Below are positions 1 to 64,000 of a DNA stretch of 64,000 bases, one piece after another (the stretch's first letter is position 1; every line of letters starts with the position of its first letter). Both the position numbers and the translations under genes were made by a program. Origin of the DNA: Solen grandis. Its lineage: Eukaryota > Mollusca > Bivalvia > Adapedonta > Solenidae. A model generated the notes under the pieces. It saw nothing but the letters and a program-made list of their open reading frames with translations, was not told the origin of the DNA and made no database searches. Location of the stretch: positions 3,502,350-3,566,349 of the forward strand of contig CM037785.1 of NCBI GenBank assembly GCA_021229015.1, in the 5' to 3' direction.

Positions 1-735
1 TAATAACACGCAAAAGGCAACAGACACACACAAAGCTCGTGATATGCAACCAAATAATTCCTGATGTCTCAGAGCATTAAACACCTTGGTTTGTATTTGA
101 CAAATGACTGTTCCTGGCATACCCACATTACCCATATCATTAGATAAGCTTTCTTTAAATCGTAGGGCATTAGAAATCACCTATTTTTCCTTCAGGCCTA
201 TCCTTGAATATGGCGATCACTGTTTTTTCAAATGTTATCTATATACGCACTGTCGAAATATAATGTTGTTGACACTACAGGATCTTAGCATTTACCTTGA
301 TAAACTACTTTATGGTGACCCTCTTTTGCCTACTAACCAAAATAAACTTATATTTCAAAGTGTCCAGATTTTCATTCAAAATACGAAACGGTTTGATACG
401 CACGTTGATCATCGTTAAATGTTGGTGGACGCCTTTACTTTTACATCTCTTTCTCCTCTTAACTATCTCCTTTTTTTCTTTATTCTCTTCACCAAAACTA
501 TTCATTAGATCTCCACTTTATACTAGCATTTTTACTCTCAATTCAAAATATTATTTTCCTCTTATTATTTTATAAATTTAGCTCAAGATGTTTTCCCATA
601 TATCCTTTTAATAAGCTGCTTTCTTGTGTAATTAAGTGTTACCAGGAGAAGAACATTGTAAGCTTAGCTTTCGTTCACGGATTTTTGTATACTATGTTGT
701 AATATATGCTGGAAATAAATATGTTTAAACAAAAG
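1..735 (+). mobile_element. Degenerate 3' end of a non-LTR retrotransposon (jockey/CR1-like RT remnant)
   Basis: The first 400 bases encode pieces of the C-terminal part of a non-LTR reverse transcriptase in shifting frames. One frame near 70-150 reads KHLGLYLTNDCSWHTHIT. After a stop and a frameshift, the next reads LNRRALEITYFSF and then RPILEYGDH. These match the conserved late RT/thumb segments of jockey/CR1-type elements (family knowledge). The end near 715-735 (ATAAATATGTTTAAAC) looks like a LINE 3' tail with a polyadenylation signal. The element begins outside the window and is not functional. The clade is inferred from motif style only. Confidence 0.6.
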
Positions 736-789
736 AGGCAATTCCGAATTCATGCGGGTTTTATGTTTGTTTTCATCTAATATAAAATA

Positions 790-1555
790 CAGTGGAAACT
801 CCCTAAACCGGACACCCTCGGGACCAGCAAAAAAGTCCGGATTAGAGAGGATTCCGGATTACGGAGGTTTTGTAAATCAGACTCAGCTGTTGTTGTGGAT
901 GATGATGTTGATGATGATATTTTTCTTAACTTTTTCTTAATAGATCTTTATTGTCATAATTATATTTTGAACATAATACCCACTCTATTTTTCTCTCAGA
1001 TTTTTTTTAATAATCACCTATACTCTCATTCTTTTTCTCTCTGTTTTTTTCTTTCATTCTTAAAAACAAAATAAAGTCAACATTGTTTTTATAATTTTAT
1101 AAACATAAATCTCACTTGGACATATGTATGATTACAATACATGTTTCAAACAAAAAAACTTATGCAGCTTTATACATTATAAGCAACACTGATATGCAAA
1201 AATTCAGCTTATTCAGCTTTTTAATGGATATTAGAACTTTAAAAAAGTCACCATACTGTGACATGAGCTTATGGCATATTACCCATAAACCTTATACCTG
1301 ACAGTCCGGACGATTATTATTTCTTCCCTTTCACCGCGTTTTTATGAAGAAACAAATGATTTTGGAAAACAGCATCCGGATTACAGAGGGTTTTTTAAGC
1401 ACAAAAATGACAACCGGACCAAAACTTGCGTCCGGAGTACAGAATACAGAGGATCCGGATTAGAGAGTTATTTTCTATATGTATCAAAAAAAAAAAACTC
1501 GTCCGGAATGAGAAGGATTCCGGTTTACGGAGGGTCCGGTTTAGGGAGTTATTTA
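790..1555. mobile_element. Non-autonomous DNA transposon with pogo/Tigger-like inverted ends
   Basis: The 17 bases at 797-813 (AACTCCCTAAACCGGAC) are the exact reverse complement of 1534-1550. The left end begins CAGTGGAAACTCC after a TA, as pogo/Tigger-type elements often do. Internal blocks built on TCCGGATTA/TTCCGG repeat on both sides (about 835-865, 1375-1465 and 1501-1530), so the ends are compound inverted repeats. The interior is AT-rich with no transposase. Family assignment is inferred. Confidence 0.55.
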
Positions 1556-2734
1556 CATGTATGCCTATCAGCGTATCATGGAATTGCATCATCTGTGATT
1601 TGCAAAGGAATCTGTTTGTTCATTATTTTCTTCAATTTATGATATTTTGGAATGCTTGCTGACTAAAATGGACGTTTTTGTTTAAGTGTGGAAATCCTGT
1701 ATATGTAAAGAGACGATAGTTTTCCGTATTCTTCTTGGAAGTATCGACCCGTATTATAAACAAATATCTGATATTTCCTGTTATTTACTTTATGGACACG
1801 ATAAATACTTTTAATTCATTCAATCCGACGTAATTAGACCGAATCTAACGAATTTCTTTTCATTTTTTCATTAGATAATCTCATATATCCAATGGCAACA
1901 TTTTCCGTGTATCCCAAAAGAAAAGGCAGAAAACAGATTATATGTGTTTGACATCATCATCGACATCACCGTAGCCCATTACTGTCATTGTCGTTATCTA
2001 CAACAAAAGCAGTAAAGCAGTATAATTGTAAAGCCTTTTGTATAGTATCTACAATCATTTATATCAAAATACTAGTAGCAGTTTTCATTACCAAAAAATA
2101 ACTAATGGAATGTTGATCTTGAAACAAAATAAACCGAATTCCTGATCAGAAAAGTTTACATGGCGGAAATGTCTATTCGAAAATAAGTTATAGCACATGC
2201 TGCAGCTGCTGCTTATGATGATAATAATAATATTTCCCCTTTCTGCTACTCTTACCACAACTGATAAACGACTAGTGTAGTTGTATGCTGTAAGTTTAGC
2301 TTAAGATCATCCAGAAAGTACACAGTAGTTTTAACTGATGGTTTTAACAGTGAAAAAAAAAAGAGAAATAAAAAATTTAACGTTCGTTTAAACCTAAGTT
2401 ACCCATATTTAAATCATTTAGTGGCAAAGGATAAAAAAAAACTGAGATACTATGTATTTTCTAAATGAATACTTAAAATAATTCGACAATAACCGTTCCA
2501 TATTTATATATCTTGCATAACGTAACCAAAATCCGTGTTTGCACTTAATTGACGATGAGTTTTGTCCAGTAGTTCACTTAAGCGATAATTGTGCTTGACG
2601 ATAACAAAAACGACAAACAACATCATTTCTTTATAATTTATACTTAATTGTTTATATTTATTTGATAGATAAAAAGCACAAAATTTATAATAGCATTAAC
2701 GTATTTTTGTATAAAACATGTCTATCAAAAAACA
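1556..2734. other. AT-rich intergenic stretch, nothing recognised
   Basis: No reading frame with protein-like content, no clear repeat and no RNA gene was seen. Short simple runs such as GATGATAATAATAATA near 2215-2231 are the only structure. Confidence 0.6.
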
Positions 2735-3576
2735 CTAGATGACTGTAATAATGGCAAAAATAACTGGCTTAGTAATGTAAAGAAACTGTTATGTGATTAT
2801 GGTTTTATGTATGTATGGGATCAGCCACATACTATGATAAATGTAAATGTATTGCTGTCTGAGTTTAAACAAAGAGTTAAGGATAATTTTATTCAAAAAT
2901 GGGTTTCTGATGTTCAAAATAACAACAAATTGATATTGTATAAAAACATAAAATTGGATTTTGAGATGGAAGATTATTTGAAATTTGTTACTAATAAACA
3001 AAATAGATTTTTCCTTACAAAAATTAGAATTTCTGCACATTTCTTGCACATTTCTTGAAAGTGGAAACAGGAAGATATGCCAGAGAAAGGTTAGAGAGAC
3101 AGCAAAGAGTATGTATTTTTTGTAATAAACAAGTAATAGAAGATGAATATCATTTTATTTTGGAATGTCCTTTGTATACTGAAATCAGGAAAAAATTTGT
3201 AAATAAAATTTTATATTACGAGACCTAGTATGTTCAAGTTAGTTCAGTTGTTTAAATCTTCAAAAATAAATATTTTAAAACTGAGCAGGTATATAAATGA
3301 AGCGTATAAAATTCGCAAATCTGCTCAATTCGCTTAACTAATTTTTTTTTCCATCCTCTTATTTAATATTAAATTAATTGTCACTTTATTATGGTGATAG
3401 TTTTTTTTCTTCTGAAATTAGATTGTTTTTGTATCAATATGAATATATTGTGATTTATATATGTATGTTGCACTTTCTGTCACGTGTATCAATATTATTA
3501 CTTTTGTAGTTATTGACATGATGATGAACTGTAACAGTTTAAATCAATAAAATATTATCTATCTATCTATCTATAA
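2735..3576 (+). mobile_element. 3' end of a LINE: RT C-terminal zinc-ribbon domain, frameshifted, with ATCT tail
   Basis: Frame 2738-3055 encodes the region after the RT core (NNWLSNVKKLLCDYGF, then FKQRVKDNFIQKW). It continues after a frameshift near 3050-3060, where a short repeated segment lies, as ETGRYARERLERQQRVCIFC and DEYHFILECP. This is a CxxC...H...C zinc-ribbon typical of mollusc LINE C-termini. A second frameshift near 3220 restores KLVQLFKSSKINILKLSRYI and a stop at 3335-3337. A 3' UTR of about 220 bases ends in AATAAAATATT followed by ATCT repeats (about 3555-3576). The copy is dead and 5'-truncated. Confidence 0.8.
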
Positions 3577-3981
3577 AATAAACTACAATTAATACAAACA
3601 GTACAATACTAACAACTATTTATAAAATGAGTGGGAATTTAGCAAGGGATACATTGAATGATCTGATACCAAAAGGATCTAAGCCACACAGAGCAAATTT
3701 GGCGCAATTCTTACTTAGAAGTACTACTTCTGAAGACTAGTGTGAGCATAGATTTTTAAAAGATTTAAAATGAATATCAGAGGCAATTTTGAAATGATTA
3801 ATACATTTTTGTGAGCTTTTGCTCACTGTTTGATACAACAACTCCTTTTTACTTCTTCATGACTTTAGATCATCCAATTGTAAAATAATGAGAGGTGATA
3901 GTGTTGCGAAAGTAAACATGTATGATTTGACAAATATGAAATTTCAGTTATATGTTACTATTAAATGCCATAGTGAATACC

Positions 3982-4072
3982 CGGTATATAAATAAATAAA
4001 ACTCTTTATTTTACGAAGGTGACTCACTAGGTCTGAGGCTTGTCTTCTTCGGGGCCTTTGATTAGCAATAAT
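3982..4072 (-). mobile_element. Possible retroelement 3' end with TTTA tail
   Basis: Read on the minus strand this ends CCTTCGTAAAATAAAGAG followed by TTTATTTAT, a layout common to LINE 3' ends in molluscs (polyadenylation signal then short-repeat tail). No coding part was recognised. Assignment is inferred. Confidence 0.3.
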
Positions 4073-4209
4073 TATAAAATATACAATAAACCAACTACAT
4101 AACTTTGTACACAATTAAAGGCATGTCATATAAAACAAAAACGTTTAGCAACCGCTCATGCGCACAAAGATGCGCACACAGCTTTAGATAATGTGAATAT
4201 TAACGCACA

Positions 4210-4333
4210 ATGGGGAAAATAATTGAATTACATGAATATCTGTCGGCTTCATTAGGTCCATTAGTTCAGACTGAAAAGCGATTTGTCAGCAGCTGTCTTC
4301 CAAAGATTGCATCCATTTATGCCAACAAAGGTA
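4210..4333 (+). CDS. Candidate first coding exon of an unknown gene
   Basis: An ATG at 4210, with an in-frame stop just upstream at 4201-4203, opens a frame reading MGKIIELHEYLSASLGPLVQ and ending ...SIYANK. The text then meets AAAG|GTAAGGTGA, a strong 5' splice-site match near 4333. The peptide has balanced, protein-like composition, unlike the surrounding AT-rich frames. I do not recognise a family, and no matching downstream exon was found. It could equally be a fragment of an unknown transposon. Confidence 0.25.
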
Positions 4334-4824
4334 AGGTGAATAATAATTGTTTTATTCTCCTTCTGGAAAAGATACCGGTCAACAGCTGTTTTGTTGCCTT
4401 ATAAACCACAAATCACATTGTGAACTACGAGAGATAAACATCAACGAAATCTGTCTGTGCATATAAATATCTGCAGTTATGTTCCATAAATGGGCGTCGG
4501 GTTTCACCCGACACATCACAAATACAAACTCTCTGTTCTCTTTCTATTACTTTTTGTCAAAAATGAAATGCAGTTGCTGGGGTTTGAAAAGTCGACAACA
4601 TTACATTTTATGAAAGATATTGATTTCAGGTCCTGGTACTTTAATGCATGACGACACAAAAACAATATTATATACCGAACGTATGATATATTAGAAAGAT
4701 AATGGTAAAGTATTAATAATTTTTACCGTCTGTTACAAGTTATAATATTTTTTAAATATTTTGAACAGCTATTTCAAGATTGGCCCGAAAACCAATACAG
4801 CCTTAAGCACAAAATTCTCGTTTT

Positions 4825-5418
4825 TATACTCCCGTTGAATGACGGGACGTATTATGGATTCACCTTCGGCGGCAGGTGGGTGTGTGGGCGGCGTCCACTG
4901 ATGTTGTCTGCGGTAGGGTGTGTGGGCGGCGTCCACTGATGTTGTCTGCGGTAGGGTGTGTGGGCGGCGTCCACTGATGTTGTCTGCTCTCTAACTTGAA
5001 CAAACGTGAATTGATCTTTACGGAACTTCTTCAAAATGTATATAGGCACAATATCTTGGTTAAGGTCGATAACAAGCCATTGGCCCTTGAATTTATGAAA
5101 AATTAAAAGTGTCCGATCACTTACTCTAACAAACATGGACCGATTTTGTCCACAATATGAATGGCTTGAACTTGAGCACAATATGAATGGGCACAATATC
5201 TCAATCAAAGTTGATAACCAGTCGAAATGTCTTGAACACTCCAGAGTTATGGCCCTTGAATTGTTGAAAAATTGCAAAATTAACAGTGTCTGCTCGCAAA
5301 CAAATGTGAACCGATTTTTACCAAGTTTTGTCAAAATGTGTATTGGCACAAAGTATCTCAATCGAGTTTGAAAACCAGTCATAACGTCCCAGACACTCAA
5401 GAATTATGACCCTTAAGG
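4825..5418 (+). mobile_element. Truncated copy of a dispersed inverted-repeat element (same family as 50577-51203)
   Basis: It begins TATACTCCCGTTGAATGACG, then GGGACGTATTATGG. It shares its body (GGCGGCGTCCACTGATGTTG, TATGGCCCTTGAATT, ACACAATATCTCAATC) with the fuller copy at 50577-51203. The right end lacks the terminal GGGCGTAT, so it is truncated. The long minus-strand open frame here (4852-5400) is an accident of the internal tandem repeat. Confidence 0.6.
4881..4986 (+). repeat. 38-bp tandem repeat, about 2.8 copies
   Basis: The unit begins TGTGTGGGCGGCGTCCACTG at 4881, 4919 and 4957, giving an exact 38-bp period. The fuller sibling at 50577 has this segment only once, so the expansion is local. 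Confidence 0.85.
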
Positions 5419-6584
5419 GCGAATGTAACATTTTACTAGATTTTCTATATAGACAAAGAAAGAAAAATTAAACTGTTAAATAGATTTTTTAAACTTTGCA
5501 TGATTATAGAGAATCATGAAAGAAACATTTTTATGGCAAATAAATTGGGGGTTACCGTCCTACTTTTTGAGTTATCTGCTCCTGAATGTAATATTTTAGC
5601 ACTTTTAGGCCATATTCAAGGGCAGATAACTCAAATAATGGCAAACAACAACCTCATAAGGTTTAAAAATCAATGTTCGGTACTTAATTCCCTGTCTCTG
5701 TACACAATTTGTAGATATTCTATGCGACAGATTTTATACTATAATCAATCATGCTAAATATATATCAATTTTACGAAAACGTGGCTAAACAATTTTATAT
5801 ATTGTATACAATCCGAACTTAGAAGTGATACAATTATCATATCCTTCTTTTTTAATTTATTTTTATATACTCATAGCTCAAAATATTAATGAACATACCA
5901 AATTTTTGAAAGCGTATTGTATGTTACATATTGAAAGTACATTTATGGGGCTTGCTTTTTCATTTGCAGCATTTTATTGTTGAATAAATTTATAAAAATA
6001 TGAACACTTACCATAGCGTTAAGGAACCAATAATCAGTAAATGAAACAAGTTCTTAATATCAAACGTCAGTTAACTTTAGGACATGATCCTAAAATACTT
6101 AAATACCTATACAAATCATTCATAAAAAAATAAAAAGAAAGATCCTATTGGGATTTGAACCTGTGAATGCCAGATTCAAAGTAGCCGATATAAATTTTAG
6201 CCTATTCATGGAAGTAATTTTTTAGAGTCACATGACTCTACTGAAAATAGAATTACTTAGTGAATTGGGTGATGCTCTAAATGTCGATTAAATAAACAAT
6301 TAGTTCGATCAAAGCCTTATAAATAACAGAAATTGGCAGCTTATTCTTTGCGCACGGTCCCCAAAACTTCAACGAGACCCGGACGAGATTGGAATTCGAA
6401 AGTGTTCATTTTTAATTTTAAACGTATCAAGGAAAAGTTCCCAGGTGTTATTTGAATTAATATAGTATTGGTATGGTTATTTTGTTTAGTTGCTGATTTG
6501 TTCCACTGCTTTTGACATAAACAGACGCCAGTGAGAGTGATCGACCACACGGCGAGACGCAGTTAAGGGAATCAATCAGTAATT
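5419..6584. other. Intergenic stretch with a weak tRNA-like block
   Basis: Mostly featureless AT-rich DNA. On the minus strand near 6145-6215, GGTTCAAATCCC matches an RNA polymerase III B box. No convincing cloverleaf or A box is present, so it may be an old tRNA-derived SINE head. Confidence 0.3.
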
Positions 6585-7625
6585 AGACCACGGCTACTTT
6601 ATTCCACCAATCACAGGCAAGCATAGCCGTTGTCTATATCGTATAGACCACGGCCTAATTTATTCCACCAATCACAGGCAAACAAAGCCGTTGTCTATAT
6701 CGTATAGACCACGGCCTACTTTATTCCACCAATCACAGGCAAACATAGCCGTTGTCTATATCGTATAGACCACGGCCTACTTTATTCCACCAATCACAGG
6801 CAAACAAAGCCGTTGTCTATATCGTTTAGACCACGGCCTACTTTATTTCACCAATCACAGGCAAACAAAGCCGTTGTCTATATCGTATAGACCACGGCCT
6901 ACTTTATTCCACCAATCACAGGCAAGCATAGCCGTTGTCTATATCGTATAGACCACGGCCTACTTTATTCCACCAATCACAGGCAAACAAAGCCGTTGTC
7001 TATATCGTATAGACCACGGCCTACTTTATTCCACCAATCACAGGCAAACAAAGCCGTTGTCTATATCGTATAGACCACGGCCTACTTTATTTCACCAATC
7101 ACAGGCAAACAAAGCCGTTGTCTATATCGTATAGACCACGGCCTACTTTATTCCACCAATCACAGGCAAGCATAGCCGTTGTCTATATCGTATAGACCAC
7201 GGCCTACTTTATTCCACCAATCACAGGCAAGCATAGCCGTTGTCTATATCGTATAGACCACGGCCTACTTTATTCCACCAATCACAGGCAAGCATAGCCG
7301 TTGTCTATATCGTATAGACCACGGCCTACTTTATTCCACCAATCACAGGCAAGCATAGCCGTTGTCTATATCGTTTAGACCACGGCCTACTTTATTTCAC
7401 CAATCACAGGCAAACAAAGCCGTTGTCTATATCGTATAGACCACGGCCTACTTTATTCCACCAATCACAGGCAAGCATAGCCGTTGTCTATATCGTATAG
7501 ACCACGGCCTACTTTATTCCACCAATCACAGGCAAACAAAGCCGTTGTCTATATCGTATAGACCACGGCCTACTTTATTTCACCAATCACAGGCAAGCAT
7601 AGCCGTTGTCTATATCGTATAGACC
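6585..7625 (+). repeat. 61-bp satellite array, 17 copies
   Basis: The unit runs from AGACCACGGCCTACTTTATT through CCACCAATCACAGGCAA to GCCGTTGTCTATATCGTAT. It repeats every 61 bases from 6585 to about 7621, with one base missing in the first unit. Copies differ at only a few sites (CAAACA/CAAGCA/CAAACAAAG, TTCC/TTTC, CGTAT/CGTTT), so the array is young or homogenised. Each unit contains a CCAAT pentamer. Each unit-to-unit junction forms a hairpin: GCCGTTGTCTATA pairs with TATAGACCACGGC around a TCG loop, with 12 of 13 pairs matched. Confidence 0.95.
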
Positions 7626-8088
7626 GAGGGTAAAAGTCGTCTATTTAACTCACGTTTTCCTCGTGCAAATCGATTCTTCAGTGTGATGGGTTGAACTAAC
7701 AAAGAGACAAAATAGTTGAATTCATTCATAGATGCAGTGACAAATTTAAAAAAAATGTAACGTCTAAATATTAAAGAAAACAAACCAAACCTAGATAAAA
7801 TTTATTACACAGCAAAGTTTAACAAAATCCACTGTTGCTGACGTTTAGCAATACATATACATTTACCTGCGTCAATGTCCTGCGGTTTTTGTTCGAATTC
7901 CACTAACAATACTTAGCCATAAGTGACACATGTACTTAAATTCTTAGATTAGGTTGAATGCCTGATTTACGAAATATTTCAGCTAATGACTAAGTTGACA
8001 AGTGCTTACCGTACTGACAAACAATAAGTTGTATAGAGATGAAATTTTGTAGTAGTTTTATTAGAAAAACAAGAATGATTAAATTTAC
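7626..8088. other. Intergenic, nothing recognised
   Basis: No coding potential or repeat was recognised between the satellite and the fold-back element. Confidence 0.5.
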
Positions 8089-8262
8089 CCCTAAGTATTC
8101 AAGGTAAAGTCCCTGTAATGGTTTCGTTACGTCTTGAACCACATAACCTCTACCAAGATAACCAAGGTACCCTAGGAAACCTTGGTTATCTCCGTGAAAG
8201 GCCATGAGGTCCGAAATGAAGCGGAACCATTACAGGGACCTTACCTTAAGTATTACTAAGCG
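8089..8262. repeat. Long fold-back (hairpin) element
   Basis: Outer arms 8101-8126 and 8222-8247 are inverted copies matching at 24 of 26 bases (AAGGTAAAGTCCCTGTAATG...). Inner arms 8156-8168 (AGATAACCAAGGT) and 8179-8191 are exact inverse copies around a 10-base loop. Looser TAAGTATT inverted sequence flanks the outer arms. The whole could be a MITE. No target duplication was seen. Confidence 0.75.
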
Positions 8263-8669
8263 TTAAGTATGATCGATGGACTTCCGAGGCTAGCAACAGG
8301 TAGTCTTAGAAAGGCGCCAAAGTCATCGTCTATCTAACTCGGTTGTTTCTGACCTGAAATTCGCGTAGCCATGGAGTTTATGACATCACTTTCAAAACTG
8401 TCCTTAGTCGGAAGACAGTCTATTTGGATAATTGAAACTTCTTCTAAGAAATCGGCTAAATTGTGTTCTGCTGATGTTGATATTCCAAGCCATTTTGCTT
8501 AGAGTACATATATCCTACAGAGACTTGTACTGGATAGATTTAACGCACGTTGGCTATTTTAGTAAATGCACGAAATTCTTAATTCCCGCAATCCACGCTT
8601 TTCGTTAAGGCCAAAGCGAAAAATGTCGTTGAATAATGCATTCAAGTCCATGACTAAGTTGATATATAT

Positions 8670-8784
8670 AGAATCTGACAAGTTCATGAAAATGTTATTA
8701 AGGGAGCCTCTGGTGAGCTTAATAACATTTTCATGAATGAGTTTAGTAAAATTTGATATGAAAGAAAAATTCATGTCAGATTCT
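8670..8784. repeat. Nested inverted repeats
   Basis: A perfect 20-bp inverted pair lies at 8683-8702 (TTCATGAAAATGTTATTAAG) and 8718-8737 around a 15-base loop. An outer exact 10-bp pair AGAATCTGAC / GTCAGATTCT lies at 8670-8679 and 8775-8784. No coding content. Confidence 0.8.
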
Positions 8785-9114
8785 TTTTATCATATGACCT
8801 ATACTGACTGTAAATCGTGATTATAACAACAAAGAAACACAAACAAGTCTGAATGCCTGTGAACGAATTTCTATTGTAATCTACCACCAAGAAAATAGTT
8901 CTAAATAATAAGTGAATTTCTCATACATTTTCAACATCATATGAATAATGCAAATTTTTGATCAATGTTAGCTGCATCTAATACATTAAATCAAGCTGTT
9001 CGAGTTCAACACACTATGCATATATGTTAAATACACGCGCGTGACACGGAGTGATGTAATTCGGCCTTGAAGTTATTCGGCCTAAACGTTTCTCTGCTGG
9101 CGTCCATTTTGAAC

Positions 9115-9180
9115 AGAACAGGAAGTGACGTCATGTGTTGATGACGTCATCAGTACACGACGTCCTGACGACGTCATTAT
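9115..9180 (+). promoter_or_regulatory. Cluster of CRE-like TGACGTCA sites
   Basis: Within about 50 bases there are two exact TGACGTCA palindromes (near 9127 and 9143) and a GACGACGTCA variant near 9168. TGACGTCA is the consensus site of CREB/ATF bZIP factors. No start codon or recognised gene follows, so a promoter role is only inferred. Similar sites are scattered through repeats elsewhere in the window. Confidence 0.3.
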
Positions 9181-9419
9181 CTTTGGCGCCAAAAATGTTA
9201 CTCTGGTTTTATATTTTGTGCTGCTGTAGTTTCATTAATATACCTGACTAGGTTTCGTATTTACAAGACTGTCTTCATTATTAAAGAACACCCCTCGTAT
9301 GTAACGTGTTAAATATATAAAAAAATGTGTTATGGTTATATAACCGGAAACCGCTGTTTGAGCATAATGTCATATGATAAAAAAATAGTACAGTATTAAC
9401 TTACAATATTTGTTAAGGG

Positions 9420-9680
9420 CATTCAAACAAGAAATAAGAATGATGAATTTCGCCCTTCTGTATATGACGATGATGAACTACATTTGATTTGTAAATGTTT
9501 GGCCTTTAAAGATAGAAGGCATACGTGTATACATATTTGTAAATATTATTAGAGAAGAACTTTTAGAATCGCTAAGTTAAATGAAAAAACAACAACTTGC
9601 ATTTAACTGTACATATTTATTGAATTAGCCTTCAATCGTAGAAACGATCTAATAAATTGGTGAGTTTATATAAACATTGT
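9420..9680 (+). mobile_element. Possible LINE C-terminal remnant
   Basis: One frame reads DDDELHLICKCLAFKDRRH near 9468-9525. This resembles the DEYHFxxxCPxY segment of LINE zinc ribbons, as in the clearer copy at 2735-3576. Downstream frames are broken. This is a weak match. Confidence 0.25.
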
Positions 9681-9930
9681 TGTTTAGATTTTTTGTCAGT
9701 GTTGATATATATGTTAACGTTATTTGCGTACATGTATGTATTCATTTTTTTCATGTGTATATGATTTATGATGTGAAACCTATAGGTTATTAACGATTTT
9801 GTTCTGCTCTATTAATACATTGCGCTAGGTATGGTTGGTGGAAACCTTTCAGTCGCGTAGTCAGTTGATAGCAGAAAAATCTTTGACAATAAACCGATTG
9901 TTTATTATCCGTGGTCTAAGTCGAATACAC

Positions 9931-9978
9931 CACGTGTTACCGTTGTCTATGAAATTCAATAGACAACGGTTACTCGTG
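9931..9978. repeat. Inverted repeat sharing a motif with the 61-bp satellite
   Basis: ACCGTTGTCTAT at 9939-9950 is exactly inverted at 9959-9970 around an 8-base loop. Extending outward gives 20-base arms matching at 18 positions. The core CCGTTGTCTAT also occurs in every 61-bp satellite unit. Confidence 0.7.
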
Positions 9979-9989
9979 ATCTATCCTAT

Positions 9990-10723
9990 ACGCTATAAAT
10001 CCTTCATGTTTGCCTTTGAAAGACCAGTCAAAAGAACGAGGAGACCTTAACCGGCAAAAATCACGGGTTAATCTGCATGGATACGAGATTATCATAAACT
10101 CGACGTTTTCTCATGCCACGCTTAGTCATATCGGACCAATTATCTATCTGTCTTTAATTAAAATTAAACTAAGCAAGTACTCCAATTATGCATCCGTCCT
10201 CTTCTTTCCTTCTTTTAAACTCACTTAAATTTAAGCTTAAATTAGTAGATTCATCAAATATATTTAGAAATTAATTGTCCCCAAAGCCCCACCAAATGTC
10301 CGGTACCTATGTGACATATTGGAACGCTCTCGTTAACTCTCGAGGTACGCGATAAAGCGTGATATATCGGAAAGCTTTGTATCACTGATTCGATAAAGAA
10401 AATCATGTGCAGTGTAAAATTATTTAATGAATACTTCATATAGTCTTTGATTGTATTATATTCGTATCAATATTCATTACAAATTTAATTCGTTATCTTA
10501 ACATTCAACCTAATATCTACTCTTTTTTTTTGGTAACTTTTAAATTGAGCCACAAACAGCCACAGAAAGAACTTGGACCATCACATGCAAACACTGTTAA
10601 TATAAACATATATTTTAAAATTAGCCATGTTACGTTAAGAGGTGTGCGTTCTGTTGGATGTGTTAAAATAATATTTAAATGAACAATGCAAGCTGTATAA
10701 TTTTGTTTATTTAAAAAGGGACT
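9990..10723. other. Intergenic, nothing recognised
   Basis: Short frames here have no recognisable domain. No repeat was recognised. Confidence 0.5.
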
Positions 10724-10865
10724 TGACTTGACTTTTTGAGTTTAACGTTGCTTCGACAGTATTTCAGTCATATAGCGACGTCCAGCTAATTACAGGTGGG
10801 GGAAGACCCCGAATGCACCGAGACATCCGGGAACACCGATCTACTGCAAGCCAGCTGAAAGGCTG
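10724..10865 (-). mobile_element. SINE-A, head-truncated copy
   Basis: It contains the SINE-A tail and body, read inverted: GACTTGACTTGAC, TTCGACAGTATTTCAGTC, ATAGCGACGTCCAGCTAATT, then GCAAGCCAGCTG. The tRNA-like head is missing. Fuller copies are at 21266, 37605, 59023 and 63728. Confidence 0.8.
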
Positions 10866-10947
10866 TTAGTTGTATTAAAATAATATTTCAATGAAAAATG
10901 CAAGCTGTGTTATTGTTTTTATTATTTTAAAAAGGGAAAGGCATTCG

Positions 10948-11203
10948 AAAATTCACACTTTTTTCTGTAAATTTTTTACTTTAATCGGTAAAATTCAGAC
11001 TTTTTTTCTGTAAAATTTACACATTAATCTGTAAATTCTACAGATTAAACTGTAAAATTCCCACAGATTAATGTGCAAATTTTCAGAAAAAAGTGTGAAT
11101 TTTACCGATTAAAGTGTAAAATTTACAGAAAAAAGTGTGAATTTTACAGTTTAAACTGTAAATTTTACAGATTAATCTGTAAATTTTACAGATTAAAGTG
11201 TCA
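10948..11203. repeat. Self-complementary array: large palindrome of ACAGATTAATCTGT-type modules
   Basis: Bases 10948-11037 and about 11055-11142 form arms of roughly 85-90 bases that are inverse complements with few mismatches. They share CACACTTTTTTCTGTAAATT, CTTTAATCGGTAAAATTC and ACACATTAATCTGTAAAT. The rest is built of 18-20-base modules that are themselves palindromes, for example ACAGTTTAAACTGT and ACAGATTAATCTGT. No coding capacity. Confidence 0.85.
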
Positions 11204-12062
11204 AAAATAAAAAAATAATAAGTGTCAATATGGCACTAATACGCTTCCGTATGTTACATATAAAAGGACACAATGCGTACTGAAAATGTTGGCTTGAAAC
11301 AAGCAGAGGTTATCTCCCATGTCCATTTCTTCACTCTGATGACATTGTGATTTAGGCAACTGATCAATATGAAAATGTGATAAATCGGGTTTACAGGTAC
11401 AAACTCAATAATAAGGACCTTTTGAGCTTCGTTTCCATATATTTTTAGAAACCGCTGTCGTGTATGTATTATTGGCAGATAAGTATAATTTGCTCTCAAA
11501 ATGTTATATACAATGCAATAAATACCTTTCACTGGCATTATAAATTGACAATAACTAAATAGTGTGAAATCATTTTATTTACGTTACTTATCCCTTTACT
11601 CCGCCTAGCCATTATTTACCCGGTTTCACTCAGCTAATTGACACATGGGGCGATTCCCTCCGTGGAACTTCGACCCCCTGTAATCAGCAATTGACTGCTT
11701 GTTCTGTAACACTGCTCTAATTTTTGATAAAAATACATAACAGGAAACCATTTATTATTTTAGAACAATTTTTATATTGGCTTTAATTTAGCAGATACAT
11801 CAGTCAACACATAACTTTGAAAAGAAAATCTGTATAAAACTATTGATGCAATCTGTTCATATATAACACGCAGTATTAAACAACACGTGCAAGCATGTAC
11901 CAACGTATACCTGCAGTATAATCAAGCAACAGCTGTCTTCACATATGTATAAATACATTAAGTAGTTTCTCAGGGCATATTTCATGATATGCTGAATTAA
12001 AATTTGAGGGTCGTTCAATTGATTTTGTCGTTTGGGTTGTTAAAGGCTAACAATTAATCCGG
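11204..12062. other. Intergenic, nothing recognised
   Basis: AT-rich and featureless apart from short open frames without recognisable content. Confidence 0.5.
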
Positions 12063-13470
12063 TCACATTAACTCTTCGAAGTATTCTTCTTTGACGGAAC
12101 TGCATTTTTCTAGTCTTTCAATCCACTCTATGAAGGCAGAAAAGAAGGTTTTTCTGTGCACACCCTGCTGACACTGTAAGATGGCTCTGCCCGGTACACC
12201 TGGAGACAAAGGGCTCGAAATTGAATGGGTCGAATCATTTCGTATATAACATTAAAACAGGAATGAAGGACACTGTTTTTGGCTAATGTTTTATTATTGC
12301 TTTTTCGTGCAAATTTCGTTTAGTAATGTGGTTCATTTACGTTTGAAATGAATTAAATAAAGAATAAACGGTTTTTTCCACTATTATAATGATAGCAATG
12401 TGTTTTAATGTTTCAACTGAACTTGACAAATGCCGGGACTGGCAACTTCCGGTTTCATTTGCAAGGAATAAAAGGTTCAGGTCTCAATGTCAAAACACTT
12501 CATTAAACAGAAAATTCAAACCCGGATAAAAATGACAGATACATCATTATGATTGATATTTAGTGTCACGGTATTTTTTTCCTTAAGGTAGTTGTAAATC
12601 CCCTTTACGGAAAAATAAGATTTGTTTATATTTTGATTGAACCGGATATAGTTATCCCGGCAGTTGCCAAACTAGTTTGAAACATTAAAGCCACGATTTT
12701 ATCATTCTTAGAGAAAGCCTGTCACGATAAAGTTTAGAATTTTTTATTTCTTTCATTTTAACCACAACTTGGTCTATTTACAATGCCTATAGTTGTGTAA
12801 AAACTCCATTTTCCTGTGCCTCGAGTCATATGGACGTCAGAGAAGGTTTTCTTCCATATCAGAAGCAGGAAAAGATCACAGGGGTTAATATCTGATGAAT
12901 AAAGCGGGTGGGGAAGCTGAACCACCTGTTCCATGAAATCCTAAGCCAGCAAACGCTTAAGAGCAGCTGCATGATTATAAATACGGCACAAGCCTCTAAG
13001 TCCGGTTGCAGGGCTACGCTTTCCATAATATTTCACTTTTGAAAGGACCCTTTGCTCTTCAGGAGTTGACGGACCCATAGAGTACAAACCTTTTAGTGTA
13101 CTTTTTGTGTCAAAAGCTTTTTGACTAAATCGGATAATATACCAACACTATCAGCAATTTTTCACTTCTAATCTGGCATCTTCTTAGATCAGATCTCACA
13201 CAGCAGCAACATTAGCGTTGGTAGCAGCAGTTCTAGCTCACCAGGGCGGAACGTTTTTTGTTTGTTTGTTTTTTCTTTGTTTTTTAAATGAGTTTTACCA
13301 TATTTTTGTGCTGCCTGAAAACTAACCTTTTAGACATTTCATATGTTCTATATATCTGACACAATTCACCATAGATCTGTGAAACTGAACTGTTCAGATT
13401 AAGTCGTCCTTTTGTATAGTTCAAAGCATGTCTCCATTTTTATTCTAACTTTTGAAAGACTGGACGGATT
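12063..13470 (-). pseudogene. Mariner transposase pseudogene
   Basis: Read on the minus strand, fragments appear in family order. A helix-turn-helix-like start lies near 13360-13440 (IYGELCQIYRTYEMSKRL), then NANVAAV near 13200. PSTPEEQ, equivalent to the mariner LTPEQ segment, lies near 13070. LPHPLYSSDINPCDLFLL near 12860-12920 is the conserved mariner HPPYSPDLxPCD block that carries the third catalytic acid. The C-terminus reads FIEWIERLEKCSSVKEEYFE before a stop at 12063-12065. Several stops and frameshifts break it, and about 570 bases interrupt it between the HPP block and the C-terminus. Such transposases cut and paste a short inverted-repeat element; this copy is dead. Confidence 0.7.
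12431..12664. repeat. Inverted-end insertion within the mariner pseudogene
   Basis: TGCCGGGACTGGCAACTTCC at 12431 resembles the reverse complement of 12638-12664 (TGCCGGGATAACTATATCCG). The pair lies inside the block that separates two conserved mariner segments, which suggests a MITE inserted there. Ends are imperfect and no target duplication was confirmed. Confidence 0.35.
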
Positions 13471-14079
13471 ACAATAAGCATCATTACTTCCCCATGAAAA
13501 AAAAAATTCAATTTCTACGTGCTTATTACACGTAGATTAAAAATTGAAAATTTATTTTCCAATAGTTTCATAAAAATATGGAAAGATAATCTACATTTAA
13601 CCTTTTAATTGATTGATTTTTACATTTGCGGTCGTCAGTAGGATTCGAACTTACAATCATCTGACAACTATAGTTAAACCACACGTACGTCTTTCCATTT
13701 GACTGTCGAGCCGTTGACTGTTATTTATTTATAATCACATTACTTAATTAACCCGCGGTTACGAAATTTACGTGCAGGCACGATGTTAAACGTTTATTTA
13801 TGATCATAAATTATTTTGACGTGTTTATTTATCATTCATTAATAAAGGTCAAGTAAAATGTCAAATTTGAAGAGCAATATGCACGGATTCATCCTAAAAT
13901 GCAGTTCATTCATACAAATACGCATCGCAATACACCATTCAACTCTGGCATTGTTTCCTGCATAAGAACATCCGGATCTTGCTCAACCAATCTAATTATC
14001 ACTTTCTTTTCTTTCTTTAAATCGATAGATTTTCATGTAGAAGCACTTATCTAAAAAGCATCAATAGCTGCCACGTTTG
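13471..14079. other. Intergenic with weak tRNA-like block near 13630-13705 (-)
   Basis: On the minus strand AAGTTCGAATCCTAC near 13645-13660 resembles a T-arm/B box with four of five stem pairs. The rest of a tRNA is not convincing, so I treat it as a SINE head or relic. A short inverted repeat (AATTCAATTTCTACGTG / CACGTAGATTAAAAATTG) lies at 13505-13550. Confidence 0.3.
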
Positions 14080-15345
14080 ATGACGTAATTTTCGGGACTT
14101 TTTGCGCGTCTTACGTTACGGCATTCGTGCTAATTTACAGCTCATAGATTCAATCGTCGGGGGTTTTTTTATGAATTTTTAATAATTATCGCTTAAATAT
14201 CAATGACGTCATAACTACGTGACTCAACAAATTCCTTGAGTTATGCACCACTTTAGTCGATATTCTGCTGAAAATTTAATTAAGGTTGCATCAAAACTCA
14301 TGACGATAGATCGCGAACACTTTCTAAAATGTGAATGATTTTTATAGTTGTAATGATGTCATAATCACGTGACTTAAGAAACTATTTTAAATGCTAGCAG
14401 ATGTTCATGTAACATTCTGTTAATCACAAAATGAAAGAAAAACAACATTAGACGGCTTCGAGAATGCGAATAAGTTTGATTCAATTTTTCAATCAGATAT
14501 TCCATGAAACATGAATATCTGCCATGTTTGATGACGTGTTCCGTTTAAATTTTAATAGTTTTTGAACGTCTCAAGTTTCAACATTTCACAAATTTAAAAT
14601 TTGCGATTTTATATGAATTTTAATAAGACTTACTCCAATATGCATGACGTCATAACCACGTAACAAAACAAAAATTTCTTGCAGTATGCAACGTATCAGT
14701 TGTAACTACACCAATCGTGAAACTTTGAGCCTGACTCAAAAATAATGACGGCAGAGCGAGAGAAATCTTTAAAAAGGAATACTTTTGTCTTTTCAATGAA
14801 GTCATAACCACGTGACTTAAGAGAGAAACTTTCAGAAATATAAAGTAGACGTCGGGGTTGATATGCTGTCCAATGCTCATGCTTCTTACTCACCAGGGGC
14901 ATTTGAAACATTAAAATGTATATGGTTAAGATTGCTTTTTGTCTTTTTAATGACGTCATAATCATCGGAGAAAATTCTTGAGAAAACAGAAAGTAGACAT
15001 CTACGCCGATAGCTTGTCCAATGTCCATGCTTCAAAAGTTCGAAACTGAGTTTGCTATAAAATCTAAATCTTTTCGCATTTGGAAATTTGAATGCCAGTG
15101 TGCACATCTACATCCAACCATACATCTTTTGTGATAATTTTAAGACAATCTGACCAGAATTGAAGGCTCTAAAGCGCAAACAATCTTTTGAAGTTGACAC
15201 AACATCTGATGTCATTTGCGTCATTGAAAGTTGAAAATAATTGAATTTAAAAACTTTTTTACGAGGAAATTTAATTTTTATGTTGCTTAGTCATTGGCAA
15301 CATATTGAAATTTACTCTTGAAATAGGTTAGAAAAAAAAGAATAA
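14080..15345 (-). mobile_element. Copy E0 of the CTAG/TTATT repeat family, 5' part
   Basis: Read on the minus strand from 15345 leftwards, this starts TTATTCTTTTTTTTC directly after the CTAG that ends copy E1. It contains the family module TTCTGGTCAGATTGTCTTAA, as in plus-strand copies near 42160. The far part (14200-15030) is a degenerate tandem repeat with a period near 150 bases. Each unit carries TGACGTCATAA followed by CACGTGAC or a variant (14202, 14352, 14642, 14798, 14949). Overlapping short minus-strand frames there are echoes of the repeat period, not genes. Confidence 0.5.
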
Positions 15346-16419
15346 CTAGATTCCGTTTGCGTTTCGAAAAACGACAAGGCTTTCTGCTCTGCAAACCATA
15401 TTAAACCTGACCATACTCATTGATATGCACCATCTGTGAAAAAATAAGAAAATTCGTCCAGAATTGAGAGCTGAAGATGAAATTTGTGACGTCAAAAGAC
15501 GTCATATGAAAATGAAAGTCATTGCATTCAAAGGGGAATACGGAGCTTTGCATCCTAATATAATTGAATGATGTTGGCAAACCAGGAACCCTTTTTAAAA
15601 TGAACCACAAAAAAGTATTTAAAAAAATGGCGGCTAACAATGGCATAGAATTAACTATCACTAGTCCTCTTTACAAGCAAAATACGAATACAAGGTTCCA
15701 CCAAATACATGTATTCCATTCTTGGTTTTTCGTTGAATTTAAGGGAGAATAGAGATAGAGCATTTAACATATTAAAGCAGCACATTATACCTTTTATGTA
15801 GCAGAAATAAACTATGGAAACGGTTTTTCCGAAATTCTTGTTTTCCATGTAACTTTCTGATATGATGTCCTATTTCAAAACCTAGTTACTCTTAAAAAGG
15901 TCTTATATGTTTCACATTTCACTTGCTTTAGGTTTAGACCTATCTGTAACGGCTCTTTGAGATATAAACTGTTAAACCTCGAGAAAACAGCAAAAATAGG
16001 CAAAAAATGTTTATGCCAATTACTACTTCCCGAATGATAACTGAAATTAATGGTCCGATCATTAAAATATGCATACCATTGGAGCAGCATTGCATCAAGC
16101 TATAAATAATGTTCTGAAAGATGTTTTGAAAACTAAAAGATTCTTTAAAAAAACAACAAGTAAATGATTGGGAACAACTGCAAAGGTGCATGAAAGAACG
16201 GTTTGGATTCATTCTTATTTTTCATTTAACTTCCTTAGATGATGGATGTATGATTTTAAAAAGCTAGGTACCGTTAAAAAGGTCTTCAAATTCTCAACAT
16301 TCACTTTTTATGTATGGACGTATCTTAAACGGCTTTTTAGATATTGACGTTTAAACCTCGAGAAAACGGCAAAAATATGTTTCGTTTTCTCTGTGTATAT
16401 TTTTTATATTTATATTTGA

Positions 16420-17224
16420 TGTAAATCTTTAAAATTAAAAAAATCTTTAGAACCATCAGGAATCACTCTACAAATAATGTTCCGACTCTGATTTACAAAA
16501 ATCAATAATTTTGGAGAATTGAGCCGTTATATCTGCTTAAGGTATAAATATTTCTTTTTTCTGCCATAAATCAACTGATTCAAACCTGATCTTCAAAAAC
16601 TAAATATCATCTGAAAGCTCTTTCAAAGGACTACTAAGAATATTTACATTGCTTACTGTTTACAGAGTTCCAGATAACGGGCGTATCTGTGTAAATTACG
16701 AATGGAATATCACCAAATACGCACGTATTTTAAGTTCCATGGGTAACAAATACGCATACATTTTGGTGTTTCCTCATCCGTTCACGATATCATGCGTGTC
16801 TCCGTTTTTAAATTACACACACACACAAAATCTTAGAAAGTTTCTCGGAAAACCGTTTCTATTTTTAGAACTAACAGTTATGGTTCCCGTTTTCTACATA
16901 GCTTCACTTTTCGCCTTAATCAGAAACCAAATCGTTTTATGTAATGAAAACGCCAGTAATTTCGAAATGAATTAAAATAAAAGCTCTTTTGACGCAGACT
17001 ATGTAGATGAAAAAATTGTCGTCTCAAAAAAAGTTGTCTGCTTTTTTTTCAAGCCAACTTCGGCAAAAAAATTACAGCCGAAAATATCGTCAAAGGTATT
17101 CTGGACGGTGCAATTTCTAATGTCATTGCATCTACTACAAAAAAAGCATGACGGTACAAAACTGAGCGATAAAACTTTAAAAGCTTGAAAATCAAATTTC
17201 CCGTGGTTGTCATCTTCCAATTAT
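16420..17224. other. Interior of copy E1, no gene recognised
   Basis: The longest plus-strand frame here (16649-16975, 108 codons) has no recognisable domain, lies in repeat sequence and shows no splice or promoter context. I do not call it a gene. Confidence 0.4.
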
Positions 17225-17592
17225 AAGTGATGCGTTGAGGTTAAGGTAAGACGTTTGCACTTGTAAAATACAAGTGCTGGTAGAGCCGGTGGATGCTCCC
17301 CAAACAGAGCTTTGTAAATTTACTGGTACTTTATTATACTATATGAACTCCGGACAAAATTTAAGTAAGAAAAATAACAAAGGGCAATGACTCCTAAATA
17401 ATGCCAAACAGAGTTATAGTTCTTGTACACTGAACCTTTTCCTCATTTAAATATATCTACCTATGAAGATTCATGTTGATATCTCTTATGGTTTTTGTGT
17501 TAATTATGACGGACGGACGGGAAAACGGACGAACGGACTGAACGGGCGGACAAAGCGGCAAATATATGCTCTCCCTTTGGGAGCACAATAAC
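17225..17592 (+). mobile_element. Dispersed element ending in GCTCTCCCTTTGGGAGC hairpin
   Basis: It starts near GCTGGTAGAGCCGGTGGATG, continues with TCCCCAAACAGAG, and ends in repeated GGACGGACGG/GGACGAACGG followed by TATGCTCTCCCTTTGGGAGC. The stem CTCCC/GGGAG is exact. This layout, a purine-rich GGAC run then a GGGAGCATA hairpin, is common in mollusc genomes (from memory, not searched). Confidence 0.4.
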
Positions 17593-18499
17593 GTTAAGTC
17601 TTTACGAAATTCCGAGGGCACAACAAATGTACAAGCATTGACGTTGGTAACTGTATCAGTTACTGAACTGTTGGTTTATATGTTACATTCGTTACTTACT
17701 GTAAATTCTTTATTAAATACTCATGGTATTTTCGGCGTCACTCATCGCTCAAAATTTTCATAAGTAATTACTCTTCTTGCCAACATAGAATATTTTTCGT
17801 TTCTGTGTTATCTTAGGTCGAAGAAAATACAGATAATTGGCATTTGACCTTGACCTTTGCGATTTACCGGAAACGGAAGTAACCATGTACGATGAGGCGC
17901 AGTGTTGCACCTTCAATGAAATTTTAGTGCAAATCTGTTGAAAAATAAAGTTTGCATGGCTAAAAAAATCTGCTTATTTCGAATGCAAGTTTGCTATTTA
18001 CATACTGACGGTTTTTGCCATAAAATCCCGCACCTTTCGAATGCGGAAAATTGACGACATAGCCTAGGTGCACATCTACATCCTTACACCATCATGACGT
18101 TTTTTGATGTCGAATGTCTTAGAATATAAAGAAGACATCAAGGAACATATACTGTGGAAATTTCAGCTTTCTAGCGTATCGGTAAGCTCTGGAACACTTA
18201 AATACAGTTTGTAGTTACAAATTCGAAACTTAGTTCTGCAATAGAACCTTGGCTTTTCGAATTTGGAAATCGAAAGTACGAAGGAACAACTAGAATGTAA
18301 CATTACAATCTGTGAAAATGTCACGACAATCTGTCCAGAATTGACAGTTGTAGAGCGCGTTTACGCTTTTCTTGCCGACGACAAGTTTGTCATATGACGT
18401 CATGAGAAGATGTAAATCATGGATTTGGAAAACTCAATATCTGAAGAATCTGCCATTAAATTTTAACGTGAAAAAGGGAGAAAAGACGTATAAGAATAA

Positions 18500-19150
18500 C
18501 TAGTTTCTATTTGTTCTGAACAAACAATAGGCTTTCTGCTTGCAAACCATAGCAAACCTAATCAAATTCATTTACTTACCTTGAACCTTTACCATCTGTG
18601 AAAAAAAAATTTAAAAAAAAATTCGTCCAGCATTGACAGCTATAGAGCGCAAATTAATATTAGAAGCAAACTTAATCTTTGGCGCCAAATGTCGTCATAT
18701 AAAAAGGAAAGTCATTGCATTTGAAAGGAACTACCTAGCTTTGCTTCCTGTTATAATTTCATAATGCTGGTTTTTCAAAAACCCTGATTAAAATGAACCT
18801 CAATAATACTTAAGATTGGTGTTCCGCAAGGAAATAAACAATCATTAATTCTCTTTATATTGAAAATAAGTCTACAAGGTTCCATTCCTTCCGAACAATT
18901 CTTTCTTCTTTTTTTCATAGGATTTTCTTGCTGACTTTAAAGGGAACATAGAACAGCAGCACATTATACCTACAATGTTACAGAAATAAAAGTTGGGACA
19001 GTGTGTGAGACCATAAAGCTCTAATGATAAAAAAAAAACAGTACACACCCAAAAGGTATTTCTGCTTGAGGCAGAAAGTCCTAATAAAAACAGTACAAAC
19101 CCAATAGATCTCTCTGCTTGAGGCAGAAAGCCCAATTATTAAAATAATAA
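18500..19150 (-). mobile_element. Copy E2 of the CTAG/TTATT repeat family, 3' part
   Basis: On the minus strand it ends GCAGAAAGCCTATTG, then a perfect hairpin (TTTGTTC / GAACAAA, 18510-18524, one-base loop) and CTAG at 18500-18503. The segment at 18530-18830 parallels 15390-15640 in copy E1, sharing TTTCTGC, GCAAACCATA, CCATCTGTGAAAAAA, TTCGTCCAG and AAAGTCATTGCATT, so these are two copies of the same 3' region. Confidence 0.55.
19028..19138. repeat. Two tandem copies of a 51-bp unit with a TTTCTGC/GCAGAAA hairpin
   Basis: AAACAGTACACACCC and AAACAGTACAAACCC start units 51 bases apart (about 19036 and 19087). The first unit contains the hairpin TTTCTGCTTGAGGCAGAAA; the second has CTCTGC in one arm. 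The segment resembles 41935-41970 in the plus-strand block. Confidence 0.65.
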
Positions 19151-19517
19151 GGTTTGCGGAAAGCCGTAATAACTCCACAACAGATGCTGTGCAGAACAGA
19201 TTAAAAATGAATATCGACAGGGCTAAGCAGGTGTGATTACATCTGTCGGGTTTTGAGAAATAAATGACTACTGGTTTTGCATATTTACAGGAAATATGTT
19301 ATATAAATATATATAAGTGATGAAAATTTAATACAAGGATGGGGAAAAAAATTGTTCTTTCTATTGCTGAAAATCGGCATATTTATCGCGATTTTCACTA
19401 TTTTTCGAAGTTATAAAGGCACACAAAGGAAACTATTCAAACTTCTTTATCAAGGGGATACGTTGAAGGTAGGTACATTTATTGGAGATCATATTTCAGG
19501 AGGATTTCTTTTTTTCT

Positions 19518-19706
19518 AGTAGTGAGTTTCGAGTCTGAAAAAGTGAGTTTCGAGTCAAGAAAAAGTGAGTTTCGAGTTAAAAAGTGAGTTTCGAGTTTAA
19601 AAAAAAGAGTGAGTTTCGAGTCTGAAAAAATGAGTTTCGAGTTAAAAAAAATGAGTTTCGAGTCTGAAATAGTGAGTTTCGAGTTTAAAAAAACTGAGTT
19701 TCGAGT
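19518..19706 (-). repeat. Minisatellite array, 9 units of about 20-22 bp (GTGAGTTTCGAGT)
   Basis: Nine units of AGTGAGTTTCGAGT plus a variable A-rich spacer of 5-11 bases. It is the reverse complement of the array at 22647-22895, about 3 kb away. Unit length varies (19-25), so the open minus-strand frame is not preserved by selection. Confidence 0.9.
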
Positions 19707-20740
19707 CAGAACAGATGACAACTAAGTGTATAGACTGTACAGTAAATGTTTGGCGACTGTGTATATATTTAACAACATTTGTGTGTTTTAATTGCTTTTT
19801 ACGGTTTTAAGTATATTTAAAAAAATCGGGAAACAGTTGCTTATATCAGCAGTGAGTTAAATATTTATATTACTCTGACATGACGGATCGTTTATCCCGG
19901 TAAACTCAAATAGTCAAGTCTATATCCCGGGTAACTGTAAATAAAAGTACGGAACATACACTCAGAAATTCCTGTAAATGGTTAAAATGCGGCATACTTC
20001 ATTCCGAAATAAACCGTTTTAAAATGGTGCCGTTTTTTCTCCACATATTTTCATAATTTATTGGTTTGATATAAGAAATATCACTTGTCAGCACAAAAAT
20101 TAACCTGTCACTTACAACTTTTCGGTATCGTCTCCTTACTCTTCTTTTGTTTTATTATTTTTCTTTTACCTTCTGGTCGAAGTTTACACATCGGCGAAAC
20201 ACGAATGTCTTATTAGTTTTGTTTATCGACAGGGAAGTAGTGTACAATTAAGTATCATTCTTGAAATAGACATTTTATTGTGCCAGTGTTCCATTGTTGT
20301 ATTTTGTTTGTTAACTTTTGCTGTATGCCAACATCACTGACATCGTGACACTCACTGACACGCATTCTAAACACAAACATCAAAATTATCATTCGCATTA
20401 AAATAAAGATCACAAAAAAAGCATGGGTAACATGACTAAAAATTTAGCAATCATCTGCATGAAATTGTATCAAACGATCCAGATTTTAACTATAAATAAC
20501 TTATATGCGAAGATCCAGTTCCAGCAATTTGATACCAGGGGTGGGGGTGGGGGCAAACTCTGAAAATCACAGGACATAGTTGGGGAAGGGAGTCCACCCT
20601 TTATTATGTATATTTTATGCATAATATCCAAATCTCAGGGGATCTGGACCTCTGGATCTCCGCATGACTTAGTTTACTATATTTCTGATCACTATAATTT
20701 CAGCAAAATATTTATGGTGAATCAGGTGGTGAAAAAATTG
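19707..20740. other. Intergenic, one possible SINE-A tail scrap
   Basis: Near 19899-19922 the text GGTAAACTCAAATAGTCAAG equals the SINE-A tail seen at 21486-21506. Nothing else was recognised. Confidence 0.35.
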
Positions 20741-20805
20741 TGGCCCGCCTGTGATTCGAACCCAGTGTCCAAGCACCTTACCACTGAGCTATCAAGCCAC
20801 GCGAT
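20741..20805 (-). repeat. tRNA-like sequence lacking an anticodon arm (SINE head or tRNA relic)
   Basis: On the minus strand GTGGCTTGATAGCTCAGTGG, then GGTTCGAATCACAGGCGGGC, gives a D-arm/A box and a T-arm/B box. The 5' and 3' ends can pair over seven bases (two G-U). The space for an anticodon arm is missing, so it is not a working tRNA gene. Confidence 0.4.
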
Positions 20806-21253
20806 CTAAAACCTCCCGATTCACCACAAAGTACCAGTACCCGGCTACATATACCAACTTCAAATTTATAATCTGTCTCAAATTTTCAAATTTATAATCT
20901 GTCACAAATTCTTAGACACAGAAGCATTGTTGAAATGTTCTCGAGGTTCCGAAGTAGTTATCTAACTTGATTATTTCAGTTGTAAATATACATTCCTCCA
21001 TGATCTTTACTGTATATACATTGGATGAAATAAAGATTTATTTTTTTCTGAATTCCACTGCATTCTGTTAAATGCACGGGGAATTCCCTGTGGTTGAATG
21101 TGTATGCATGCTGATTTAAAATATATGATTAATTGGTATAAAACATTAGATAAAGAATAATGTTAGCTACAACGAGTTGCCTAATTTTAGTGTTTATAAA
21201 GAATAAAGTTGATCAAGTTACTTGGCACAGATGCTCCATAGGTCACTCTTTAC
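20806..21253. other. Intergenic, nothing recognised
   Basis: Contains a short local duplication (TCAAATTTATAATCTGTC twice, near 20860 and 20885). No gene. Confidence 0.5.
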
Positions 21254-21541
21254 CAAGATTGTTCAGGGGCTTCCGTGGCAGAGAGGTTAAAGTCGCTGAC
21301 TTTAACACTCACTCAGCATCTCACCGCGTGGGTTCGAATTCCGGCAGGGTCATTCGGATTTTCATGTGAGGAAGCCTTCCAGCTGGCTTGCGGTAGGTCG
21401 AGGGTTCTGCACGGAGGCATTCGGGGTCTTCCTCCACCAGTAATTAGCTGGACGTCGCTATATGACTGAAATACTGATGAAGCGACGGTAAACTCAAATA
21501 GTCAAGACAGCTATTAAGTTAAGTCAACTCAAGATTGTTCA
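21254..21541 (+). mobile_element. SINE-A copy with 12-bp target-site duplication
   Basis: The head GGCTTCCGTGGCAGAGAGGT (A box) and GGGTTCGAATTCCGG (B box) is Leu/Ser-tRNA-like. The body reads TTCATGTGAGGAAGCCTTCC, GCTGGCTTGCGGTAGGTCG and AGCTGGACGTCGCTATATGA, with the tail GACGGTAAACTCAAATAGTC. The 12-base CAAGATTGTTCA flanks it exactly at 21254-21265 and 21530-21541. SINEs are copied by LINE enzymes; this is an intact, fairly young insertion. Confidence 0.9.
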
Positions 21542-22283
21542 AATTATTTTGATCCTTTGAAAAAGAGGCCGCCAGGGGGCTAAGCCCATTTTCTTTATAC
21601 GTATACAGTACAAATTTGAAAATTCTTTTTGTCCTAAAGTACTCACTCGATTTATGACTTGCACAGGGCAGAACCCATTTTCCACAATATCATAAGATAT
21701 TTAATTTATTTTAAAAAAATCCCTTGAATTTGTCAATCAAGATGGCTGCCAAAAGTAGAGATATTCACAGATGTGGAAATTATGTATATTGGTTCAAATA
21801 TGTTGAATTACAAATACCAAAGAGTAACAAACAAAAGCAAATATTCCTTTTGTGAATTTGTCCAGAACCCACATTATTTGATACAAATATAAATAATCTT
21901 ATAAATAGGGTTAACCAATCATCAAATACCATTTCTGTTGAAGGTGTTGTATTCATAATTTGTATGTTTGCTTGTGAGGTGTTTTGGGGGATGGATCCTC
22001 GACCCCCTAAGACCAATTACGGGGAGAATAAATGGGCTACTTGATAGCTGAAATTAAAAAAAAAAAAATAAGGTTGATCAATATGACAGTTATTTCTCAG
22101 ATGATGTTATTTTTAACTGTATATTTTTATAGTCACTCAACAATAAGTGTAAATATAGACAATTATAGTGACGGAAAGTAAAAAAAAATCACGTAATCAT
22201 TTTCTGCTAAAAAAATAACCACGCATGCATTGAAAAATTGAGTAATAAGAGTTATACTGAATGTATAATTTAGTGACAGTAAA
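21542..22283. other. Intergenic, nothing recognised
   Basis: No gene or clear repeat. Confidence 0.5.
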
Positions 22284-22284
22284 A

Positions 22285-22288
<4 letters not shown>

Positions 22289-22334
<46 letters not shown>
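22289..22334. repeat. (AT)n microsatellite
   Basis: About 23 AT dinucleotides without interruption. Confidence 0.95.
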
Positions 22335-22337
<3 letters not shown>

Positions 22338-22646
22338 TTTATTTTAAAAGCATGAGATCAGGTGTTACTTTTGTAGCCGCAACCTTATTTACGGGAAAAC
22401 AGCTTACATTCGTTATCTATATCGGCTTATTTTGGCACTGATTTTATTCATACTCGTCAGAGAGTCGGTAAAAAAAGTTGTGTCAACAACTTTAAGAATT
22501 AATTAATGAATGAAGTTGTATTGTCAATCGGTTTAAACGATATTCTGATACTTAATACATACTCTGTGAAAGACATCTGCTTCCCGACAAAATATTCATA
22601 ACAAGGGAGTTAACAATGTATTGCGAATACATTTATATCTTCAACT

Positions 22647-22895
22647 GTACTCGAAACTCACTTTTTCCTGACTCGAAACTCACTTATTATTACTCGAAAC
22701 TCACTTTTTTCGACTCGAAACTCACTTATTCCGACTCGAAACTCACTTTTTCCGATTCGAAACTTACCTTTTCTGATCCGAAACTCACTTTTGCAACTCG
22801 AAACTCACTTTTTCCGACTCGAAACTCACTTTTTCCAACTCGAAACTCACTTTTTGCAACTAGAAACTCACCATTTCTAACTCGAAACTCACTAC
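22647..22895 (+). repeat. Minisatellite array, 12 units of 21 bp (ACTCGAAACTCACTTTTTC)
   Basis: Twelve units of ACTCGAAACTCACTTTTTCC with small changes; the period is 20-21 bases. Because 21 is a multiple of three, a frame stays open (repeats of DSKLTFS or TRNSLFP), but it has no start context of its own. It lies about 140 bases upstream of the glycosyltransferase exon and is the inverse of the array at 19518-19706. Confidence 0.92.
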
Positions 22896-23033
22896 ATATT
22901 TCAGAACATTCATTGTTTTAGTTTTTACTTTCTTTAAACTTATTTTGGTATGTTAAAAATATATTACTACATAAAAATATAAATGACACGATATAATTAT
23001 TATCAGTAAAGATAATTTGATTTAATATCAAAA

Positions 23034-25394
23034 ATGTCTATACTAGAAAAAATAGTATATAAACACATATGTATCATTCCAGGGACAATCATATCTCGTA
23101 CAATCGACTCATCGTTGTTTGTAAGGGAATTAATTCAGTCTGACGTCAAAACAAATTTGATATCCTGGGACTTCAGCAGCAAAGTCAAATGTCCAGAGAT
23201 AGCATTCAGTCAATATCCTTTGAACAGGGAGCAACTTTACTTTTACTGTGACCCAAAGCCTAACATTCTATATAGCATGACTAATTCAAGTTCTAAGGTC
23301 ATGGCTGTAGATTTCGGGGACACATGCTTGAAGAAAGTAATTGACGTTTACTGCTCAGATGATAAGCCTGTTCCTAATGTCGTGCAATATGTTTGGTACG
23401 GAAACAACGAAATTAGCTTCTTTCACTTTCTAAGTTTTCTCAGCGCTGTTCGTTTTATGAAGCCATGCCTAATGGTGTTCCAAGGGGAACATCTTCCGAA
23501 AGGTAAATACTGGGACTTTTTTATTCGAGTGTTTCCAAGAGTAGTGCATGCTAGACGGACATTGGTAAAGGAAATCTATGGCCAGAAACTAGCATTTCCA
23601 GAGCATGGAGCCGATGTCATGAGAATGGAAGGACTCTGCGGTATATCTACTTTATTATCTTAACATGGTGGACCGAAACATACCCATCAGAAAAAGTATT
23701 GTTTGTCTTTGTTTGCATTAACGTCCCACCGACAGTATTTTAGTCATTTGGAGACGATGTCTCCTTGAGACAGATATAGTGCTGCCACACTGCAGTATCA
23801 CGTCGTAGCCATATGGCATGATACCACACCCAGTCACATTATCCTGACACCGGGCCAACCAGTCCTGCAGCTACCCTTATATATAAGTATAGTAGACAAT
23901 TTGGACATACATATTTATTTAATTAGAAAAGCTACCTTATAGAAATATAAATATGTTTACATTATTTTATTTCTGTGTAAATTGATTAACTGATTACCTC
24001 ACATACAATATCGGAGTTATCAGACCGGGTATCAGTATCATAGCAGAATGGTGTTAAATGTCAATCAGTTAGAGTCCATCTTCATTCAATTGATAAAAGT
24101 GTTATTCGCATATTTATATATTTTATAAATGAATTCAGTTCACAGCAAAGAATAATTCCATTTTTACGTATTCTGTGATTTAGCCATACCATGGTTTTGC
24201 AATATTACTGAAACGCTGTATGTGCATTAGCTATTTTTTTTCCACAGAATATGGCGGAGTCTACCTTGATACAGACTAATTTTTTTTCACAGAATATGGC
24301 GGAGTTTATCTTGATACAGACTTATTTTTTTCACAGAATATGGTGGAGTTTACCTTGATACAGACTAATTTTTTTTCACAGAATATGGCGGAGTTTACCT
24401 TGATACAGACTAATTTTTTTTCACAGAATATGGCGGAGTTTATCTTGATACAGACTTATTTTTTTCACAGAATATGGTGGAGTTTACCTTGATACAGACT
24501 AATTTTTTTTCACAGAATATGGTGGAGTTTACCTTGATACAGACTAATTTTTTTTCACAGAATATGGTGGAGTTTACCTTGATACAGACTTATTTTTTTC
24601 ACAGAATATGGCGGAGTCTACCTTGATACAGACTTATTTTTTTCACAGAATATGGCGGAGTTTACCTTGATACAGACTTATTTTTTTCACAGAATATGGC
24701 GGAGTTTACCTTGATACAGACTTATTTTTTTCACAGAATATGGCGGAGTTTACCTTGATACAGACTTATTTTTTTCACAGAATATGGCAGAGTTTACCTT
24801 GATACAGACTTATTTTTTTCACAGAATATGGCGGAGTTTACCTTGATACAGACTGATACAGACTTATTTTTTTCACAGAATATGGCGGAGTTTATCTTGA
24901 TACAGACTTATTTTTTCACAGAATATGGCGGAGTTTACCTTGATACAGACTTATTTTTGCTGAGATCCATCAACAATCTCAGAAAGTTTCGCTGCACACT
25001 TAGCCACGAAATTCCGAACGCATTTTCGAATGGATTCATCATGGCTGAGAGGAATTCATCCTTTTTGAAATTGTGGCATGAAGGTTACAAGAACTATTCA
25101 AACGAATGGGGCTATAATTCCCTCTTTTATCCGTATCATCTCTACGAAATGCACAAGGATTTGCTTCACGTCGAAGGGTTCAAATTCGTGCGGCCAAACT
25201 ATGAACATTTAGAGCAGATTTTCGATGTCAATTATGATTGGTCCACAAACTTTGGGATTCACCTGTATGTCAGGTTCTATAACAGACCGTTCAACGAGAC
25301 TATCATTAGAAATCTTAATGCTTCATTAGGGGCGGTTTCTAGACACATACTGTTTGGGAACAAGGAACTGTGTCTTCCAGACAATAACACATAG
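23034..25394 (+). CDS. Glycosyltransferase with DXD motif (Gly_transf_sug-like), two exons: 23034-23640 and 24922-25394
   Basis: This is probably a Golgi-type enzyme moving a sugar from a nucleotide sugar to a glycan; donor and acceptor are unknown. Exon 1 (202 codons plus one base) has PVPNVVQYVWYG at residues 112-123 and ISFFHFLSFLSAVRF at 127-141. ADVMRMEGL at 193-201 is the usual helix before the active site. Exon 2 opens EYGGVYLDTD, with the metal-binding DXD at D210-D212, then LSHEIPNAFSNGFIMAERNS. Splicing is exact: CTCTGCG|GTATAT at 23640/23641 and TTTTTTCACAG|AATATG at 24921/24922, phase 1. The total is 359 residues plus stop. The Met at 23034 follows an in-frame stop at 23013. A good acceptor (CATTCCAG, ending 23082) lies inside the start of this exon, so a missing upstream exon could supply the N-terminus. 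No convincing membrane anchor is seen in the modelled start, although type II anchors are usual in the family. The intron holds a SINE-B and the acceptor array. Confidence 0.88.
23700..23895 (-). mobile_element. SINE-B copy in the glycosyltransferase intron
   Basis: It reads inverted from the tail TTAACGTCCCACCGACAGTA through GCCACACTGCAGTATCACGT, CATGATACCACACCCAGTCA and CCTGACACCGGGCCAACC to CTACCCTTATATATAAG. The tRNA-like head is missing. Confidence 0.85.
23896..24234 (+). other. Intron sequence without other features
   Basis: AT-rich intron between the SINE-B copy and the acceptor array; nothing recognised. Confidence 0.6.
24235..24952 (+). repeat. Tandem array of 16 splice-acceptor plus DXD-codon units (44-45 bp)
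   Basis: The unit is a T-run, CACAG, then AATATGGCGGAGTTTACCTT and GATACAGACTTA. Copies start (AATATGG) at 24248, 24292, 24337, 24381, 24427, 24471, 24515, 24561, 24605, 24649, 24693, 24737, 24781, 24825, 24879 and 24922. The last copy is the real start of exon 2. Every copy therefore carries a polypyrimidine tract, an AG and the codons for EYGGVYLDTD. Copies 1, 3, 4, 6 and 7 have TAA directly after the DXD codons; the others have TTA. Copy 14 has an extra 10-base GATACAGACT. The unit is not a multiple of three, so use of any upstream acceptor meets a stop within about two units. Confidence 0.95.
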
Positions 25395-25446
25395 ATTTTT
25401 AAATTGTCAATAATTAGATATCCCGGATTAATCATGTAATGTTAAA

Positions 25447-25448
<2 letters not shown>

Positions 25449-25490
<42 letters not shown>
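25449..25490. repeat. (GT)n microsatellite
   Basis: About 20 GT dinucleotides just after the glycosyltransferase stop codon, probably in or past its 3' UTR. Confidence 0.9.
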
Positions 25491-25491
<1 letters not shown>

Positions 25492-26484
25492 CTCATACTT
25501 GAAAAAGATCAGTTTATAGACATTGGATGAGTTTGCTTCAGACAAACAGCTACTATGATATTTTTCTCCAATAAAAATAGCTTCATTTAACTTGCTTTTC
25601 CCCTTAGATAATTAATCAGTTAATGTGTAAGGCACTAATGCATATTGTAACTAGAAGGGAGCTCCTATTAATTGGTTTCTCTCCAAGAGAAACGTGAGTT
25701 TGGGTATATATACGTTAAAGTATTTCGTAAAAATATTAAGTATGTTTTACCAAACAATTATCTGGACATTTTTTTTTTTTCAATTCTTTTTACAATTGTC
25801 TTGGTCTATTTGACTACTACAATCCGCTTGATTACTTCAAAGACATTGTCAGTATCAGAAAACATTTTTATCAATATAGTCCGTCGACAAAAAATCGACG
25901 TATTTCTTTATCTAAATTATTGTTATCATTCAATGTGTTTTCTTTACTTGAAATCCAGATAAAACTTTACACAAATACTTATTCATCTAAGATTTTTGGC
26001 ATTGTTAGGACTATATTTGCCGAATGTAACTGCATCAAGTCAAAGTGGTCGCACCTTTATTATTATGCTGTGAGACTTTAGTATTGATTTCTTCATCAAT
26101 TTTAATGACATAAATCACTTATGAAGCGGAAATTTTGTCATACACATGAGAATATAAACATTAGACATATCTGCAATAAACAGGATGTGAATGTGATCAT
26201 TTGAATCAAAACAACATACAGGTTTAAAAATAATGTGCACAAATATTAAACCTGGATCCCTTCCAGATAAGTTTTATTAGTAAATCAAAATTAAATATTT
26301 TACAGCAATTTTGTTTTATAAATATAATTTATAAAGCCATTTAACTAGAAATAAAGATATTAAAAATTAATGATATAAGGTCATGATTGTTATTACAATG
26401 CAATAAGCATAATATGAAAACATACTAGGAATTTCCATACTAAATATTGGATACCGCAAAACTTGTGTACTTTGCTGGTGTTTA
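25491..26484. other. Downstream of the glycosyltransferase, nothing recognised
   Basis: No further exon or repeat is supported. An AATAAAA at about 25570 could be a polyadenylation signal. CATCAATTTTAATGACATAA near 26095 loosely resembles 55200, but the link is weak. Confidence 0.4.
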
Positions 26485-26798
26485 TCTTCACAGCCATCTG
26501 TATATACTCGGTGGCCGCCACGGAAGCAGGAGAATGTCGTGAGTTCGATCCATGTCTGCATCATACCAATGTCGTAAAGATAGTACTGGTTTAGCTCTCT
26601 TGCTTGGTGCTCTCATATAAGGGTAGTTCCAGGACTGGTTGGCCTGGTGTCAGGATAATGTGACTGGGCATGTATCATGCCACATGTCTACTGTGTGATA
26701 CTGCAGTGTGGCAACACTATATCTGTCTCAAGTGGACATAGTCTCCAAATGACTGAAATACTGTCGGTGGGGCGTTAAATCAAACAAATAAACAAACA
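26485..26798 (+). mobile_element. SINE-B copy, nearly full length
   Basis: A tRNA-like head (GTGGCCGCCACGGAAGCAGG, B box GAGTTCGATCC) is followed by CATATAAGGGTAGTTCCAGG, TGGCCTGGTGTCAGGATAAT and GATACTGCAGTGTGGC. The tail AAATGACTGAAATACTGTCG leads to GGGGCGTTAAATCAAACAAA and ends in an A/C-rich run at 26798. Confidence 0.85.
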
Positions 26799-27466
26799 TA
26801 TACTGAAAAGCTTCTGTATGAAATAGAACTCAATCTGTTCCTTGAAGCTTAAAGTTTCTCAAAGAAGAACGAGTTTTACAATTATTTCTAGTGCAAACAA
26901 AATGGCGTGCGCAAAAATATGAAATTTAATATGCAAGTGTCAAAATTAACGCAAGTTCCAAAAAGGGGCTATTTATTTCCGGTTTTACATTGGAGTGAAA
27001 AATACAAAAAAGTGGGTTTTTTTTTTTCGATTTTCAATCGAATATATAGAAAGAATCAAGACAATCAGTATAACAGATTTTTAGATAATGGAATAAGAGA
27101 AGTGCGTATTCAATTATAAGAAAAACAACATTAAAACGATTTAATAAAAAAAAACTATTATCCGAAAACAGTGGCTGTCATTGACAATGATTGCTTTCTG
27201 TATTAATGATTTACTTTTTCATTGCAAGCATGTTACGAACATACATATATTGTGTATTGTATTGCAATATATGTATTGACTTGTATAATAGTGGAATTTC
27301 ATAAATCTGCCAATAAAAATAAATAAATGAGAAAATCAACTGCAACGTTTTTTCTAACTTCTTTTGAATACCCCTCGTATATAAAGATGCTAAATAAATA
27401 AATAATCGAAATTGTAAACCCCTCGTATATATACACGTGAAATTATTCCTAGATGCTATAACGGCT

Positions 27467-27472
<6 letters not shown>
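26799..27472. other. Intergenic, nothing firm
   Basis: A frame at 26907-27119 is not recognisable. GCCAATAAAAATAAATAAATG near 27310 could be a retroelement tail. Confidence 0.4.

Positions 27473-27550
<78 letters not shown>
27473..27550. repeat. (AT)n microsatellite, about 39 units
   Basis: Uninterrupted AT run. Confidence 0.95.
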
Positions 27551-27552
<2 letters not shown>

Positions 27553-28823
27553 CTAAGAGATTACCCAGATGTGGGATGTTTTCCAACATGAAACCCTTTT
27601 GTGTGGGCTGGTGAAAAAAAGTGGGCTGTTTGTATCACCCCACTTTTTCTCGACCCGATTTCCATGCAGTATTTTACAGTATACATCAGTACAAAATTGA
27701 AACATTTAGGTTTCACATGGAAACCATATATATGCGCTCGTAGCATTGATCTCCCTTTATACTGACCACTCACAGTCCAGTTTATACTTGCGCGCTGAAT
27801 ATATATCGCCCCGTAATTTTTACCTGTAAATATATAACACCCAATCTTTTTGAAAAACTATGTTTTTCGTTGAAGTCATCTGGGTCAAATAAATCTCCTT
27901 GGATACAAGGATTTATAAATACACCGCTTATTAAACGACGTGAACGATGTTCCGTGAGAATATATTATAATAGATTAACATGCCATAATTGAAATTACTG
28001 CGTAATTAGTAAAATGTTTTCAGAATAAAATATTTAACTTTTGCGCACCCCAAATTGGAATTCCTATGTAATGTTTGGTTATTATTAGATTTGTACTCAA
28101 TACATAGTTCTAAAAATCAGTGACTTCCCTACTCTTGGTGGCCATATTTAAAGGCAAATTCAGTGGATTTTTTATGAATGACATAGAAGCAGAATTCTCA
28201 TTTTCTTATTATTTCGTTATTTCTGCTCCAAAAATCAAAATGTAAACACCAAGCTCTTGAAATTCATAATTTTAGGATGGAATATTTCAAATATGTATGG
28301 ATGCAAAAAAAAATGCACAGTAAAGAAAAAAAAATATGGGTTCATCCTTAAACAAAATAAACAGTGTAACTTTTTTTTGGTTATTAAGTTATTACCGATG
28401 AATTTATCAGAATATCATTTTCATATCTAAAATGATTTATTAAAGCTGAAAGACTGAAAAATAAAAGCACCATTTTGATTTAAAAACAGCAAGTATTCTC
28501 AACTTTCGGCCTGCATAAACTTATACCTTTATAGATGGCTGCCAAAAAGAGTCTTTCAGTGCCTATGACATCACACGGGAACTACGCATTCCAATATCAG
28601 ATATGACAAATAGTTCACGTTCAATGCAGAGTTCAGGGAAGGGGGTTGTAATACAAAACAATGTAGACAGTGACAATGCAAGCGGCTTGCCGCTTTGCTC
28701 GAAGCGTGGGAAGGGTGTTTTTTTTTTATTTTTAAAGCAAATAAATATTGCTTTCTTGTGAGTTTTTGGGGGGTTATGTATCTGCATTTATGTATGGTCC
28801 GGGAATTTTAGAGGGCCAAGTGC
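27551..28823. other. Intergenic, nothing recognised
   Basis: No gene or clear repeat. Short open frames on both strands lack recognisable content. Confidence 0.5.
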
Positions 28824-28830
28824 CCCCCCT

Positions 28831-28866
<36 letters not shown>
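28824..28866. repeat. Poly-C run
   Basis: About 40 C with two T near the start. The length may be an assembly or sequencing artefact. Confidence 0.9.
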
Positions 28867-29640
28867 ATTGCCCCATTGAATCCACCGGTGCAATGTAAAT
28901 GAACATCACTCAATATTATACAACAGTGTTTATTTCATGTCTTTTCATAGTGTACCTAAATAAACTGTATTTTATTTTACGCTGATTATCTAAACCGTTC
29001 AATTGTGGCTATAATCACTGTACTTTTTTACACCAGAAGACTTATATGTTCGATTAATGTATACCAAGGAGGTAGAGGCATGGGTGTAAGAATGCAAGGA
29101 AATTACCAAAAATCTGATAGATCTATGTACTGATACAACAACAGTAAACAATTACATGCATAGGTATCTAGAATTTTTATCAGCTCACGTGCATTTATCC
29201 GAAATTTAATTTCAATTTTCATGCAACAGCTTGAGACTTACGTTAAACAGTAAAATGTGTACAGTTTCAATGTTTCAAGGATACGTTCAATCTTGCGCAT
29301 TCATGCAAAACCTAGTTAAGTGTTGCGCTTATATTCGTATAAAACCAGTAAATGCTTTAGAATATGATTCGCCACTCGTGAAAATATAACATTTTATGTT
29401 CACTCAGTGAAATTATTAATCGATCATGTGAGAGTTAAAAAACAACAACATTTTTTTCTTTTTATTTAATGCTTTAAAGGCCAGAAAGTAGCTGTGGTGT
29501 TATTCACAAAATTTGTCAAAATTGGCGGGATACCTCGCGTTCGTGACGTTTTTGAAGACGTCATTTCTTGCGTGAAACCCAGCACAAATGACGCTCCGAT
29601 CAGTTTATAACGTAGGGTCGAGTTCAAAGTCCAGACTGAA
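28867..29640. other. Intergenic, nothing recognised
   Basis: GTGACGTTTTTGAAGACGTC near 29542 is a split CRE-like pair; nothing else. Confidence 0.45.
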
Positions 29641-29646
29641 AATTTT

Positions 29647-29692
29647 GAAAATGGTAATATTCACTGTTTTAAGCAGTGAAATTACCATTTTT
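29647..29692. repeat. Hairpin
   Basis: AAAATGGTAATATTCACTG and CAGTGAAATTACCATTTT are inverse copies with one base inserted, around a TTTTAAG loop. Confidence 0.75.
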
Positions 29693-29735
29693 AATTCACT
29701 GATATTTCCGTATAATCCACCGAAAAGCATTAAAT

Positions 29736-29737
<2 letters not shown>

Positions 29738-29774
<37 letters not shown>
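29738..29774. repeat. (AT)n microsatellite
   Basis: About 18 AT units. Confidence 0.9.
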
Positions 29775-29776
<2 letters not shown>

Positions 29777-29840
29777 CGAATAAAAAGGTTGTCATTAGTA
29801 TTACTTTCAATTGATATCAATTTTTACAATGAAATTAATG

Positions 29841-30017
29841 TTTAGCACATGGCATTTTCCTCTCGTCCAATCAGATGCTAGAATTTGTTCATAGTCACTG
29901 TGGACTATAACTAGTCCAACTCTTTTGTAAAAATCAATAAGTGTGGACTATGCAACCACATAACTCACACTTTTGTGAAGTTTTGTCGCTAGTGGAAGGA
30001 AAATGCCATGTGCTAAA
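29841..30017. mobile_element. Short MITE with perfect 21-bp inverted ends
   Basis: The 21 bases at 29841-29861 (beginning TTTAGCACATGGCATTTTCC) are the exact reverse complement of 29997-30017. The 177-base element is non-coding; its middle carries a loose palindrome around TGGACTATAACTAGTCCA. The flanks do not show a clear target duplication. Confidence 0.8.
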
Positions 30018-30040
30018 TATGTTAGTTCATAGTTGCCTTT

Positions 30041-30093
30041 AACTACACGATATAGTCACTCGGGCTCCGCCCTCGTGAGTATATCGTGTAGTT
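30041..30093. repeat. Hairpin AACTACACGATAT ... ATATCGTGTAGTT
   Basis: Exact 13-bp arms, then near-complementary CACTCGGGCTCCGCCCTCGTG in the loop. It lies 23 bases from the MITE at 29841 and may be a separate fold-back repeat. Confidence 0.8.
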
Positions 30094-30558
30094 ATACATC
30101 TGACTTCATTCTGTTTAGAAATTATGTCCAATAAAATTGCATTATATACTTTATCTATTTTCTTCAGAATTTATTTTAGTATTTTTAATCATACATTTAC
30201 AATGTCAACATTGTTACTAAAATTATTCAGTTGTATATGTAAGGGTTATGACCTAGAATCCAAGAATCCAAGACGATTACCAGTAAACCATGCACATATC
30301 CAATTTTAATTTTGAAATTAAACAAAACTTAAGACTCAAAGACTCATTTTTAAAGTTTAATTCAACTTAACATTTAGTGATATTCAATTAATCCCAAAAA
30401 GGCCAAAATTTGCGTTTTGCAAATGTGGGTTGTATACAAGTATATACATTTCCTAAGCATATATTTCACGCCGTACTTCGGTATATGCAGTGTAATTTTT
30501 GGCTTAACATCTAATTAATAACATGTCTATTTTCTTTCATCGCAGAAACACAAAAATG
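30094..30558. other. Intergenic; possible splice acceptor just before the Gypsy element
   Basis: Nothing coding is recognised. TCTATTTTCTTTCATCGCAG at 30526-30545 is a good 3' splice-site match a few bases before the Gypsy insertion. Confidence 0.35.
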
Positions 30559-30563
30559 TATGC

Positions 30564-30738
30564 TGTTATGTATGAGAATTAGTAGACATTATCCTGTTTA
30601 CGTCTAGGAATTTGGTGTACTTTGACCTGTTTGTATTGTACGGTGTTGTAGAAAATATATGCTGAGTTGTATTTGAAAGCACGTGTTCTTCCTTATTGAT
30701 TTCGTCCGAATTGAACCGGTCTAATCAACAATCTAACA
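30564..30738 (+). repeat. Left LTR of the Gypsy element
   Basis: 175 bases with TG...CA ends; 174 of 175 identical to the right LTR. It should hold the element's promoter. Confidence 0.95.
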
Positions 30739-30912
30739 TATTGGCAACGAGAACATGGCGAATTCTACGCACAGCTTTCACCTACCGGCGGAATTCCACC
30801 GTGAATCGGGAAAAATTTAAGTAAAATTCGGTAAAATTCAATCTGTACACGGTGTACACATAAACATTGCCCACATCGATTTATCCAGTTGATACGTAAG
30901 GTAACGTACACG

Positions 30913-32104
30913 ATGGCATTCGCAATCGGGAAAATTGATGTGTTTGATAACACAGAGTCCTGGCAGTGTTATAAAGAGACTAGACCAGTATTTCATTGTT
31001 AATGATGTAGGTGACGAGAAAAAGGTCCCAGCGTTACTTGCCCTGATTGGTCCAACGACATACCAAACTCTGCGTGATTTAACTGCGCCTACAATTCCCA
31101 AAGACAAGAGTTTTGATTTTTTGTGTCAGTAACTGTCAAAACATTTCAATCCGGAACCACTGATAATAGCTGAGCGATTCAGATTTCACAAGCGTGATCA
31201 AAAACCCGATGAGTCAATCAAAGATTTTAATGTTAGTTTGAGGAAGTTATCGGAACATTGTAATTTTGGTGGTAGTTTGGCCGACGCTCTGAGAGATAGG
31301 TTTGTGTGTGGGTTGAAGAGTGAAGCAATCCAGAGGAAACTGTTAACAGAGAAAGATCTTACTTATGAGACTGCTGTCAAGGTTGCAATTTCCATGGAAT
31401 CGGCTACGAAAGATGTCCAAGAACTGCATGGCAAATCTGAACATGTGCATAAGTTGAAATTTAAGCAATCAAAAGCCCCTCGACAGAAACAAGACCAGAA
31501 ACAAAAGCAAAAACGACCACTGAATCAAGACAAACAGAAATGTAGTCACTGTCATCGAACAAATCATGCATCAAATGACTGTAGATTTAAAAATGCTACA
31601 TGCCATAACTGTAAGGTGAAAGGACACATTATTCCAGCTTGTCCCCGCAAACAGAAAGTGCATCATCTTGCTGAAACTGACGACATTGATGAAACGTGTT
31701 TGTTCACCTTGTTTAGCGAAGAAGACCATGAGAAACATTCTGAAAAACTGAATAGCATGAAAGAAAGTATAAGAGACAAATCTAAAGATGTGATTTGGGT
31801 TTCTCCGAAAATTAATGGTAAGACTTTGCGAATGGAATTGGATACAGGAGCAGGAGTTTCAGTGATGTCAAAAGCTGACTTTGAGAGATTATTTCCTAGG
31901 AAGCCCTTGCTGCCAACTAGTCTCACATTAAAAACCTACAGTGGGGAAGTCATAAAACCATGTGGGGTGATGAAGTGCAAAGTGGAACTGAATGATCGGA
32001 TAGAGGTGCTAGACATGTATATAGTAGACAATGATAACAGAATGGTTGAATGTGCTAAAATTAAATTGGTCATCAATCAAAGTACTGAAAGTACAGAATG
32101 CTGA
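30913..32104 (+). pseudogene. Gypsy gag-protease, broken
   Basis: Gag makes the particle; the protease cuts the polyprotein. The likely start is ATG 30913 (MAFAIGKIDVFD). One base appears lost near 30975, shifting the frame, after which KRLDQYFIVNDVGDEKKVPA follows. A stop at 31129-31131 (TAA after DFLCQ) interrupts it. It continues to 32104. Two CX2CX4HX4C zinc knuckles lie at 31541-31642, and the aspartic-protease site is DTGAGVSVMS at 31841. The frame ends at TGA 32102-32104 and overlaps the RT frame, which is in another phase. This could be a mutation or a shift used in translation. The segment that usually links protease and RT (a GRDWL-like motif) is only partly present. Confidence 0.85.
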
Positions 32105-34846
32105 GGAGATAGTGAAGGAACTGAAGGTTAAGTACAAGAATGTTTTCAGTAAAGAACTTGGTACACTGAAAGGTGTAAAAGCACATCTGACACTCAAAGA
32201 AAATGCTTCTCCAAAATTTGTGAAAAGTAGGAGCGTCCCATTCGCACTGAAGCCCAAAATAGAGGAAGAGCTTGATAAAATGGTTGACAATGGAGTTCTC
32301 AAGAAAGTAACCCATAGCAACTGGGCCACACCCATTGTGCCGGTACCTAAGCAAAATGGTATCAGAATTTGTGGAGACTTCAAAATTACAGTGAATCCCC
32401 AACTTGTGATAGATCAACATCCATTACCGAGAATAGAGGATATTTTTGCCTCGTTAGGAAAGGGAAAGAAATTCACCAAGATTGATCTGAAAAACGCTTA
32501 CCTTCAGATGGAGGTAGACGATGAAATGCAAGAGCTATTGACTATAAGTACGCACAAAGGCTTATACAGATATAATCGCCTTATGTTCGGAATAGCCTCG
32601 GCGCCAGCAATTTTTCAGAGGACAATAGAACAAATAATGGCTGATGTACCAGGTATCAACATTATCTTGGATGATATGATAATTACTGGAGACACTGATG
32701 AGCAGCACTTGAAAAACGCTGAGCAAGCTTTGCAAAAGCTCGATGAGCACAATTTACGTGTCAATCCTGACAAGTGTGAGTTTTTCAAGGATCAGGTTAA
32801 ATTCTGTGGACATATAGTGGATGGAGATGGGTTACACAAAACCCAGGACAAGATCAAGGCCATTGTCGAATGTCCAGAGATCACCAATGTTCGAGAATTG
32901 AGGTCATTCTTGGGTTTAGTACAGTACTACGCCAGATTTTTGCCGAATCTATCAGCAGTAGTTTACCCTCTGAATCAGCTCCTGAAGAAAAATGTTGAGT
33001 GGCAGTGGACTGATGAATGTGAAAAGGCACTTCAAACGGTAAAAAGCATGATCACATCAGACTTGGTGCTAATGAACTATGACCCTTCGTTACCGTTGCT
33101 TCTGGCTTGTGATGCTAGTTCGCGTGGACTTGGCGCAGTGATAAGTCACGTCTTACCTGAGAAAACTGAGAGGCCGATCGCTTTCGCGTCACGAAGTTTG
33201 AATGATGCCGAGAAAAACTATAGCCAGATTGACAAAGAAGCTTTAGCGCTAGTGTGGGGTGTAAAGAAATTCAGTTCATACTTGTATGGGAATAAATTCA
33301 CCCTGGTTACAGACCATAAGCCACTATTGTCTATTTTCAGTCCAAAGAAAGGGTTAAATGCTACCACAGGTGCGCGTCTTCAGAGATACAGTCTGTTTTT
33401 GGCTGGGTACAATTACGATATTCGGTATAAGAGTACCACAGCACATGGCAACTGTGACAGTCTTTCCAGGCTACCGTTAAGTGAAACTGAAATCCACAGC
33501 CTGGATGTCACTGATGACTTTGTGAATTCCCTGATGGACAACTTACCAGTCACTTGTACGCAAATAGCCAACAGCACGCGAAACGACAAAGTCCTGTCAC
33601 AAGTGTTTGAGTATGTGTCCAAAGGATGGATTGGTATGAGCGAGACTAGTACTGAACTCAGACCGTTTTTCAACAAACGCTTGGAATTGTCTCTGCATCA
33701 AGGCTGTGTGATGTGGGGAACACGAGTGATAGTTCCGAACAGTCTGCAGAAAGTAGTGCTTTCCGAATTACATGAAGGCCATGTCGGTGTGGTAAAGATG
33801 AAAGCCCTAGCTCGAAGTTATGTTTGGTGGCCTGCCATTGACGCGGACATAGAAAGCATGGCTAAGAGTTGCAGCGGCTGTGTTGTAAACAAGGCAAATC
33901 CTCCAGAATCACCGATACATCCATGGGAGTTTCCGACAAAACCATGGACCAGAGTTCATATTGACTTTGCAGGTCCCTTTATGGGTTACATGTACTTTGT
34001 TCTGGTGGACGCTTACTCAAAGTGGCCAATCATTAAGATCATGAAGAACACTACAGCCGCACAGACCCTTGAAGTAATGAGAGCAGTGTTTGCGGACTAT
34101 GGTGTGTGTGACGAAATTGTAAGCGACAATGGTCCACAATTCGTCAGTGAAGAGTTTTCACATTTTCTCCGCATTAATGGTGTTAAGCATATCAGAAGTG
34201 CACCATATCATCCACGTACCAACGGCTTTTAAAGCAAGCGTTGAAAGCCGCGAAAAATGATCCTGGAACAATCCAAGCAAAAGTGTCAAAATTCCTGATC
34301 CAGTATTGCAATGCTGAGCATGCAACGACCAAAGAGTCGCCCGCAATGTTGTTTCTCGGGCGATCACTCTCTACAAGACTCGACAAGGTGAAACCGAGCT
34401 TGGAGAACCGAGTCAAACGTGAGCAGTCCAAGATGGTTCGCTCTATGCGCGATCGCGAGTTTAGTGTCGGGGAAAGCGTAGCTGTACGTGATTACAGAAA
34501 CGGACTGAACAAGTGGGTATCGGGCGTGATACATGAGAAAACTGGTCCGGTATCATATAAAGTTGAGATTGAGCCCGGTGTGAATTGGCGTCGACACGCT
34601 GATCAAATCCGCGAATCATCGGTAGACATCCCTCCAAGAGCATCGTTGTTGGGAGATGTTACCCCTCCCACTATGGAGAACATTCCGTATGCAGCAGTGT
34701 CGGTGCCCGAAGTTCCAGCAACAGCCTCATCACCTGTATGCGCCAGGAAATGTTCTATCATGACACCAACAAAGCCACCGGACAAAGCTGTTGAACGTCG
34801 CTATCCAGAGAGAGTCCGTAAAAAGCCTGACAAACTTGATTTGTAA
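32031..34846 (+). pseudogene. Gypsy pol (RT, RNase H, integrase), broken in integrase
   Basis: Pol copies RNA into DNA and inserts it. The 733-codon frame (32031-34232) holds RT, with D152 in FTKIDL and the LDDM active site at 213-216 (usually Y/F-x-DD). RNase H begins LLACDASSRGLGA with D361, followed by TDHKPLLSIF. The integrase has the HHCC finger (H581, H584, C614, C617), D645 (IDFAGPF) and D699 (SDNGPQF). The frame stops at TAA after HPRTNGF, two residues before the third catalytic glutamate should come (35 after D699). A deletion of about 25 bases at 34230 removes it. The C-terminus resumes in another frame (LKQALKAAKND) and runs to 34846 (YPERVRKKPDKLDL), as in K02A2.6-like elements. 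Confidence 0.9.
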
Positions 34847-35314
34847 TGATCACTAGTGTTTAAAAGGGCACAATAATCCCTTGGTGATCATTAAAGTGGT
34901 ATCTAGTAATAAGCTTGATGAGTGAACTGATTTTGTGCTGATAAGATTTAGTGTGATACCAAATTCGGTTGAAATTGGTATGAATACATTCATCGCCAGT
35001 AACAATTAAAATTGGTATGCTAGAACTTGCAAGATCTGTAATTATACTATATTATAGTTAATTCATTATTACAAGTATTGATTGAAAGTCTATCCAGATG
35101 AGGTAGACACTTAATTAGTAAAGATCCATACTTTCAGTGAAGTGAACTGCTCAGATGAAGTTTATATTGTTAATCTATGTGTATTATGATTGGACATTCA
35201 GAAAAGTACCATCTGTGAAGTTAACAGAGATATTATAGTGACATCTGTTGAAAAAAAAAAAATAAATAATTTTAGTTCTTAAAGAAATTAGCATTAATTA
35301 AGAGGGAAGGTATG
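34847..35314 (+). other. Gypsy 3' non-coding region with polypurine tract
   Basis: Untranslated part between pol and the right LTR. The polypurine tract AGAGGGAAGG ends a few bases before the LTR. Confidence 0.8.
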
Positions 35315-35489
35315 TGTTATGTATGAGAATTAGTAGACATTATCCTGTTTACGTCTAGGAATTTGGTGTACTTTGACCTGTTTGTATTGTACGGTGTTGT
35401 AGAAAATATATGCTGAGTTGTATTTGAAAGCACGTGTTCTTCCTTATTGATTTCGTCCGAATTGAACCGGTTTAATCAACAATCTAACA
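35315..35489 (+). repeat. Right LTR of the Gypsy element
   Basis: 175 bases, followed by the target duplicate TATGC. One base differs from the left copy. Confidence 0.95.
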
Positions 35490-35494
35490 TATGC

Positions 35495-35942
35495 TACCCA
35501 AGAACACATGAGAGTAGTTTGATATGGCTTATCGGGACTGATCTGCAGTGTGTGGGGATAATAAGTAGATCTTGCTGTGAGAAGCGTTATTATAGTTTCA
35601 TGGTCAATAAATATTTGCATGGTTGGTGCTTGTATTATGTATAAGAAAAACTGGGATGATTATGTAGAAAGCCGTCGTTATAAGTATGATTATATTCTTT
35701 GATTCTCCATTTTACGGCTGTGCATTCTTCTGGGCAATGTTCATAAAAAGCTCATATTAAAACAAGAATAATCAATTGCTGTAATTCAAACATTGAAACA
35801 TGCCAAACTATCGTAGACATTTTCTATTTTCAAAACATTCAAGACACATACATGAAACGTTCAATCCACGTTGATTTTATCAGTCAGAAAAAAAAATATA
35901 TGAAATAACTAAATATTGTAGTTGTTATCTATGTCTTGGACG
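35495..35942. other. Flank of the Gypsy insertion
   Basis: Immediately after the LTR one frame stays open to a stop at 35642-35644 (THESSLIWLIGTDLQCVGII). With the acceptor-like CGCAG at 30545 this might have been one exon before the insertion. No homology is recognised. Confidence 0.25.
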
Positions 35943-35944
35943 AA

Positions 35945-36944
35945 ATACTGTATAGCGGGTATTATCTGCGGGGGTTTTATTTTGGCTTTATTGGCGGAAA
36001 ATGAAAATGCGCCAAATATAAACACCGCTAATACAAACCTCCGTAGTTATAAGTCGCCGCCATATTGTTTACTAAGGGACATTACTCTTATTAAATTTTG
36101 TGTTCATTAAAATATGTATGTATTAACTACCTTAAAAAACAAGAATTATGTTGTGAATTAGGTACGATTTATTATGTAAATGAACAACATTAAGTATTTT
36201 GAATAACACAAAGTAATTGATACAAGTTATATAATTATGTAGCAAACGAAAATACAGACAGACAACACAGTCAGGTGATTAATGCTTAGTATGAATACCA
36301 GCACTTGGTTCAAATACCAGCCTTCGAGAACGCCTCTACAATCACATCTGGCCTCTCTTTCAGCTTGTTTGCAGACGTGACTAGCCACTTTGCATGTATT
36401 GCTTTTATATATGATGTACGCAGATCAATGTTTACATTTATAAATTAATTTATAAAGGCTTACATAAGGTAAGTAAGTGTCTATACCAGTACTAGTATTT
36501 GTTTAGTGTCGTAATAGGTTTCGCAGTTTTATAAAACAGTTTATCACACCTTTAAGGACAGCGTACCGTGAATGGCGTAAATACAATGGTCACAATAAAT
36601 ACGATAGATAATAAACAGTTTTACCTTTCTCTTCCATGGTCAAGTTGCCACATGGTACAAGATTGACTCCTTATCAACTTTACAAACATTTACACCTACT
36701 TATACTTGCCCTCTCATTCTGATTTCACATTATTTATATAATCCGATAATCGTCAATTATCATACAGGTAGCGTACCGTATACGACTCAGACAGACAGAG
36801 TTATGTACCTTTGACCATCTTTTACCTGGAGGTTAAAATTTGGCGCTCAGTGTAATTTCCGCCAATATTTAGCATCGCCAATACAAAACGCTCTTGTTTA
36901 CGCGAAATTTTTGCCCCGCAGAAATAACCCGCTATACAGTAATA
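35945..36944. mobile_element. Non-autonomous DNA transposon, about 1 kb, with long inverted ends
   Basis: The left end TACTGTATAGCGGGTATTAT, then CTGCGGGG, is matched on the right by the reverse complement of CCCCGCAGAAATAACCCGCT, then ATACAGTA (36913-36940). Further inside, ATTGGCG and CGCCAAT also pair, giving ends of about 50 bases with gaps. No transposase. Superfamily not determined. Confidence 0.7.
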
Positions 36945-36984
36945 CCGACATTACATATCAAAGTGCTAATAATTTTGGTGATAT

Positions 36985-37178
36985 TGAAGTGTGTTACCAC
37001 ACTGCAGTATCACGCCGTAGACATTTAGCATGATGTCACATTAAATAACATTATCATGACACCGGGGCAACCAGACCTGGAGAGACAAATAAATATGCCT
37101 AGCGCCAAGCAAGGGAGCTACACTGGTATCATATTTTGCGACTTTAGTATGTCGGACTGGGGATCGAAACCACGACCT
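36985..37178 (-). mobile_element. SINE-B copy
   Basis: Carries CACACTGCAGTATCACGCCG, ATCATGACACCGGGGCAACC, then GCAAGGGAGCTACACTGGTA, GACTTTAGTATGTCGGACTG and GGGATCGAAACC (B box inverted). Degenerate but recognisable from tail side to head. Confidence 0.8.
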
Positions 37179-37604
37179 TCTGAGTGTAACAATGAATTTT
37201 CATCACTCTTTTTATCAATCTGAAAAAATATGACAAATGTGTGTTTTTGTCTTGTGTGAATCTTATGCTTTTGCATAAATTTAAAATTAAAATTGGATAA
37301 GTCCACGACTTCTGCTTTGATACCTTTAAAGTTATGCCCCGGACAAAAATGGGACAGGCAAACGGGCAGACAGACACTCAATATCTTTCCCCCATATAAA
37401 TATAGGAGGAGACATAATTAAAAGGAAGTACAATAAAAAAAGCCAATATTAGCTTGATATCTGATCATGAGCAGCATGCATTTCATCGAGAAAACCACAG
37501 GCACATATTTAATGGGCCGTTTTGTACCTGTGTCAAAGCGACACCCTTTATATTGCTGATGAGAAAGTCATATTTTAATGAACATTTCGTCATTCTGAGG
37601 CATG
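37179..37604. other. Intergenic, nothing recognised
   Basis: GACAAAAATGGGACAGGCAA near 37340 is weak repeat debris; no gene. Confidence 0.4.
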
Positions 37605-37831
37605 CATCGCTGCGTTTGGACAGTATTTCAGTCATATTTTGCTAATTACAGGTGGAAGAAGACACCGAATGCACGGAGGCATCCGGGTAGACCGCCGACC
37701 TACCGCAAGCCAGCTGGAAGGCTTCCTCACATGCAAATCCGAATGACCCTGTCGGGATTCGAACCCAGGCGGTTAGGGGCTGAGTATATGTTAAAATCAG
37801 CGACTTAACCCTCTCGGCCACGGAGGCCCCC
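37605..37831 (-). mobile_element. SINE-A copy, full head
   Basis: Inverted order: GGACAGTATTTCAGTCATAT, GCTAATTACAGGTGGAAGAA, ACCGCAAGCCAGCTGGAAGG, CTTCCTCACATG. The head is GGGATTCGAACCCAGGCGGT (B box) and CTCTCGGCCACGGAGGCCCC (A box side) at 37831. Confidence 0.9.
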
Positions 37832-37914
37832 GGAGACGGGATCAGTGATTTTAAATCGAATCATCGTCATGCTCACCATAAGCGGTAACAGCATGTGTGA
37901 ATGGTCAGGATATT

Positions 37915-38274
37915 AAGAACAAGATGTTTTATTTATTGTCCGCACAATATCTTGAGCAGAAATAAGCCAAGGTTTGTGAAACTTGGTAGGGACATTGCCC
38001 ACGGTCAGTTGATGATCCCTTTAAAAAATTATGGTCATTAGGTCAAAGGTCAAGAACAAAGTGACACAATGACATTTAATATAAAATCCTTTTAGACTGA
38101 TTAATTGAGAGGGAATAAGCCTAGGTCTGTGAAACTTAGTAGGGACATCGCCAGTGGCCTGTAGATGACCCCTATGATTTTGAGGTCATAAAGTCAAAGC
38201 TCAAGGCCACAATGACACAAATGTCATTAGAGCAGCAAGCCTTATCGTTTGTTCGGGACAAACGAAATATCTAG
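37915..38274 (+). mobile_element. 3' part of a CTAG/TTATT family copy (H1), with 152-bp internal repeat
   Basis: AATAAGCCAAGGTTTGTGAA at 37962 and AATAAGCCTAGGTCTGTGAA at 38114 start two related units about 152 bases apart. The copy ends with a perfect hairpin CGTTTGT/ACAAACG (38246-38264, loop TCGGG), six bases, then CTAG at 38271-38274. A hairpin just before CTRR is the mark of a Helitron 3' end (established knowledge). Confidence 0.55.
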
Positions 38275-40408
38275 TTCTTCTTATTATTATTTTTTCTTCT
38301 TTTCTACGCCTTAATTTATATATATTGAACATTTAATGGCATATACTCCAGATACTGAAATTTCAGTTTCAATTATTTTCATTTGCCTATGGCGTCACAT
38401 GACGTCACACTTAACGTTGTCTACAAATGTTTGTACGCGCTCTACGGCCAATATTTCTGGACAGATTTTTATTAAAAAAAATATCACAGAATGTATATGT
38501 TACGTAATAGTTGTGCATCCCGGTGTCCGTTTTTCTAAATTCAAAAAGTCAAATAGTCTATGGCAAATCCAAGATTCGAATCAATGACGTCAAATTTCAA
38601 ATAAGTATAAAATCTCTCTGAGATGAGTTAGAAAGGAGATATTTGATGTGAATGTAAGTCACTTCGTGAATTTTACATTCTGTAAAGAAGAACGTCATTT
38701 GACATCATATGACATCATAAGGTCAAAACGAATTCCTTAATTCTACGCATATATTTCTATATGGTTTTAGGTCCCAGGACCATGATAATTTTTCATTTCT
38801 ATAATTTTCTTATGCCTATGACGTCATATATAAGTGTACGCGATCTATATCCATTGTTTCTAAACCGATTTTCATAAAAAAGAATGTATATGTTACGTTC
38901 TAGTTGTCCATCCCCGTTTCCGTTTTTCCAAATTCGAAAGGCAAAGGTTCTATGGCTGGTCCGAGATTCGAACTATTGACGTCAAATTTCAAATACGTAT
39001 AAGGTCGCTTCCAGATGATTTAGAAAGCTGATACTTGGACAGAATATAAGTATCTTAGTCTTTCGCCATAGGTCAAAAGTCTTGCTTGTTAAAATTTAAC
39101 GTTTTTTAAGGCCTGTAGGCTTTATGTTTAGTTTGATTTGCATGAGATTTTAACTGAAGGTGCATCATAAGTTCCTATGGAGCATGTCACTTCCGTTTCC
39201 GTAAAATTGCAAAGGTCAAGGTTGTATTCGAATTATCGTTTTTTTCTTTGACCTGTAATATCTCAAAACCAGTAAATATTTTATCGAGAAAGAATGTACA
39301 TTATTTACAATGCTTTGAAAAGCCTTCTTTATGATATAAAAGTTTTTAAGATCGGGGTTGAATCTGTTGAACTATGGCGAAAAAAAAATCCATAAAAATG
39401 TTAATCCCCAGTGCGCTTAACAATTTATATCTCAAAAACCGTTTTTTCAAGCACTTCGTGAAACCTAAGAATTTTTTTTTGTATGCGAGCAAACTACAGT
39501 TTCAAGATATTTTGTGCAACGATTTCACGTACCGTTTGAAAAAAAACGGCTAAGATGCTAATGGAGATCCAATATTCCGCGGAAAGCTTATATTTTTTAC
39601 CTAGGACTGACACTTCTCCCATCGAAATCGATGAAGAAACGAAATACTTACGGGTAATTTTTATATGCTCAAGCAGAGCCAAATGTTGACCGTTTTGTCT
39701 TGGTTTTGATGCCTTTAGTGACGTCACGGTCACGTGGTATTGCTTCACTGTAAGTTAAAGCATTTTCGGAAAATATCCTATCAGAAAATGTAATTGCCAA
39801 TGGCTAATAACAATGAAAATTGTATGGCAAATATTTCAGACCATGTCTTTTCTAATGTAATGATTATCAAGTTCATATAACGTCGTATGATGCCAGATTA
39901 GACGTCAGGTAAAATGTTTTCACGCGCTCTGCAGAATTTATTTGTGAATGCTTTTTTCTTGTAATTTTCACAGAAGGTGTAAGTTATGTTTTAGGTTTGA
40001 AATTTGCACATGATGTAATTTTAAAGGTTTCCCTTAGATTTTCAAAGGCCCGACGCTATTTGACGTCATGACGTTCTTATATGTTTTATTTTCGTGCAAT
40101 AAATTCGATGTGATGCCAATGGTCCAGAATGATGAAAATTTATGGCATATATTTTAGATGCTGAATTTTTAAATGTTATGATATTCATATTCATCTGAAG
40201 TCAAAATTGACGTTAGGTCAAAAAAATTATATGCGCTCTGCAGACATTATAAATGGATGGATTTTCCTAAAATTTTCACAGTATGCAAAGGTTATGCTCT
40301 AGATTCCTAATGTCTTTTTCGTATTCTGTATAAATTATTTTTAAAATTGATCAAGTTTTAAACGGGTTGCAGAAAGTCCTATCGTTTTCCGTGCAAATGA
40401 AAATCTAG
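38275..40408 (+). mobile_element. CTAG/TTATT family copy H2
   Basis: Begins TTCTTCTTATTATTATTTTT directly after the previous CTAG. It ends GCAGAAAGTCCTATCG, a weak hairpin and CTAG at 40405-40408. Inside, a module with ACGCGCTCTACGG, TTTCTGGACAGATTTT and TATATGTTACGT recurs near 38428, 38830, 39918 and 40222. TGACGTCA sites lie near 38400, 38585, 38820, 38978, 39718 and 40063. No protein frame. Confidence 0.55.
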
Positions 40409-42788
40409 TTTCTTATTATTATTATTCTCATTTCTTCTTCCTTATGAGGTTTAAATTAAAATAGGTTGCCGATGAGCAAGGAGCTTGAAATTTTAACAGT
40501 AATCAAAGTGACCTTGGCGCTTTTGATTGTTGAAAATTATGTTTTCATGTGACGTCACGTCAGAGTTGAGAAAAATTATCGATATTTTTACGCGCTCTAC
40601 AGCCGTCATTTCTGGGCGGAGTAGCATGAAAGTTTTACAAAATGTATATATCACATTCTAGATGTGCGCCTCCATATACGTTTTGTAAGATTCGAAAAGG
40701 TTCTATGGTTAAACAATCATTGGACCTGGAGATGTATTAAAGTATTACGAAACTTACAGATAAGCTAGAAGTTTGATATTTGGCCTTAACTTGTGTCCTA
40801 TCGAAAAAAATTTTAGATCTACGAAGACTTACGTCACATGACGTCAAATGGCGTCATGACTCGTTAACAAACTTTTAATTAAAAAATCATGGCTTTCCAG
40901 TTCTGCGCACTTCAGTTTTTGACCGATTGCCTTAAATTTTAACTGAAAGTGCAACATAGCATCTTATTGTAAAAAATAACTTCCGTTTCCGGAAAACCAG
41001 AAAAGTCAAGATCACATGTCAATCATCGGTTTTTTCTTTGGCCTTAAATATCTCAAAAACGATTAATATTTTACTATGGGTTAAATTTCAGATGACATTC
41101 AGTTTTTGAAGATCGGGTTTGAATCAGTTGAGTTATTTCGGGAAAAAAATTGACGGTACCGCAAGTTCATTTAACTGCTTATATCTTAACAGATATTGAA
41201 TTTTGTAAAGATTCATAGAATTACAGGGAGAAAACGAAACAACATGAACATATTTTTGCAGATTTTTTGCAGTTTTCTCGAGGTTAAACGTTCATATCTA
41301 AAAGATTGTTAAAAATAACTTTTTATTTAAAACGTGTGAAATGTTGGGAATTCGAAGACCTTTCTAACTGTACCCAGCTTTTCAAAATTGAACATCATAT
41401 CTTGAAGTTACATTAAAAAATAATAACCAGTTTAAACCGTTCTTACTTGAATTTATGAAGGGTGCCTCAGTTATTTAATTTCTTAGAAACTATTAGTTTT
41501 TGAAAATAACTTAAAATACATTATTCATAGCTTGATGCAATGCCGTTTAAATGGTATGAAGACTATGATAATCAAAACATTAACTTAAAAGTTATGGTTG
41601 GGTAGTATTTATTGAATATTTTTTGCCAATTTTTGCATGTTTCCTGAGGATTAACTGTCGATATCTCAAAAGCCGTTACAGATAGGTGGATACATGAGGC
41701 AAGTGAAATGATGGTAATCTCAAGACCTTTCTAACGGTACCTAGCTTTATGAAATCGGGCATCATATGAGGAAGTTACATGAAAAATGAGCAATAATTAA
41801 ATCCGTTCTTTCATGCACTTCTGCAGTTGGTCCATATCATTTGATTGCTTTTTTCTAAGTATCTATTAATTTTTGAAAATAAATTTAAAAACATTATTTA
41901 TAGCTTGATGTTGTGCTGTTTAAATGGTATGCCACAGCAGAAAGACCTTTTGGGTTTGTTATTTTTTTTCTTCTTATTATTATTAACTTCAATCCTTTTG
42001 AGGTTCAAATTGAAACAGGTTGCCGATGTGCCAGGAGCATGAAATTCTATCAGAGGTCACAGTGTCTTTTGAATGCAATAATTTTCATCGTCATATGACG
42101 GCATGTGACGTCAGGGTTGAACATAGCTACAAAAGTTGGAAAACATTCTGCAGCGGTAGTTTCTGGTCAGATTTACTTGATATTTTCACAGAAGGTGTAA
42201 GTTTTAGGATGTAGATTTGCACCTATGTCTTTAATTTTCAAAAATCGAAAAGTTCGGGATTTTATATCGAAACAGAGAATCATAAAAATATAATTTAGTG
42301 TTACAAAGGCTCTTGATGAGTTAGAACCATGAAAATTAGACATCTTATGTGACCGGAGTTTTTCTTCGTATTCTGTGACGTCTGACGTAGTGCGACGTCA
42401 TTTGACGTCAGACTGTAATAAGCAATTTTGTATTCAAATTAAGCGGTTTTTAGGCCCTGCAGGATTTATTTTTTGACCGATTTGCATAAAATTTTCACTG
42501 AAAGTGCAGCATTGTATAAAGTAACTTCCGTTGTTGTTTTTTTTAAAATCGAAAAGGTCAAGGTCATATGTTAATAATCGTTTTTTTTTTTCGGCCGTAA
42601 ATATCTCAAAAACGATAAACATAAATATCTCAAAAACGATAAATATTCTATAGCGACACTATGGGTATAATTTGTTATAGTTTTATAGACCTTTCAGATG
42701 GTATTTAGTTTTTGAAGATCGGGGTTGAATCGGTTGAGTTATGGCAGAAAAACGAAATGTGGACTTTTAACGAAATGAAACGATCTAG
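40409..42788 (+). mobile_element. CTAG/TTATT family copy H3 (compound)
   Basis: Begins TTTCTTATTATTATTATTCT after the CTAG of H2 and ends CTAG at 42785-42788. A second internal start (TTCTTCTTATTATTATTAAC) near 41955 follows GCAGAAAGACC directly, so two partial copies are probably fused with the hairpin lost. Modules shared with 15880-16420 (inverted) include CTCGAGGTTAAACG and ATAGCTTGATG. No protein frame. Confidence 0.5.
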
Positions 42789-43834
42789 TTTCATGACTTT
42801 GAAGATAATCCTTATGATTTTTTTCAGAATTAACATACTAAGATGTGAAGTGATGTATGCTGCAAGAGATATTTGTTTAGTCCTGTGATTATGACGTCAT
42901 GGATATTAAAGCAATATATCATAAAATAGGCTAATTGCTGTATGAACTTTAAACATGCACGAATGCCGTAGCTTACATTGTGCAAAAGGTCCTGAAAATC
43001 TCAAGAGATTACATCAGCAAACATAGTAGATATTCATGTTTTTCGGATAAGGGCTTCTATGTGAAATCTAGCAGTATGATGAAAGAAAATTAAACGGTTA
43101 TTGGGTTGCCCGAAATAAATTGCATGAGGCGGTATTTTTCCAAGGTTACGATTTATATATCTGGCCTTGATAACATCGAGGCATGACAAGATGCAACAGC
43201 TACGTGCACAAATAGGGAATATAGACTTTGTCGGCAGTATGTTGTCTATATCGGTTTAAGATCTGTGGATAAACCGATTTATTTCATACTTGCAATTCAA
43301 ATAATGGACGTTTATATCCTGTTGTATACGGAGCGAAAACGATATTATTTGGGTAAACAAGATAGTCGGATCGACAGCTGGACAATATACCTATATTAAA
43401 CACCTTGTACCCACCAGGGTCGCAACTGGCACCTGGACTCCCAGCCAGATAGTGCGTAACATCCAGAACTTTCTAGCTACGCCCTTGTATATCTTTCACC
43501 AAAATGTATAAAGTAAGACAACTGGTATAGTATATTTATATTCTATTAACTATGACAACTGGCTTTCACCCACGCAAGCCGGGTATTATTACGGCATCGT
43601 ATTAACTTCATTAAACGGGCTACGTGACCCTCCGGTGTTGTTCTGGAGATAAGTCGGAATGGGTCGAAAATATATCTATGGCGCATAGTAATGATTGTGG
43701 TAAAAAGTGTTTCCTAAAAGACATATGAGACATAAATCAACCGTTGTTGATAATAAAACATGTATGCTAGATTTTCCCACAGACACTATTGCAATCATTT
43801 TTAGATTTCGTCTACATCAGACAGACACTGCGAT
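42789..43834. other. Intergenic, nothing firm
   Basis: ATGACGTCATGG near 42892 may belong to the repeat block. TATGTTGTCTATATCGG near 43240 resembles the hairpin part of the 61-bp satellite unit. No gene. Confidence 0.4.
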
Positions 43835-43920
43835 ATCATGCATGTGGCACATACATGTGACAACATACCACAATGTTATAATATCCTGACACCGGGCCAA
43901 CTAGTTCTGGGACTACGCTT
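43835..43920 (-). mobile_element. SINE-B fragment
   Basis: Contains ACATACCACAATGTTATAAT, then ATCCTGACACCGGGCCAACT and AGTTCTGGGACTACG, the middle of SINE-B. Confidence 0.65.
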
Positions 43921-44841
43921 TTTTATGCTGATGTGTCCCTCCTTTCCTTTTCTCTCTATCTTTCCATCTGTCACTATGTCTATCTTACCTTTGCCCTTCC
44001 ATTTCCATTTCAGATTGACATGAAATATGATGTTCAAAATATTCATTTTTTCTTGTCTTTTCTTTCTTGTTTTTCCCCCTTTTCTTTCGATCTCATTTAT
44101 CTTCCTCTACCTTTTACTTATCCCTCTTTTTTAGAAAACGACAGATACGAATTTTATTTTTACAAAAATGTAAATTGTACAACTAGATGACTAAATAAAT
44201 CAAACCGAAGACACATCTCATACAGATGCAGATACTGAATATATTTAATTTAGCTGAATTCAACATCAATGTCATTTTAAAATTTCCTCATATGTTATCT
44301 TAATTTAAATATCATGTTTATGAATCTCATTCTCGGTTTTCTTGCCAAATAACCTTGAATGTCTAAAATAACCACTTTTGAGGTAAATTTTAACATAAAA
44401 AATATTTCTCTATAAAGATGATCACTGAAAAGTGCACAATGTACTTCATTATATATTCATTTTATAAATAAGTGCAAAATATGTCACGCATCAAACTCGC
44501 ATAGGACACGTTGACATGGTCCGTGCATACATGAGGTTTAATATTTGTAAGGACCAACTTTCGACACCACTGTGATATGTTTATAAATATGAAAATATTA
44601 AACAAACGAAAAAATATTTATAATGTTATAGGCCAGCAAAATTATCTAGTATTTTTAAGAGTCATTACAGAATCTCTAAACATTGTATATAAGCTTTTAA
44701 ACCAATATTCAAAAATCTCAGAGGAACGCCCTAGACCAGCTCTTACATGGGAAAGAGACATCGTCTCCAAAACCCACCCTACCGCCCCAGTCGACAACTT
44801 CCGACATCTCTATGACGTTTATCCTTTTCTATTTTTCCCTA
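43921..44841. other. Intergenic, nothing recognised
   Basis: A C/T-rich strand bias at 43930-44130 opens short frames of no recognisable kind. Confidence 0.45.
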
Positions 44842-45010
44842 GATTTAACGGCCCACCGACAGTATTCAGTCATTTGTGAATATATATTACGCTGTAGACA
44901 AGTGAGTACCACATAAGTGACCACGCCCAGTCACATTATCCTGACCATGCGCAACCAGTCCTGGCACTGCCACTATGCCTAGCCTCAAGCAAGAGATACA
45001 TGTACCATCT
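44842..45010 (-). mobile_element. SINE-B copy, degenerate
   Basis: TTTAACGGCCCACCGACAGT, then CAGTCATTTG, CACGCCCAGTCACATTATCC and AACCAGTCCTGGCACTGCCA. The far part, GCCTCAAGCAAGAGATACAT, resembles the segment beside the head. Confidence 0.75.
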
Positions 45011-45339
45011 ATAATTTACCAGCTTTATTATGCATAAGCTTTATTATGCATACCCGTTCACATCTGCTCGGAGTGAGACGGATTAAGCTTCACGCTTGAC
45101 AGGGGGACCACAAATCAGTACGCAAAGACTGTAATCATGGTTCGTGGATGTGACTCAATGTGAATTCAAGGTGACACGAGGCCTCATACGGAAAAAAACA
45201 TATTAAAATACCAGTGTTTATTCATTAAATTAGCCAAAAAATATTTAAAAAGAAAAATCAGCGTAAGTAAGAAAACAAATGCGTGTTGTAACAAAAAAAA
45301 ATGAAATAAAAAGCGTTCGATATTATAAGGAAGGACAAA
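45011..45339. other. Intergenic, nothing recognised
   Basis: TTTATTATGCATAAGCTTTA-type short duplication near 45020-45055 only. Confidence 0.4.
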
Positions 45340-45344
45340 ACAAC

Positions 45345-45448
45345 AACATTACATTCTAGATGTGCACCTCCATATACGTTTTGTAAGATTCAAAAAGACC
45401 AAAGTTCTATGGTTAAACTAAGTTTCGAACTTTGACCTTGGAATGTAT
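45345..45448 (+). mobile_element. CTAG/TTATT family fragment running into the gap
   Basis: ACATTCTAGATGTGCACCTC and ATATACGTTTTGTAAGATTC match 40650-40700 in copy H3 nearly base for base. The fragment is cut by the N run. Confidence 0.75.
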
Positions 45449-45548
45449 NNNNNNNNNNNNNNNNNNNNNNNNNNNNNNNNNNNNNNNNNNNNNNNNNNNN
45501 NNNNNNNNNNNNNNNNNNNNNNNNNNNNNNNNNNNNNNNNNNNNNNNN
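45449..45548. other. Assembly gap (100 N)
   Basis: Run of exactly 100 N; true length unknown. The family fragment before it suggests collapse on a repeat. Confidence 0.99.
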
Positions 45549-45870
45549 AATATTAAAACTTTATTTCAAAGGTGAAAAACCACACATGTCTAGTTCGCGA
45601 TGACGTCAATTATTTTTCCAAATCATTTGAAACAGGTGTTTGTAATGTTTTCACCCCATTTCCACTATATATTCAGTTACTTTTACATTGTGAACTATAG
45701 ATGAACCGTCTAATGGGCACGGAAATGTTTTAGACCTACGAGTATGTTTTTTAAACATTAATTGTGCCAAATTCTGAGAATATTGATTATACACTGCAAA
45801 CATGAACATAGCTGGGCCTTAATTGACGTACAGGCCTGGACTAGGGGAGTCCAGGTGCATGCTCCCTCGG

Positions 45871-45901
<31 letters not shown>

Positions 45902-46193
45902 GGATTTTTTGAAATACCATTTCTCGATATGATGTAAAGGTCCAGTCGGTAAGTGCCTAAAGGAAGCTAAGCAAGTGGCTTAGTGTAACATATCGTCGTG
46001 TTTGGAAAAAAAAAAAGATAATGATAATAATCGAACATTATATATTCGTACAATGTAGCCGATAAACTTGATCGATTTACCCTGTTTGCCTGCTGAGATG
46101 GTGTTGTTTACCTATGAAATAATCCATCACAAACATATTATTTGGACACACATGCATATTCGTGTATTGTATAATGATAAAATTACGTTATAT
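45549..46193. other. Intergenic, nothing firm
   Basis: Starts with GATGACGTCAATTATT, probably the same repeat family continued after the gap. A poly-T run lies near 45869-45892. No gene. Confidence 0.4.
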
Positions 46194-46404
46194 ACTGTAA
46201 AATCATTAACTTTCGTTGACATTAAATTTCGTTGATTATGTACCTAAGGGAATTTCGTGGGTACATTTATTCGTGTATTTGTGTTCTAGAAAACGTGAGG
46301 TCTATATTAGAGACAAGTTTTCGTGGGGATTGATATTCGTGAGCATAACTCTCCACGAACTCGACGAAAATAAGTGTCCAACGAAAATTGATGATTTCAC
46401 AGTT
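46194..46404 (+). mobile_element. MITE M1 with ACTGTAAAATCATTAA-type inverted ends
   Basis: Left ACTGTAAAATCATTAACTTT (then CGTTGACATTAAATTTCG) is matched by the right end CGAAAATTGATGATTTCACA, then GTT, in inverted form. The interior (TTCTAGAAAACGTGAGGTCT) is shared with M2 in the opposite direction. Confidence 0.8.
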
Positions 46405-47126
46405 CAAGGTTCCCGGACCTCTATTGCTTTACTTGTTTTGTAGTCCGCATTTGTTTGAATACCTCCAACTCGATAAATTTTGTTGTGAAAGATTTCTGGG
46501 TTCATTACTGACTGCGATGAAGTTTCATAAAATGACACGAAAATGAGGGGGGAAAATCAATAAGAAATCAACGTTTTAATCGTTTGAAAATAACAACATC
46601 GGTACATATCTCGTCTTTGCCTGGATAAATGGCAGTTCTGTTCTGTAGGGCTTTTCTTAATTGTCAGACCATCCAATCCACATTACGTCGTAATAACCGT
46701 TAATTGCAGACGCCGTTATTACACGGTCTGTGATCCTTGGGGTATTTCATTCCAGCAAATCCAGAGGCAACATTTCCCCTGTCTATATGCCATGATATTC
46801 ACGTGTGTGTTTACACGAGGGGGGCATGTGTTACTCAGGTAATTCCGTGTGAAGATGTTGATGATCATCCTTTTGATATGGCAGCACAGATAAAAAAGAT
46901 GCCGCTGTGTGTTTGATTGCTGATTTAATGGCTGATGTTTTATGGCGGATCATGGGATGGTATTTCTGTAAGACTACTGTGGGGGTTATAAAATTGTCAT
47001 ATCAAAGTGATATCGGATAATAACGAAAGGATTTGGATGCTAGATCAACCAACAGTCTGCAAAATCCGAGCTTAAGAGCGATTCAGAGAGACCGATTATT
47101 CCACAAAGAATAACAATAGCAGTACT
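46405..47126. other. Intergenic, nothing recognised
   Basis: No gene or clear repeat. Confidence 0.45.
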
Positions 47127-47321
47127 ATGAAATCAGTAATTTTCGTGGGACACTAATTTTTGTCGATGTCGTGGTATTAATTCCCACGAAAACTTGTCTC
47201 TTGTATAGACCTCACGTTTTCTAGAACACAGATCCATGAATAAATGTACCCACGAAATTCCCATAGGTACATATTTATCAACGGGAATTTAATGTCAACG
47301 AAAATTAATGCTTTTACAGCA
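47127..47321 (-). mobile_element. MITE M2, same family as M1, opposite orientation
   Basis: Ends CTATGAAATCAGTAATTTTC and ACGAAAATTAATGCTTTTAC (then AGCA) are inverse. The interior AGACCTCACGTTTTCTAGAA is the reverse complement of the M1 interior. Confidence 0.8.
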
Positions 47322-47454
47322 TGTAGGGTGTGAGGCATTGAGCGTATATAATCATGTCTACATGGAGAATAAAGTCCAAGGAAATATCCAATTAAGCACT
47401 GAATTTGGGTGACTCTGGCTAGCCTTAAACGTTGTATTGTTGATTAAATTTTTG

Positions 47455-47665
47455 TTTCGTCGCTGCGATATATTTTAGTCATTTGCGCGTCAGTAATTAA
47501 AGGTGGAGAAGACCAGTACACAGAGGTACCGGGTAGTCACGACCTACGCAAGCCACTGAAGCTTCCTACATGAAAAATCCAAGTCCCACGATTCGAACCA
47601 ACAGCGGTGGGGCAGAGATTTGTAGTCCAAGACTGTAACCGCTCGGCACGGGCAGTTAACGTTCG
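47455..47665 (-). mobile_element. SINE-A copy, degenerate
   Basis: Shows GTCGCTGCGATATATTTTAG, then GGTGGAGAAGACC, CCTACGCAAGCCACTGAAGC, CACGATTCGAACCAAC and CGCTCGGCACGGGC. Many small losses, so an old copy. Confidence 0.75.
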
Positions 47666-48419
47666 TCAGCAGAATTAAAATATTTTTGTGACATATAATG
47701 TTGTTAGTTTATTTCGTTATTTGAAATATTGTACAGTATCAATATGATATGTTAATTGCAGTCTACCAATAATAACAACAACAACAACAACAATATCTGG
47801 GCCCAATGTTTCTCAGACAACCAGAAGACCGTTCTCATTTATCTGGGCCTGAATTGTTAGTACTATTTTGTACGACACTTTTGTCTAACAAACGTTTATT
47901 TGTGTTGACACAGTTCATATAAGAAATGTTTTAATTATCGTGAGAAACGTCTCAAACTGTCCAATCCCATCCCGCCTATGAAATATTGGACAGTTTACGG
48001 CATTTTCCTTTACAGAAACCAGCTTTCTTTAAACGGACCGTCAAGATATGAATGAAAACGGCTGCTTAGCGCAGGTGAACGCTAAACAGAGGTTGGATTT
48101 ATAATTAATTTTTCCACAGGTTGTTGGTCTATGGTAGAAATGTACATGTATGCCTAAATCCCCCCTTTTTAATTTTTTTTTTTTTTTTTTGCGGGGGGGG
48201 GGGGGCAATTTTACGAAATAAAGTTCGACACCAAACATATATATCCGTTTGCAATGTCTCAAATTGACAAAATATTAAACCAGTTAAACTTACTCGTATG
48301 CACCAGGGAACTGTTTCACTAAACTTCATACGAAACTAATCTTTGATGTATACTTTAAATTACAAATTACCATGTCAGTTGTTCATTTCCAGGTGTACAT
48401 ACTTTTAAATATTAATGCT
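47666..48419. other. Intergenic with small simple repeats
   Basis: (AAC)n at 47767-47793; an exact 12-bp inverted pair AAACTGTCCAAT / ATTGGACAGTTT at about 47953-47996; T and G runs at 48171-48206. No gene. Confidence 0.5.
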
Positions 48420-48424
48420 CATTG

Positions 48425-48632
48425 GGTTTAATCTTCGTTGATTTTGTGGTCAGTCATATCCACGAATATTTCTTCCACGAAAAAAAAAAAAGTTTCACTT
48501 GCAAGATAATAATTTTTGATGATAAAATAAAAACACTTACATGTATCCACGAATAAATACACCCACTAACATACTTTTGATTAAAATTCCACGAAATTTG
48601 ATGTTAACGAAAATTTAAGGTCTGAAATGAAG
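48425..48632. mobile_element. Diverged M1-like MITE
   Basis: TTTAATCTTCGTTGATTTTG at the left and ATTCCACGAAATTTGATGTT, then AACGAAAATTTAAG, at the right echo M1/M2 ends. The middle has CCACGAATAAATACACCCAC as in M2. Ends are eroded. Confidence 0.5.
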
Positions 48633-49262
48633 CCTTTTTATCAGACTTGATTCTTGATAAATTCATGCAGTTCCCTTATGTTATTCTAACCAAGAACGAA
48701 ACAATACATCTGTTCAGTGCTTACACCGTGTTGGAGAGAAATGCCTTCTGTAAACAACTAGGAACATATTGTAAACACTCTTATCGTTATTCCTTAAAAC
48801 AGGTGTTCAGCATACTTATCTAGATTGTTGTATTTATTTCTGATTAATTCATTTGTACACTATTGTGGTAATGATAAAATAAGATCGCAGTAAATGTAGA
48901 ACTTGATATGTCTGATAACAAATTTCATCGTCGGAAAACCCTGGTTGACTTATTCCGTTTTACTTCGACATCAAGACGTGCTGTCGTTGGCTAAGGTACC
49001 GACCAATGAACACGCGCCTCATTGGGTTGCATTGTCTGAACGTAATTTGACACACCCGTAAACGACGAAATACAGGCGTAAAATCCAACGACCTATTGGT
49101 GATATCGATGGATCGATCGAGATTGGGTATCCGACGACGTACAAGTATATATGAAATGAAAATATAGATTAGTTTATACTTTCGATAACTCACTGGATTT
49201 TTTTTTATGATGAAATCTGATATAGAAATTAATGACAAGTTCCTCTCTTAAGCTTCTAAAAA
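48633..49262. other. Intergenic, nothing recognised
   Basis: The short minus-strand frame at 48960-49238 has no recognisable domain. Confidence 0.45.
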
Positions 49263-49264
49263 TA

Positions 49265-49319
<55 letters not shown>

Positions 49320-49321
49320 AA
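49263..49321. repeat. (AAAT)n microsatellite
   Basis: About 14 units of ATAA/AAAT. Confidence 0.95.
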
Positions 49322-49414
49322 TGACATAGATACGTTAATGTATCTATCCAATTTTATTCCCTATGTCGGAAGAACATTAGAATGTATTGGCTTAATTTGG
49401 TTTCTTTTGAGTCA

Positions 49415-49556
49415 TTTACAATATTTCCGCCATTCGGGGACTTAGTTTATATGAGACATATACATGTAGTTAAACTGTATGGTGTTGACTTATGCCATGA
49501 TACCACACCCGGTTACATCACCCTGACACTGGACGAACCAGTGTGTGTGAATTCAG
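49415..49556 (-). mobile_element. SINE-B fragment
   Basis: GAGTCATTTACAATATTTCC at the left; ATGCCATGATACCACACCCG and CATCACCCTGACACTGGACG, then AACCAGT, match the SINE-B middle. A GT run and a T run follow. Confidence 0.65.
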
Positions 49557-49759
49557 TGTGTGTGTGTGTGTGTTTTTCTTTGTTGTTGTTGTTGTTTGTT
49601 TTTTTTCAAAATGTTTCAAAGTATGCAATAGCTGATGGTACTTTCCAACAATTTGCAAACAGGCCGAAATTTCAATATAAAATTTTATCTTAAAAAGTTA
49701 GATATCCATTCAGTTCTGGCTATGGGGAGTTGATTTAAATAATCTTAATAGAAAAGGAT

Positions 49760-50150
49760 ATGTCGTTGGTTGGTAGATACCTTATTGGAAGAGGAAGACT
49801 GGGATTGATTTTCAGGTTGATAGGGTCAAGGTCAATGTCACTGTGACTAAAATAGATTTTATTTCCGTCAAATATCTTCTTTTTCTTTTAGAAGTCAGTA
49901 TGATGATCAGAAACGATAGATAGATACCTTATGGGAAGAGGAAGATTGAGACTGATTTTCAGGTCAGTGGTCAAGGTAAAGGTCACTGTTACCAAAAATA
50001 GTTTTGTATCAAACAGTTTTTTCCCGTGAAATAGCTCTTGTTAGAATTGATATGAAGTTATCAGTCTTGGTAGGTAGGTACCTTATGAGAAGAGGAATAT
50101 TGGGATGTATTGTCAGATTAAAAGGGTCAAGGTTAAGGTCATTGTTACTA
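49760..50150 (+). repeat. Three tandem units of about 150 bp
   Basis: GGTAGATACCTTATTGGAAG, GATAGATACCTTATGGGAAG and TAGGTAGGTACCTTATGAGA start units near 49770, 49918 and 50070. Each continues with GATTTTCAGGTT-like text and GGTCAAGGT(A/C)A(A/T)GGTCA. Confidence 0.8.
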
Positions 50151-50576
50151 ATAACAGGTGATGCCGTATATGAGCTGTCATATGTTTGCTTTTACGGCAG
50201 GGCTGGAAGTAAACGGTAGACTGGTTGCCCTGGGCGACACTTGAAACCCTTCTTTCGCATTATTTGACATGTTTCTTACTGTTTTGGGGCTACCTGGGAT
50301 TTTTTTTCTCATGGTCATTTTGTACAATGCTAACCCAGATCAGATGGTTTCTACAACAGCTATTTTGATCTAGGTCTATTCTGATTGCAAATGATGCATT
50401 TACTCATATCCTGCACTGAATTGGTTCATTGTAGTTCCATTATAGAGGTGTGTCCTTGCTGTTACCATTTGAATAACATAATTGTATTTATTCATCAAAA
50501 CTTAATATTTTGGTGAGGGCATGACCAGTTTATCTGTATAAGCAATTTTATGTCACTGGCATTCTCATATCCTTTT

Positions 50577-51203
50577 TATACGCCCAGTCAAGACGGGGAC
50601 GTATTATGGTTTCACCTGCGGCGGGCGGGCGGCGTCCAGTGATGTTGTCCGCTCTCTAACTCAAACAAACGTGAACTGATCTTAAACATACCTAGTCACA
50701 ATGTATATGGACACAATATCTCAGTTCCTTTCGATATCCAGCCACACTGCCTCAGACAATCAAGAGTTATGGCCCTTGAATTAATGAAAAATAGTCAAAT
50801 AACAGTGTCCGTTCTCTTACTGGAACGCTCGTAAAGTGATCCTTACTAAACTTGGCCATAATGTATATGGGCACTCTTGTCTTGGTTCCTTTCGACGAAC
50901 AGCCATATTGTTCCAGACACTCTGGAGTTATGGCCCTTTAGTTGATGAAATATGCTAAATCCTTATTTACTCAAACATGAGTTGATCTTGTCAAAACTTG
51001 GTCACAAATTGAATGTGCACAATATGGTAACTAGGTTTGGTAACCATCCAAAATATATTGAACACTCTAGAGTTTTGGCCCTTTAATTGATGATTTAAAA
51101 AAAAAGTAACAGCATCTGCTCTCTAAAGTTTAATACCAATCAGAATATTCCACTTTAGAGTTATGACCCTTGAGTTTGTAAAATGGCAAGACGGGCGTAT
51201 TTT
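50577..51203 (+). mobile_element. Dispersed inverted-repeat element, fuller copy
   Basis: Left end TATACGCCCAGTCAAGACGG; right end CAAGACGGGCGTATTTTGCG. ATACGCCC(A)GTC pairs with GACGGGCGTAT as short inverted ends. The body holds repeated phrases (AAGAGTTATGGCCCTTGAAT, ACACAATATCTCAGTTCC) and is related to 4825-5418. Non-coding. Confidence 0.7.
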
Positions 51204-52045
51204 GCGATAACCAGCGCTCTTGTTACAAACTACATACACAATTCTGATCAAGGGTCCCTGCTGTTACTTTTATATGTCCAGTTACTTTTGTGTCCATTCT
51301 GTTACTTACACATGTTTAAAGAGACACTAATATTGTCTTTTTTTTTCGCAAACAGGTGCAAATTGTATTGATTTTGTAACTATGGCATGTAGTTATGATA
51401 AAAAGACAGGACAGTTTAAATAGGCATTCTCGTTATTTTTTAATATAACTTAATTTACATTTTTCTCTTATTTGTTTGTTATTTGTAATTCTTCTTTTTT
51501 TATCATCCAATTTTATTTGACATATTAATTTTGTTATGGATTTTTTAAACCAAATAACAAAAAACATTGCTAACAGTTGTGTAAGCAAAGCCAATTGTTC
51601 TATAACCTTTCCAAATACTTTTAATTACATTTTTATTTGTGGTAAAAGAATGGACATTTTAGACTCCCCTGGTAAAAATTAATCTTGTATTTTTTTACAG
51701 TTGGTGTTATTTTGCATTTTTGAAGTTTATGATTGCCAAGACATTAAGTAAAACAAATTTAGTTAGAAGTCATGTCTTATTATGTCAAACCCAAACCTGA
51801 AAGTCCTGACATTTTGTTAGAATGAACCATAACTGATTAGAACTAGTGCAAATCACAGTGGCTAAGATTTTAGATTGATTCTTCTCGAGCATATATTTTT
51901 AAATGCTTCGTTTTTGTGGCGCTTGGTGTAAGCAGAGGTGACACATAGAGATCACTTATCTGTCACGCTTCTTTCAGCGGGTGACACACGTGTTCCAAGG
52001 AATTTAAGTCGAATTTAGGAAAATATTCGATAATATTGGTAAACT
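51204..52045. other. Intergenic, nothing recognised
   Basis: No recognisable gene. AGCGCTCTTGTTACA at 51214-51229 may be the true outer end of the preceding element. Confidence 0.4.
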
Positions 52046-52175
52046 ATGCACGTTTCCTGTAAATCTTTATTCCTTTCCACTTCACCCCATGCGTTTGTAG
52101 TGCGCACCAATATCGAACGCCAGCAGGTTCACGTTCCTGGGAACATCCTGCAACATGTTATTGATGACGCGTGGG
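52046..52175 (+). CDS. Candidate exon of an unknown gene
   Basis: A GC-richer patch holds an open frame from ATG 52046 to a donor G|GTGAGT at 52175/52176. It reads HAFVVRTNIERQQVHVPGNI then LQHVIDDAWG. Alternatively an internal exon begins after TTTGTAG at 52100. The peptide is polar and balanced, like real protein. No family is recognised and no partner exon found. Confidence 0.3.
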
Positions 52176-52524
52176 GTGAGTAGGAAACAAACACATGCAT
52201 GCTGTACCTGGTTTGTGTCAGTTTCATTCAAAAAATATTCTGCATTACACCGAATTTATAGGTGAAAACATGGTGCTGCTAGGGTTGGAAACGTGGAGGT
52301 GGAGAGAGAGAGAGGACTAATATTTTTTTTTCTTCATGAAATGGAATTATATTTTACAAGAATTTATTGTTTTAACTACTTTTTCGTTCACAAAATTTCT
52401 CTGTATTTAGTACATAATGGAGCAGTGGATATGATTAAATAGAAAAACTATATCTAAATGTTTCTTGAAATTACTAGAGTTCACGACATAGGCCTAAACC
52501 TACACCTATAGGAAGATTCATTTT

Positions 52525-52700
52525 GCTTGTTTGTTTTAATGAGTTTGACGACCCATCGATAGTATTTCATTCATTTGGAGGACCGAATTTTCTCCATGGA
52601 GCAAGTATAGGTTTGCTTCACCTTGACATTGTCATGCTACCACACCTAGTCATATTATCCTGAAACTGTGCCAGCCAGTTTAAGAACTGCCTTTATATGC
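52525..52700 (-). mobile_element. SINE-B copy, left part, interrupted
   Basis: GTTTGACGACCCATCGATAG, TTCATTCATTTGGAGGACCG, ATGCTACCACACCTAGTCAT and TATTATCCTGAAACTGTGCC, up to CTTTATATGCTGA. It continues at 53168 after an insertion. Confidence 0.7.
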
Positions 52701-53167
52701 TGAACAGAGGCGGAACAGTGGTCCAGTGTACATGGTGCTAATCCAGGAAACCGGGTTTCAAATCGCGATCGTTTCTCGGAAAATCTTTGGGGCGTTTTCC
52801 AACTAGAAGCCCAGCGCTGGTCCATCCAGGCGGTGATAAAGGGATTTCAGACATATATATATGTGTGTGTATATCGGTGCTATTCACCGGGTACGTTGAA
52901 GAACCTTGGGGTCTTTTTGGAAAGAGCTAGGGTATCGCACCTTAATCCCTTTTGTATCGTTCTTGTCTCCTTATAAGTAGGTTGCAACTGCCTATGGGTA
53001 CTAAGATAGGCGGTAATCCTGAGCGAGAGAGAGAGAGAGGGGGAGAGAGAGAGAGAGAGAGAGATAAACGAAGTCAGAGGTCCTGGGCCATATTTAGGCA
53101 CTTTCTTACCAAAACCGAGCACTTTGCAATATAAGCCATATTGCGAGTGCAACCAAGCAAGCAGTAT
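52701..53167 (+). mobile_element. Insertion inside SINE-B, possible third SINE (SINE-C)
   Basis: The block between two ATGCTGA copies begins ACAGAGGCGGAACAGTGGTC and has GGGTTTCAAATCGCGATC, a B-box-like segment. Further on come GTGCTATTCACCGGGTACGT and a (GA)n run (53022-53063). The flanking ATGCTGA (about 52694-52700 and 53169-53176) looks like a target duplication. SINE status is inferred. Confidence 0.45.
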
Positions 53168-53245
53168 GCTGAGCGCTAAGTGTAAGGGATACACATGTAT
53201 ACCAGTGGTATGTTGCGACAGGGGATTGAACGCTATAAACATTGT
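53168..53245 (-). mobile_element. SINE-B copy, right part with head
   Basis: ATGCTGAGCGCTAAGTGTAA, GGGATACACATGTATACCAG and TGGTATGTTGCGAC, then GGGGATTGAACGC (B box inverted). It resumes the copy broken at 52700. Confidence 0.6.
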
Positions 53246-53807
53246 TTTAGACAAACCGTCATTTAGACGGGTTTGTTCGTATTTTCTGACCCCTTTTCGG
53301 TGCTTGGATTGTATATTACTTTTGTAATATTAAATACACTATGTTATGTGGATTGCTATATTTCTCTAATATAATATAAAATTATTCTGTAAGATTGAGA
53401 GCTATAATATGCAATGTGATATAGATGGCTATATTTCTGATATATAAAAGCAATATTTCTGTAATATCTGTTTTATTTCTGTAATGTAATACATTTGGGA
53501 AAAATTAAAAGATTAAGGAAAAAATTAAATTTTTGTATTGTGTTTAGTGTTATAAAGAAGAAACTCAGATGGTGCCGCAGTCGGTTGAGTAAACATTTGT
53601 GTGCTATAGCGGTCTTTCAATCCGAAGTTACGGAGGCAGTGAAACAGACCATAATTCGAGGCCCTATTCATGTCTCACTGTGCACATCAGAGAATTTTAA
53701 TTTTTGATAAAACAACTATATATTTACCAAAGACATTGTATTTCGATAAAAAAAATCATTTAACGTGATTTCAGCTAGTTGTCATTTCTACAATTAATGG
53801 ATTGTTT
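53246..53807. other. Intergenic; weak tRNA-like block near 53570-53665
   Basis: GGTGCCGCAGTCGGTTGAGT resembles an A box; ATAATTCGAGGCCC might be a decayed B box. Not a tRNA gene. Confidence 0.3.
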
Positions 53808-53852
53808 GTTGGTTTAACTCCCGCCGACAGTATTTCAGTCATTTGGAGACGA
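53808..53852 (-). mobile_element. SINE-B tail fragment
   Basis: GGTTTAACTCCCGCCGACAG then TATTTCAGTCATTTGGAGAC, followed by unrelated sequence. Confidence 0.7.
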
Positions 53853-53925
53853 TCAACAATTAATGATGCGTGACATTGTTTTCAGAATAAAAAATATCTA
53901 CCAATGAAAAAAAATATATATTCAT

Positions 53926-54233
53926 TTGGCATTGTCTTATGTCATTATCCTTAAAAGGGTGAAAAATGAGGTCAGACAGCCACGCTTAAAACGTTATTTT
54001 TGTAATCTTAAATACAAAATTTCTCGTAAAAGCAATGCTTATCAGACAAAGACATGTATATGTATAATGCTTTTATCAATATGTATAATGATATTGTTTT
54101 GTCAGTCATTAATAATATTCTTCAGTCATAATATTTGATCTCAGTATGTTAAAAATATATATAATTTTACATTTATATGTGCTTTAATTGTATGTGACAT
54201 ATAGGCCCATGGGACCGGGTGTTGATCTTGTAC

Positions 54234-54264
<31 letters not shown>

Positions 54265-54311
54265 CGTATAACACATGTCACTATAATAAACAATTTACTT
54301 ACTTACTTACT
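53926..54311 (+). mobile_element. Possible LINE 3' end with ATGT and ACTT tails
   Basis: ACATATAGGCCCATGGGACC, then GGGTGTTGATCTTGTACTG and (TATG)n at 54233-54262, ending ATAATAAACAATTTACTTAC. This layout is typical of LINE 3' ends. The upstream frame (53926-54138) is not clearly RT. Confidence 0.35.
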
Positions 54312-55521
54312 TTACAATATTTCTGAAAGAATATTTATATAGAGCTGAAATGTAAAAGGGAAACAACTGTATTGAGAATTGTTTATTTTTAGTTGAAGTT
54401 ATTTCCCTTGAAACTAATAGTCCAAAATGTAAGAATGAATGCAAATCATTCTCACATGTTTCTGCAGTCTGCCTCTGGCAGCTGACCCAAACGGTCCTTT
54501 TCAGGACCACCTCCTCTCTTCACCTTTGTCTCAGGGGATGACAACATCTAGGCTGAATTATCCGAGTTTGTCATCCCCACTTTGGCTTCAAAATTCTTGA
54601 TTTTATTAAGTACCTACCTCACACCTATTTCGGCATTCAAATTCATCTTTAAGAAGTTTGGGTCACACTCCGGGGTCTGTACATTTAACAGTTAATACTG
54701 TAGACGGACCATCATTAAACATCTTAAAAACAAAATGAATGCAAATTAGGCGATTACTGTCATTCAAAAGACAAATCAAATCTCATTTTCATTAAAGAAA
54801 AAATGAGACAGCAAGACTTTTTTCTGTAGAAAGCAGGGGAATTGTTAATGTAACTATTTCATTTATAGCAAGATTTAATCGTACATAAAAACCACATGTG
54901 GCAATGAAATGGGACTGAAGAACAGTTTTTGTATACCTTTTTTAAAAAAATATTTTCCTTGTTTTAAAACTTGAACACGAAATGGCGTTTTTCACATTTT
55001 TAGGAAAGAAATAACCTTTGTTTTATCAGATACAATAGTACAATACTAACACCATAAATTTCTTACGCACGATACCAAATTCAAACGGGGTGACCATGCA
55101 TTCTAAAAATTTATGGAAAATCTTCACATGTTTTGTAAAGATTGTCACGGGCTTAATGTCACATTTTTTCTACGAATTTGATTTTTAAACTTATTTCTTC
55201 ATCGATTTTGTGACGTCTACATGTGTATGAATATAAACAAATGCAAATAAAGCTATGAACCACAGATAGGGCTGATACAGTTTATTCCCTCTTGCGTACT
55301 TCCAAATAAATAGTATAAAGCTCAATCACATTTACACAACTTGGTATTATAATTCTATATACAAGTTTAATACCGTTCGTAACGCTATTGCCTGTGATAG
55401 AGAAATGGTGCATTGGCTGGCCATGCGTCTACAGGTGGGTATCAGTGATAGAATTAATACACACGGGTAGCTAAAAATAAAATCTTAATTAAGTCAATCA
55501 ACAATAGTTCGTCCACGTTCT
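54312..55521. other. Intergenic, nothing recognised
   Basis: No gene or repeat that I could support. Confidence 0.45.
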
Positions 55522-55576
55522 TGCGGAAAGTCCTATCGATTTTCTCTCTAACGATCTTTTCTTCGTTATTTTCCCG
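55522..55576 (+). mobile_element. Possible CTAG/TTATT family scrap
   Basis: TGCGGAAAGTCCTATCGATT parallels the GCAGAAAGTCCTATCGTTTT found just before the CTAG end at 40405. The terminal CTAG itself is not present. Confidence 0.3.
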
Positions 55577-56057
55577 CAGGTGCAAAGGACTACATCTTTT
55601 ACCTATCTAGGAAACGCCAATATGTAAACAACTGTTTTTCATCATCATTCTAATATATTTTGTCCAACCCGAGTCTATAAACAGGGTTTTAAATCCTTCA
55701 CGGTCATTTGCATACGGATGTAAATCGATTTACAATAAGAATTGAAGTCATGGAAACTTTTCTTAAATGGACTATTTTTGTAAACTAGGCCCAGATAACT
55801 TTCAACGTCTTTTGTGGGATGTATTGATTCCGTGCGTACAACAATGCGTCATTCAATATACAAGCTGGTTATGTTACACGCGCAACATCTTGGCTTATAA
55901 AAGCCCTTTCAGTCACCTCTTTCAGGTGATGTGAAAGTATTGGTCGATGGTCGACAACAAGTTCTTCGGTTGTATTTACTTCCTGTGTGGAAATAACAAT
56001 GGCCGTTTTATGTGAAAAACGCCATTCATAATTTGGTATAATGGTTACATAATACTA
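55577..56057. other. Intergenic; isolated TATAAAAG
   Basis: GGCTTATAAAAGCCCTTTCA near 55893 is a TATA-box-like element, also a short palindrome. No gene start follows that I can support. Confidence 0.3.
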
Positions 56058-56065
56058 ATGTTTCA

Positions 56066-56190
56066 TCGTCATCATCATCATCATCATCATCAAAACCACT
56101 TCAACTACGACTACCGCCGTCATCATCACGATCACAACTACCACTACCACAGCTATCACCATCATCATCATCATCATCATCACACCTTTT
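56066..56190 (+). repeat. (CAT)n-type imperfect microsatellite
   Basis: Runs of CAT/CAC triplets. The histidine-rich open frame through it (56058-56246) is a product of the repeat. Confidence 0.85.
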
Positions 56191-57735
56191 TTTATTCACT
56201 ACTTTATACTTTCATTTTCTTTACCTTCGATAACAATCATATGTGAGTAAACAAACGTAGAGAGAGAGAGAGAGAGCCTTTTACGTATCCGATTGGCAAG
56301 AGATCTGTGTTTCAATGTGAGAGGGAAACACACACAGACATTCGAACATTTATACCTGACAATGTGTTTATAATACAGTGAAGAAACCTTGCAACAGGCC
56401 AAAAACTTCAACTAATAAAAAAATTAATCCTTTTTTTTTTTAAGTCTCCTCTTCTTATATATTGCAACATGACCTGTTGGTCCCTATATGTCTAATTTGA
56501 TGAGGAAAACTCTTAATCGAATTTTTTACAGAAATTCATTTTTTTTTTCGAAAGGCGCAGTGGAACAGATAGCGTATATTACATGAGTGTAGTAAACCAG
56601 ATGTAGCGGATTCGAACCCAGTTAGGCGGTGTCACCCCCCCCCCCCCTCTCTCTCTCTCTCTCTTTCAAAAAAGCCAATCGCAGCAAAGTAATGGTCCAG
56701 CCCAGTTGTATGATCGATGTAAAAAAAAGCCCAAAACATTTATTACAAATGTAATCATTAAAACTTAATTCAGCTGCATTGTATCGAAAAATTTGCCATT
56801 TGTTTTAAATCTATTACTCAAATTTAATATAATTGAAACATGAATCCGTCTCCCAAAAATATTAAACCAATCCTATTGATCCTTCATCAATAAACCTTTT
56901 TTCATCAAATTTGTTATTTTTATCATATAAAAGCTAAATTGAATTACGATCTCAAATGAACATGGCTTTTCATAGCAACAGCAGCAACATCAACAGTATC
57001 GGCTGTAACACTAGAAACAATTGACACTTAATTATTTGTCACGCGCGAGAAATATAGACGACATCATTCAACTGACGCGATCAAGTAATTTAACGGTGCG
57101 GTCAATTTCATGCCCTGCCGAGTTAACGACATTAAATTATTGAAGAAAATTAATCTAGATACACGACCAGTACGTTTTAGCACAAAACAACACAACTTTA
57201 TCAACTCATTCGTTTTACAACAATGCAAGAATGTACGCAAAAACAATACCTAAAATGGTATAAATATTTAACACATGATATGGTATGTATTTAAGAACAA
57301 GAAACATGATATACTGCATAACCGTGGTATAGACGCGTTGCTGCATTTTTCAATAATGTTTAGAAAAATAGAATTGATTCGTATGAGATCGAATTATGTG
57401 TGAAACGTTAGGACCTGACTGCTGGTAGCCATTTTAAAACAGCTGTTAATTCAAATTGATCCAATCAATGCAGTCCGTGATATTGCCTGGTTATCGTAAC
57501 GCAATGGGCTGCATCAACACTCACCAGGTAATCCGGAAAACGTAGACCAGTCTACCAGTAAAAGTGGTTGGAAATAAGCGATCGGGTGGTGTTGACTTGA
57601 TTCTGAACAGGTATTTGTGATTTTCTTGAATACTTTATGAATCATTTATTCAAAACAAACATTGGAGTATTGCCAGCCACTAAATGGTTGTGTATCTGTG
57701 TAACAGGTCGATATAATATCTCTCACTTACCTGCT
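56191..57735. other. Intergenic with small simple repeats
   Basis: (GA)n at 56258-56275 and C and CT runs at 56635-56664. GGATTCGAACCCAGTTAGGC near 56608 is B-box-like beside AGGCGCAGTGGAACAGATAG, perhaps another SINE head. No gene. Confidence 0.4.
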
Positions 57736-57916
57736 GTCTCTCTCTCTCTATCTGTCTGTATGTCTGTTTGTCTCTCTCTCTCTCTTCCAACATTCGATTT
57801 CTTTTCATACTCCTTCAATAATTTACTAATTGATTTTCTCCCTCATTTTCATTCATTTTGAAAGCCTGTTTTCTTTGCTTCAAGTACCAGAGTCTCTCTC
57901 TCTCTCCCTCTCTCTA
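57736..57916. repeat. CT-rich simple repeats
   Basis: (TC)n/(TCTG)n at 57738-57784 and (TC)n at 57892-57914. They open short C/T-rich frames only. Confidence 0.8.
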
Positions 57917-58555
57917 CTATCTCATACTCTCTCATATTTCATTACTTGCGCTTTGTCTTTTTAATGATTCAGTTATTTACAATGCAAATATCGTCGACCA
58001 AAGAAAATCAGTTATATACATAGAATAACTTCATGTTAGTTAAGAGGCATCTATAATTTCCATTTCTGTCTATTTCATCACCTCAACGAAGAGACATATT
58101 ACGATAACATCAGAATGATTATGTAGTGGGGTTAGATGGACGTTAATGTCGTGAGACAAAGAAGATTTGAATGACATAATGTTCCTTATGTTTACATGTT
58201 TTTGCCAAATGACATTGGTATATATGTTTTATTAAATAAATCTGAATAAGGTGAGGGGAGGGAGGCAGGAAGGAATGCTCATTGCTTAATATACCGGTGT
58301 CAGGATGTTGTAACTTGGTAGGGTGTCGCAGTATGATTGTACTGTAGACAGACAGACAGATAGCTAGCTAGCTAGATAAATAACTAGATTGATATATGGA
58401 TAGATTTCTTTATAAAAGGTACATTTACATAGCAGTATAATCAAGCCATACAAGCAACAACAACAAAACCATGTATAAAATTTTTGACCATTTATCTAAT
58501 TATTTATCTATTTGTTGTCTGTCCTTCCTTATACCGTTCATATGAACACCTATCC
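57917..58555. other. Intergenic, nothing recognised
   Basis: Short GACA and TAGC runs near 58346-58375 only. Confidence 0.45.
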
Positions 58556-58616
58556 CCCCCTCTGTGTCTCTCTCTCTTTCTCTCTGCGTCTTTCTCTCTC
58601 TCCCTCTCTTTCTGTT
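58556..58616. repeat. CT-rich simple repeat
   Basis: Imperfect (TC)n. Confidence 0.85.
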
Positions 58617-58947
58617 ATATTCACGTGTAGACCCCATGTAGTCGGGCTATATGTCGTCTGCCGCACTGCACGATCAATATTAACCTTTTTTCTCACCTGT
58701 CTTCCCGTATATCCAGGTCGTTCCCGATCCGACTAGAACTAGTATGAAATATTCAAAACATATAATTTCTTACGTGGTGCTAATGAGGTACGTTTCAAAA
58801 GAAACACTCGATTGACGGCAGACGGTTGAGTTAATATCCGAAGGACAGCAGAACATGTAATTTGCATTGAACTTAACCTGTAATACTGGGAACTCGTACG
58901 TCGTTCTCTTTGTCTTTATTTTATATTGATCGAGAGATTTGTTGAAT

Positions 58948-59486
58948 ATATGTTTGTTTGTTGAGTTTAACGTCACACCGACAATATTTCAGTCATTTGA
59001 AGACTATGTTCACTTGTGGCAGACTTGACTTGACTACTTGAGTTTACCGTCGCTTCGACAGTATTTCAGTCATATAGCGACGTCCAGCTAATTACAGGTG
59101 GAGGAAGATCCCGAATGCACGGAGGCATCCGGGTAGAACCACCGACCTACCGCAAGCCAGCTGGAAGGCTTCCTCACATGAAAATCCGAATGACCTGCCA
59201 GGATTCGAACCCATGCGGTGAGGGGATGAGTGAGTGTTAAAGTCAGCGACTTTACCCTCTCGGACACGGAGGCCCCCTTGCCCTAGTCATGTGGCGTGAT
59301 ACCACACCCAGTCACATTATTCTGACACCGGACCAACCATTCCCAGAACTACCCTTATACACCGAGTGCCAAGGAAGGGAGCTACACCAGTACCATTTTA
59401 CGACTTTAGTATGTCGCTATCGGGGATCGAACCCACGACCTCCCCATTCCGGGGTGGACGCTCTAACCACATAGCTACTTGGTCCG
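58948..59486 (-). mobile_element. SINE-B copy interrupted by SINE-A
   Basis: The tail side is at 58960-59022 (TTTAACGTCACACCGACAAT, TTCAGTCATTTGAAGACTAT). The rest is at 59279-59486: GGCGTGATACCACACCCAGT, GACACCGGACCAACC, GGGAGCTACACCAG, GACTTTAGTATGTCGCTATC. The head has GGGGATCGAACCCACGACC (B box) and CTCTAACCACATAGCTACTT (A box). About 30 bases of SINE-B are missing at the insertion point. Confidence 0.9.
59023..59278 (-). mobile_element. SINE-A copy nested in SINE-B
   Basis: Full length: ACTTGACTTGACTACTTGAG, CGACAGTATTTCAGTCATAT, CAAGCCAGCTGGAAGGCTTC, GGATTCGAACCCATGCGGTG and CTCTCGGACACGGAGGCCCC. It splits the SINE-B copy, so it is the younger of the two. Confidence 0.92.
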
Positions 59487-59954
59487 GTCTTGAAAATATA
59501 TAGTCATATTACAATGTTATGCATTATATATAATATGTAATATATTTTAGTTTTTTGCCATAAAAATTTGATGTAACAGAACCTTCAGTAATCAAAGACC
59601 ACCTGTCTTTAAGAGACTGCACTCAGAAATCTCTAACAGTTACGTCTTATTTTACTTGAGCTTGTCTTAGAAGACTACCTGTATATAAAGACCATAATTA
59701 GCATGAACAATGTGTGGTCTATCAACACAGGGTATATTGTCATTTTAGACTCTGTATCAGAAATACAAACTTCATCTCTTCGAATTCGATGAAAACAGGT
59801 CTGAAGCCTGCCGGTGGCGATACGTGGCTTCTTATGACTGAGATGTACTGGTTCAGTATAGGAACATCTTTAATTAGTTAGCATCCAAATTAATGAACAT
59901 AATTAAATGATCGACATATTGTACAATATTGCGAGCATAAAATATCACTGGGTT

Positions 59955-59956
<2 letters not shown>
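59487..59956. other. Intergenic, nothing recognised
   Basis: No gene or clear repeat. Confidence 0.45.
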
Positions 59957-59989
<33 letters not shown>

Positions 59990-59994
59990 TTTTA
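59957..59994. repeat. (TTTA)n microsatellite
   Basis: About nine units. Confidence 0.95.
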
Positions 59995-60844
59995 TTTTTG
60001 CTAAATAAAAAATCATTTCTTGCGTACCCTTATTTTTACCAGTGCTAGGAAAATCTCTCTAGCACCCCCTTTCAAGACAGTTTACGTGCTATGACGTCAT
60101 ATTTTTCTGTTCCAATTAAAGACTATTCATAGTAAATTACTACGCTGCTATAAAGAAATAGTTTCAAATATTCGCATGAGTTTAGGTGTATGTTCTGGAA
60201 AAAAAAAAGTAATAAAGCGTTTGGAAAAAAAAAAGTCAGTCGTGCGGAACAGTCTGTAGCTCGTTCAACAGCCTATCGGCAGTATAGAGCCTCGTTCCCG
60301 CCATTTCTGATACGTGATAATTGATCGATAAAAATACCTGTTAGTAGTACATTATCAAATATTATCAGGTAGAATTAATATTGTTCAGGAATATCGGCTT
60401 ATATCTATATGTGTATAATCATACCAGAATGTTGAACAATTGATGAAAGAATATATGGACTTTGCTCGTGTAATATAGCTCGTTTTATGTTAACAATTAT
60501 ACAAGTGGGCCAGGAATAGCTTTCGTTTATCATTAAAATTAGCAAAATCTTTTACCTTTAAGTTAGTGCAAATTCAGTCTTGATACGTTTTATGTTTTGT
60601 CTTCCCCTATCTAAGAAACTGCGTATTTATATAGACGTGTCCAATTAGTAACTGTAGATATCTAGTTAGTCTACTCGGATACCGAGTTCTATCGGAGAGA
60701 GAGAAAACAGAAACGGTGATGGCTAAGATACGGTGGCATCCTGGCAACAATTTAATTGGCTCTGAGATAGTGGAATTGATGGCATCACAATGATCACTGG
60801 GCAGTTCACATTACGTTCGGATCTTCATTCAACTTCAACGGAGT
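59995..60844. other. Intergenic, nothing firm
   Basis: Upstream of the candidate exon at 60845. GAGAGAGAGAAAACAGAAAC near 60693 and several short ATGs; could be a 5' UTR if that exon is real. Confidence 0.35.
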
Positions 60845-60949
60845 ATGTCGGAGATTGCCGATGACATACGATCGCTTCATTATTTATCGGCTGCTATGTC
60901 TACATCTAACTCTGAAACGAGACCTAATCGACGTCACTTGCAATTACTT
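60845..60949 (+). CDS. Weak candidate first exon
   Basis: ATG 60845 opens MSEIADDIRSLHYLSAAMST, then SNSETRPNRRHLQLL. This is polar and protein-like up to ACTTAG|GTTAAT, a weak donor. Beyond it the frame turns AT-driven. No family recognised; the case is weaker than 4210 or 52046. Confidence 0.2.
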
Positions 60950-62317
60950 AGGTTAATGCCGTTAACTTTCATGTTCTTGATATTTGAGATAAATAATTTA
61001 CCTACACTTAACCATGCTTTAGAAGTCACCATATTTTTTTGGCCAGTAAAAAGGTCAGAAAAATCGAAATTATCAGCGATTTATTTCGATAGAACACCTT
61101 CCTATTTTCCATTTTACTATGTATAAAATACGTTAATCTGTTTGGCAAATCAAATGTTTGCCACAAATTTAGGATGGCTTCTAAGTCGCACCTATTAAGA
61201 ATTTTCTCCAGACATTAGAAACATACGCTCGCTTAGGTCTTAAATCGTCTGTAGTTATGTCATAATAAAGTCAATTCAAAGTTAACTTCTTTATTTTGTC
61301 CAAGTAAGGTGGCTGATTTCTGCCAATTCGTGTGGCGGGACGAAAAGTCAAATCACGAAAAAAAACAACACAAAACAACAACAACATAAAAAAACAAACA
61401 AAAAAAAAACGTTTGGCTTGACGGACCAAAATCTCGACAAGACGCTTTGCGCTCCGTAAGTGTTTCAAAAGCACGAAATACAAACTATTGATCAAATTGA
61501 TTGATAATGCTGTATTTCAATTTTTAGCCCTGCCATCAATCCACGATAAATGACAGAAACCAGCCTCCGTATCAAAGAAAAGATGCATTTGAAAACAAAC
61601 GACCATAGATACGCTAATTTATCGGTATTTTATGATCTTTGAAATCTAGTTAGTTATGAATAGTTATGAAATATTCAAGTATATGACTAAGCTGATATGA
61701 TTTACCACCTTAACAACTAACAGTGGTTGTTGATAAATGAAGAATTTAGGTATTTTATTAGAGAAATAAGAACAGTGGGATTTTATTATCAGAGAGGCAA
61801 GAACAGTTGAATTTTATTATCAGAGAAACAAGAAAAGTGGAATTACGTATTTAAGTATTACTTAACGCTAAGTATCGCTTGAATTCGAGTCAGATCTTCA
61901 AGTTAAACTCGCCACTGAGCCATAGATTACGTTGGATTGTGTATCAAAAAGTGTTTTATTTAAAAAAAAAAAAAACAAGCACTCACATTTTTCAGTCGTT
62001 ATTTCACGGCATCTCTGGTCCCAATAGGCCCTTCTCAATATTTATGCATACCAGAGATTCTTTTCTCAGAACGAGGTTTAGATGGGTCAGGTATACACAC
62101 CAGTACAGCTGATAATATCACTTGTATAGTTATGGCCCCACTGGTGGAAGCACATCCACAAGTAAACTGTTGAAATAAATTCTCTCATTATCATTGAAGT
62201 GTTCCAGTTTGTAATTCTAATAGAAAATATGATGCAGATAATTAACCTCTCATCACATTCCTATCTGGCTATCCAGAAACACTGTAAACTGAGTTTAAAT
62301 CACTATGTTTAAGAACC
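60950..62317. other. Intergenic, nothing recognised
   Basis: Local near-duplication at 61760-61845 (AGAGAAATAAGAACAGTGGG, AGAGAGGCAAGAACAGTTGA, AGAGAAACAAGAAAAGTGGA), three units of about 42 bases. A-rich runs near 61360-61410. TTAAGTATTACTTAACGCTA near 61851 echoes 8246-8270. Confidence 0.5.
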
Positions 62318-62417
62318 NNNNNNNNNNNNNNNNNNNNNNNNNNNNNNNNNNNNNNNNNNNNNNNNNNNNNNNNNNNNNNNNNNNNNNNNNNNNNNNNNNN
62401 NNNNNNNNNNNNNNNNN
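62318..62417. other. Assembly gap (100 N)
   Basis: Run of exactly 100 N. Confidence 0.99.
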
Positions 62418-63727
62418 GTAAAATTTGGGTATGTATGGAGCGCTAATAAATGCATAGAAAGTTGTTAATGAAGGTGTACCAACGACTTGGCCTAAAGTCA
62501 TGACCATATCATGGTTCTATCAGACACTAGAAGTGAACAAGGGTGCGTATCCACAATTCAAATAATAAGAAGCACAGATCTATCTGTTTATGGGCGCAAT
62601 AAAACTGGAGTTGTTGATAAGTGTCCTTACGGAGTTCTCGTCAGGATTAAAGATTCAATATTGCATTTTGAGAGTCTCGGTAGAAAGGATAAGGATATGT
62701 AAACACTGGGAAAGTAATAATGAAAAATAGGTGGGGCATGCTCATTTATCATATGATATTGTTAAAATGGGCTTGTAGTAGGACTGGGTCAGGTTTAGAG
62801 TCGTATTAAGAGGGATTGCGTCTCTCATGGTAAGGACCGATCCCTTCGAATGCCTAGGTACGGTTTAGTCGCCTGTCAAGTTACATAACTCTGGGAAACA
62901 AATATATCGACCGGTCGGAACATCTCGGCGATTGAATCACCGGTGGATTTTCAATTGAGATTTTATAGCGTGGTGGTGGTGTTTACAAAGACGTTCAACT
63001 ATGAAATAACAAGTCGCTATGGGGTTGATATTGTCGGGACTGCCTTCAGATTTGAATAATTAAGTATCACATACGCTCAAGAATGACTTGATCCGCCAGT
63101 GTTTGACAGACTTTACGCTAAGTATTAATAATTCAATAGTTATAGTAAAAGTCCCAGCCTTTATTGCTTGATTTTATTGTTTCTTGTGGACACTTCTGAT
63201 GTTCTAGTTGTAGGCTAATTGTCACTGCATCGACGATAATCGAATGACAATATTTAGGTCGCCGATGTCGCTGCAAAAGCCATTATTGATTTTGGTGTTT
63301 TGTTCCTATATGACATATGAAAGTGATATATTCATAATATAATTTAAACATTCAGAATATTGCAGGCATTAAATTACATTTGAAAAGAAAATAAATAAAC
63401 GACATGATAAATCATAAATTTACATCAGTTGGATATCGATTTGAATTAGAACTGATTGTAATGATCATCAATTATGGATTTTGCTAACGGATTCCCACCA
63501 CTCACATGTCCTGACTGCAATACAGACTTTCCCCCCGGGGTGGGGGCTTACATCCAAATTTCACATTATTGTTGCATAAAATTAACCTACATAAGTGAAT
63601 ATGTATATGTATATGAAATGAGCCATATGTTACTTCTCGTGTAACTGTTTTTAAGCTAAAAGCAGCATTGTGAGCAACAAGAGTTTCCTAGGGACGTTCA
63701 AACAATGTCCTTCGCATATATAAATCT
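62418..63727. other. Intergenic, nothing recognised
   Basis: No reading frame with recognisable content; CCCCCCGGGGTGGGGG near 63531 is a short GC palindrome-like run. Confidence 0.45.
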
Positions 63728-63730
63728 GGG

Positions 63731-63970
63731 GCCTCCGTGGCCGAAAGGGTAAAGTCGCTGACTTAAGCACTCACTCAGCCCCTCACCGCGTGGGTTAGAG
63801 TCCCGGCTGGGTCGTTCGCATTTTCATGTGAGGAAGCCTTCCAGCTGGCTTGCGGTAGGTCGGTGGTTCTACCCGGATGCCTCAGTGCATTCGGGGTCTT
63901 CCTCCACCTATTATTAGCTGGACGTCGCTAAATGATTGAAGTACTGTCGCGGCGACGGTAAACTCAAAAC
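63731..63970 (+). mobile_element. SINE-A copy, full head
   Basis: GGGGCCTCCGTGGCCGAAAG (A box), GCGTGGGTTAGAGTCCCGGC (B box with one change), GAGGAAGCCTTCCAGCTGGC, TTGCGGTAGGTCGGTGG, AGCTGGACGTCGCTAAATGA, tail GGCGACGGTAAACTCAAAAC. Confidence 0.9.
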
Positions 63971-64000
63971 AAAAACATACATAAAACTACTTTGATCACT

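Follow-up and report, generated by a model that had tools for sequence, protein, structure and literature searches.

According to the excerpts of PMC3087553 on which we draw, the 3′ end of an intron and the 5′ part of exon 2 are tandemly duplicated in a minisatellite-like manner in the amphioxus globin gene BflGb6; the same excerpts cite earlier 'mirages' in the Adh3 gene, which are unstable in length, also somatically. Mirage clusters homogenise and change their length, many of their units carry splice signals, and the mechanism that generates them is called unclear there. RT-PCR together with the Adh3 data suggested that regular splicing is unaffected by mirages (PMC3087553). More splice-site repeats in lancelet were reported in a paper on PGBD5; in the portion available to us, it states that the Adh and troponin C mirages give no aberrant mRNAs, and its authors suggest that accurate splicing is undisturbed by the PGBD5 repeats (PMC3902484). 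Ordinary RT-PCR could miss rare or decayed products, and low-level use of additional acceptors may therefore be compatible with the amphioxus reports. No mollusc mirage was found in our literature searches; the bivalve array described here would extend mirages beyond cephalochordates.

The window, which is the whole 64,000-nucleotide stretch of Solen grandis DNA that was analyzed (C9:3502350-3566349 of the 1.32-Gb genome), contains one mirage-type minisatellite of 16 tandem units on the plus strand (24232-24950). As judged from unit tables and TRF, the array is 719 bp in length; its units are 43–54 bp, mostly 44 or 45 bp, in size. TRF reported one single array (24236-24958) with a period of 44, 16.1 copies, 93% matches and a score of 1192. 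Each unit is composed of a T-run, a CACAG acceptor and the codons for EYGGVYLDTD (EYGRVYLDTD in copy 13) of a PF04488 glycosyltransferase. The junction CACAG/AATATGG occurs 16 times, with the exon-side starts running from 24248 to 24922; the spacings between successive units are 45, 44, 45, 45, 44, 45, 45, 44, 44, 44, 44, 44, 44, 54 and 43 bp. The original prediction of 16 copies of an acceptor fused to DXD codons is thus borne out by both the unit count and TRF. Three other arrays in the window have a period of at least 20 and at least 10 copies by TRF (6584-7625, 10948-11190 and 22649-22893). The first is a 61-bp minisatellite of 17 copies with 96% match; the last and one more array at 19521-19718 are built of 21-bp units, are located upstream of the gene in opposite orientation, and are ∼84% alike.

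The repeat spans the intron-exon boundary, and the boundary CACAG, followed by A in every copy, is kept in all 16 units, so that each unit carries the AG splice signal. One 16-nt acceptor sequence, CTTATTTTTTTCACAG, is common to nine of the 16 copies and another, TAATTTTTTTTCACAG, to five; the acceptors of copies 1 and 16 are unique. Some sequence variants are private to one unit and others are shared; GTCTACC, for example, is present only in units 1 and 9. Units 10–12 are identical to each other, unit 14 contains one 10-bp internal duplication, and, as judged by eye, units 2-3-4 resemble units 5-6-7, forming a higher-order repeat of three units. By eye, the interior of the array is therefore homogenised and the edges are less so, the pattern described for mirages in the excerpts of PMC3087553. 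Among the exonic variants, GGC/GGT, GTC/GTT and TAC/TAT are synonymous, whereas the Gly to Arg change in copy 13 is not; four kinds of change being too few, synonymous bias among them was dropped as a line of evidence.

The array interrupts a gene of the PF04488 (Gly_transf_sug) type. Exon B (about 23083-23640, plus strand) is defined by its open frame (23016-23663) and by paralogues of the same genome, with ATTCCAG/GGACA assumed as its acceptor; one in-frame ATG is located upstream of that acceptor at 23034. The intron starts with the donor GCG/GTATAT (23640/23641), which is of phase 1 and is followed after splicing by the EYGGVYLDTD codons. Its position is common to the paralogues, and it measures 607 nt to the first acceptor (23641-24247) and 1281 nt to the last. 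Inside the intron, at about 23695-23882, lies one dispersed repeat with an inverted copy at 26615-26804 (88%). Exon C, with its 359-aa spliced frame, starts at the last acceptor and ends with the natural stop (24922-25394, plus strand); due to this stop and an AATAAA at 25570, it is probably the terminal exon. The spliced product scores 38.6 bits against PF04488 (cut-off 23; E 1.8e-9) over residues 178–224, a segment that spans the junction and includes the DXD motif as YLDTD. Across 88–91% of its length, the product is 42–44% identical to four relatives (P0001-P0004), which are also PF04488 proteins; named relatives include proteins of the bivalves Ruditapes philippinarum (42%) and Mactra antiquata (44%). 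The predicted structure of P0002, which is of low confidence (mean pLDDT 55.3), matched 42 PDB chains (E ≤ 0.001); the matches listed are glycosyltransferases, for example bacterial effectors, LgtC and glycogenin, and their TM-scores are low.

The 23 kb upstream of the gene yielded no convincing first exon. One membrane-anchor exon candidate, taken from the paralogue C12a, matched the minus strand of the window at 14516-14280 and 13629-13592; it was rejected because the region also matches 42871-43089 and 14736-14822 and looks like a dispersed repeat. Further downstream, at 31133-34846, the window contains long open frames in three overlapping plus-strand frames, which resemble the gag and pol frames of retrotransposons of the Ty3/gypsy type. 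A mosaic on C17 (C17:18377000-18386999) joins distant pieces of the window (15009-17097, 21272-21400, 25240-25362 and 25520-25655, including part of exon C), mostly with 87–95% identity.

Splicing of the donor at 23640 to each of the copies was performed in silico, and product lengths were counted from the ATG at 23034. Copies 1, 3, 4, 6, 7 and 14 lead to a stop directly after DTD (212 aa); copies 2 and 5 give 268 aa, copies 8–12 give 238 aa, and copy 15 gives 223 aa. Copy 16 (24922) reads through to the natural stop, yielding 359 aa. Copy 13 (24781-24824, plus strand) also keeps the frame; spliced at 24781, it gives 406 aa, 47 residues more than copy 16, with YGR in place of YGG. It was proposed earlier that the last copy alone keeps the frame and that all other copies truncate the protein. 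The former is wrong; the latter holds for 14 of the 16 copies (212–268 aa), but not for copy 13.

YTNAY is the branch-point consensus, and a match to it does not prove its use. In copies 2–16, a TTGAT that fits this consensus is supplied by exon codons 22–33 nt before the AG, whereas the 45 nt before the AG of copy 1 contain no YTNAY. Since most copies share their acceptor sequence, local sequence cannot explain the choice among most of them. The only GT of the unit, in GGAGTTTAC, looks like a poor donor when compared with the donor consensus, and no new introns are thus predicted inside the array. Exon-junction-dependent nonsense-mediated decay needs an exon junction downstream of the premature stop. 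The premature stops fall in what seems to be the last exon, and classical nonsense-mediated decay is therefore not expected; given the terminal appearance of exon C, truncated protein would be a likelier by-product than decay.

A 106-base array query was compared with the genome. It matched nine places, of which eight overlap within the array; the ninth is a single-copy match of 48 bases at C11:43501799-43501846. Within the reach of this search, in which simple repeats are skipped and scoring is limited to the best candidates, the array was found at this locus only. Stops and frameshifts make the C11 sister a pseudogene; its junction is single-copy. Its left flank is near-identical to the first unit of the window, reading GTGCATTAGCTATTTTTT and then CACAG/AATATGGCGGAGTCTACC, GTCTACC included; compared to C11, the window has two extra T and one extra C. 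The right flank of C11 resembles the sequence after the last unit of the window. A protein search of the genome gave 27 matches, many of which are exon pieces. A single acceptor was present in all nine other junctions read (C11, C12a, C12b, C12c, C17, L025, L027, L030 and L035); judged from coordinates, two more loci (L020 and L031) have no intron at this position. TRF analysis of 21 of the loci detected arrays at other places; no other exon C acceptor carried one. In the exon C tree, the window and C11 are joined with a support of 1.0; because of this grouping and the single acceptors at the other junctions, we took a single acceptor as the ancestral state.

Some of the paralogues have repeats or histories of their own. 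On C7, the paralogue L025 contains about five 44-bp copies (L025:1301-1525, that is C7:34766512-34766736, minus strand) of its last codons and stop, RHIVFGNKELCKM plus stop codon, the stop of the reading frame being that of the first copy; this makes it another boundary minisatellite of this glycosyltransferase gene family. The paralogue at C17:11790432 has a 50-bp unit repeated nine times just downstream of exon C (L019:2108-2564). Over 520 bp, exon B of the window (23117-23636) is 96.3% identical to C17:11787948-11788467; the two gene copies share only 77% identity in exon C. The block starts and ends within the exon, which fits gene conversion. Conversion with C17 may thus have refreshed exon B, and the exon trees differ. 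Gene conversion was rejected as the source of the array, because the C17 copy with the 96.3% identical exon B has a single acceptor.

Taken together, these observations make it probable that the array is a mirage-type minisatellite that grew from a single-acceptor ancestor by duplication at the word TATTTTT, followed by expansion. This word is the longest one common to the end of the intron, ahead of copy 1, and to the start of the exon beyond copy 16, and its two positions coincide with both edges of the array. The left TATTTTT (24232-24238, plus strand) starts the first polypyrimidine tract; the right one (24952-24958, plus strand) lies in exon codons (LeuPheLeu), where the C11 sister has CTTATCTTTACTG. 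Among 5000 dinucleotide shuffles applied to the exon start, 555 gave a shared word of at least 7, and TATTTTT therefore carries weight only through its position at both edges. Shared words are at most 4 or 5 long in the five paralogue junctions that were compared (4 in C11); TATTTTT may be younger than the C11 split, or it may have been lost in C11.

The ancestor of the window gene copy would have had one acceptor, with TATTTTT common to its T-rich tract and to the T-rich exon codons. Slipped-strand events or unequal exchange between the two TATTTTT would then have duplicated the acceptor and DXD codons in between, and the duplicates would have expanded to 16 units in the manner of a minisatellite. 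By hand count, the first unit predicted from such a duplication is 46 bp, while the observed ones are 43–45 bp except for one of 54 bp; small later changes in the T-run and in one C are thus needed. We consider the TATTTTT seed plausible, not proven. The later growth is shown by the similarity of units 2-3-4 and 5-6-7, the identity of units 10–12 and the internal duplication of unit 14. Working mRNA would come from an in-frame acceptor, most likely the last one, as suggested by comparison with the amphioxus mirages; use of the remaining copies would lead to wasted transcripts or truncated protein, and the array would have no selected function. Of the options in the original prediction, a minisatellite that was seeded on a splice junction is the one favoured, on account of the single-copy C11 junction, the near-identical flanks and the 7-mer at both edges. 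The other option, in which array length sets the rate of truncated or decay-prone transcripts, is weakened by the amphioxus precedents and, as regards decay, also by the probably terminal position of exon C.

We consider it unlikely, albeit worth weighing, that the gene is dead or silent, in which case the locus would be untranscribed and the array, being without effect, would have grown because nothing removed it. The copy closest to the window gene is the C11 pseudogene; the sole upstream exon candidate (minus strand, 14516-13592) looks like a dispersed repeat. In a large database, no protein exceeded 50% identity, which the absence of this species there may explain. Against this, exons B and C of the window are open and their splice sites are intact, and the substitution pattern differs from that of C11. 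When the window is compared with the intact paralogue C12a, exon B has a dN/dS of 0.22 and exon C one of 0.18. Branch-specific changes, nonsynonymous (N) and synonymous (S), were counted by simple parsimony with bases treated separately, C12a and C12b as outgroups and a neutral share of 0.80. For exon C, the window branch has 5 N and 10 S (p 0.00012 versus neutrality), whereas the C11 branch has 19 N and 10 S (p 0.051). When C17 was added as the third outgroup, the exon C counts are 2 N and 7 S for the window (p 0.00032) and 17 N and 6 S for C11. For exon B, which includes at codon 64 one state inferred through a pseudogene stop, the counts are 11 N and 13 S in the window (p 0.00026) and 23 N and 5 S in C11 (p 0.7). 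Possible conversion by C17 weakens the exon B test but not that of exon C, which is therefore the cleaner of the two. As far as substitution counts can tell, the branch of the window gene shows purifying selection and that of C11 little; by this measure, constraint acted on the window gene during at least some of the period after the C11 split. Recent loss of the gene is possible, since the constraint is an average across the entire branch and the upstream sequence yielded no convincing exon.

Far less probable is that the array acts as a splicing rheostat, its length setting the share of productive mRNA (two of the 16 acceptors being in frame) and varying among individuals or cells, heritably or somatically. 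If so, unstable copy number would make individuals or cells differ in the dose of a glycan-making enzyme or, alternatively, in the amount of a truncated protein that ends at the DXD motif and is spared by decay. The conservation of CACAG/A in every copy and the branch-point-like motifs of copies 2–16 are in line with such a function, as is the length instability of amphioxus mirages, somatic as well in Adh3, in the excerpts of PMC3087553. However, amphioxus mirages are reported there and in the available portion of PMC3902484 as leaving splicing undisturbed, the array is absent from all nine other junctions read, and a young, homogenised array would retain its AGs even in the absence of selection. 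On our analysis, a rheostat function is not favoured. That the true allele has one or few units and the array is an assembly artefact seems very improbable, as units with private and shared variants in a higher-order pattern, one of them (unit 14) with its own 10-bp duplication, make up an array of just 719 bp.

Under the preferred reading of a mirage grown from a single acceptor, the single-copy sister and the 7-mer at both edges provide a concrete, testable origin for mirages, and polypyrimidine tracts that face T-rich codons are suggested as their seeds. In addition, 16 near-identical 3′ splice sites before one exon constitute a natural experiment on spliceosomal choice among equal acceptors.

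The structure is not of a new kind, because tandem repeats of the intron-exon boundary were already published as "mirages" in amphioxus. The earlier description of the array as unusual is right as to frequency, since such arrays are rare, but not as to structure, which has a name and published amphioxus cases. As far as the excerpts of PMC3087553 go, the amphioxus mirages (Adh3 and the globins BflGb6 and BflGb9) are, like the present array, minisatellite-like tandem duplications over an intron-exon boundary, and in BflGb6, as here, the intron 3′ end and the 5′ part of the next exon are repeated. They differ in dimensions: the bivalve array has 16 units of 44–45 bp, whereas BflGb6 has units of 150–160 bp, six and three of them in two haplotypes, and the Adh3 units range from 10 to 72 bp (PMC3087553). 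The lancelet PGBD5 repeats over splice sites are imperfect and have fewer copies (2 or 7; 3 or 6) in the portion of PMC3902484 available; the copy number here is higher than in the lancelet cases described in these parts of the two papers. In the potato RdRp gene, as described in the excerpts of PMC4974935, a tandem duplication likewise runs across the intron 3′ end and the next exon and copied the branch site, the tract and the AG; different from our array, it is one duplication (two-copy) and gave a new intron through a cryptic GT donor. Whereas the mechanism is called unclear in the excerpts of PMC3087553, at the present locus the single-copy paralogue and the word at the array edges point to a seed.
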